The notes beneath the pieces were generated by a model that ran no database searches, was not told the origin of the DNA, and worked only from the letters and a program-made list of their open reading frames with translations. This document shows positions 1 through 28,996 of a stretch of 28,996 nt of DNA, in pieces. Location of the stretch: positions 1 through 28,996 of IMG/VR virus record IMGVR_UViG_3300036670_000228; one strand, written 5' to 3'. The position numbers and the translations under genes are program-made. The number at the start of each line of letters is the position of its first letter. Position 1 is the first letter of the stretch. The stretch comes from a virus.

Positions 1-308
1 GTATAGCCGTGATCGGCAGTCCAGACTTCATTTATGCCCACATGGGTAGTAGCATTCCAGGATTCCCAGGAGGTGGTGCCTATGGTTGCACGCAGTGGGT
101 CAATATACATGCCCAGATACTTGTAGGTGATACCGTCTGCATTTAGTGAACGGTAAACCTTGGTGTAAGGCAGTGTGATATCAAATTGCAACCATCCACT
201 GGATGTCATGGCCGAGTCTATGGCTGATAATATACCCACTGTATCGTATTCACCCTGTATGGAAATTTGAGTGGTATTGTTGCCTGGTTTTGTAACGGTG
301 ATTGACAT
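1..308 (-). CDS. Partial structural protein, C-terminus beyond window edge
   Basis: An open frame runs from an ATG at 308 (starts MSITVTKPGNN) to the left edge without a stop, giving 102 codons. A purine-rich AGAGAGAAA lies just upstream of the ATG. The visible part has a beta-rich, Thr/Ser/Asn/Tyr-rich composition with Trp residues (SGWLQFDITLP, TTSWESWNATTH), typical of phage tail or fibre proteins. I do not recognise a specific family. It is the last of the series of minus-strand virion genes, 33 bp downstream of the 141-aa gene, so a virion structural role is inferred from context only. Confidence 0.6.
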   Translation of the reverse strand, partial: MSITVTKPGNNTTQISIQGEYDTVGILSAIDSAMTSSGWLQFDITLPYTKVYRSLNADGITYKYLGMYIDPLRATIGTTSWESWNATTHVGINEVWTADHGY

Positions 309-341
309 GCGTATTTTCTCTCTTTTAAAAATTGTTATAGA

Positions 342-767
342 TTAATATTCTAGTCTGATGGTCAGGTTGGAGCCTGTGCCACTGACTATGTCCACTGTGA
401 GGTAATCATCAGGCGTTGCCAGGATGGTCACAGGTGTTGATATTTTATTTGTGCTGGTGGGTATCACAATGGTCTGAACAGAAATACCGTTCTTTCTTAT
501 TGCCGCAGTCACAGTCTGGGTTGGATTGGAATTTACCCAGGCAGTAACACTGCTGATGGCTATATTTGCTCTGGGATACATCCTCTGGGTGCCCACCACT
601 GTGGAGATTGCTCCCGGAAACACCGCAGTGAGATTCTGCAGTGCAGCGGCGCCAGTGGCGCCGGTGGTGCCAGTTATACTACCAGTGGTAGTGAGATTGC
701 CGCGGGAATTGATCTTTAGATCACCTACTTCGAATCCATTTCTAACTAAAAAATTACTGATTGCCAT
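342..767 (-). CDS. Small fibre-like virion protein (141 aa)
   Basis: The N-terminus MAISNFLVRNGFEVGDLKI followed by a short collagen-like GTTGATGAA stretch is a layout I associate with phage tail-fibre proteins, where a short N-terminal peptide precedes a fibrous linker. The remaining ~100 residues are predicted beta-rich (ISTVVGTQRMYPRANIAISS, TVDIVSGTGSNLTIRLEY) with no catalytic motif. The ATG at 767 is preceded by only a weak GAAAG ribosome site. It sits between the giant repeat protein, from which it is separated by two hairpins, and the truncated gene at the left edge. A structural or receptor-contact role is inferred, not shown. Confidence 0.6.
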   Translation of the reverse strand: MAISNFLVRNGFEVGDLKINSRGNLTTTGSITGTTGATGAAALQNLTAVFPGAISTVVGTQRMYPRANIAISSVTAWVNSNPTQTVTAAIRKNGISVQTIVIPTSTNKISTPVTILATPDDYLTVDIVSGTGSNLTIRLEY

Positions 768-797
768 GATTTTCTTTCAGTGCCCTGCTCATATGAT

Positions 798-826
798 ATC
801 CGCTGAGTCAGTCTGACTCAGCGGAT
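798..826. repeat. Strong intergenic inverted repeat
   Basis: Perfect 14-bp arms (ATCCGCTGAGTCAG and its complement) flank a single central base at 812. The repeat lies in the 113-bp gap after the giant repeat gene. There is no T-run on either side, so it is not a classical intrinsic terminator. It could be an RNA processing or stabilising hairpin, or a dyad protein-binding site. Confidence 0.75.
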
Positions 827-845
827 CATTGGCAAGTAGTTGATA

Positions 846-864
846 AAACGGGATAATCCCGTTT
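846..864 (-). terminator. Probable intrinsic terminator of the giant repeat gene
   Basis: Perfect 9-bp arms AAACGGGAT/ATCCCGTTT surround one base. Read on the minus strand the hairpin ends in TTTTATC. It lies 17 bp past the stop of the 2035-aa gene, the right place for a minus-strand terminator. The T-run is short, so termination may be partial. Confidence 0.6.
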
Positions 865-880
865 CATCTAATCCACAGTT

Positions 881-3800
881 TTAGATAACTGTGTAGTACT
901 TGGTCACGCGCACATTGGTGTTGGCCTGAGCTGCAATAAATTGCAACTGAACCACTGCACCACTGATGCTGGCGTTCATGATACCCACGTTACCGTTGGT
1001 AAACACCACACCATACTCACTGACTGTGGCAGTGGTATCGTCATGTATCACTATGGCCTCTGATGCCTGATACTTGCCAGCAGCAGTGGCTTGGACCACA
1101 TACTTGGCACTGCGATAGCTGGCCTTGGCAAAGCTATCAATGGTTGTTGCTGTATCAGCCGTGGCCACTGTAACATTGCCACCGTAGTTGACCCAGGCAC
1201 CAGTACTGGTAATACTGGATTGTAGGGTATGGCTAGTAGCACCAGTTTCACCAGTGTAAAATACCACACCAGTGTCAGCAGCAGCAATTTCATGATTACC
1301 ATTGCCACTGAGGATGCTGGTTATGGTCTGTGTGGTGGTCAGCTTGCGTACATCAATCAAATCGCCGCTGAGTGGCGCTTCAGTGAATGTAAGAGTATTA
1401 CTGCTCACGCTGTAGGCCAGGGTTGGAATCTGAACCACACCGTTAATACTCACTATGCAAGATGCAGTGGTCTGCGCCGATGTCAGGCCAAACACAACCG
1501 TAACACCGTCGCCAGTGAACTGCTGGTCAGCAATAACTGTGAACTGCGTGCTGGTCTGATTCCACTGATTGGAACCACCGTTGTAGTATTCCAGAGCATT
1601 CAGTGTGCTGTTGTAACGCAACATACCTGCCGTGTCCGTGCCACCAGTGGCACCAGGACGCTGTGCAGTGGTACCCACTGGCATTATCATGGAGTCAGTG
1701 CTGTTGATGGTCAACTTGGCACCGCGCACCAGACTGGACAACACACTGCTACCACCAATTACCACCTGATCATATGCACTACCGGCCTTGGCCCATACCA
1801 GTGTGGTATCAGCACCGCCGCGTACGATCAACTCATTGCCCACTGCCTGTGTGCTGTTGAATGTGGCACTCTTGCCCACAAACACATTGGCAGCAACACC
1901 CAGACCGCCCTGGGAAATAATGGCACCAGTTCCGGCGCTCACGCTATCCGCTGTGCTGGCACCCAGCAATGTACCATTGACTGTGGCAGCACCAGTGCTA
2001 ACCAGTGAACCCACAGTAGCAACACCTGCCACGCCCAGTGTATTACTGGCTGTAATAGTTGTGAATGCACCAGTGGATGCTACGCCGGCGCCGATGGTTG
2101 TACCATTCACGCTACCGCCAGTGATGGTTGCACCAGCACTGCTGAAGTTAGTCACTGTGGCATTGGTGGATGCAACATTGGTCAAGCCAGTGAGCGAACC
2201 GCCAGTTACCTGTGCATTGGCTGAGCTGAAGTTGTTGACAACACCAGTGGTTGCTGCCAGTGTAACACCAGTGACGCTGCCGCCAGTGATTTGTGCATTT
2301 GGTGTAGTCAAAGTGGTTGCACCCACAGTGCTACCGCTGACTGGAGTCGCTGTGATAGCACCACCAGTGATGGTTGCATTGCTGCTGCTCAGGTTAGTGA
2401 TCACGCCAGTGCTGGCACTCAGTGTGATTCCCGTTACGCTACCGCCAGTGATTTGCGCATTTGCAGTATTCAACACTGCTACTGTGGCAACTGTGAAGTT
2501 ACCAGTGCTACCACTGATTGGTGTGGCGCTGATAGCACCACCAGTGATCTGTGCATTGCCTGTGCTGAAGTTTGTGGCAGTGGCCGTGGTCAGTGCTGCA
2601 CTGGTATTAGTAATGCTACCGCTAACAATTGCTGCCGTACCGCTGAATGCACCGATAAACGTGGTTGCTGAGAGTGCATTCACGCTTGGGTTCACTGTCA
2701 GGCCAGTGCTGGCAAAAGCCTGCAGGTTACCGCTGGTTGCGTTGACAAATTCCAGGTAGAATGTGTTGTTGACAGCAGACGCAACCACATTGTCAGTGAG
2801 ACTGACCTGTGCAGTTGCAACTGTCCCAGACACTGTGCTGGCAGCTACACTACCACCAGTTACCTGTGCATTGGCAGTAGTGAAGTTGGTTGCGCTCAGG
2901 TTAGTGAATGCACCAGTGCTACCGCTGATTGGGGTCGCTGTGATAGAACCACCACTGATTTGTGCATTTGCACTGACCAGAGTCGCAGCAGTTGCAGTGG
3001 TAAACGAACCAGTGCTACCGCTGATTGGTGTGGCGCTGATTGCCCCGCCAGTTACCTGTGCATTAGCAGTGCTGAAGTTAGTAACCACACCAGTTGTAGC
3101 TGCCAGTGTAACGCCAGTGATGCTACCGCCAGTTACCTGTGCGTTGGCAGTGCTGAAGTTAGTAACTGCCCCAGTAGTAGCTGCCAGATTGGTCAGTGTT
3201 GCATCAGTGGCAGCCAGTGTGCTGAGACCTGATACTGTTCCACTGCTGATAGCAGCAGTTCCAGTGAATGTACCCACAAAGTTTGTGGCTGACACTGTAT
3301 TGGTACTAGGGTTAGCAGTGATGCCAGTGCTGGCAAATGCCTGCAGGTTACCTGATGCACCACTGGTGAATTGCAGGTTAAAGCTGGCATTGGTCGTGGA
3401 AGCAACCACATTGTCAGTAAGACCAACCTGTGCAGTGGCAACCGTTCCATTGATGGCGCTTGGTGCAATACTACCACCAGTGATCTGTGCATTACCAGTG
3501 TTTAGCGTGGTGAATGTACCAACCAGGGCTGATGCGTTGGACAAACCAGATACGCTACCACCAGTGGCCGTGAGGCTGGCCGTGTTGATGGATGCACCAG
3601 TGATGGCACCGCCAGTGAGCTGAGCGTTACCGCTGTTCAGTGTGGTAAATGTACCAGTGGTTGCAGCAGCACTGGTCAGACCAGATACGCTACCGCCGGT
3701 GGCTGTCAGGCTGGCTGTGTTAACAGTTGCACCACTGATAGCACCACCAGTAACTTGCGCATTACCAGTGTTTAGTGTGGTAAATGTACCAACCAGTGCT

Positions 3801-6800
3801 GCTGCACTGGACAAACCAGATACACTACCACCAGTGGCCGTCAGGCTGGATGTGTTGATGGTTGCACCAGAAACACTACCGCCAGTGACCTGTGCATTTG
3901 CAGTACTGAAGTTAGTAACCACACCAGTTGTAGCTGCCAGTGTAACGCCAGTGATGCTACCGCCAGTTACCTGTGCATTAGTGGAACTTAATGGACCAGT
4001 GATAACACCAGTGGAGGTGAGTGTACCTGCCACTGTAGCACTACCGCCCACCACTGCTGCACCAACTGTGTTCAGAACTGGTACTGTGAGATTCTTGTTG
4101 AAGCTCCAGGAATCCGTTGTTCCGCTGTACAATACAGTTGCGTTGGCACCAGCAACAGTCAAACCAGCACCATCAGCCTGTGCAGCACTGGTTGCGCCGC
4201 TGGCCAGTGTGATGTTAACATCTGCTGTACTCAATGTGGTGGAATTAACTGTGGTGCTTACACCCTGAACAGTCAAGTTACCACTGATGATTGTGTCGCC
4301 GCCAACATTAAGATTCTTAGCAATGCCAACTCCGCCTGCAACAATCAGTGCACCATTGGTAGCCAATGTACTCTGTGTGGTGCCAGTGACAGTTGCAGTG
4401 GTTCCAGACAATGTTGTGAAACTACCAGTGCTTGGAATTGCATTACCAATTGGAGTATTATTAATACTGTCAAAAGTTCCGCTGCTGGCAGTCAGGTTAG
4501 TAAAGCTACCAGTACTACCACTGATCGGTGTGCCAGTGATCGCACCACCAGTGATCTGTGCATTTGCAGTAGTCAGTGTGCCCGCAGTTGCAGCAGTTGC
4601 AGCCAGAGTGGTAAAGCTACCAGTGCTACCGCTGATTGGGGTTGCTGTGATATCGCCGCCAGTGACTTGTGCATTTGCAGTGGTTAGAGTTGTTGCACCC
4701 ACTGTGCTACCACTGACTGGTGTGCCAGTGATGCTACCGCTGCTGATAGCAGCGGTTCCAGTGAACGTACCCACGAAGTTGGTGGCTGATACTGTGTTTG
4801 TGCTAGGGTTAGCAGTAATGCCAGTGCTGGCAAATGCCTGCAGGTTACCTGATGCACCACTGGTGAATTGCAGGTTAAAGCTGGCGTTGGATGTGGAAGC
4901 TACTACATTATCAGTGAGGCCAACTTGTGCAGTGGCAACTGTTCCATTGATGGCACTTGGTGCAATACTACCACCAGTGATCTGTGCATTACCAGTGTTC
5001 AGTGTCGCAAAAGTACCAGTGGTCGCCGCAGCACTGGACAAACCAGATACGCTACCACCAGTGGCCGTGAGGCTGGCTGTATTGATGGATGCACCAGTGA
5101 TGGCGCCGCCAGTGAGTTGAGCGTTGCCGCTGTTCAGTGTGGTAAATGTACCAATTTCTGCGGAGGCACTGGTCAGACCAGATACGCTACCGCCGGTGGC
5201 TGTCAGGCTGGCTGTGTTAACAGTTGCACCACTGATAGCACCACCAGTGATCTGTGCGTTACCGCTGACCAGATTGGTTGCTGTGGCAGTGGTTGCCGTT
5301 AGTGTGCTGAATGCACCAGTGCTACCGCTGATTGGTGTGGCGCTGATAGCGCCACCAGTGATCTGTGCGTTTGGCGTGGTCAGTGTGGTTGCACCCACTG
5401 TACTACCGCTGACTGGTGTTGCTGTAATAGCGCCGCCAGTGATCTGTGCATTTGGTGTGGTCAGTGTAGTTGCACCCACTGTGCTGCCACTGACTGGTGT
5501 TGCTGTAATAGCGCCGCCAGTGATCTGTGCGTTACCGCTGAGCAAGTTGGTTGCAGTTGCAGTGGTGGCTGACAACACAGCCAATCCAGTGACATTACCG
5601 CCAGTTACTTGTGCATTAGCAGTGCTGAAGTTTGTGGCAGTGGCTGTGGTCAGTGCCGCGCTGGTGTTAGTGATACTACCGCTAGTAATGGCTGCTGTAC
5701 CGCTAAATGTACCCACAAATGTGGCCGCTGTTACTGATCCTACAGCTGGGTTGATAGCCACGCTGCTGGAAGCAAATGCTGCCAGGTTACCGCTGGTGGC
5801 ATTCACCAGCTGTGGATAAAATACTGAGCTGGCGCTAGTGGCAGTCACTGCTTCAGTGAGAGCGACCTGAGCCGTTGCCACTGTGCCAGTGATGGCCGTG
5901 GACACCACACTACCGCCAGTGATCTGTGCATTTGCAGTGCTGAAGTTAGTTGCAGCCAGTGTTACAGCAGATCCATTGATACCAGTTACACTGCCGCCAG
6001 TAATCTGTGCGTTACCAGTGTTGACCGTGCCAATGCTGGCAGTGGTTGCTGATACGTTGGTCAGGCTAGTAGCACTACCGCCAGTGATCTGAGCATTGCT
6101 GCTGTTCAGATTTGTCACTGTTGCATTCACTGAACCCACATTGGTCAATCCAGTGAGTGAACCACCAGTGATTTGTGCGTTACCGCTGCTAAAATTAGTA
6201 CTATTGGCAGTACTAAATGCTGCTGTACCAGTATGTGATCCAGCAATTGCACCACCAGTGATTTGTGCGTTACCAGTGCTGAAGTTAGTGGCGGTGGCGG
6301 TGGTAGCTGACATGGATGCCAGGCCAGTGACGCTGCCGCCAGTGATCTGTGCATTTGGTGTGGTCAGTGTAGTTGCACCCACTGTGCTGCCACTGACTGG
6401 TGTTGCTGTAATAGCGCCGCCAGTGATCTGTGCGTTGCTGCTGTTCAGATTCGTGATGGTACCAGTTGTGGAAACAATATTTCCAAATAGTGCACCGGTG
6501 ATTGTACCAGCACTCAGCGCGCCAGTGATGGTTATATTGCCCGATGATACCACATCAGATGCTGTAACTTTACCAACTTTGATATTGGTGAAGCCAGCCA
6601 CGCTTAAATTCTGAAAGCCCGCACCAGTATCGCCAGTGGCGATAGCAGTGAATGCTCCATCATTCTCGGACCATACCCAGGCTGTATTCACGCTGCCATA
6701 GCCTGTGAGAGTTGCCAGATTACGGTTTACCAGGATACCAATGTCATATCCTGACAATGAACCCACGTATCCGTTGTTAAACACCACCAGTGGGTCATTT

Positions 6801-6988
6801 ACGTAGGTGTTGGTTGCACTAATGCTAGTAGAACTACCAGTAACACTCAGGTTACCAATAATACTAACATTAGAATTTAGTGTGATATCAGGGGCGAACA
6901 GCGCACCAGTTAACGTCTGGGAGGCTATTTTCCCCGCCGTAATAGTTGCGTCTGTGATCTGATTATTCTTGATTCTAGTTACTGCCAT
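881..6988 (-). CDS. Giant repetitive fibre-like virion protein (2035 aa)
   Basis: The N-terminus (MAVTRIKNNQITDATITAGK) and the GNLSVTGSSTSI segment are typical of phage fibre/appendage proteins. Roughly residues 185-1620 hold about 30 copies of a NAQ[IVL]TGG heptad set in Thr/Ser/Ala/Gly-rich units of 20-40 residues (SGSTVGATTLTTP, SLTATGGSVSGL). Four copies of a longer module start near GTVATAQV and end near GTAAI. The C-terminus has a MLRYNSTLNALEYYNGG module, then VSINGVVQIPTLAY, then a ~100-residue domain ending in KYYTVI. All three recur in the 565-aa protein encoded next. Almost no Cys or charged patches are present, consistent with an extended beta-structured fibre. It probably forms a long tail fibre or whisker-like appendage. 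Receptor specificity cannot be read from the sequence. Confidence 0.85.
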   Translation of the reverse strand: MAVTRIKNNQITDATITAGKIASQTLTGALFAPDITLNSNVSIIGNLSVTGSSTSISATNTYVNDPLVVFNNGYVGSLSGYDIGILVNRNLATLTGYGSVNTAWVWSENDGAFTAIATGDTGAGFQNLSVAGFTNIKVGKVTASDVVSSGNITITGALSAGTITGALFGNIVSTTGTITNLNSSNAQITGGAITATPVSGSTVGATTLTTPNAQITGGSVTGLASMSATTATATNFSTGNAQITGGAIAGSHTGTAAFSTANSTNFSSGNAQITGGSLTGLTNVGSVNATVTNLNSSNAQITGGSATSLTNVSATTASIGTVNTGNAQITGGSVTGINGSAVTLAATNFSTANAQITGGSVVSTAITGTVATAQVALTEAVTATSASSVFYPQLVNATSGNLAAFASSSVAINPAVGSVTAATFVGTFSGTAAITSGSITNTSAALTTATATNFSTANAQVTGGNVTGLAVLSATTATATNLLSGNAQITGGAITATPVSGSTVGATTLTTPNAQITGGAITATPVSGSTVGATTLTTPNAQITGGAISATPISGSTGAFSTLTATTATATNLVSGNAQITGGAISGATVNTASLTATGGSVSGLTSASAEIGTFTTLNSGNAQLTGGAITGASINTASLTATGGSVSGLSSAAATTGTFATLNTGNAQITGGSIAPSAINGTVATAQVGLTDNVVASTSNASFNLQFTSGASGNLQAFASTGITANPSTNTVSATNFVGTFTGTAAISSGSITGTPVSGSTVGATTLTTANAQVTGGDITATPISGSTGSFTTLAATAATAGTLTTANAQITGGAITGTPISGSTGSFTNLTASSGTFDSINNTPIGNAIPSTGSFTTLSGTTATVTGTTQSTLATNGALIVAGGVGIAKNLNVGGDTIISGNLTVQGVSTTVNSTTLSTADVNITLASGATSAAQADGAGLTVAGANATVLYSGTTDSWSFNKNLTVPVLNTVGAAVVGGSATVAGTLTSTGVITGPLSSTNAQVTGGSITGVTLAATTGVVTNFSTANAQVTGGSVSGATINTSSLTATGGSVSGLSSAAALVGTFTTLNTGNAQVTGGAISGATVNTASLTATGGSVSGLTSAAATTGTFTTLNSGNAQLTGGAITGASINTASLTATGGSVSGLSNASALVGTFTTLNTGNAQITGGSIAPSAINGTVATAQVGLTDNVVASTTNASFNLQFTSGASGNLQAFASTGITANPSTNTVSATNFVGTFTGTAAISSGTVSGLSTLAATDATLTNLAATTGAVTNFSTANAQVTGGSITGVTLAATTGVVTNFSTANAQVTGGAISATPISGSTGSFTTATAATLVSANAQISGGSITATPISGSTGAFTNLSATNFTTANAQVTGGSVAASTVSGTVATAQVSLTDNVVASAVNNTFYLEFVNATSGNLQAFASTGLTVNPSVNALSATTFIGAFSGTAAIVSGSITNTSAALTTATATNFSTGNAQITGGAISATPISGSTGNFTVATVAVLNTANAQITGGSVTGITLSASTGVITNLSSSNATITGGAITATPVSGSTVGATTLTTPNAQITGGSVTGVTLAATTGVVNNFSSANAQVTGGSLTGLTNVASTNATVTNFSSAGATITGGSVNGTTIGAGVASTGAFTTITASNTLGVAGVATVGSLVSTGAATVNGTLLGASTADSVSAGTGAIISQGGLGVAANVFVGKSATFNSTQAVGNELIVRGGADTTLVWAKAGSAYDQVVIGGSSVLSSLVRGAKLTINSTDSMIMPVGTTAQRPGATGGTDTAGMLRYNSTLNALEYYNGGSNQWNQTSTQFTVIADQQFTGDGVTVVFGLTSAQTTASCIVSINGVVQIPTLAYSVSSNTLTFTEAPLSGDLIDVRKLTTTQTITSILSGNGNHEIAAADTGVVFYTGETGATSHTLQSSITSTGAWVNYGGNVTVATADTATTIDSFAKASYRSAKYVVQATAAGKYQASEAIVIHDDTTATVSEYGVVFTNGNVGIMNASISGAVVQLQFIAAQANTNVRVTKYYTVI
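3238..3755. repeat. Long internal duplication, copy 1 (pair with ~4738-5252)
   Basis: A block of roughly 0.5 kb inside the giant gene is repeated about 1.5 kb away. It codes for the SLTATGGSVSGL units, NAQITGGSIAPSAINGTVAT and the FNLQFTSGASGNLQAFAST module. The two copies are nearly identical by eye, with scattered third-position changes, suggesting duplication or gene conversion. The boundaries are approximate. Confidence 0.7.
4738..5252. repeat. Long internal duplication, copy 2 (pair with ~3238-3755)
   Basis: This is the second copy of the block described at 3238-3755, in the same orientation and reading frame. Third-position differences between the copies (for example in the stretch coding NFVGTFTGTAAISSG) show that it is not a very recent or assembly-generated duplicate. 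Confidence 0.7.
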
Positions 6989-7013
6989 TTTTGTTTACTC
7001 CAAACATTAACAG

Positions 7014-7021
7014 TATTTAGT
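7014..7021 (-). promoter_or_regulatory. Late-promoter-like octamer upstream of the giant fibre gene
   Basis: Minus-strand ACTAAATA, 25 bp before the ATG at 6988. It matches the NNTAAATA pattern found upstream of several other genes here and resembles the T4 late promoter TATAAATA, which is read by the gp55 sigma factor. Confidence 0.4.
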
Positions 7022-7077
7022 AACATCCAGTTGAATAGTACTATACCCAGTATTAAACTAGGATGAAAAATCAGTGC

Positions 7078-8775
7078 TTATTTGGCAAAATAGGTCTTCT
7101 GTACCCTAGCAGCACTCACTCCTGAGAACCCAGTGGCACGTAGTTGTACCACATTGCCAGCTAGTGTGGCCCCATAGGATGCCACTAGTGATACCCCAGT
7201 ATAGATATTATTAGTAGTGCTGATCACTACCGCTGTGCCATTATGAACTACCCTGATGTCACTGAGCTGCTGTTCACCAGTGCTACTGGTAACTGATACT
7301 GAGTACTTGGCACTACTATAAATATCAGTATCAAATGCATCCAATATGGTTCCCTGATTATCAGTATTCACTGGAATACTGGGACTGGTCACTACTGATA
7401 AATTTTCGTCGATAGCAACCCCAGCTGCCACAAATCTCACATCAATTATATCTGAAGTTAATGGCGCAGTGGGAGTTCCACTGCTATAAAAAGTGATCTG
7501 ATTGGCGCTCACCAGATAGCTGACCCCAGGACGCTGCAAAACCCCGTTGATGCTCACCAGCACTCCATCACTGGTTGCGTTGTGGTCCAGTGTGTAGGTA
7601 TAACTGGTGCCATCTGGTGTTATGGTTTGATTGGTAATCTGGCTGGGTCCCAGTGGCAACCATTGATTTCCTGAATAATACTCAGGACTCAACAGGTCAG
7701 TGTTGTAGCGTATGCTACCCGATGGTGACGCAGTGGGTTGCTGAAAAGTGCTACCAGTGGGAATCACCAGCGCACCAGTGCTGGATATTACTGTAAGTGG
7801 CCCGTTAGGTACCAGTAGTAGATTTCCATTGGTACCCAGTATGTTATTGGTTCTCATGTTACCAGTGAAGCTGGTTGCACTGGCTGCACCACTTATGCTT
7901 GCATTGCCAGCAGTTACTGATCCCAGAACCAGGAGTTGAGTGAGTGCGCCCACGCTGGTGATACTGGGTTGGGCGGCAGTTTGCAGTGTTCCAGAGATAG
8001 TGCTAAACTGTGCAGAGCCACCAGCGACATTGCCCAGCAGATTACCAGTGATATTTGCTGAGAAATTTGCAGTAACGCCTGAGATATTACCACTGGATGA
8101 AATTCCAGCACTGCTGATGGTACCAGTGATCATGTTACCGGCTACAATGTATCCTGCACCATTGGCCTGCAGATTAAGGTTTCCGTTGATGTTAGTGATA
8201 CCAACAGTATTACCACTGACGTTCACGTTTCCAAAATCGCTGGAGCCAAATTGTCCTATGCCCTTGAATCCAGTATATCGTGCACCCACTATAAAAATAC
8301 TACGACTGGTGAATGAATATGGTGGTAGATTGGAATCAGGGAAGGTTAGCACACCGGACTGGTAGTCAAAGAACCAGGAGTCAGCTGCACCGCTGCCATT
8401 GGGAAACAACTGAGTACCAGACACCTGTGGTGAGCCAGACCCAGTGAGATCCAGGTACACACGCACCTGATATGTGGACCCAAATTCAGGAGTTACCCAA
8501 TCAGTTAATCCTGTGTTCCAGGTGCGATTGGTGGCTGATGTGGAATCCATGATGGCTGGTGCACCAGTGTAAACGCCAACCACGCCAGAACTGGCCACCG
8601 GAATCACTGATGGTATACTCTGACTCTGTTGCCAGATCAGGTCGCCTCTGATTAGCAGTGGACTGGCCACGGATTCATTGCTGGGGCTCTTGGCAGACTG
8701 TACATCAGTCTTGGTGATGCCGTAGCCAATTTTTTTAAACAAGTAGTCTATTTTTTGTGTATCTGAGATAGCCAT
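7078..8775 (-). CDS. Fibre/appendage structural protein (565 aa)
   Basis: The start is taken at the ATG at 8775 (MAISDTQKIDYLFKKIGYG). A longer reading from a TTG at 8796 would overlap the upstream gene. The ATG lies one base past the stop of the 686-aa gene. From memory, the N-terminal ~190 residues (KIDYLFKKIGYG, LLIRGDLIWQQS, DSWFFDYQSGVLTF, GARYTGFKGIG) match a conserved structural protein of cyanophages and other aquatic T4-like phages. A Gly/Ser/Ala repeat region follows (ITGNLLGNVAGG). The C-terminus has the module trio shared with the 2035-aa protein: SIRYNTDLLSPEYYSGNQW, LVSINGVLQRPGVSYLVS, and a terminal ~100-residue domain ending RVQKTYFAK. It is probably a virion appendage that uses the same tip or oligomerisation domain as its giant neighbour. 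Confidence 0.8.
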   Translation of the reverse strand: MAISDTQKIDYLFKKIGYGITKTDVQSAKSPSNESVASPLLIRGDLIWQQSQSIPSVIPVASSGVVGVYTGAPAIMDSTSATNRTWNTGLTDWVTPEFGSTYQVRVYLDLTGSGSPQVSGTQLFPNGSGAADSWFFDYQSGVLTFPDSNLPPYSFTSRSIFIVGARYTGFKGIGQFGSSDFGNVNVSGNTVGITNINGNLNLQANGAGYIVAGNMITGTISSAGISSSGNISGVTANFSANITGNLLGNVAGGSAQFSTISGTLQTAAQPSITSVGALTQLLVLGSVTAGNASISGAASATSFTGNMRTNNILGTNGNLLLVPNGPLTVISSTGALVIPTGSTFQQPTASPSGSIRYNTDLLSPEYYSGNQWLPLGPSQITNQTITPDGTSYTYTLDHNATSDGVLVSINGVLQRPGVSYLVSANQITFYSSGTPTAPLTSDIIDVRFVAAGVAIDENLSVVTSPSIPVNTDNQGTILDAFDTDIYSSAKYSVSVTSSTGEQQLSDIRVVHNGTAVVISTTNNIYTGVSLVASYGATLAGNVVQLRATGFSGVSAARVQKTYFAK

Positions 8776-8776
8776 A

Positions 8777-10837
8777 TTAGTTCGTTGCCGCTCCAATGCT
8801 GAGTGCAGACACTGATTGTCCCGCTGTAAGTTTGATTCTCACGTATATTTCATTACTAGGGGTACTGCTGGAGCTGACTGTACCAAAAGTCACTGTGACA
8901 GCCTGTGCCGTGACCACTGACCCCAGCACAGCAACACCGCCCAATGCTGCGCCGTTGCTACCATTACCACCGGAGCCAGTGTTGGTACCGGGTACTCCGG
9001 TACCAGCATAGGGCACACTGGTATCCAACCAACCATTGATACCACTGGTACTGTCCAGCTGGCTATCAGGTACGCTAACCCACATGCCGGCAATCGTACC
9101 AGTGTAGAGAATATTAAATTTACTCACTGCTGACCTGGTAAACTTCAGGGTAAAGTATTGTGCTGCACTGCGTCCCTGACTCAGATCAGGTCCTGCTGGC
9201 AAATAACCCACGCTGTAATTGGTCTGATCATGACGTAGTACTGCTGCAACAACTGTGGCATCAATTGTGCCCAGTGTGGATGATTGGCTGTTGAAGGGCA
9301 ATGCTCCGGCAGATATAACTGGAGTATCCACTGCACCACTGTTGATCACCACACGCGCAGCGGTGCCTGATCCAATGCCCACTGATACTGGTATACTGGT
9401 TTCTTCAATATTATTGGTAATCCCAGTTTTATACAATACCAGGGATGACGGTGAAAACACACTGGAACCAGTGCTATAGCTATTATCCACTGATACAGTG
9501 GGACCAGCAGAACTACTGCCAAATCCACCTATTATATTCACTGGTACAGAAACTGCCGCACTGCCACTGCTCACGTATAAATTCCTAGCCAATGGTGTAG
9601 TAACACCTGCGGTGGCGTAAGTAATACTGGCAGGAGTTGCAAATGCACCACCAGCCTGCCCAGTGATAAATGTATCAGTTACTGGATACAGGTCCCCGCT
9701 GAGTTTGGAGATGTTAAATTTCAAATTAAATTGCGTGCTGCTGGTATAGTGTGGTACAGTGGAACTATATGACACCAGATTAGCAGTATTGATCACTGAC
9801 ACATTGGAAAAAGTAGGGACACCAGGTTGTGCGCTATCATAGTACCAGCTGGCAGTATTGGTCTGGGTCAGTGTACCCTGGTCAGCCAGTCTCACCTGAT
9901 TCCATCCGGCGGCTACTGTCCCGGCTGCCCTGGCACTGAAAACTGACCAAAATCCCACTGGGATGCTGCTCAGCACCTGGTTATAATCCTGATTGTTACT
10001 GATGGTTAGCTCACCATAGCTACCGTCGCTGGACCCAGTGAGAGTTACGCTGCCGGTACGAACACCATTTACATTGGCCTCTATCAATCCCAGGTTACCT
10101 GGACCAGAGTTGACAATAGTACTGGTGGTATAGCTGGGTACTCTTAGCACTGATGTGACCAGGCTACCCGGTACTAGATTTTTATCAGCAGCTGGAGTGT
10201 GATCAGTCTGCACAAAGTTGGTCATCCTGCCAGGGGCCACAGTGCCAAGCACAGATAATGTCTGACTGGCTGGAAACACTGGAGGTTGTGGTGGAACCAG
10301 TTTTCCCAGAACCTGATTCATCAGTGCAATACCGTCGGTGACTTGTGTACTGCTGGTTAGTGCTACTGCATTACTCACCAGCTGGCCTTGAAGATTACTG
10401 CCCAGCGGTATTGTATTACCACGTAATCCACTGAGTGCCAGCAAATCGCTTACCCTGGCAAATGACAGGTTACCTGAGCCATCAGTGATAACCACGCCCT
10501 GTGCTGATCCTCCCAGAAGTTTAACTGAACTAACATTGCCCAGGTGCAGGTTCTCACCAGCGCCCACGTACAGGTCAGTGGCATTCCTGGCACTAATGGT
10601 TGCACTATCTCCACCAATTACAATGCTGGTGGTACCTATGCTTCCGGATACAGTAAGAGTCTCAGTGGGAGTAATATTGCCCACTCCTACTCTGTGCAGG
10701 CTGCTGACCAGACTGATAATAGGCAGTGTGTTGCTGGTAAAAGATAGATCATGCCCCTGTAATTCCAGGGTTGATTGTAGCATGCTACCTGATATTCTAC
10801 CCAATTTGGGTGCGGCTGTGGCTGATAATTGTACCAT
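8777..10837 (-). CDS. Fibre-like structural protein (686 aa)
   Basis: The N-terminus MVQLSATAAPKLGRISGSML is followed by phage-fibre-like segments (VGVGNITPTETLTVSGSIG, GENLHLGNVSSVKLLGG, SLSFTSNTLP-like strands). The next ~500 residues are Ser/Thr/Gly/Val-rich beta sequence (SYSTGSSVFSPSSLVLYKTG, IIGGFGSSSAGPTVSVDNS). A Gly/Asn-rich patch (GTGVPGTNTGSGGNGSNG) lies near the C-terminus. No enzymatic motif is visible. The gene ends one base before the ATG of the 565-aa gene, so the two are probably co-transcribed. An AATAAATA octamer lies just upstream. The likely role is a tail or virion-surface protein. I cannot assign it to a named T4 gene product. Confidence 0.75.
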   Translation of the reverse strand: MVQLSATAAPKLGRISGSMLQSTLELQGHDLSFTSNTLPIISLVSSLHRVGVGNITPTETLTVSGSIGTTSIVIGGDSATISARNATDLYVGAGENLHLGNVSSVKLLGGSAQGVVITDGSGNLSFARVSDLLALSGLRGNTIPLGSNLQGQLVSNAVALTSSTQVTDGIALMNQVLGKLVPPQPPVFPASQTLSVLGTVAPGRMTNFVQTDHTPAADKNLVPGSLVTSVLRVPSYTTSTIVNSGPGNLGLIEANVNGVRTGSVTLTGSSDGSYGELTISNNQDYNQVLSSIPVGFWSVFSARAAGTVAAGWNQVRLADQGTLTQTNTASWYYDSAQPGVPTFSNVSVINTANLVSYSSTVPHYTSSTQFNLKFNISKLSGDLYPVTDTFITGQAGGAFATPASITYATAGVTTPLARNLYVSSGSAAVSVPVNIIGGFGSSSAGPTVSVDNSYSTGSSVFSPSSLVLYKTGITNNIEETSIPVSVGIGSGTAARVVINSGAVDTPVISAGALPFNSQSSTLGTIDATVVAAVLRHDQTNYSVGYLPAGPDLSQGRSAAQYFTLKFTRSAVSKFNILYTGTIAGMWVSVPDSQLDSTSGINGWLDTSVPYAGTGVPGTNTGSGGNGSNGAALGGVAVLGSVVTAQAVTVTFGTVSSSSTPSNEIYVRIKLTAGQSVSALSIGAATN

Positions 10838-10852
10838 GTGTATTCCTATGTA

Positions 10853-10860
10853 TATTTATT
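10853..10860 (-). promoter_or_regulatory. Late-promoter-like octamer upstream of the 686-aa gene
   Basis: Minus-strand AATAAATA, 15 bp before the ATG at 10837, placed between that gene and the stop of the upstream gene (10861). Confidence 0.45.
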
Positions 10861-11313
10861 TTAGGGAACCAGTGTGGAATTCATACCATATATCACAGTG
10901 ATATTATTGGACCCAGGGTAGATGTCAGCGGCTGGCGGAGCTTCTACAAAACGCAGTACCCACCCACTGGAATCAACCAGGTCATAGTGTAGAGTGGGTT
11001 GTTGATATATTCCACTGATAAACACCAGATAGTTCTCGGGATTCAGCATAGCAGGTATGTCTGGATTCACTGCCACATCAAAGTCAGTGGAAATGCCGTT
11101 GCCAGTGAGATATGTCATGACCAATGGCACAGTGCCTGACACTGCTGTTTGACGCCATGCACTGCCATAATAAAATTCCACTGTACCCGAATCCAGGTTG
11201 TATCTCATCATGCCATTGGCTGGATGCTCTGGTGTGAGAGTGTCTCTGCCGCTGGGCAGTTGAACTGCCAGCACACCGCTGTCCAGTTGTGCATTCTTAA
11301 GGAATCTTCCCAT
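10861..11313 (-). CDS. Small structural protein sharing the fibre C-terminal modules (150 aa)
   Basis: The short N-terminus (MGRFLKNAQLDSGVLAVQLP) leads into two modules also present at the ends of the 2035-aa and 565-aa proteins. One is GMMRYNLDSGTVEFYYGSAW (compare MLRYNSTLNALEYYNGG). The other is VFISGIYQQPTLHYDLV followed by LRFVEAPP (compare VSINGVVQIPTLAYSV then LTFTEAPL). It therefore looks like a free-standing version of the fibre-tip module, without the repeat shaft and without the last ~100-residue domain. The ATG at 11313 follows the stop of the preceding gene by one base, which indicates translational coupling. A virion role is inferred from this homology and position. Confidence 0.75.
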   Translation of the reverse strand: MGRFLKNAQLDSGVLAVQLPSGRDTLTPEHPANGMMRYNLDSGTVEFYYGSAWRQTAVSGTVPLVMTYLTGNGISTDFDVAVNPDIPAMLNPENYLVFISGIYQQPTLHYDLVDSSGWVLRFVEAPPAADIYPGSNNITVIYGMNSTLVP

Positions 11314-11314
11314 G

Positions 11315-11632
11315 TTAGATACTCACTGTGCTGATGGTGGCTACCACTGAATTGAGACCACCTGCTGATGCAAATATAGCATCACCCTGGTTTAGTATCA
11401 GCTTCTCCAGATCCACAATATAAGTATCACCAGCTACTATGGTTTTGTTTTTATAGATAATGTTTATGGTACCGTCAGGAACTGCCCCGCTGATCACTGC
11501 ATATAATGAAATGGTCTGACTGGTTTCACTCACATTGCAGAAATACATGGTGGTCACTGCATCACCCGTGAGATTAGATGAGGTGAATATGCTGGCAGGG
11601 GTGATTAAGAGTGTTGCGTTGTTGATTGCCAT
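11315..11632 (-). CDS. Small beta-rich virion protein (105 aa)
   Basis: The sequence (AINNATLLITPASIFTSS, TTMYFCNVSETSQTISLYAV, IIYKNKTIVAGDTYIVDLEK, LNQGDAIFASAGGL) has the look of a compact beta-sandwich seen in small structural proteins of cyanophages and other T4-like phages. These often sit next to fibre genes and are usually annotated hypothetical. The ATG at 11632 has an AGGA ribosome site eight bases upstream. It is separated by 8 bp from the 202-aa gene before it and is coupled to the 150-aa gene after it. A virion decoration or fibre-attachment role is possible but not demonstrated by any motif. Confidence 0.7.
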   Translation of the reverse strand: MAINNATLLITPASIFTSSNLTGDAVTTMYFCNVSETSQTISLYAVISGAVPDGTINIIYKNKTIVAGDTYIVDLEKLILNQGDAIFASAGGLNSVVATISTVSI

Positions 11633-11640
11633 GGGTAGTC

Positions 11641-12249
11641 CTACATGATCAAGGCAAATACAATTGCCTTGCGTTTTGTTACCAGTTCCTGGGCTGGAGC
11701 GGTACTGTTGTTAACAAACAATCCACTGCCTCCGCTGAGTGGAGTTTGTGAGTATACTGTGTTGTATCCAGCCTGTGCGGCAGGCACTGTGCTGGCGTTG
11801 CGCATGCTCAGACTGGAGTTTAATTTGATTCTATCACCGGAGCTGTTAAAAATAGTACTTCCCAGTGTATCCAGGTTACCACCCAGCTGCGGAGCTGGGT
11901 CATTAATCACACGAAAGGTGGCAGTGGTGGATATGGGAGAGTAGGTGAGGCCATCATTGGATAGTTCCCACTCAGTGATCAGTTCATTCCACCTGACTGT
12001 AACCCGGCCCAGGCTGCCACGATCCACTTCCATACCAGCATAGATTTGTGATACACCAGCGCCGGGCTCCCCAGAGTTCAGTGTGATCACATTGTCCTGC
12101 ACCACTGAGTTCAGTGACTTGATGGTAGTAGTGCTACCGGCAACCACCAGGTTACCGTTGATGGTTATTATTTTGGCAGTAACATCTATGGCGCTATCTG
12201 CGCTGCCAGTGATGCTCCAGTTACCATTAAATTTATTTGTGTGAGACAT
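11641..12249 (-). CDS. Fibre-like structural protein (202 aa)
   Basis: The segment NGNLVVAGSTTTIKS followed by VVQDNVITLNSGE is a recurring motif of phage tail-fibre proteins. Related forms occur twice in the 2035-aa protein (IGNLSVTGSSTSISATN and ISGNLTVQGVSTTVNSTT). The middle part (GMEVDRGSLGRVTVRWNE, WELSNDGLTYSPIS) looks like a globular beta domain. The C-terminal part (APQLGGNLDTLGSTIFNSSG) is again fibre-like. The start at 12249 is supported by AGGT upstream and by a CATAAATA octamer at 12268-12275. It is probably a short fibre or connector in the same appendage system. Confidence 0.75.
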   Translation of the reverse strand: MSHTNKFNGNWSITGSADSAIDVTAKIITINGNLVVAGSTTTIKSLNSVVQDNVITLNSGEPGAGVSQIYAGMEVDRGSLGRVTVRWNELITEWELSNDGLTYSPISTTATFRVINDPAPQLGGNLDTLGSTIFNSSGDRIKLNSSLSMRNASTVPAAQAGYNTVYSQTPLSGGSGLFVNNSTAPAQELVTKRKAIVFALIM

Positions 12250-12267
12250 AGCTTACCTGTTATCAAG

Positions 12268-12275
12268 TATTTATG
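12268..12275 (-). promoter_or_regulatory. Late-promoter-like octamer CATAAATA
   Basis: Minus-strand CATAAATA, one base different from the T4 late consensus TATAAATA and identical to both octamers of the divergent pair at 23313-23340. It lies 18 bp before the ATG at 12249 and would start the fibre-gene operon. Confidence 0.55.
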
Positions 12276-12295
12276 CGTCGCAGATCAGATGACGA

Positions 12296-12314
12296 CAGCG
12301 GGACTGGCCCGCTG
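12296..12314. other. Intergenic hairpin after the 147-aa gene
   Basis: CAGCGGG pairs with CCCGCTG around a five-base loop (7-bp GC-rich stem). It lies between the stop of the 147-aa gene and the promoter-like octamer of the fibre operon. No T-run follows on the minus strand, so it may be an RNA-end stabiliser or a weak terminator. Confidence 0.45.
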
Positions 12315-12335
12315 AGGTGTCATGGTGTGCCTGAC

Positions 12336-12779
12336 TTAGATCGCTTCGTCGCCTTCTAGATCAGTGGATGGAGTAACCACCACATCATCAGCAGTACCCA
12401 GCACTGCATCAGGGCCCGGATCTACTTCACCAGCTTCTTCCACCTGAGCAGCAGCGTCTGATGTGCTGGCACTGAAGTTCCATGCATAGGATACACCATT
12501 AATGGTTGCACGATTGGCAGCAATACGTGTGGCATGCCCAACCACACCATTATCCAATTTGAGAGTAATGGTCATCTGACCAGCAGTCAGAGTGTTTGCA
12601 GCCTGATCCACCAGGAAACAGATAGCAGTGTTTCCGTTTTTATCTTCACATAAAAACTTGGCATGACCTCGCTGACGCAGGATGAAACCTGGTACACTGG
12701 CAGTGCCGTTAAAAAACTGGACTTTAAGATTGTTGTTGGCGTTTACACCGAAATTGCGTTTGTTAATGGGGCGTCCCAT
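12336..12779 (-). CDS. Conserved-type structural protein (147 aa)
   Basis: It begins MGRPINKRNFGVNANNNLKV and continues with FILRQRGHAKFLCEDKNGN and RIAANRATINGVSYAWNFS. From memory this arrangement recurs in small structural or hypothetical proteins near gp23 in cyanophages and pelagiphages. The C-terminal ~35 residues are acidic and probably flexible (EEAGEVDPGPDAVLGTADD). The ATG at 12779 has a clear AGGAG site. A GATAAATA octamer lies ~70 bp upstream. There is no catalytic motif. A virion-associated role is the best inference. Confidence 0.7.
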   Translation of the reverse strand: MGRPINKRNFGVNANNNLKVQFFNGTASVPGFILRQRGHAKFLCEDKNGNTAICFLVDQAANTLTAGQMTITLKLDNGVVGHATRIAANRATINGVSYAWNFSASTSDAAAQVEEAGEVDPGPDAVLGTADDVVVTPSTDLEGDEAI

Positions 12780-12846
12780 GATATTCTCCTGAATGAGTGT
12801 TCCAAGCTCTACATGGAACTATTCCACGTAAGTTATACTAACCAAT

Positions 12847-12854
12847 TATTTATC
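12847..12854 (-). promoter_or_regulatory. Late-promoter-like octamer GATAAATA
   Basis: Minus-strand GATAAATA overlaps the stop codon of the small gene 12850-13101 and precedes the 147-aa gene by 67 bp. It fits the NNTAAATA pattern of this genome. Confidence 0.4.
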
Positions 12855-13101
12855 CTGGAGTCGGTCCACTGACTGGCCCACGGCCCACGAAACCCTGTTG
12901 TATATTCTTGAATTTACGTGTCTGACCATGCTCACATATGTTAGTCTGCTGACTAATGGCACTGTATACCCTGGCTGCAAAGTCCTTGGACTCAATTTTA
13001 CTGTGATCCTGTACCCAGCCTAGCATCAGCTGATTTGCCTGTATCATTTTTGAATAATGCCGGGGATACTGTGATATCAGCTGAGTTATTTTTTCTAGCA
13101 T
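12850..13101 (-). CDS. Small protein of unknown function (83 aa)
   Basis: The ATG at 13101 (MLEKITQLISQYPRHYSKMI) is preferred over an upstream start at 13128 because AAAGG lies six bases before it. The sequence is helical with Cys/His and basic residues (ARVYSAISQQTNICEHGQTR, FKNIQQGFVGRGP). The pattern of a short helical region, a CEHG-type Cys/His pair and KFKNIQQGF reminds me of the N-terminal module of large phage homing-type endonucleases. Here the gene stops just after that module. It may be a remnant of such an enzyme or an independent small protein. It lies immediately downstream of the gp23 terminator. Confidence 0.5.
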   Translation of the reverse strand: MLEKITQLISQYPRHYSKMIQANQLMLGWVQDHSKIESKDFAARVYSAISQQTNICEHGQTRKFKNIQQGFVGRGPVSGPTPG

Positions 13102-13147
13102 GTGGACCTTTGCACCTATTTTACACAATCAGAGAACAGCAGTCAAG

Positions 13148-13173
13148 AAAAAAGGACCCGCGGGTCCTTTTTT
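13148..13173 (-). terminator. Perfect palindromic terminator after gp23
   Basis: A 26-bp perfect palindrome: AAAAAAGGACCCG is followed directly by its complement. On the minus strand it gives a GC stem followed by a T-run, 30 bp past the gp23 stop. Its symmetry would let it act in either direction. It should end capsid-cassette transcripts or set the level of read-through into the fibre genes. Confidence 0.9.
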
Positions 13174-13202
13174 ATTTACCAAGTAACTTAATAGTTAATG
13201 GA

Positions 13203-14393
13203 TCACTGGAAGCTCAGATTAGAAACGGCAATCTCTGCCAAATAGTCGCCGGCATTACCCAGTGAGCTAGCAGTGTTCGTCAATTCCACATATCCATAAC
13301 GCGTCATAAAACCAACCACTGGTTCAAACGTATTTGGGTCCAGTACCACGCCACTGCTCATCAGTGGAATGTATGGGCAATAGAATGCAGCGGCGTCAGC
13401 CTCACTGCTACCCTTGTAACCAACCAACACACTGCGGTCATCCTGTGCATACCCGTCCACATAGATACGCATGGCACCATTCAATGTACCAACAAACTTG
13501 GTGTTGGTTGGAGCTTCAAATGTACCTTCCGTGGTGCGAGCGAACGCACTGGTAGTGGCACTTTGCAACACTGTGAGTGCTGCGCTGCTGACCACGGCCC
13601 AGTTACCTGCGCCACGACGTGTACGCTGTGCAATCAGGTTGGCTGCGCGATTGATCAACACTGCCAATGCAGCATGCTCGTCACCAACGAAGGTGGCCGT
13701 ACCGCTGACAGTTGCTTGGTTGTAGGTGTACTCAGTTGCAGCCAGGCTACGCAGGCTACCCAGGATTTCCTGGTCGATTTCGACCGTGATTTCCTGTGCC
13801 AGTGCGGCCATGACTTCTGCTTCCACATCCAAACCGTGCATGGCTTGGGCATCTTGTGCAGCTTCGAAAGTCCAGCGTGCGCTGAGCTTACGAGTTTTAG
13901 CTTCCACAACTTGTTTCAGAATCTGAACGTTGATGCGGTTACCAGTAACACCCTCCATGGCAGCCAGGCTGTTGGCCTTGCCGTTACCTGAACCACCCAC
14001 TGTGGCACCGGAGTACTGTGTGGCGATTTTGAATGGGCTCAATGCCTCGTCACCACTACGGGTGCTCTGGCTGCTGTCTGTGGTGTGATTAACCCCGTCA
14101 GCATAGCGAACGCGCAGAGTATGAATCTGAGCAACTGGGCCAGTCATGGGCTGAACACCCACGATTTCATTGGCAATAACCGTGGGCATCACACGGCGAA
14201 TAACTGGAAGAATCACACGGTTCAATGTGGCAATGCTACCAGCGCTGGTACCACCAGCAGTGGCACTCTCGCTGAGGTTTTTACGGGTGTTTTCCAGGAT
14301 CACGCCCATGGTGGTTCGCTTGGAACCTTGCAGTCCCTCTAACAGGGCTTCTTTGGTTTCGCCCCAACGGCTCTCTAGTAATGCGGTTGTCAT
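13203..14393 (-). CDS. 23: Major capsid protein (T4 gp23 family, 396 aa)
   Basis: The sequence LNRVILPVIRRVMPTVIANE followed by IVGVQPMTGPVAQIHTLRVR is the hallmark N-terminal region of T4-type gp23 capsid proteins, with the HK97-like fold. Also present are RKLSARWTFEAAQDAQAMHG, QEITVEIDQEILGSLRSLAA, RRGAGNWAVVSS and the C-terminal VVGFMTRYGYVELTN region. At 396 aa it is shorter than T4 gp23 (521 aa), as in distant T4-like phages. Candidate gp21 cleavage sites of the (I/L)xE type lie near the N-terminus (LLE at 17-19, ILE at 32-34, LSE at 40-42). Cleavage after E42 would leave 354 residues. The ATG has AAGGA upstream. It is the last gene of the head cassette. Confidence 0.95.
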   Translation of the reverse strand: MTTALLESRWGETKEALLEGLQGSKRTTMGVILENTRKNLSESATAGGTSAGSIATLNRVILPVIRRVMPTVIANEIVGVQPMTGPVAQIHTLRVRYADGVNHTTDSSQSTRSGDEALSPFKIATQYSGATVGGSGNGKANSLAAMEGVTGNRINVQILKQVVEAKTRKLSARWTFEAAQDAQAMHGLDVEAEVMAALAQEITVEIDQEILGSLRSLAATEYTYNQATVSGTATFVGDEHAALAVLINRAANLIAQRTRRGAGNWAVVSSAALTVLQSATTSAFARTTEGTFEAPTNTKFVGTLNGAMRIYVDGYAQDDRSVLVGYKGSSEADAAAFYCPYIPLMSSGVVLDPNTFEPVVGFMTRYGYVELTNTASSLGNAGDYLAEIAVSNLSFQ

Positions 14394-14419
14394 ATATTTT
14401 CCTTTTAATTAATTAGGGT

Positions 14420-15523
14420 TTATTTAAGCCCTGCAAGTCTTTTCAGATCAATGACATTGGTGTCACGGCTCTGGACTGCACTGGATTTAATGGATTTATC
14501 ACCGGTAACTGCACGGCCTTCGGACATATACTGTTTGTTTGGAACTGTATTGGCCTTGCTGCTGTTCAGCACTGATGGTAGATATTTCTCGTACGCGCCC
14601 TGCAACTTGCTGGTTTGCACACTTTCCAAAAGTTCGCTCATCACGGCGGCTTTTTCTGTGTTCAGAGGTCTCATCATGCCAGCCAGAATGGCCTTGCGTT
14701 CTGAGGATTCTTTGATCACACGGATTTCTGTTTCTTTGGATTCAACCAAACGAGCGGCACGGACTGCCACGTTCTTGGCTTCTGCTAGTGCTCCGGATTG
14801 CTGTTTTAATGCAATACGCAGCTTGGTGACTTCTTTGTTCTCATTCAGATGAGTAACTGCAAATTCGCCAGCAAATGCCTCAAACAAACGACGGCCAAAC
14901 ATGTTTTCACGTGCCAGCTGTACGTCTTCCTTCAGTTGAGTCAACTCGGACTCAAGATTCTTGGTAACTGCTTCTTTGACCAACCGGCTGCTGCGCTGAA
15001 TAAATTGTTTTTGCAATTCATCCAGTTTGCTTTTGGCTCCAGCAATCAGTCGGACCTTGGTCTCAACCACTGCTTTTTTGTCATTCTCGAATTCTTTGAT
15101 TTCTTCAGCCAGAGCTCGTATTACGAATTTCTCCAACTTAGCAATGGAATTTTCGTATACCTTGCGATCACTGCGTAGTTCTTGGATTTCTTCACCCAAC
15201 TTGGCGACCATGAAGTTGTTGAACTTCCCGGCGGATTCCGTCATGTGAACCTTGAACTTTACGCGATCTTCGGCTAACGATTGTTTCTCTTGCTTGAACT
15301 CAGCCAGTTCGGAAACTAAGCTTTCAGTTACCATCTTATCCAGAGCCTCAACCATCACGGTTTTATCGTGTTGGTAGCGTTGTGCAAATTCTTCACGTAG
15401 CTCAGCACGTACTGTTTCCTTGGCTTCGGAAAGTTTTTCTTCCCAGGCCTCGTTAATAGACTGTGCAACAGATTCGTTAATAATCCCGCCGTCCGCTAAT
15501 GCTTTAATGGCATCTAGTTTCAT
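14420..15523 (-). CDS. 22: Prohead scaffolding core protein (T4 gp22 family, 367 aa)
   Basis: This is an almost wholly helical, charge-rich protein with long coiled-coil-like stretches (AWEEKLSEAKETVRAELREE, FKQEKQSLAEDRVKFKVHM, LKEDVQLARENMFGRRLFEA). It lies between gp21 and gp23, exactly as gp22 does in T4. It forms the internal scaffold around which gp23 assembles and is later degraded by gp21. Numerous (I/L)xE-type sites fit that fate. It is longer than T4 gp22 (269 aa), like other aquatic T4-like homologues. An AGGAG site precedes the ATG at 15523. The C-terminal ~50 residues are Ser/Asn-rich and end RDTNVIDLKRLAGLK, a basic tail that may contact the capsid or portal. Confidence 0.9.
   Translation of the reverse strand: MKLDAIKALADGGIINESVAQSINEAWEEKLSEAKETVRAELREEFAQRYQHDKTVMVEALDKMVTESLVSELAEFKQEKQSLAEDRVKFKVHMTESAGKFNNFMVAKLGEEIQELRSDRKVYENSIAKLEKFVIRALAEEIKEFENDKKAVVETKVRLIAGAKSKLDELQKQFIQRSSRLVKEAVTKNLESELTQLKEDVQLARENMFGRRLFEAFAGEFAVTHLNENKEVTKLRIALKQQSGALAEAKNVAVRAARLVESKETEIRVIKESSERKAILAGMMRPLNTEKAAVMSELLESVQTSKLQGAYEKYLPSVLNSSKANTVPNKQYMSEGRAVTGDKSIKSSAVQSRDTNVIDLKRLAGLK
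14421..14428 (-). promoter_or_regulatory. Late-promoter-like octamer before gp23
   Basis: Minus-strand CTTAAATA overlaps the end of gp22, 28 bp before the gp23 start. It could give gp23 its own abundant late transcript, as in T4. Confidence 0.35.
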
Positions 15524-15535
15524 TGGTTTCTCCTG

Positions 15536-16174
15536 TTATACTTTAAGTTCTTTGATGAAGCGTGTCATTGCTTTCACCAGGTGCTGTTGCACTCTTTGAT
15601 CATGTATGGCATCCCCGGCCATCTCATAGACTCTATGCCCACCCTTGACATTCATCAAACTTTCATAAATTGCTTTAGGATAAGCGTGAGGTGCACTGGG
15701 TTGAGCCACGATGTCAACAGTAATGATTTCAAAGTCACTCACATGACCACTGCTTTCATTCACGTTGCCAGATCCACGGGAACTAACCCCCAATTTCACA
15801 CCACTGGTGATCATGGCCTCCACTAGCTTGCCCATGGAGGTTGGTAGTATTTTTAATTTTCCGTAGCCGCAAGGACCGTCCATCCACATCTGTTCAATCA
15901 TATGTGATACACGATCCAAGTTGATTTTTAAATCATCCGGGTGATCCACTTCGCCTAAAACGGAGTATCCACCTTTGATTTGTTCATTGATAGTACCAAC
16001 AGCGTTTGCAATCTCAGACACGGGGTACACACGTTGGTTGGCGTTTTTAACACCACCCTCGATGAAAATACCCTTCATGTAAAGACTCTTACCCTTACCG
16101 TCGCTGGTATCCTCGGACAACACCTCAATGTTGGCCCGATCAAAGGTAAGATTTTCTTTTAGATAGTATGCCAT
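15536..16174 (-). CDS. 21: Prohead maturation protease (T4 gp21 family, 212 aa)
   Basis: The serine protease of T4-type head maturation cleaves scaffold and capsid proteins after (I/L)xE. The conserved segments are visible: GIFIEGGVKNANQRVYP, then GEVDHPDD with the probable catalytic His78, then KLGVSSRGSGNV with the nucleophile at Ser131 or Ser132, then ITVDIVAQPSAPHAYP with candidate Asp154. The length is about that of T4 gp21. The ATG at 16174 has a weak ribosome site and follows the acidic core gene by 13 bp, suggesting coupled translation. It is preceded by an AATAAATA octamer. An autocleaved C-terminal tail (residues after ~175) is expected from the family. Confidence 0.93.
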   Translation of the reverse strand: MAYYLKENLTFDRANIEVLSEDTSDGKGKSLYMKGIFIEGGVKNANQRVYPVSEIANAVGTINEQIKGGYSVLGEVDHPDDLKINLDRVSHMIEQMWMDGPCGYGKLKILPTSMGKLVEAMITSGVKLGVSSRGSGNVNESSGHVSDFEIITVDIVAQPSAPHAYPKAIYESLMNVKGGHRVYEMAGDAIHDQRVQQHLVKAMTRFIKELKV

Positions 16175-16184
16175 TGTTATTGAC

Positions 16185-16192
16185 TATTTATT
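16185..16192 (-). promoter_or_regulatory. Late-promoter-like octamer before gp21
   Basis: Minus-strand AATAAATA lies across the stop of the acidic core gene, 10 bp before the gp21 ATG. The very short leader makes this one less certain than the others. Confidence 0.3.
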
Positions 16193-17273
16193 TGTTTGGG
16201 AAACCCAGGCTGTCCTTCTTTACCGGGACACTGCCATCTGTAGTAGAACCTTCGGAGCTTTTAGCTTTTTCCTTGGTCTTGTAAAAAGTCTGTGCGCCTT
16301 TGTTGCCGCCCACCTGATTTACATTGCGTTCGCTGCCAGGAACTGCCACTGGAGCTTTCATAAAACCGCCAACCTTGGCATTTGGCTTGTCACCAGTGAT
16401 AGCACTGGTATCAGCACCGCGGCCACTGACCATGTTGGTGGCAGTGCCACCCATGTCATTTTTTCCAGCCACTGGATTGGACTTATTCACTGTAAAGGAA
16501 CTACCGGACTTACCGATTTCCTTACCCTCAGCTTCACCAGACTTCTCAGCGCCGTGGCCGGCTGTGATTTTTTCCACATATTCGCGCATCAAATCAACTT
16601 CGCTCATTTTACCGCTACCACTGCCTTTTTTAGCAAATGGATTACCGCTGCCGGATTTACCGCTGCCGCTCATGCCGCTGCCGGATTTACCGCTGCCGCT
16701 CATGCCGCTGCCGGATTTACCGCTGCCGCTCATGCCGCTGCCTTTTTTAGCAAATGGGTTCTCTGCTTCCATGGCTGGTGTACTTTCCATGTCGTCGTCC
16801 ATGCCGCCATCCATGTCGTCGTCCATGTCGTCATCCATATCCATATCAGATTCTGTATCGTCGTCGCCCATGAGGCCAGCAAATTCAGCTTCCAGGTCTG
16901 CGATCGCATCTTTAATATTTTGAAATTTTTCTTCTGTGTCGCCATCAGCACCCATGTCATCCATGCCGTCACCCATGTCATCCATACCGTCATCCATGCC
17001 GTCGCCCATGTCATCGCCCATGTCATCCATGCCGTCGCCCATGTCATCACCAAACTCGTCGTCGCCTTCCATGGTTTCCTCGCTGGAAACTTCATCTTCC
17101 AGGCTAGCACCCTGATCATACTGATCAACAGTTTCTGCCATTTGATCCTGGTCCATTAGACTTTCATAGATATCACGGCTCTTGGCTACTACAATGTTGT
17201 GGAACAGTGCACGGGCCTTGTCTTCCTGATTATTGATGATATATTCAATAAGAGTTTCGTATTGGTTTTTCAT
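16188..17273 (-). CDS. Acidic, repeat-rich prohead core protein (gp67/gp68-like position, 361 aa)
   Basis: The first ~40 residues (MKNQYETLIEYIINNQEDKA, ALFHNIVVAKSRDIYESLMD) are helical. A strongly acidic Asp/Met/Gly tract follows (repeats of DDMGDGMDDMG, then a shorter DMDDDMDDDMDGG). A Lys/Ser/Gly tract then appears (NPFAKKGSG twice, flanking GSGMSGSGKS repeats), and last a polar, basic C-terminus. T4 places its small acidic core proteins gp67 and gp68 between gp20 and gp21, and this gene sits in that slot. Length and repeats differ greatly from T4, so equivalence is positional. A core or internal protein that gp21 cleaves (LIE and LEAE sites) is likely. The sequence is highly disordered. 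The start at 17273 has a weak AGAAAG site. Confidence 0.75.
   Translation of the reverse strand: MKNQYETLIEYIINNQEDKARALFHNIVVAKSRDIYESLMDQDQMAETVDQYDQGASLEDEVSSEETMEGDDEFGDDMGDGMDDMGDDMGDGMDDGMDDMGDGMDDMGADGDTEEKFQNIKDAIADLEAEFAGLMGDDDTESDMDMDDDMDDDMDGGMDDDMESTPAMEAENPFAKKGSGMSGSGKSGSGMSGSGKSGSGMSGSGKSGSGNPFAKKGSGSGKMSEVDLMREYVEKITAGHGAEKSGEAEGKEIGKSGSSFTVNKSNPVAGKNDMGGTATNMVSGRGADTSAITGDKPNAKVGGFMKAPVAVPGSERNVNQVGGNKGAQTFYKTKEKAKSSEGSTTDGSVPVKKDSLGFPNK
16651..16740. repeat. Three perfect 30-bp tandem repeats in the core gene
   Basis: Three identical 30-bp units run back to back (16651-16680, 16681-16710, 16711-16740) and code for Gly/Ser/Met/Lys decapeptides. They are flanked on both sides by copies of CCTTTTTTAGCAAATGG (16624-16640 and 16741-16757), which code for NPFAKKG. 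Perfect identity at the DNA level points to recent expansion. Confidence 0.92.
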
Positions 17274-17387
17274 GGTTAAAAATTCTTTCTAAATTAAGTG
17301 GATAGTTAATAGTACTTATGGTAATAATTTAATATCAGTGTATTACTGGCAGTTTTAACGCTATTTGACGCAAACCCTTGCTGATAA

Positions 17388-17630
17388 TCAAATTCCCATG
17401 GCCCCGCCCATGCCACCACCCTGGGCAGCTGGTTTATATTGTCGATTGATTGATTTGAGATTTTCTTCATGCTCAAATTTTCGTATGTCTGCTGCCTGAC
17501 GTAACTTGCTCAGATGCCCAAAAGTCAACTTTGTTTTTCGCAAGTCACCCAGACGCATCACTGAGTTATCATCTTTTTCCACCCGATATCCCGGAGCGTC
17601 GCTGTGATCAAATAATTCTATAATAAACAT
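17388..17630 (-). CDS. Small protein between portal and core genes (80 aa)
   Basis: The sequence FIIELFDHSDAPGYRVEKD then LRKTKLTFGHLSKLRQAADI has a short beta start and a basic helical middle. The tail is Gly/Met-rich (PAAQGGGMGGAMGI). From memory, similar small proteins with an LRKTrLTLrHLnKLRk motif follow gp20 in cyanophages and pelagiphages, where they are usually hypothetical or called prohead core proteins. It occupies the T4 gp67 position, directly after the portal gene, with a 25-bp gap. The ATG at 17630 has only a weak purine-rich stretch upstream. A role in the prohead core or in portal-initiated assembly is inferred from position. Confidence 0.7.
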   Translation of the reverse strand: MFIIELFDHSDAPGYRVEKDDNSVMRLGDLRKTKLTFGHLSKLRQAADIRKFEHEENLKSINRQYKPAAQGGGMGGAMGI

Positions 17631-17655
17631 ATATCTTATTTACCCCAAAGTGAAT

Positions 17656-20526
17656 TTAAGCTGCTGGTGCTGGAACATTTGCACCAGCACCCGCGGCAGG
17701 GGCACCTGGTGCTTCAGCCGTCCCACCAGCCATGCCAGCATCACCTGCCAGGTCAGGTGAGACATTTTCCAGGTCACTGGACAGCCCACCAGGAGTGATG
17801 CCCACGCTGCGTAGATCAGTCTGCCCTGGTGGTGCAGCTTCCACATCCCCCTGCTCCTCTGCCCATTGCTGCTGGTTTTCATTCATTTCCTGCTCACTTA
17901 GCCCCAGATATCGTTTCATCAACCAGCGCTTGGAAAAATATGGATATGCTTCCAGCTGTGTAAATGTGGCAATCCTGGCTGAATCCACATCAGCCTGAGC
18001 ATAATGTGCAAAGTTTTGTGGCTCCATGAGTACCACATCAAATAGTGCACTGTCAATATTCACACCACGCCAGCGCATGAACATCTTGAACTCCTGGTCC
18101 ATTTTGTCCACAATCATTTTCTGCAAACGTATGCAGTATTCGTTGAATCTTTTTTCCTGTATCAGTGCAGTTCCAACTTTTCCATCATTAAATGTGGCGC
18201 TACCCTCATCTGCGCCAGTGGGCAAATAGCTGCTGGGTATGCGTAGTCCACGAAATAGTTTGTTGGTAAAGAATCTCAGATCAGTTATTTCCCCAAGATT
18301 TGAATTTTGAGTGAATACGCCAGATGACAGCGCAAAATTATGGAAATCGTGATGCTCTTCATGTTGGTCAATGGTTAGTGTACCCACTTGAATTTTAGTG
18401 TCCAGATACTCAATACATACAATTTTATGATTATATTCCAGGACATCTTTCTTGAAATGACCCCAGCTGCTATAACCATTACGCTTGATGCATGCAACTA
18501 ACATTGATGAATTAAAATGTAATCCCTTCCATTTTTTGCTGTTAGTATCCACATTAATAGATTGCAGATGTCCTAGAAACTTAGGATCCATGGACATCTC
18601 GCTGGCTATTAAATCAATAGTTACATGTTTAGCAGCCATGACATGGCTTTGAATCATGTCCATGGCAATTTTATCATATTTAATTTCTTGATTACCAAAA
18701 TGCTTATTATAATAATCATGTAACCCTTCCGTTAATTTGGAAATATGTTGAGTCTTTTCCGTCTCAGCCATGCTTGCCCACATGGCTAATGCCCTCTTGC
18801 TATACTCCTTAATACATTTTTCGTACTCACTGGGGGCGTGCAGCTGCATTTCAGATAACCGATGTGATGCTGCTAACGTACCCAGCTGTTGCACTTCCGC
18901 ACTAAAACCATTGAATGCATGATATTCTTGATGATTTTCCCAATCCATTAACACTAAATTTTCCGGAGAATTATTAAATCTATCATGATCCACATGATGT
19001 ACTACATCATGGTCATGATGTTCACTATCAATACCAAACGTAAATTTATCCAGTGGCAGGTTATCCCTGACTACTCTATGAACAAATTCCCATTTCTTGG
19101 AATGATTTTGGTATACTTGAGTGTACTGACGCTTTGCGAATTTTGAAATTACTTCATTTTTTATATTATGTGGAATTAAACTGTCTGATACTACCAACTC
19201 ATCAGCCCGCAGCGTACCTCTACCAATAATTGGAAATTTATGATCTGGGGTAACAATGATACTTTCGCCATTGTCCAGCGTCAGTTTCATTACTCTGGCA
19301 GATTGTTGCGTTACCCCTGCCCAGCTAACCTTGCCGGGTACCACTTGACCAGATTTTGGATCACAACTGTATACCCAATTTTGTTTTCCATTCTGGTATT
19401 CATCGGACATTTCCGTCAGTGTTAATGTTCTACCATCCAATAATGGTACCCTGGTATCCATGGCCAAGCAGCCACCAGGCAATGCTTCCACGCTACTACC
19501 CCGGCCATCAGCAGTAACCGGAAAAAAGAAATCCTCATTTGTGCTTAGTGGATTATATGTAGCATCCATCATGTTTGCCCCGCCACCACTTTGGGTAGGA
19601 ATTCGACGCTGAGCGATTTCATTTTTAATACGATCCACGAATGCCATGGCCATGTGCGGGGGCATGTTACCCACATCAATCTTAAAAATTCTTCTCTCAG
19701 GTGCACGTTGCACACGATATATGATAATACTATCTTCCAGCAGTTCCTTCTGTTTAAATACCTTGAATACATGTTCCAGTACACTGGTACCAAAAGGCCA
19801 GTATGCATCCAGCCCCTCAGTCAAGCTCATATGCACTATGTGCTCGGCATTAATCACTGCTTCGTTGTGCTGATGAGAGAATCTGGAACCGCCGCTCTGT
19901 GCAGTATTGGGGGAAATATAGCCGCCATTGCCACCACCAACCTGGGGAGAATTACTGTAGCTATCGCTGGTACTCACTGCGGTTACAGTAAGATTTTGAA
20001 AATTAGGGTTGATGTCCTTGATCATGTACTGTTCAGGCTTTTTACCGTCAGCCTCATTCACAATTACCTTGGTCACGTTACCCATTTCAGTCCACATCAT
20101 TTTAAATGTCTGCGGATCACGTATAAACACCTGATCGCCGTACTTTAGTGTGTTGCGTACTATTTTAAACATACGCTTGTTGAACTCATTCAGTGCCACC
20201 CACTGCTGCAACTGCTCTTTGATAATGTTTACTTCATGATCAGTGGGCTTGTCCTTGTACCTGATCTCAAATGGTGTATGATTTTCACTGTTATCCTGGG
20301 AGCAAAACTCAGCCAAGATATCCAGTGCAGCATTTACTTCACTATCCTGATCCATGGCTTCATATTGGTTATAACGCTCTATGCGGTTAGGGTGACCCAC
20401 GTATACCTCAGGAAGCGTGCTCTGATAATTACGATAGCCTGGCTCAGGCATTCGTGTGCTACCGTTACCCAGTGGGCTAAGGTTGCTGGAGACGTTTGCC
20501 GTCTTGAAAAACTTTTTCCATGCCAT
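17656..20526 (-). CDS. 20: Portal vertex protein (T4 gp20 family) interrupted by an intein (956 aa precursor)
   Basis: The gp20 portal forms the dodecameric DNA entry ring and initiates prohead assembly. Family segments are clear: YQSTLPEVYVGHPNRIERYN, LKYGDQVFIRDP, EHIVHMSLTEGLD, LLEDSIIIYRVQRAPERRIF, and DFFFPVTADGRGSSVEALPG. After the intein come SNLGEITDLRFFTNKLFRGL and RIPSSYLP. Removing residues 353-741 leaves 567 aa and restores the continuous motif LPGG-SNLGE, a conserved part of T4-type portals. T4 gp20 is 524 aa. The C-terminus is a Pro/Ala/Gly-rich tail. The ATG at 20526 is preceded by a GCTAAATA octamer. Because gp20 is essential, splicing of this intein is presumably obligatory for virion production. 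Confidence 0.95.
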   Translation of the reverse strand: MAWKKFFKTANVSSNLSPLGNGSTRMPEPGYRNYQSTLPEVYVGHPNRIERYNQYEAMDQDSEVNAALDILAEFCSQDNSENHTPFEIRYKDKPTDHEVNIIKEQLQQWVALNEFNKRMFKIVRNTLKYGDQVFIRDPQTFKMMWTEMGNVTKVIVNEADGKKPEQYMIKDINPNFQNLTVTAVSTSDSYSNSPQVGGGNGGYISPNTAQSGGSRFSHQHNEAVINAEHIVHMSLTEGLDAYWPFGTSVLEHVFKVFKQKELLEDSIIIYRVQRAPERRIFKIDVGNMPPHMAMAFVDRIKNEIAQRRIPTQSGGGANMMDATYNPLSTNEDFFFPVTADGRGSSVEALPGGCLAMDTRVPLLDGRTLTLTEMSDEYQNGKQNWVYSCDPKSGQVVPGKVSWAGVTQQSARVMKLTLDNGESIIVTPDHKFPIIGRGTLRADELVVSDSLIPHNIKNEVISKFAKRQYTQVYQNHSKKWEFVHRVVRDNLPLDKFTFGIDSEHHDHDVVHHVDHDRFNNSPENLVLMDWENHQEYHAFNGFSAEVQQLGTLAASHRLSEMQLHAPSEYEKCIKEYSKRALAMWASMAETEKTQHISKLTEGLHDYYNKHFGNQEIKYDKIAMDMIQSHVMAAKHVTIDLIASEMSMDPKFLGHLQSINVDTNSKKWKGLHFNSSMLVACIKRNGYSSWGHFKKDVLEYNHKIVCIEYLDTKIQVGTLTIDQHEEHHDFHNFALSSGVFTQNSNLGEITDLRFFTNKLFRGLRIPSSYLPTGADEGSATFNDGKVGTALIQEKRFNEYCIRLQKMIVDKMDQEFKMFMRWRGVNIDSALFDVVLMEPQNFAHYAQADVDSARIATFTQLEAYPYFSKRWLMKRYLGLSEQEMNENQQQWAEEQGDVEAAPPGQTDLRSVGITPGGLSSDLENVSPDLAGDAGMAGGTAEAPGAPAAGAGANVPAPAA
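18304..19470 (-). mobile_element. Full intein with HNH homing endonuclease in gp20 (389 aa)
   Basis: The intein spans precursor residues 353-741. Block A starts with Cys353 (CLAMDTRVPLLDG). Block B is GESIIVTPDHKFPI with Thr426 and His429. Block F is HHDFHNFALSSGVF. Block G ends TQN741, followed by Ser742 as the +1 nucleophile. The penultimate residue is Gln instead of the usual His. Between the splicing blocks lies an HNH-type nuclease core at 510-536 (HHVDHDRFNNSPENL then ENHQEYH). A helical region follows that could bind DNA (around 630-690). No LAGLIDADG motif is seen. Excision joins LPGG to SNLGE. The insertion sits in one of the most conserved portal motifs, as homing elements usually do. 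Confidence 0.93.
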
Positions 20527-20550
20527 ATAATATAATTCCAGTGTATCGTA

Positions 20551-20558
20551 TATTTAGC
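20551..20558 (-). promoter_or_regulatory. Late-promoter-like octamer before gp20
   Basis: Minus-strand GCTAAATA, 25 bp before the portal ATG and just before the tape-measure stop at 20564. It would start the head-gene operon. Confidence 0.4.
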
Positions 20559-20563
20559 AGCAT

Positions 20564-23302
20564 TTAACCCATGCTATTTGCAAGTCTCCGAGTATAATCT
20601 CGGTTATCACTGAGGATACTGATCAGCTCGTCCTGTTTGGCCATGGCATCTTTCATCAGCATCAGCTGCTGAGCGAACAGATCAGTCATGGGTACTAGAT
20701 TCATATTCATTGGTTTGTTTGGTGACCCCATGCCAGCTGGTTCTGGTACATTGATGGCTGCGGTGGTGACCACTGGCTCCACTGGAGGTTTGGGAATCAT
20801 GGAAGAAATCATCGACCGCAAACCAGTGATAGCTGAATCCAGTACGGGTACAGGAATCGACTGAACTGTGCTAGTGATTATATTACCAATGCTGCCAGGT
20901 ATGCCCACTAGTTTATCAGTCGCACTAACAATAATTCCAGCAGTAGTGGATAAGTTTGGCACCATTGATGATGTAATATTTGCTGCTGACAGCATATCAG
21001 TGGTCATTTTAGATACAGCGGAATTCTGAGATTGTGTGATATTATTAGAATTCACCAGGTTCGCAATCATGCTGCTCATGGTACCCAGTAATGCTGTTGG
21101 GTCAGGCGTATTAGACCGTGCCACTGGGGATGATGGTGCACGGGCCCCTGTTCCTGTGCTGCGATCAATGCTGGACTGACTGCTCAGCATATTTTGCATG
21201 TGTGCATATCCAATTGACCCAGTGTCCAGGGTGCCACCACTCATGGGTACCACTAGCTCAGTGCCATGTAATAGCTGCTGGTACCCTTCACTGGGCCCAG
21301 TGGATATACCACCAGTGGCCAGTCCTTTGGATTTTGCAAGACCTGCGGCCATACTTATTCCGGTGCCAATGGCCATGGTTGCCCCGCCCGCTGCGGCAAT
21401 GGCCGCTCCTGGGACAACACCGACGCCAGTGGCCGCCACCAGTGCACCAAGACCAGTCATGGCCAGCCCAACTCCTTGGGCTAACTCTCCAACTTTGGTA
21501 GCGTTGTCAGCTAAACTCTCACTATCCTTGCCCTCTGCTGATGATTTTACTGAGCCCACTGCCTCACCAACTTTACTAATAGCTTTGATCATCAGTTGGT
21601 TGTTTGCTGCCAACAGTTCACCAAACTCTGCCAGATGAGGAGTTACTGCTTTTTCCAGGGTGGAGGTTAGTTTTTCACCTGATATTTGTATACCAGATAA
21701 AACTTTCGTAGTTGCATCAGTGGTGTTCATTGCCCCACTGATGTCAGTTTTAACCTGGTCCACTTGATCAGGAGTGCGTACTCCTTTCTGGAATTCTAAG
21801 GATACCTGGTTGAACAGACCAGACACCGCAGCGGCGTCGCCGCTTATGCCTGCCAGCTGCACTTGCCCCAGTGCTTCCATGGATTTAGCTGACCCCAGCA
21901 TGCCCTGTTTCATGATAGCAGTGGCAGTGCCGACTCCTACAGCACCATTTTGAATCTGATCAGCTATGTTTTTCACCCCAGTAGCCACTGCTGGTACCTG
22001 TGCCATGAGTATAGCAGAGGATTTATCTACAACTGTTCCTAAAAATTTCTGTTGCATTACCGCAGTTCTTAGTGCAGCAGGTATAGTAGCTAGTCCTTCC
22101 ATAAAGGAAGTTCTCTCATCTGCACTCATTGCGTCCAGCTTTACCTGAACTGCTGCATTTGCAGATGCCTCTCGAGCTTGCTGCATCCTCGCACGGGCAT
22201 CGTCGCCAGTGATTGCAGCAATAGTACGCAGATTTGTGGCATACTCCTTGGTGGCCTGCCCCAGTTGAGTGCCAGTGAGTGCCTGTATGTTAACTCCTGC
22301 CAGCTGTAGCTGAGACATGGTGTCAGCCACTAGCCCACCCTGCTCAGTTATAGTATATCCCAGATTGGCCAGAGAATTCTTTAGGTCAGGATCCTTTAGT
22401 GTGTTGGCAATCTTCTTGGTACCATCAGCAATACTTACTCCTGATGTGTACAGTGCTGCATTATTATTCTTAACAATTTCGCTCATGGACTTGATGCTAA
22501 TCTCAGCCTCGCTGGACGCAGCCATCATACCGCTCATGCCATTTGTAAAGTTTGCACCAGCGCTGGACATCTGCTGGAAAGATGCTATCTGCTTGATGGT
22601 TTCAGTGGTCAGCACTGTGATTGCTGTTTGAGCCAGAGCAGTGAGTCCACCAGCAACGGTACCAGCGATCACGCTAAGTAATGATAAAGCCACGCCTGCT
22701 TTGCCAGTTTTACCGCCCATGACTGACATGGCAGTACCCACGCCGCCAGCGGCACTGGCCGCTGCCTGTAAGCCACCACCAGCCAGTGCTACCTCTGCAC
22801 CCAGCAGTGCAGAAGATGCACCTATACCGTCTGAGCTGCCTTGTATATTGCCTATGGATGACTTGATGGTGCTGCCCATACCAGATATCATCTTACCAAA
22901 GGCTGCACTGAATTCAGCCTGCGACTTGGCTGCAATCTGGTCACGTGCAGCACTGCGCAGTGCTGCTTTCTGTGCCTCCACTATCTCTGACCTGGCACTG
23001 ATTTCAGCAGCAGTGCCCAGCTCCCCCAGTGAATCATCCAGCGCATCTATGGTATCCTGCAACTGCTGGTAGTCATCTGCGGCTGATTTGAATAATTTAT
23101 TTAATTTGGACTGTTGTTCGCTGGCGGCGTTGAAGCCACGCGTCATGTTCTGTGCACTTTTAACCAGCTGTTCAAACTCCTTGGGCACCGGGGGTTTTTC
23201 CCTGGGTGTGGTACTGTTGCCCCCACTGGTGCCAGTGCCGTCCAGGGCCTGCTGCATCAGGCGAAAGTATTCGTCTGAACTTAGTTCATTAATTGTGATC
23301 AT
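20564..23302 (-). CDS. Probable tail tape-measure protein (912 aa)
   Basis: The start is set at the ATG at 23302 (MITINELSSDEYFRLMQQAL). The longer TTG reading at 23332 would overlap the promoter palindrome. The protein is long, helical, Ala/Gly/Ser/Met-rich and low in Cys. It has coiled-coil-like N-terminal segments (NKLFKSAADDYQQLQDTIDA) and hydrophobic stretches near residues 200-232 and 610-655. The motif ATGGISTGPSEGYQQLLHG then TELVVP at ~662-686 is a recurring tape-measure signature. Such proteins set tail length and pass through the tail tube into the host envelope during DNA entry. T4's own tape measure, gp29, looks different, so the assignment rests on composition and that motif. 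It runs divergently from the gp26-like baseplate gene. Confidence 0.75.
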   Translation of the reverse strand: MITINELSSDEYFRLMQQALDGTGTSGGNSTTPREKPPVPKEFEQLVKSAQNMTRGFNAASEQQSKLNKLFKSAADDYQQLQDTIDALDDSLGELGTAAEISARSEIVEAQKAALRSAARDQIAAKSQAEFSAAFGKMISGMGSTIKSSIGNIQGSSDGIGASSALLGAEVALAGGGLQAAASAAGGVGTAMSVMGGKTGKAGVALSLLSVIAGTVAGGLTALAQTAITVLTTETIKQIASFQQMSSAGANFTNGMSGMMAASSEAEISIKSMSEIVKNNNAALYTSGVSIADGTKKIANTLKDPDLKNSLANLGYTITEQGGLVADTMSQLQLAGVNIQALTGTQLGQATKEYATNLRTIAAITGDDARARMQQAREASANAAVQVKLDAMSADERTSFMEGLATIPAALRTAVMQQKFLGTVVDKSSAILMAQVPAVATGVKNIADQIQNGAVGVGTATAIMKQGMLGSAKSMEALGQVQLAGISGDAAAVSGLFNQVSLEFQKGVRTPDQVDQVKTDISGAMNTTDATTKVLSGIQISGEKLTSTLEKAVTPHLAEFGELLAANNQLMIKAISKVGEAVGSVKSSAEGKDSESLADNATKVGELAQGVGLAMTGLGALVAATGVGVVPGAAIAAAGGATMAIGTGISMAAGLAKSKGLATGGISTGPSEGYQQLLHGTELVVPMSGGTLDTGSIGYAHMQNMLSSQSSIDRSTGTGARAPSSPVARSNTPDPTALLGTMSSMIANLVNSNNITQSQNSAVSKMTTDMLSAANITSSMVPNLSTTAGIIVSATDKLVGIPGSIGNIITSTVQSIPVPVLDSAITGLRSMISSMIPKPPVEPVVTTAAINVPEPAGMGSPNKPMNMNLVPMTDLFAQQLMLMKDAMAKQDELISILSDNRDYTRRLANSMG

Positions 23303-23312
23303 AATATTGGCC

Positions 23313-23320
23313 CATAAATA
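23313..23320 (+). promoter_or_regulatory. Late-promoter-like octamer driving gp26-like gene
   Basis: Plus-strand CATAAATA, preceded by CC, lies 30 bp before the ATG at 23351. It forms one arm of an inverted repeat with the octamer at 23333-23340. Confidence 0.6.
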
Positions 23321-23332
23321 GTTATATACCAA

Positions 23333-23340
23333 TATTTATG
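23333..23340 (-). promoter_or_regulatory. Late-promoter-like octamer driving the tape-measure gene
   Basis: Minus-strand CATAAATA lies 30 bp before the tape-measure ATG at 23302. It is the exact mirror of 23313-23320, with ten-base arms CCCATAAATA spaced 12 bp apart. Confidence 0.6.
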
Positions 23341-23350
23341 GGATCAAACC

Positions 23351-24202
23351 ATGTCAACCAATAGCACAAATCCATTATCTCAATTCTTTCGTCAGCCATC
23401 AATATTTCTTAAACTTCCCAGCGGTGGAAAATGGTGGCCTGACGGGTCGCTGGACCTGCCCATAACTGGGGAAGTAGCCGTGTGTTCCATGACTGCTGGA
23501 GATGAACTCCTGCTGAAAACCCCGGACGCGCTGCTGAATGGCCAGGGCATGATATCAGTGATACAAAGCTGCTGCCCTGCCATACTGGATGCCTGGCAGA
23601 TGCCCAGTGTGGATGTGGACGCCGTGCTAATTTCCATCAGGAATGCCACATACGGCAGCATGATGAGTTTTGACAGCCGGTGCCCCAGCTGCGCTGAAAA
23701 TAATGAGCACGAAGTGGATCTGACCAATCTGATGGATCAGCAGAAGTTTGCTGATTATTCTGGCATCATACAGCATGGGGAGCTAAAAATAAAACTACAG
23801 CCCCAGCCATACTATGATCTAAATCGCGCCAATGCAGTATCTTTTGAAGAACAAAAGTTAGCGCAGGTGTTGGAGCAGATGAAGGATCTGGATTTGGCCA
23901 CCAGAGCAGCCCAGATGGACCAGAGTGTGGCCAGACTAATAAAACTGAACATTGATTCACTAACCGCCAGCACTGAATACATTGAACTACAGGATGATCG
24001 TCGTGTGACCAATCGTGAATTCATACATGAGTTTTATTCAAATACCAATGCTGTACTGTCCAAGAAAATCAAAGAAAAATTAAACTCCATACATCAGGAG
24101 TCCAAAACTGCACCATTGCAGTTAAAATGCATGGAGTGTGAGCAGCAGTACAGTACTGAACTGACTTTTGATTACTCAAGTTTTTTCGGCAAGGGCTCTT
24201 GA
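23351..24202 (+). CDS. 26: Baseplate hub protein, T4 gp26-like (283 aa)
   Basis: The N-terminal region (FLKLPSGGKWWPDGSLDLPI, VCSMTAGDELLLKTPDALLN) matches the T4 baseplate (gp26) family seen in aquatic T4-like phages. A four-cysteine zinc-ribbon-like set is split across the chain: CPSC at 111-114 and CMEC at 260-263, suggesting the two ends of the domain fold together. Between them is a helical, charged region. gp26 is 208 aa in T4 and takes part in building the baseplate hub. It is the first of two plus-strand genes, read away from the tape-measure gene through a shared promoter region. The ATG at 23351 has GGGA upstream. Its stop overlaps the next start. Confidence 0.75.
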   Translation: MSTNSTNPLSQFFRQPSIFLKLPSGGKWWPDGSLDLPITGEVAVCSMTAGDELLLKTPDALLNGQGMISVIQSCCPAILDAWQMPSVDVDAVLISIRNATYGSMMSFDSRCPSCAENNEHEVDLTNLMDQQKFADYSGIIQHGELKIKLQPQPYYDLNRANAVSFEEQKLAQVLEQMKDLDLATRAAQMDQSVARLIKLNIDSLTASTEYIELQDDRRVTNREFIHEFYSNTNAVLSKKIKEKLNSIHQESKTAPLQLKCMECEQQYSTELTFDYSSFFGKGS

Positions 24203-24420
24203 ATCTGAAGGATAATGAACAGCTGGGCAAGTACCTGGCATCATTTGAAAATCAGTCAAGAGCCCTTAAAAAAGAACTAAAGAAACTATGCTGGTACATG
24301 CGCGGTAGTATTTCGCATGATGAATCATTCAGATTAACACCTGAGGATCGTAAGTTAATCACTGAGTTGATCAATGAGAATCTTGAGATAACCAAAACTA
24401 CCAAGCTACCATTCTTTTGA
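24199..24420 (+). CDS. Small protein coupled to gp26 (73 aa), possible hub assembly factor
   Basis: The only in-frame start before the conserved-looking core is the TTG at 24199, which overlaps the gp26 stop (TTGA). AAGGG lies three bases upstream, a short spacing. The sequence SRALKKELKKLCWYMRGSIS then LTPEDRKLITELINENLEIT and KTTKLPFF is a compact helical protein. I recall close relatives with WYMRGS and a C-terminal PFF encoded beside gp26 in cyanophages and pelagiphages, sometimes called hub assembly chaperones. No catalytic motif is present. Tight overlap indicates translational coupling and a shared baseplate role. Confidence 0.6.
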   Translation: MNLKDNEQLGKYLASFENQSRALKKELKKLCWYMRGSISHDESFRLTPEDRKLITELINENLEITKTTKLPFF

Positions 24421-24469
24421 TATTCATGGCGTGGCATATCATTTGGTATAACTTAATTCATCTCCAGTT

Positions 24470-24514
24470 AGGTTTGCTGAGCAAACCTGTTGTTTTCGCT
24501 ATCGCTCAACAACA
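24470..24514 (+). terminator. Tandem hairpins after the gp26-like operon
   Basis: Hairpin one is AGGTTTGC-TGA-GCAAACCT (24470-24488) followed by GTTGTTTT. Hairpin two is TGTTGTT/AACAACA (24488-24494 with 24508-24514), sharing one base with the first. A small TGTC-TTC-GACA hairpin follows at 24517-24527. The first, with its T-rich tail, sits 50 bp past the last plus-strand stop and is the likely terminator. Confidence 0.65.
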
Positions 24515-24647
24515 TTTGTCTTCGACAGTTTATTATACTAATCAGTGTAAACATGTTAATTGTCTGATGCAATTAGATAACTTATAACAATCTACATGAT
24601 GTGCCGAGCGCAGCGCAGTAACTATTCATCTAGATAGGCTGGTCAAG

Positions 24648-24678
24648 GTTCGCCTGATGAACAGGCGAACAAATTTTT
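24648..24678 (+). terminator. Terminator-like hairpin
   Basis: GTTCGCCTG pairs perfectly with CAGGCGAAC (9 bp) around ATGAA, followed by AAATTTTT on the plus strand. It is a second, stronger stop after the gp26-like operon, or the end of an unrecognised small transcript. Confidence 0.6.
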
Positions 24679-24784
24679 CCTTCATCTGAGTGAAGCCAGT
24701 CGTTAATTTTAGCGGGTGCACAACTATTAAATACACTTGCACGAAGAGGCGGCTGATCGGTACCCCTTGCTCCCACTACGTTCG

Positions 24785-25009
24785 TCAAACAGCAGAACCC
24801 CGTCGCCACCAAAATACTAGCAGCGATAGAGCATATGGTTGTATCTTTTTCACAGTGCCATAATCCTTGTCCATAATGTAATTTCTATTCAAATGCTCAA
24901 ACGGTTGGAAAATGTGATTCACCGTCGTCGTCCTGTTAAGGATAGTGAGCAAGTACTCTTTGTAGCTAGAGATTTTCGGTTCCCAGTGACCCGGTGGTCC
25001 TGTTGTCAT
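24785..25009 (-). CDS. Doubtful small ORF (74 aa)
   Basis: The ATG at 25009 opens a frame starting MTTGPPGHWEPKISSYKEYL and continuing TTTVNHIFQPFEHLNRNYIM and KKIQPYALSL. The composition looks protein-like, and an AATAAATA octamer lies ~110 bp upstream. There is no good ribosome site, and I recognise no family. After the stop the same frame is open again for ~48 codons, so it might be a decayed larger gene. Treat as uncertain. Confidence 0.25.
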   Translation of the reverse strand: MTTGPPGHWEPKISSYKEYLLTILNRTTTVNHIFQPFEHLNRNYIMDKDYGTVKKIQPYALSLLVFWWRRGSAV

Positions 25010-25189
25010 CGCCACTTGAAATTAGCTAGTGGATGCCATTACTACTGAATAAAAATTTATTTAAGGATTGGGATTTGACATGGTGTCTGATTGCAGTGAT
25101 GTATAATCACAGCAGTTAATGTATTTATTCTAGCTGAAATCACTGAGTATTGCAATAGTTTTGATGAACTACTCTACCCAAATAATGCA

Positions 25190-25657
25190 TCAGGCTATTG
25201 GGGGTATTGACGTGGTGTCGGATTTTAATAGGAATTTTTTTATAATATGTGAGCCGTGAACTCTCACTGAAATTTGACCATTGTAGTAGTCCATGGATTC
25301 CAGTACCTTGCGTTCAAATTGTTCACGAGCTTCTATATATGAAGTCTCAGCCTTGGAGGAACAATAGTGTAGTATTTCCCTGGAGAAATTTTCAGCACCC
25401 ATGCTAATAACATCTGCACTGAGCTCCAGGCTGCTGCCATAGTATTCAACCCAATCTGACTCAACAGATCCTCTGATTTTTTTTCTTTTCTTGGTACCGT
25501 TTTTCAGTTTAACTACCTTGTAGGTGGTTTTGGCAAACTTAGCCAGCTTCTTACCCACGTATCGACGTCCACTGACAGTATTGGTTATTAGATACACAAA
25601 ACCCACGCAGGTGTCTGGTAGCTGCTCAACAATATTTCCCTGATAGGTCCAGATCAT
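25190..25657 (-). CDS. GIY-YIG-like endonuclease (155 aa)
   Basis: The segment GFVYLITNTVSGRRYVGKK carries the VY...YVG pair of the GIY-YIG nuclease core (residues 21-35). A basic stretch follows (KVVKLKNGTKKRKKIRGSVE), then SDWVEYYGSSLEL, then SREILHYCSSKAETSYIEAR with a candidate metal-binding Glu in YIEAREQFE. Small proteins of this layout are common in T4-like phages and are often compared with the T4 Seg homing endonucleases. It may be a free-standing homing enzyme or a phage DNA-processing nuclease. It lies between the gene-poor stretch and the radical SAM gene, 39 bp after the latter. The start at 25657 has no strong ribosome site. Confidence 0.75.
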   Translation of the reverse strand: MIWTYQGNIVEQLPDTCVGFVYLITNTVSGRRYVGKKLAKFAKTTYKVVKLKNGTKKRKKIRGSVESDWVEYYGSSLELSADVISMGAENFSREILHYCSSKAETSYIEAREQFERKVLESMDYYNGQISVRVHGSHIIKKFLLKSDTTSIPPIA

Positions 25658-25696
25658 GTTAGGTGGGTGTATGGTGCATATACAGTAGTTATACTG

Positions 25697-26707
25697 TCAC
25701 CAGGAACTCATATAATTTTCTGTCATAACTGACGATTTACATTTAGTTTGACACTCAGTCCATCGAAAAGTGCGTAATTCGGTGTCCCAAAATTGATCAT
25801 TAACTACGTCAGTTAGATCTCTGTGATTTAAGTCAAACCGCTTGGCCAATTCGCGCCATTCACTATTGTGACCGTAACGATTAGCCACCCAGCAACAAGG
25901 GTATAATCTACCCTGTGCATCGATATATAATCCCTTGTTACCAATACTACATAAAGGTACAATCGGCTGGGATAGATCTGCATTTTTAATTAATTGGATA
26001 TTAATTGGATGAATACTATCCATTTTTCCAAGAGCGGTCAATGGTGTAATAACTCGTTCAAATCTATATGAGTGAGATACGTATTTTGATGATGGCTCCA
26101 GTGGATCCTGCTCGCCATAGTGGGGATAAATTTTACCAAACTTGGTGGATAATGTTAGTTGAAAAACATCCATGCCCAGCTTCACTGCATGAGATTTCAT
26201 ACTATCCAGATGATCCTCGTTAAATTTAAATGCTATTGCTGCCCATACTAGTTTGCAGGTACTGCTGGAACGCAAAGATTTGATCCCCGTGATGATAGAA
26301 TTAAAATTGCTGTTCACACGATATATATCGTTACTATGTTGATCGTATCCGTCAATACTAAAATGCACAGTATCCAGCGATGTTAGGGTCCTGCCCAGGT
26401 CAATCCACCATTGAGTTTTTTTATAGCTACCGTTGGTCACTATTAAAAATTCCACTGGCTTTACACTTTTAACGTATTGTATCACTGGAATTAAGTCGTG
26501 TGCATATATGGGATCACCATCGTCTCCACAAAAAGTAATTTTCTCCACATGTTCTAGTATAAACTCAGGTGTAAAATTTTTCTTAAAGAACTTCAATGTC
26601 AGTTCAGTATTAACTAGACTATCAGGAACTTCCTGTCGGGCACATCTGGTGCATTTTAGTGTGCATTTACTGCTAATTTCAATATGAAAATGCCATGTGG
26701 CCAGCAT
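25697..26707 (-). CDS. Radical SAM protein with SPASM-like C-terminal cysteines (336 aa)
   Basis: The 4Fe-4S ligands C15, C19 and C22 lie in the CxxxCxxC motif SSKCTLKCTRCAR close to the N-terminus. Further radical-SAM barrel marks are ITFCGDDGDPIY at ~57-68 (GGEP-like position), FLIVTNGS at ~87-93, and VHFSIDG at ~114-120. The C-terminus has LYIDAQGRLYPCCWV with C271/C272, plus C253, C319 and C323. This fits a SPASM or twitch-type extension for auxiliary Fe-S clusters, which are typical of peptide or protein modification enzymes. The substrate is unknown. No small precursor-peptide gene is obvious nearby. AGGGA lies ten bases before the ATG at 26707. It sits between gp46 and a GIY-YIG gene and has no late octamer. 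Confidence 0.85.
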   Translation of the reverse strand: MLATWHFHIEISSKCTLKCTRCARQEVPDSLVNTELTLKFFKKNFTPEFILEHVEKITFCGDDGDPIYAHDLIPVIQYVKSVKPVEFLIVTNGSYKKTQWWIDLGRTLTSLDTVHFSIDGYDQHSNDIYRVNSNFNSIITGIKSLRSSSTCKLVWAAIAFKFNEDHLDSMKSHAVKLGMDVFQLTLSTKFGKIYPHYGEQDPLEPSSKYVSHSYRFERVITPLTALGKMDSIHPINIQLIKNADLSQPIVPLCSIGNKGLYIDAQGRLYPCCWVANRYGHNSEWRELAKRFDLNHRDLTDVVNDQFWDTELRTFRWTECQTKCKSSVMTENYMSSW

Positions 26708-26737
26708 AATATAGTTTCCCTGTATATATGTTTAAAC

Positions 26738-26761
26738 GGTAATATATCATAATATATTACC
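26738..26761 (-). terminator. AT-rich palindrome between gp46 and the radical SAM gene
   Basis: GGTAATATAT and its perfect complement surround four bases (CATA). It lies between the gp46 stop (26791) and the radical SAM ATG (26707). The stem is AT-rich and not followed by a clear T-run, so it may be a weak terminator, an RNA-processing site or an operator. Confidence 0.4.
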
Positions 26762-26790
26762 TTTGTATGTTTACGATAGCAAATCCATAA

Positions 26791-28782
26791 TCAACCTACT
26801 TCACTTATTTCTGTATCAGTACTATATTCTGTGAATCCATTGGATTTTACCACATGCAGTGTATTATTTACGCGACCTACCAGTTCGTCCTTGTGTGATA
26901 CCAACCAGATACTCTTTTTCTGCTCACGACTGGTTTTCTTCAATATGGCCAGTGCACTCTCAATACCACTGGCGTCCAGTCCGTTATCGATCAGCTCATC
27001 AATGAATAACAAGTTTATTTTCTGATACAAGGATTCCCAAACATCACGGAATGCCCAGCTAAGTGACAGTATCAGACGATTTCGTTCCCCACGTGAAAGA
27101 TTGTCAAAGTCTAGCTCTCTGCCAAGTTCCTCAATGGTTACTGACAGATCGTTATTGAACTTTACAGTATGTGGTAGACCAATTTGTCCCAAATAATACC
27201 CTAGTCTGATATTTAAGTAGGATAGATTCTGATCAATAATTTGTTTACGGATGAAACTATCCTTGTTACTCAGCAGCTTGTATAGCATTTCCTGATGATC
27301 ACGTAACAGACCCAGCGCTTCAATTTCATCATAGGTGACAGATTCAATTCCCACGTTGCACATTTCTTGAATTTGCTCAGAGTATGGATCCTGTTCTGCT
27401 TGCTTATTCAGTAATTGCTGCTGTATGTGTGCAATACTGCTGCGATGCTCCACTGCATCATTTTCATTATCATAGTAAACCTTGGGTTGGGTACCAGCAG
27501 CACCCAACTCTCCGAGTTTAGTGGTATGCTCCAATAACTGTGTGTTGGTTGCTAGATATTGTAATGCAGCTTCCTGTAATGCAGCTTCCTTGCTGGCCAG
27601 TACAGTGGAGTGAGCATCATCATGTAAGTCGCTACCGCATGCATAACACTTGTGGTCTTTGAGTAGATTTACTTCCGATTTTAATTTATCAATGAGTTTA
27701 AGTTCGCGCACCTGGGACAAATCACACTGTTTGATATATTTGTTAACACTGGCCAGCTCTCTGGTTAGCTCAGTCCAAGCAGTCAGTGCTCGGTGTGCGA
27801 TCAGTTCAGCCGCGATGTCAATATGGCCCAACTCAGTCTGAGACTCTTGCAGATCATTTATATCCTGTGTATGTTTGGCGACCCACACACGCTCTCTACG
27901 ACGTAGATTCTCTATTTGTTCTTCCACTCGTTTGTTGGCATCAGTTACTGCCTTGATGCGGAATTCTTCTTGTGTGATGGCGTCCTTGGAGATTTTGATC
28001 TGATCCTTGAGCTTGTCAGCTTTTTCACTGAGCAGTGTGATGCCCAGCAACTGCTCGCTGATCATGCGCTGATCATTTGCACGCATGCTAAGAAACGGCT
28101 CAGTGTATGTATTCAGCGCTAGAATGTGTTTGAACATGTCATGACTCATGCTGTATATACGTTCCAGCTCGGCCTGTGTTTCTCGACTGTCACCCTGCGC
28201 ATCATCCACTTTTTTCTCGTCTCCGCCTACCCATAGTTTCATAACAGTAGGTTTACGACCACGTTCAATTTTATACTCTACTCCGTCCTTGGCAAACTCC
28301 ACTGTGACCAGCATGTTCTTGGCATTGGTGCGATTGATTAAATTATCCTTGCGGATGTTACTGATGGCATTGCCGAACATGGCATAGCTCAGTGCATTGA
28401 TGATGGTGGTATTATGTGAGAGTATTCCGTTTGAGTAGAATCTATGATTCGGGGAATCCACTGTCAAGTCAAACATTGGCTCAAATACACATTGGTTTAC
28501 CACTGTAGCTACCAATTGTGGTCCAGATTCAGTCATGATTTTGGATCGCATGGGGATGAGATCTTTGACAAACACTTGGTTTAGATCGTGATCAAACACA
28601 ATATGAGTGTCGGCAGCATCCAATTGCAGCCCGCCTGTGGTAGACAAACTCCATTTTTCATAATCAATAGTTTTGTGAATTTTGTTTAAATTAACCCACC
28701 CAGTGTCGGTATCAATCTCAAAATTTGAAATATCAAATGATTTAACAAATTTTCTAGTTATTGAGTCAGAAAGTTCAAGCAT
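26791..28782 (-). CDS. 46: C-terminal intein fragment fused to gp46 C-extein (recombination/SbcC-like ATPase, 663 aa)
   Basis: Residues 125-663 are the SMC/Rad50-like ATPase gp46 without its first ~35 residues. They show TTIINALSYAMFG right after the P-loop position, a coiled coil, the zinc hook CYAC at 379-382, the second coiled coil, the ABC signature NLSRGERNRL at 561-570, Walker B INLLFIDE at 589-596 and the His switch LVSHKDE near 630. With gp47 it forms the end-resection nuclease for recombination-dependent replication. The Walker A loop GxNGxGK is absent. In its place residues 1-124 are intein sequence ending SHN. The protein should be functional only after trans-splicing to an N-half encoded beyond the window. 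The ATG at 28782 lies inside the end of the nuclease gene upstream, with only a weak ribosome site. Confidence 0.9.
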   Translation of the reverse strand: MLELSDSITRKFVKSFDISNFEIDTDTGWVNLNKIHKTIDYEKWSLSTTGGLQLDAADTHIVFDHDLNQVFVKDLIPMRSKIMTESGPQLVATVVNQCVFEPMFDLTVDSPNHRFYSNGILSHNTTIINALSYAMFGNAISNIRKDNLINRTNAKNMLVTVEFAKDGVEYKIERGRKPTVMKLWVGGDEKKVDDAQGDSRETQAELERIYSMSHDMFKHILALNTYTEPFLSMRANDQRMISEQLLGITLLSEKADKLKDQIKISKDAITQEEFRIKAVTDANKRVEEQIENLRRRERVWVAKHTQDINDLQESQTELGHIDIAAELIAHRALTAWTELTRELASVNKYIKQCDLSQVRELKLIDKLKSEVNLLKDHKCYACGSDLHDDAHSTVLASKEAALQEAALQYLATNTQLLEHTTKLGELGAAGTQPKVYYDNENDAVEHRSSIAHIQQQLLNKQAEQDPYSEQIQEMCNVGIESVTYDEIEALGLLRDHQEMLYKLLSNKDSFIRKQIIDQNLSYLNIRLGYYLGQIGLPHTVKFNNDLSVTIEELGRELDFDNLSRGERNRLILSLSWAFRDVWESLYQKINLLFIDELIDNGLDASGIESALAILKKTSREQKKSIWLVSHKDELVGRVNNTLHVVKSNGFTEYSTDTEISEVG
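28411..28782 (-). other. C-intein of a probable atypically split intein in gp46 (124 aa)
   Basis: The fragment contains FEIDTDTGWVNLNKIHKTID, a block-B-like LQLDAADTHIVFD with Thr59-His60, VFVKDLIP, block F MFDLTVDSPNHRFYSN and block G GILSHN124, followed by Thr125 as the +1 residue. Block A with the first Cys is missing. The split therefore lies close to the N-terminus, giving a long C-intein. This is the arrangement of atypically split inteins such as AceL-TerL, not that of gp41-1 or DnaE, whose C-inteins are about 35-40 residues. The join would recreate GK-TTIINAL, the Walker A loop. Confidence 0.85.
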
Positions 28783-28996
28783 TTAGTAATAGTTCCAGGT
28801 AAGTCATGTTTTGTTTCAGATTCCCATACAACCAGGACCTGGTATCCCTGGTCCTCTAGTAGTTTTTGTCGAGCTGCGTCATCAGCCCAAATTGTTGCAG
28901 CGATTTTAGATTTAATTTTACTGTGGCTACTGTATTTTTTCGGATTAGCGTGCCAGTAATCACCGTAATATTCAATTATCTTTCGTCCGTGTAAAC
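28758..28996 (-). CDS. Partial Vsr-like homing endonuclease, N-terminus beyond window
   Basis: The frame is open from the right edge to a TAA at 28758-28760 (78 residues visible). HGRKIIEYYGDYWHANPKKY carries the GDYWHxNP motif typical of Vsr-like (EDxHD-type) phage homing nucleases. ATIWADDAARQKLLEDQGYQ then VLVVWESE matches the second half of that fold. It was not in the supplied list of complete ORFs because it lacks its start. It overlaps the C-intein gene by 25 bp in another frame. Vsr-like endonuclease genes are known to sit between the halves of fractured genes with split inteins, and that is how I read it. It could also be the 3' part of a longer ORF that includes the N-intein. Confidence 0.8.
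   Translation of the reverse strand, partial: LHGRKIIEYYGDYWHANPKKYSSHSKIKSKIAATIWADDAARQKLLEDQGYQVLVVWESETKHDLPGTITKCLNFLTQ

What the first reader, a model, noticed from the sequence alone, without database searches (positions are those of the whole stretch)
28411..28782. gp46 looks like a fractured gene joined by an atypically split intein at the Walker A loop
The ORF begins with ~124 residues of intein ending SHN|T and continues as gp46 exactly where GxNGxGK|T should be. Block A and the first Cys are absent, and no N-half is seen within the window. A long C-intein with a short missing N-part is the AceL-TerL-like layout, which is rare. Splitting the P-loop of a recombination ATPase would make ATP binding depend on trans-splicing, with an N-half peptide of perhaps 35 extein residues plus a short N-intein.
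Basis: partly seen in the sequence, partly recalled or inferred. Interest (0 to 1): 0.88.

Follow-up and report, generated by a model that had tools for sequence, protein, structure and literature searches.

The report
Phage recombination gene split by intein
In this environmental phage the gene for a DNA-repair ATPase (gp46) is broken in two exactly inside its ATP-binding loop by a mobile element made of two intein halves around a DNA-cutting enzyme gene, so the working protein has to be joined together after translation; the layout is a known kind, found here in a gene for which I found no earlier report.

Summary
Window 28411-28782 (-) encodes a 124-residue C-intein (IntC) ending SHN|T, fused to gp46 between Walker-A Lys and Thr. 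The 80 nearest gp46 genes in IMG/VR are uninterrupted there. The window is a whole 28,996-bp viral record, so the N-half lies beyond its end. 34 other distinct gp46 inteins of this kind were found; 32 show the complete layout: gp46-N (~50 aa, ...GK) + 32-40-aa IntN starting with Cys, an overlapping Vsr-like homing endonuclease ORF (~360 aa), then IntC + gp46-C. The window's ORF at 28758-28994 is the C-end of that endonuclease; its 25-nt overlap with IntC recurs in 36 other loci, which excludes a sequencing error. Records up to 289 kb with the split gene hold no other gp46, so it is not a relic. Two gp46 genes only ~72% identical carry a 1,536-bp element 99.8% identical: recent homing of the whole unit. 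AlphaFold gives IntC an intein fold (best match VidaL) and the endonuclease an I-Bth0305I/Vsr fold. Known kind (fractured genes; atypically split inteins), unreported host gene as far as I could search, and not rare. Trans-splicing itself is inferred, not shown.

The parts
28411..28782 (-). C-intein (IntC, 124 aa): block B motif ADTH (His60, codon 28603-28605), Asp105, His113, penultimate His123 and terminal Asn124 (codon 28411-28413)
   Evidence: K11, G28, T38, A57, D58, H60, M103, D105, H123, N124 invariant in 60 rows; AlphaFold model pLDDT 92 matches VidaL and CatC inteins
26791..28410 (-). C-extein: gp46 (SbcC/Rad50-like recombination ATPase subunit) from Walker-A Thr to stop; Thr+1 codon 28408-28410
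28758..28994 (-). C-terminal 78 aa of a Vsr-like (I-Bth0305I/EDxHD-type) homing endonuclease, open at the contig end; full length about 360-370 aa in relatives
   Evidence: fold of the homologous domain in L011: 3r3p I-Bth0305I and 1vsr/1cw0 Vsr
28758..28782 (-). 25-nt overlap of the endonuclease stop with the IntC ATG, conserved at DNA level in gp46 and TerL elements
   Evidence: 37 loci including the window with exactly 25 nt; mean pairwise identity 0.74 in the overlap vs 0.59 and 0.66 on either side
28995..28996 (-). end of the record: the rest of the endonuclease (about 290 aa) and the gp46-N+IntN ORF (about 50+37 aa) are expected within about 1.1-1.2 kb beyond this end
   Evidence: inference from L010, L011 and 30 other loci; not present in the window

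Best explanation
This is the C-terminal half of a fractured gp46 gene. A mobile element made of IntN, a Vsr-like homing endonuclease ORF and IntC sits between the Walker-A Lys and Thr codons. The phage makes gp46-N(~50 aa)-IntN and IntC-gp46-C as separate proteins from overlapping cistrons. IntN (Cys1) binds IntC, and the standard intein reaction (N-S acyl shift at Cys1, attack by the +1 Thr, Asn cyclisation) joins GxxGK to T and restores the P-loop, so gp46 can bind ATP only after trans-splicing. The endonuclease presumably cuts intein-free gp46 alleles in co-infecting phages, and repair copies the whole 1.5-kb unit across. Shown: anatomy, exact site, conserved residues, fold, conserved overlaps, complete relatives, absence of a second gp46 in large relatives, and transfer of the unit between gp46 genes. 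Inferred: the splicing reaction, the endonuclease activity and its cut site, and this phage's own N-half.
For: Junction exact against 80 of 80 intact homologues. 34 other distinct gp46 IntC sequences: 32 with IntN, endonuclease and IntC all present; N-half ends GK in 33 of 33; IntC ends HN in 34 of 34; +1 residue Thr or Ser in 34 of 34. 25-nt overlap exact in 37 loci. Only the split gp46 is found in records of 289, 251, 151 and 115 kb. L172 and L173: element 99.8% identical over 1,536 bp while flanks are 72-78% identical, seen in several separately assembled samples. dN/dS for IntC 0.04-0.22 in closely related pairs. IntC model: VidaL at Z 15.1, 2.2 A over 108 residues. Endonuclease domain model: 3r3p then 1vsr as top matches.
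Against: This phage's N-half is not seen, because the record ends inside the endonuclease ORF. No cultured phage with a split gp46 was found, so nothing has been tested in the laboratory. The window's IntC sits on a long branch (0.92) and does not group firmly with the other gp46 inteins. The Foldseek E-values for the endonuclease fold are weak (0.02).
Confidence: 0.9

Rival explanations
1. The two gp46 pieces are not spliced but assemble non-covalently, as reported for the NrdA pieces of an Aeromonas phage, and the intein halves are passengers.
For: Split phage genes whose pieces assemble without splicing are known (PMC2988022); no splicing product has been seen here.
Against: All splicing positions are conserved in 34 of 34 distinct elements and IntC is under strong purifying selection. 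An unspliced C-half would carry 124 extra residues exactly where the P-loop Thr must sit.
Confidence: 0.05
2. The copy is a relic and an intact gp46 elsewhere does the work.
For: The window's record is only 28,996 bp, so a second copy in this genome cannot be seen.
Against: Large records with the same layout (up to 289 kb) contain only the split gp46; the window's gp46-C is a full open frame 47% identical to the gp46 of cultured Pseudomonas phages.
Confidence: 0.04
3. An ordinary continuous maxi-intein with an in-frame endonuclease, broken by a sequencing or assembly error near 28758-28782.
For: Continuous relatives of this intein exist in TerL of cultured Ackermannviridae, and in Vibrio phage Va1 the intein match lies far inside one long annotated ORF next to a Vsr-like match.
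Against: The same 25-nt overlap is present in 36 other loci from many separate metagenomes, with raised DNA conservation; none of the gp46 elements is continuous.
Confidence: 0.01

Closest known systems
Fractured genes with split inteins and a Vsr-like homing endonuclease (Dassa et al. 2009, NAR 37:2560, cited in PMC11766414 and PMC13014065; its text was not available here)
   Same: Host gene in two ORFs, IntN and IntC at the break, a separate Vsr-like endonuclease ORF between them.
   Different: From memory, those inteins are split at the usual endonuclease site (long IntN, short IntC) and lie in gp41, NrdA/NrdJ and IMPDH; here the split is near the N-terminus and the gene is gp46.
Atypically split TerL inteins AceL-TerL and GOS-TerL (IntN 25 and 37 aa; PMC11766414, PMC13014065) and the consensus Cat intein (PDB 6dsl)
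   Same: Short IntN, IntC above 100 aa; the IntC profile and model match CatC.
   Different: Other host gene; Cys1 with Thr+1 here, whereas GOS-TerL is Ser1/Cys+1.
VidaL intein (PDB 6vgv)
   Same: Best sequence and best structure match to IntC; naturally atypically split.
   Different: VidaL's IntN is 16 aa (S1 split); here it is 32-40 aa in relatives.
TerL inteins of Ackermannviridae (VP-1, VAP7, VPALA, CRW-SP2)
   Same: Homologous intein (about 40% identity) at the same Walker-A GK|T position.
   Different: Continuous within one ORF, and in terminase.
gp43 (DNA polymerase) of Aeromonas phages Aes123 and Aes508, with a VSR endonuclease between intein halves
   Same: Same cistron order, annotated as N-intein, VSR endonuclease, C-intein; endonuclease 41% identical to the window's fragment.
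   Different: Different gene and a cysteine-less intein (PMC13014065).

Membership tests
Fractured gene with split intein and Vsr-like endonuclease | Extein gene divided into two ORFs at one point that matches an intact homologue | tested here: met
   C-half in the window, both halves in 32 relatives; 80 of 80 intact homologues align across the point
Fractured gene with split intein and Vsr-like endonuclease | IntN on the N-half of the same gene | tested here: inconclusive
   Met in 32 relatives; in the window itself the record ends first
Fractured gene with split intein and Vsr-like endonuclease | Separate endonuclease ORF between the halves | tested here: met
   28758-28994 (C-terminal part) overlapping IntC by 25 nt; complete in L010, L011 and others
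Vsr-like / I-Bth0305I (EDxHD) homing endonuclease | Vsr-type catalytic fold and conserved acidic/His residues | tested here: met
   Model of the L011 domain: 3r3p then 1vsr rank first, E 0.02 only; K73, E76, G79, W82, H83, E130 invariant and D67 nearly so in 34 rows, and those within the window's fragment (K73 onward) are present in it
Vsr-like / I-Bth0305I (EDxHD) homing endonuclease | Cuts the intein-free allele | not testable with these tools
   Only indirect: recent transfer of the unit between diverged gp46 genes
Atypically split intein | IntN about 15-37 aa, IntC above 100 aa | tested here: met
   IntC 124 aa in the window; IntN 32-40 aa in intact gp46 relatives; definition from PMC13014065
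Splicing-competent class 1 intein | Cys1, block-B His, block-F/G residues, His-Asn end, nucleophilic +1 residue | tested here: met
   H60, D105, H113, H123, N124 and Thr+1 in the window; Cys1 in the relatives' IntN
Splicing-competent class 1 intein | Catalyses trans-splicing | not testable with these tools
   Needs expression of both halves
T4 gp46 / SbcC family | SbcC-like ATPase sequence | tested here: met
   PHROG_77 at 5.7e-79; 66-68% identity to the nearest IMG/VR gp46

The most novel reading that the evidence does not exclude
One family of split P-loop elements has hopped between unrelated ATPase genes (TerL, the jumbo-phage gp46 type, the T4 gp46 type) because it targets the Walker-A GK|T codons, and the window's gp46 was invaded separately from the other gp46 genes, from a TerL-type element.
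Probability: 0.35. Interest if true: 0.68.

Novelty: new member of a known kind. Interest (0 to 1): 0.55.

Why it matters
gp46 is half of the phage Rad50/Mre11-type complex. Here its ATP-binding loop exists only after two separate proteins are spliced together, and this is the only gp46 found in large related records. It shows that fractured genes with atypically split inteins are common in environmental T4-like phages, and it supplies dozens of new natural IntN/IntC pairs with a short IntN for protein ligation. The L172/L173 pair is a clean natural record of a whole split unit homing between diverged genes, so one can ask directly whether the three-cistron unit moves as one.

Tried and rejected
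1) A sequencing error joining the endonuclease and IntC: rejected by the recurrent 25-nt overlap. 2) A relic with an intact copy elsewhere: rejected for relatives; not testable for this phage. 3) An N-half elsewhere in the window, on either strand: no significant match. 4) Extending the contig with an exact 25-mer from its end: no match in viral contigs; DNA search of 28411-28996 in cultured phages: none. 5) A scan with the single IntC sequence found nothing in viral contigs; the alignment profile was needed. 6) One origin of gp46 inteins versus several: AU tests do not reject one clade (p 0.18-0.29), so separate invasion is not claimed. 7) Papers on a split intein in gp46: none in the held library, but Dassa 2009 and Bachmann & Mootz 2015 were not readable, so absence of a report is not proven. 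8) L170 looks like an L172/L173 hybrid (left flank of one, right flank of the other); it may be a recombinant or an assembly chimera and was not used as evidence.

Full report
OBSERVATION. The window is a complete IMG/VR viral record of 28,996 bp. On the minus strand, ORF 26791-28782 encodes 663 aa. Its first 124 residues end ...SNGILSHN and are followed directly by TTIINALSYAMFGNAISNIRKDNLINRT, a gp46/SbcC-like protein (PHROG_77, 5.7e-79; 47% identical to gp46 of PA5oct-like Pseudomonas phages, matching from residue 125). Each of the 80 nearest gp46 genes in IMG/VR is uninterrupted: its first ~50 residues end ...LVLGENLDLGGDDSGARNGTGK or a close variant and continue TTIINALSYALYG. The insertion therefore lies exactly between Walker-A Lys and Thr.

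THE 124 RESIDUES ARE A C-INTEIN. tblastn finds TerL inteins of Vibrio phages and Ackermannviridae (1e-22 and weaker). These are continuous inteins, also at QSGK|C...SHN|TT. The profile of eight relatives hits VidaL (8e-11), gp41-1 and CatC among solved structures. Pfam's Intein_splicing model alone gives only E 0.21. An AlphaFold model from 56 rows has pLDDT 92 and matches VidaL best (Foldseek 1.5e-7; [quoted passage not shown] Block-B His60, Asp105, His123 and Asn124 are invariant and His113 nearly so. The aligned range in other inteins starts well after their first residues, which fits a missing short IntN.

THE UPSTREAM ORF IS THE HOMING ENDONUCLEASE. 28758-28994 is open at the record's end and matches the C-terminus of a family annotated in Aeromonas phages as VSR endonuclease. 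In Aes123 that ORF lies between intein halves of DNA polymerase gp43. The homologous 150-residue domain of L011 models with pLDDT 92; its first Foldseek hits are the homing endonuclease I-Bth0305I catalytic domain and E. coli Vsr, with weak E-values of 0.02.

COMPLETE RELATIVES. Searching viral contigs with the endonuclease, an IntC profile and an N-half profile gave 34 distinct gp46 IntC sequences besides the window. In 32 of them all three parts are present: gp46-N+IntN, endonuclease, IntC+gp46-C. L011 reads MIEYQTLTVKNFMSVGNSTQALSFNQENLTLVLGENLDQGGDDNGSRNGTGK|CCCIDTIVRVKNTITGEITELTMGELYNAAMEQQSRI*, then the endonuclease, then MHTISDSVNRKF...NGVLSHN|TTIVNALSYALYG. A gp47-like ORF lies just upstream in L010 and L011. 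IntN is 32-40 aa, with modes 37 and 39, apart from one truncated case of 16 (L170). N-halves end in GK in 33 of 33, IntC ends in HN in 34 of 34, and the +1 residue is Thr in 23 and Ser in 11. Both gp46 types occur, the jumbo-phage type and the T4 type.

NOT AN ERROR, NOT A RELIC. The endonuclease stop overlaps the IntC start by exactly 25 nt in 37 loci, gp46 and TerL, window included. The overlap is more conserved (0.74 mean pairwise identity) than the sequence on either side (0.59, 0.66), as expected of a dual-coding, coupled junction. Records of 289, 251, 151 and 115 kb with the split gene contain no other gp46. Within closely related pairs dN/dS of IntC is 0.04-0.22.

MOBILITY. L172 and L173 carry elements 99.8% identical over 1,536 bp inside gp46 genes that are 78% (N-extein) and 72% (C-extein) identical, with a sharp step at both borders. 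Each version recurs in separately assembled samples (L172=L175; L173=L176=L177). This is the signature of recent transfer of the whole IntN-endonuclease-IntC unit. The nearest gp46 genes to the window's own are all intein-free, which fits sporadic gain.

HOW IT MOST LIKELY WORKS. Shown: anatomy, site, conserved splicing residues, fold, overlaps, and transfer of the unit. Inferred: IntN binds IntC, class-1 trans-splicing joins GK to T, and only then is the P-loop complete; the endonuclease cuts intein-free alleles and repair copies the unit. Confidence 0.9 for the fractured, trans-spliced gp46.

WHAT IS KNOWN. Insertion between Lys and Thr of a P-loop is a classic intein site (PMC5050341). Fractured genes and atypically split inteins are established (PMC11766414, PMC13014065). 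I found no report of a split intein in gp46 in the held papers, but key papers were not readable. I file it as a new member of a known kind.

OPEN. A tree of 62 IntC domains needs at least four changes between gp46 and TerL and places the window, on a long branch, among TerL inteins, but AU tests do not reject a single gp46 clade (p 0.18-0.29). Hopping between different P-loop genes is plausible and not shown.

Noticed in passing
window 17656-20526 (-): The T4-like portal gene (gp20) of the same phage carries a continuous intein with an HNH endonuclease motif (Pfam Intein_splicing 1e-11).
   Followed up: partly
window 25190-25657 (-): Free-standing SegE-like GIY-YIG homing endonuclease (PF19835, 3.9e-31), so three kinds of homing endonuclease sit in 29 kb.
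   Followed up: partly
L003 4001-4894 and L296 (Salicola phage SCTP-2, records 256428 + and 429404-429691 -): The TerL of a cultured phage looks fractured at the same Walker-A point with its two halves about 173 kb apart on opposite strands, and the second piece seems to end in another N-intein after LLYC.
   Followed up: partly
L139, L193, L199: TerL genes with two IntC-bearing breaks (Walker A and a second site before CHFLGSSNTL or CNLLYLDEFAH), that is, terminase apparently in three pieces.
   Followed up: no
L009, L015, L018, L020, L021: A UvsW-like helicase fractured at its P-loop (ATGAGK|C ... HHN|T) with an endonuclease ORF overlapping or abutting the halves.
   Followed up: no
L170 compared with L172 and L173: A contig whose left gp46 flank equals L172 and right flank equals L173 around a near-identical element: a recombinant from one-sided homing, or an assembly chimera.
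   Followed up: partly
window 881-6988 (-): 2,035-aa protein of repeats (NAQITGG, TLTATGGSVSG) with no PHROG match.
   Followed up: no
L010 10213-11154: The gp46-C frame of L010 stops after 314 aa and continues in another frame (352 aa), possibly a sequencing indel or a further break.
   Followed up: no

What the first reader, a model, noticed from the sequence alone, without database searches (positions are those of the whole stretch)
28758..28996. Vsr-like homing endonuclease gene abuts and overlaps the C-intein gene
The GDYWHxNP nuclease tail ends 25 bp inside the C-intein gene, in a different frame. Homing endonuclease genes between split-intein halves are the hallmark of fractured genes in phage metagenomes. 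The overlap suggests translational coupling, so the nuclease, the C-intein and gp46 output would be linked. It could preserve an intermediate step between an endonuclease-bearing intein and a split one.
Basis: partly seen in the sequence, partly recalled or inferred. Interest (0 to 1): 0.72.

Follow-up and report, generated by a model that had tools for sequence, protein, structure and literature searches.

The report
Nuclease gene overlapping a split intein
The end of this phage contig holds half of a mobile "split intein" element in a DNA-recombination gene (gp46), with a DNA-cutting homing-enzyme gene overlapping it by 25 bases; it is a new example of a known arrangement, but relatives show that it moves between phages and can also exist with the enzyme gene hidden out of frame inside an unbroken intein gene.

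Summary
Confirmed. On the minus strand, a 78-codon nuclease ORF open at the contig edge (28994-28758) ends 25 nt inside the gene for a 124-aa C-intein fused to the gp46 C-half (28782-26791). The contig stops there, so the N-half is not visible. Complete relatives supply it: gp47, gp46 N-half plus ~37-aa N-intein, ~367-aa nuclease with its own ATG, C-intein plus gp46 C-half. Sequence and predicted fold place the nuclease with EDxHD/Vsr homing endonucleases and the C-intein with atypically split inteins (VidaL, Cat). The insertion lies exactly between Walker-A Lys and Thr; intein-free gp46 genes are common. The 25-nt overlap recurs in 50 of 59 non-redundant Vsr-type cassettes, in gp46 and TerL. 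Two gp46 cassettes differ at 3 of 1536 bp while their gp46 flanks are 68-73% identical: a homing footprint.

Verdict: new member of the known "fractured gene" kind, probably mobile. Coupling is plausible, unproven. The window is an ordinary split form (a stop immediately precedes the C-intein ATG), not an intermediate. A candidate intermediate exists in relatives: in TerL genes of two C-intein clades the nuclease gene lies out of frame inside one unbroken intein ORF (0 stops, about 15-18 expected).

The parts
28758..28994 (-). 3' end of the EDxHD/Vsr-like homing endonuclease gene (78 codons + stop; 5' end beyond the contig). Catalytic-region residues KIIE, GDYWH, IWADD, VWESE present; the conserved Asp (D285 of L108) falls two residues outside the contig.
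28758..28782 (-). 25-nt overlap of the nuclease 3' end (..K|CLNFLTQ*) and the C-intein 5' end (MLELSDSI..) in different frames
28411..28782 (-). C-intein, 124 aa, ends ..GILSHN; begins downstream of the short N-intein (atypical split). Predicted Hint fold, pLDDT 91.5
26791..28410 (-). gp46 (SbcC-like recombination ATPase) C-extein, begins TTIINAL, i.e. with Thr+1 directly after the Walker-A Lys of the missing N-half
28408..28413 (-). splice junction codons Asn124 | Thr+1 (insertion point between Walker-A GK and TT)

Best explanation
The contig end is the 3' two-thirds of a mobile 'fractured' intein cassette inserted in the Walker-A (P-loop) codons of phage gp46. Upstream, beyond the contig, there should be gp47 and then the gp46 N-half ending in a ~37-aa N-intein. 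The nuclease gene starts inside the N-intein 3' end and ends 25 nt inside the C-intein gene. The two gp46 halves are made separately. The short N-intein docks on the 124-aa C-intein, and trans-splicing (Cys1 / Asn124 / Thr+1) restores an intact P-loop. The Vsr-like nuclease cuts intein-free gp46 genes at or near the P-loop, and repair copies the whole cassette. C-intein translation starts at the ATG inside the nuclease gene, either coupled to termination of nuclease translation or from an internal ribosome site. Shown here: anatomy, homology, predicted folds, exact insertion site, intein-free alleles, recent transfer of whole cassettes between relatives. Inferred: splicing, DNA cleavage, coupling, and the N-half of this particular phage.
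For: Complete homologous cassettes in gp46 (L003, L004, L007 and many more) and TerL. PDB profile hits of the nuclease: Vsr 1odg/1vsr/1cw0 at E about 0.002, then I-Bth0305I 3r3p at E 0.38. Fold of full-length relative L108 (pLDDT 90): 1cw0 Z 11.3, 3r3p Z 11.2 over residues ~249-366. C-intein: VidaL 6vgv by profile (E 1e-9) and by fold (TM 0.77, 1.0 A over 102 columns). Insertion exactly between K and T; 81 intein-free against 44 intein-bearing gp46 relatives held. The window's gp46 C-extein is closest to intein-free gp46 (75-77% identity) and nests among them, apart from the main intein-bearing gp46 clade. Homing footprint: L075/L078 gp46 cassettes differ at 3/1536 bp, exteins 68%/73% identical with breaks at the intein borders. 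Overlap 25 nt in 50/59 Vsr-type non-redundant relatives; 46/47 split ones start with ATG and 23/47 have an SD 4-mer against 9% background.
Against: The N-half, N-intein and most of the nuclease of this phage are not in the record. No splicing or cleavage was measured. The window's C-intein start lacks a clear SD 4-mer. The direct homing footprints are in relatives, not in the window's own cassette.
Confidence: 0.9

Rival explanations
1. The overlap is not a coupling device. It is a historical junction frozen because both proteins need the shared bases: once the C-intein ATG sat in the nuclease 3' end, neither could move. C-intein translation starts independently from an internal ribosome site.
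For: SD-like 4-mers upstream of the C-intein ATG are enriched 5-fold (23/47 against 9%). Nuclease remnants keep the same 25-nt register after the nuclease has decayed (L107, L054, L065, L121). Cassettes with GIY-YIG-type or other nucleases have other overlap lengths (8, 17, 26, 29 nt) and the same kind of C-intein.
Against: Start codons lie upstream of the stop of the preceding ORF in nearly all cassettes, and in nuclease-free L106 and L124/L125 the N-intein and C-intein ORFs overlap by 8 nt, which suggests selection for adjacency. A third or more of the starts, the window's included, lack an SD 4-mer.
Confidence: 0.45
2. The nuclease is an independent free-standing homing endonuclease that happens to lie beside the C-half, as in Caulobacter phage Cr30, where a relative lies directly upstream of an intein-free TerL.
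For: Cr30 carries such a gene with intact, intein-free TerL.
Against: In 50 of 59 Vsr-type relatives the nuclease overlaps the C-intein by exactly 25 nt, and its start lies inside the N-intein gene in nearly all loci where both ends are held; whole cassettes of N-intein, nuclease and C-intein move as one block.
Confidence: 0.05
3. The three reading frames are joined by programmed frameshifting into one N-intein/nuclease/C-intein polyprotein, so gp46 is spliced in cis.
For: N-intein and C-intein are in the same frame and the nuclease is one frame off in all 33 gp46/TerL cassettes of the 25-nt type that were measured.
Against: In the window a stop codon directly precedes the C-intein ATG and the ATG is conserved in 46/47 split cassettes. 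Two precise shifts would be needed; no slippery motif was looked for.
Confidence: 0.04
4. The gp46 half is a dying gene: the insertion broke gp46 and the remnants are not rejoined.
For: The N-half is not visible in this record.
Against: The C-extein is open over 539 codons, 52% identical to L004 and 47% to PA5oct-group gp46. The splicing residues His123/Asn124 are conserved, with Thr+1 following. The C-intein folds confidently.
Confidence: 0.03

Closest known systems
'Fractured genes' with Vsr-like homing endonucleases (Dassa et al. 2009, doi 10.1093/nar/gkp095; content from memory, paper not held; cited as the EDxHD/Vsr family reference in PMC12350094)
   Same: Conserved phage gene broken by a split intein with a free-standing EDxHD/Vsr-type nuclease gene between the halves.
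   Different: Host gene here is gp46 (SbcC-like); I found no held paper that reports an intein there, but could not read Dassa's table. The exact 25-nt nuclease/C-intein overlap and the shared Walker-A position in gp46 and TerL were not found described in held papers.
AceL-TerL, GOS-TerL, Cat (S2-type atypically split inteins; PMC11766414, PMC13014065)
   Same: Short N-intein (25-37 aa), long C-intein (104-115 aa), phage/metagenome origin, TerL host. Relatives of the window's cassette have N-inteins of about 34-51 aa and C-inteins of ~124 aa, many in TerL.
   Different: Cat scores lower than VidaL by profile and fold; Thr or Ser at +1 instead of Cys.
VidaL atypical split intein (PDB 6vgv)
   Same: Best match of the C-intein by sequence profile and by fold.
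   Different: VidaL is split earlier, after beta-2 (S1 position, PMC13014065); in the window's family the split follows the first helix region (GEFYEQ..).
I-Bth0305I (PDB 3r3p) and E. coli Vsr (1cw0)
   Same: Fold of the C-terminal nuclease domain, Z 11.2 and 11.3.
   Different: About 250 residues of other helical N-terminal sequence; about 20% identity; gene lies within a split intein, not an intron (I-Bth0305I, annotated as mobile intron protein) or a mismatch-repair operon (Vsr).
Contiguous TerL mini-inteins of Ackermannviridae (Vibrio VP-1, Kuja; Shigella Ag3)
   Same: Same intein family at the same Walker-A position (38-42% identity).
   Different: One ORF, no nuclease.
[quoted passage not shown]
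   Same: Precedent for a homing endonuclease gene hidden out of frame inside an open host reading frame, as in TerL relatives L105, L225, L259.
   Different: The authors found no intein or intron there; in L105/L225/L259 the surrounding frame is a recognisable intein. The window itself is not nested.

Membership tests
Fractured gene (split intein with endonuclease gene between the halves) | C-terminal half of a conserved gene preceded by a C-intein on its own ORF | tested here: met
   124-aa C-intein then gp46 C-extein; stop immediately before its ATG
Fractured gene (split intein with endonuclease gene between the halves) | Endonuclease gene adjacent to the C-intein on the inner side | tested here: met
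   Vsr-like tail, 25-nt overlap
Fractured gene (split intein with endonuclease gene between the halves) | N-terminal half with an N-intein upstream of the endonuclease, in this phage | not testable with these tools
   contig ends inside the nuclease; no continuation found. Present in the full-length gp46 relatives
EDxHD/Vsr homing endonucleases | Vsr-like nuclease fold and conserved active-site region | tested here: met
   Sequence of the window's tail covers KIIE..GDYWH..VWES; fold tested on relative L108; the first conserved Asp lies outside the contig
EDxHD/Vsr homing endonucleases | Site-specific cleavage of the intein-free allele | not testable with these tools
   needs purified protein; indirect support from homing footprints in relatives
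Atypically split inteins (short N-intein) | C-intein contains block B as well as F and G; N-intein under about 40 aa | tested here: met
   C-intein includes ADTHIVF block and SHN end; N-inteins of relatives mostly 34-42 aa, up to 57 in some TerL loci; none visible for the window itself
Atypically split inteins (short N-intein) | Trans-splicing activity | not testable with these tools
   catalytic residues present; not assayed
Mobile (homing) element | Precise insertion with intein-free alleles in close relatives | tested here: met
   GARNGTGK|TTIINAL in 81 intein-free relatives; window gp46 nests among intein-free gp46
Mobile (homing) element | Near-identical element in diverged host genes | tested here: met
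   in relatives: L075/L078 (gp46) 3/1536 differences, flanks 68/73%; L259/L261 (TerL) 0/1266, flanks 60/71%. Not tested for the window's own allele
Contiguous intein with nested out-of-frame nuclease (variant in TerL relatives) | C-intein frame open upstream through the nuclease gene | tested here: not met
   window: TAA stop immediately before the C-intein ATG

The most novel reading that the evidence does not exclude
Split inteins of this family derive from contiguous inteins that carry the Vsr-like homing endonuclease gene out of frame. The nested state is seen in TerL relatives L105/L225/L092 and L258/L259/L261: one unbroken N-extein-intein-C-extein frame (complete in L105, L225, L258, L259 and L261; L092 partial), a 279-aa nuclease in another frame inside it, and the same 25-nt nuclease/C-intein overlap. 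Once stop codons arise in the intein frame, the start codon inside the nuclease 3' end lets the C-half be made separately, which gives the split arrangement seen in the window. This would be a direct route from endonuclease-bearing intein to split intein, and the first intein with an out-of-frame homing endonuclease that I could find. The nested state itself is well supported; the direction of change is not.
Probability: 0.35. Interest if true: 0.8.

Novelty: new member of a known kind. Interest (0 to 1): 0.58.

Why it matters
It adds gp46, the ATPase of a recombination nuclease, to the genes carrying fractured inteins, and shows a large, actively moving family that uses one intein/nuclease cassette at the Walker-A codons of unrelated ATPases (gp46, TerL; a DnaB-type helicase with the intein alone). 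The family spans full split cassettes, cassettes with decayed or lost nuclease, re-fused mini-inteins, and unbroken inteins with the nuclease hidden out of frame. How split inteins arise is an open question that this series makes testable. The very short N-inteins and natural variety are also useful for protein ligation tools.

Tried and rejected
Looked for the window's missing upstream sequence: exact 31-mer at the contig edge in viral contigs, no hit; no N-half or gp47 elsewhere in the window. Scan of bacterial/archaeal genomes with the C-intein profile found no relative. The C-intein tree does not resolve the window's place (nearest rows are TerL inteins, no starred clade), so I do not claim that its cassette came from TerL. 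The three frames being in register (N- and C-intein in the same frame) was considered as evidence for a contiguous ancestor; it is weak, because the two overlaps lock the frames once formed and chance alone gives one in three. Foldseek with the full-length nuclease model gave no E below 0.001; the VIA alignment on the C-terminal domain did the work. Literature: no held paper links inteins to gp46; Dassa 2009 is not held, so what it lists could not be checked. L211 shares only the nuclease remnant with L105/L109 at 100% identity; a chimeric assembly cannot be excluded, so I do not lean on it.

Full report
Observation. The window is a complete IMG/VR virus record of 28,996 bp. On its minus strand the last gene at the right-hand edge is an ORF without a start (28994->28758, 78 codons) with the tail ...CLNFLTQ*, and the next gene starts at ATG 28782. 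The shared bases are 28758-28782, 25 nt, read in two frames. In the frame of the second gene a TAA stands directly before the ATG, so the two genes are separate and the second has its own start.

The second gene. Its 663 aa are a 124-aa C-intein ending in ILSHN followed by TTIINALSY..., the part of gp46 that follows the Walker-A lysine. The C-extein hits the SbcC-like PHROG 77 at E 4e-79, is 52% identical to L004 and about 47% to gp46 of the Pseudomonas PA5oct group. Profile and fold both put the C-intein with VidaL, then other inteins, gp41-1 and the engineered atypical Cat among them. Because block B is in this piece and the relatives' N-inteins are mostly 34-42 aa, it is an atypically split intein.

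The first gene. Its profile matches only Vsr (E about 0.002) and, weakly, I-Bth0305I (E 0.38) in the PDB; a full-length relative, L108, gives a confident model (pLDDT 90) whose C-terminal domain fits Vsr 1cw0 at Z 11.3 and I-Bth0305I 3r3p at Z 11.2. Invariant residues of the family (K, E, G, W, H, E) are present in the window's tail; the nearly invariant Asp just before it falls outside the contig.

Relatives show the missing part. Loci L003, L004, L007 and many others contain gp47, a gp46 N-half ending in ...NGTGK followed by an N-intein (C.CINT.VKVR...TTVGELYNAAMEQQ), a nuclease of about 367 aa whose ATG lies 29-41 nt (typical gp46 case) inside the 3' end of the N-intein gene, and the C-intein/gp46 C-half. 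The same cassette sits at the same Walker-A position in TerL; related nucleases lie between intein halves at the Walker A of UvsW and in PolB, DNA ligase and UvsX/RecA loci.

The overlap is a family trait. In 82 non-redundant C-inteins of the family (at most 93% identical), 59 have a Vsr-like nuclease upstream and 50 of these have exactly 25 nt of overlap (43 of 49 in the first set). In that register the nuclease has a cysteine whose TGC/TGT codon supplies the TG of the C-intein ATG, invariant in the 38-row alignment. Cassettes that carry GIY-YIG-type or unassigned nucleases instead have 8, 17, 26 or 29 nt. Of 47 split 25-nt cassettes 46 start with ATG and 23 have an SD 4-mer, against 9% for random positions in the same nuclease genes. 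So the start is real, but coupling and internal initiation cannot be told apart from sequence.

Mobility. Gp46 relatives without an intein are common (81 held) and have GK directly followed by TT. In a gp46 tree the window's C-extein lies among intein-free genes (nearest 75-77% identical), apart from the main intein-bearing clade, and presence/absence needs at least 5 changes (2 forced by starred branches). Direct footprints: gp46 cassettes L075 and L078 differ at 3 of 1536 bp while the exteins on both sides are 68% and 73% identical, with the break at the intein borders; TerL cassettes L259 and L261 are identical over 1266 bp with flanks 60% and 71%.

Decay and re-fusion. Some relatives keep only nuclease fragments (L054/L055 145 aa, L065 112 aa, L107, L121). 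L106 and L124/L125 have none: the N-intein and C-intein ORFs overlap by 8 nt. L109, L211 and L256 have lost most of the nuclease and have become one open intein frame. Ackermannviridae isolates such as Vibrio phages VP-1 and Kuja carry the contiguous intein in TerL.

The nested form. In TerL loci L105 (with identical copies in three metagenomes: L105, L104, L209), L225, and L258/L259/L261/L264, the frame from N-extein through N-intein to C-intein and C-extein is unbroken, and the whole 279-aa nuclease gene lies inside it in another frame, still with the 25-nt overlap. L092 and L254 show the same but run off the contig. Stops in the intein frame over the nuclease gene: 0, against 15-64 in split homologues. 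Shuffling synonymous codons of the nuclease gives 15-18 stops on average and never an open frame (0 of 20,000 for L105, L104, L225 and L092; 0 of 3,000 for L258/L259/L261; in an earlier run 1 of 20,000 for the partial L092). L105 and L225 nucleases are 62% identical with a normal codon-position pattern. On the C-intein tree nested forms fall in two clades; which state is older is not resolved. [quoted passage not shown] The window is not of this form.

Assessment. The finding is real and, by family, a new member of the fractured-gene kind. Shown: anatomy, homology, folds, insertion site, recent cassette transfer in relatives, open nested frames. Inferred: splicing, cleavage, coupling, and the unseen N-half of this phage.

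Noticed in passing
L105:2813-5662, L225:1783-, L258:1810-, L259:412-, L261:1810- (TerL relatives): Complete Vsr-like nuclease gene (279 aa) nested out of frame inside one unbroken TerL-intein reading frame; 0 stops where 15-18 are expected.
   Followed up: yes
L075/L078 and L259/L261: Near-identical cassettes (3/1536 and 0/1266 differences) in host genes only 60-73% identical: homing footprints.
   Followed up: yes
L106:3838-, L124:4001-, L125:4001-: Split intein without any nuclease; N-intein and C-intein ORFs overlap by 8 nt.
   Followed up: partly
L109, L211, L256: Nuclease-deleted forms in which the two intein halves are fused in one open frame with short nuclease remnants as linker.
   Followed up: partly
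L046, L090, L085, L089, L110, L112, L118: Same C-intein family at the same site with other upstream nucleases; T5orf172 or GIY-YIG domains were matched in L046, L085 (weak) and L118, and overlaps differ from 25 nt.
   Followed up: partly
L025:703-2685: C-intein gene with an extra N-terminal stretch (EITIGSFYNNQF) that resembles the end of the N-intein, as if the split point had shifted; nuclease does not overlap it.
   Followed up: no
L015:856-3420: In a gp41/DnaB-type helicase the Vsr-like nuclease is fused in frame behind the N-intein (854-aa ORF), with the C-intein on a separate overlapping ORF.
   Followed up: no
L214 (Caulobacter phage Cr30) 3027-5745: A relative of the nuclease lies free-standing directly upstream of an intein-free TerL whose P-loop reads RQSAKSTT instead of RQxGKTT.
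   Followed up: no
window 17656-20526 (-): T4-like portal protein gp20 with a contiguous intein that carries an HNH-like motif: a second, different intein in the same contig.
   Followed up: no
window 25190-25657 (-): SegE-like GIY-YIG endonuclease, a second free-standing homing-type nuclease near gp46.
   Followed up: no
window 25697-26707 (-): Radical SAM/SPASM protein gene directly downstream of gp46.
   Followed up: no
L218 (Salicola phage SCTP-2) 3501-4394: TerL C-half with a C-intein of this family; the neighbouring upstream genes are on the other strand, so its N-half must lie elsewhere.
   Followed up: no
L003 about 7090-7157: gp46 C-extein of this relative shows a frame break, possibly a sequencing error.
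   Followed up: no
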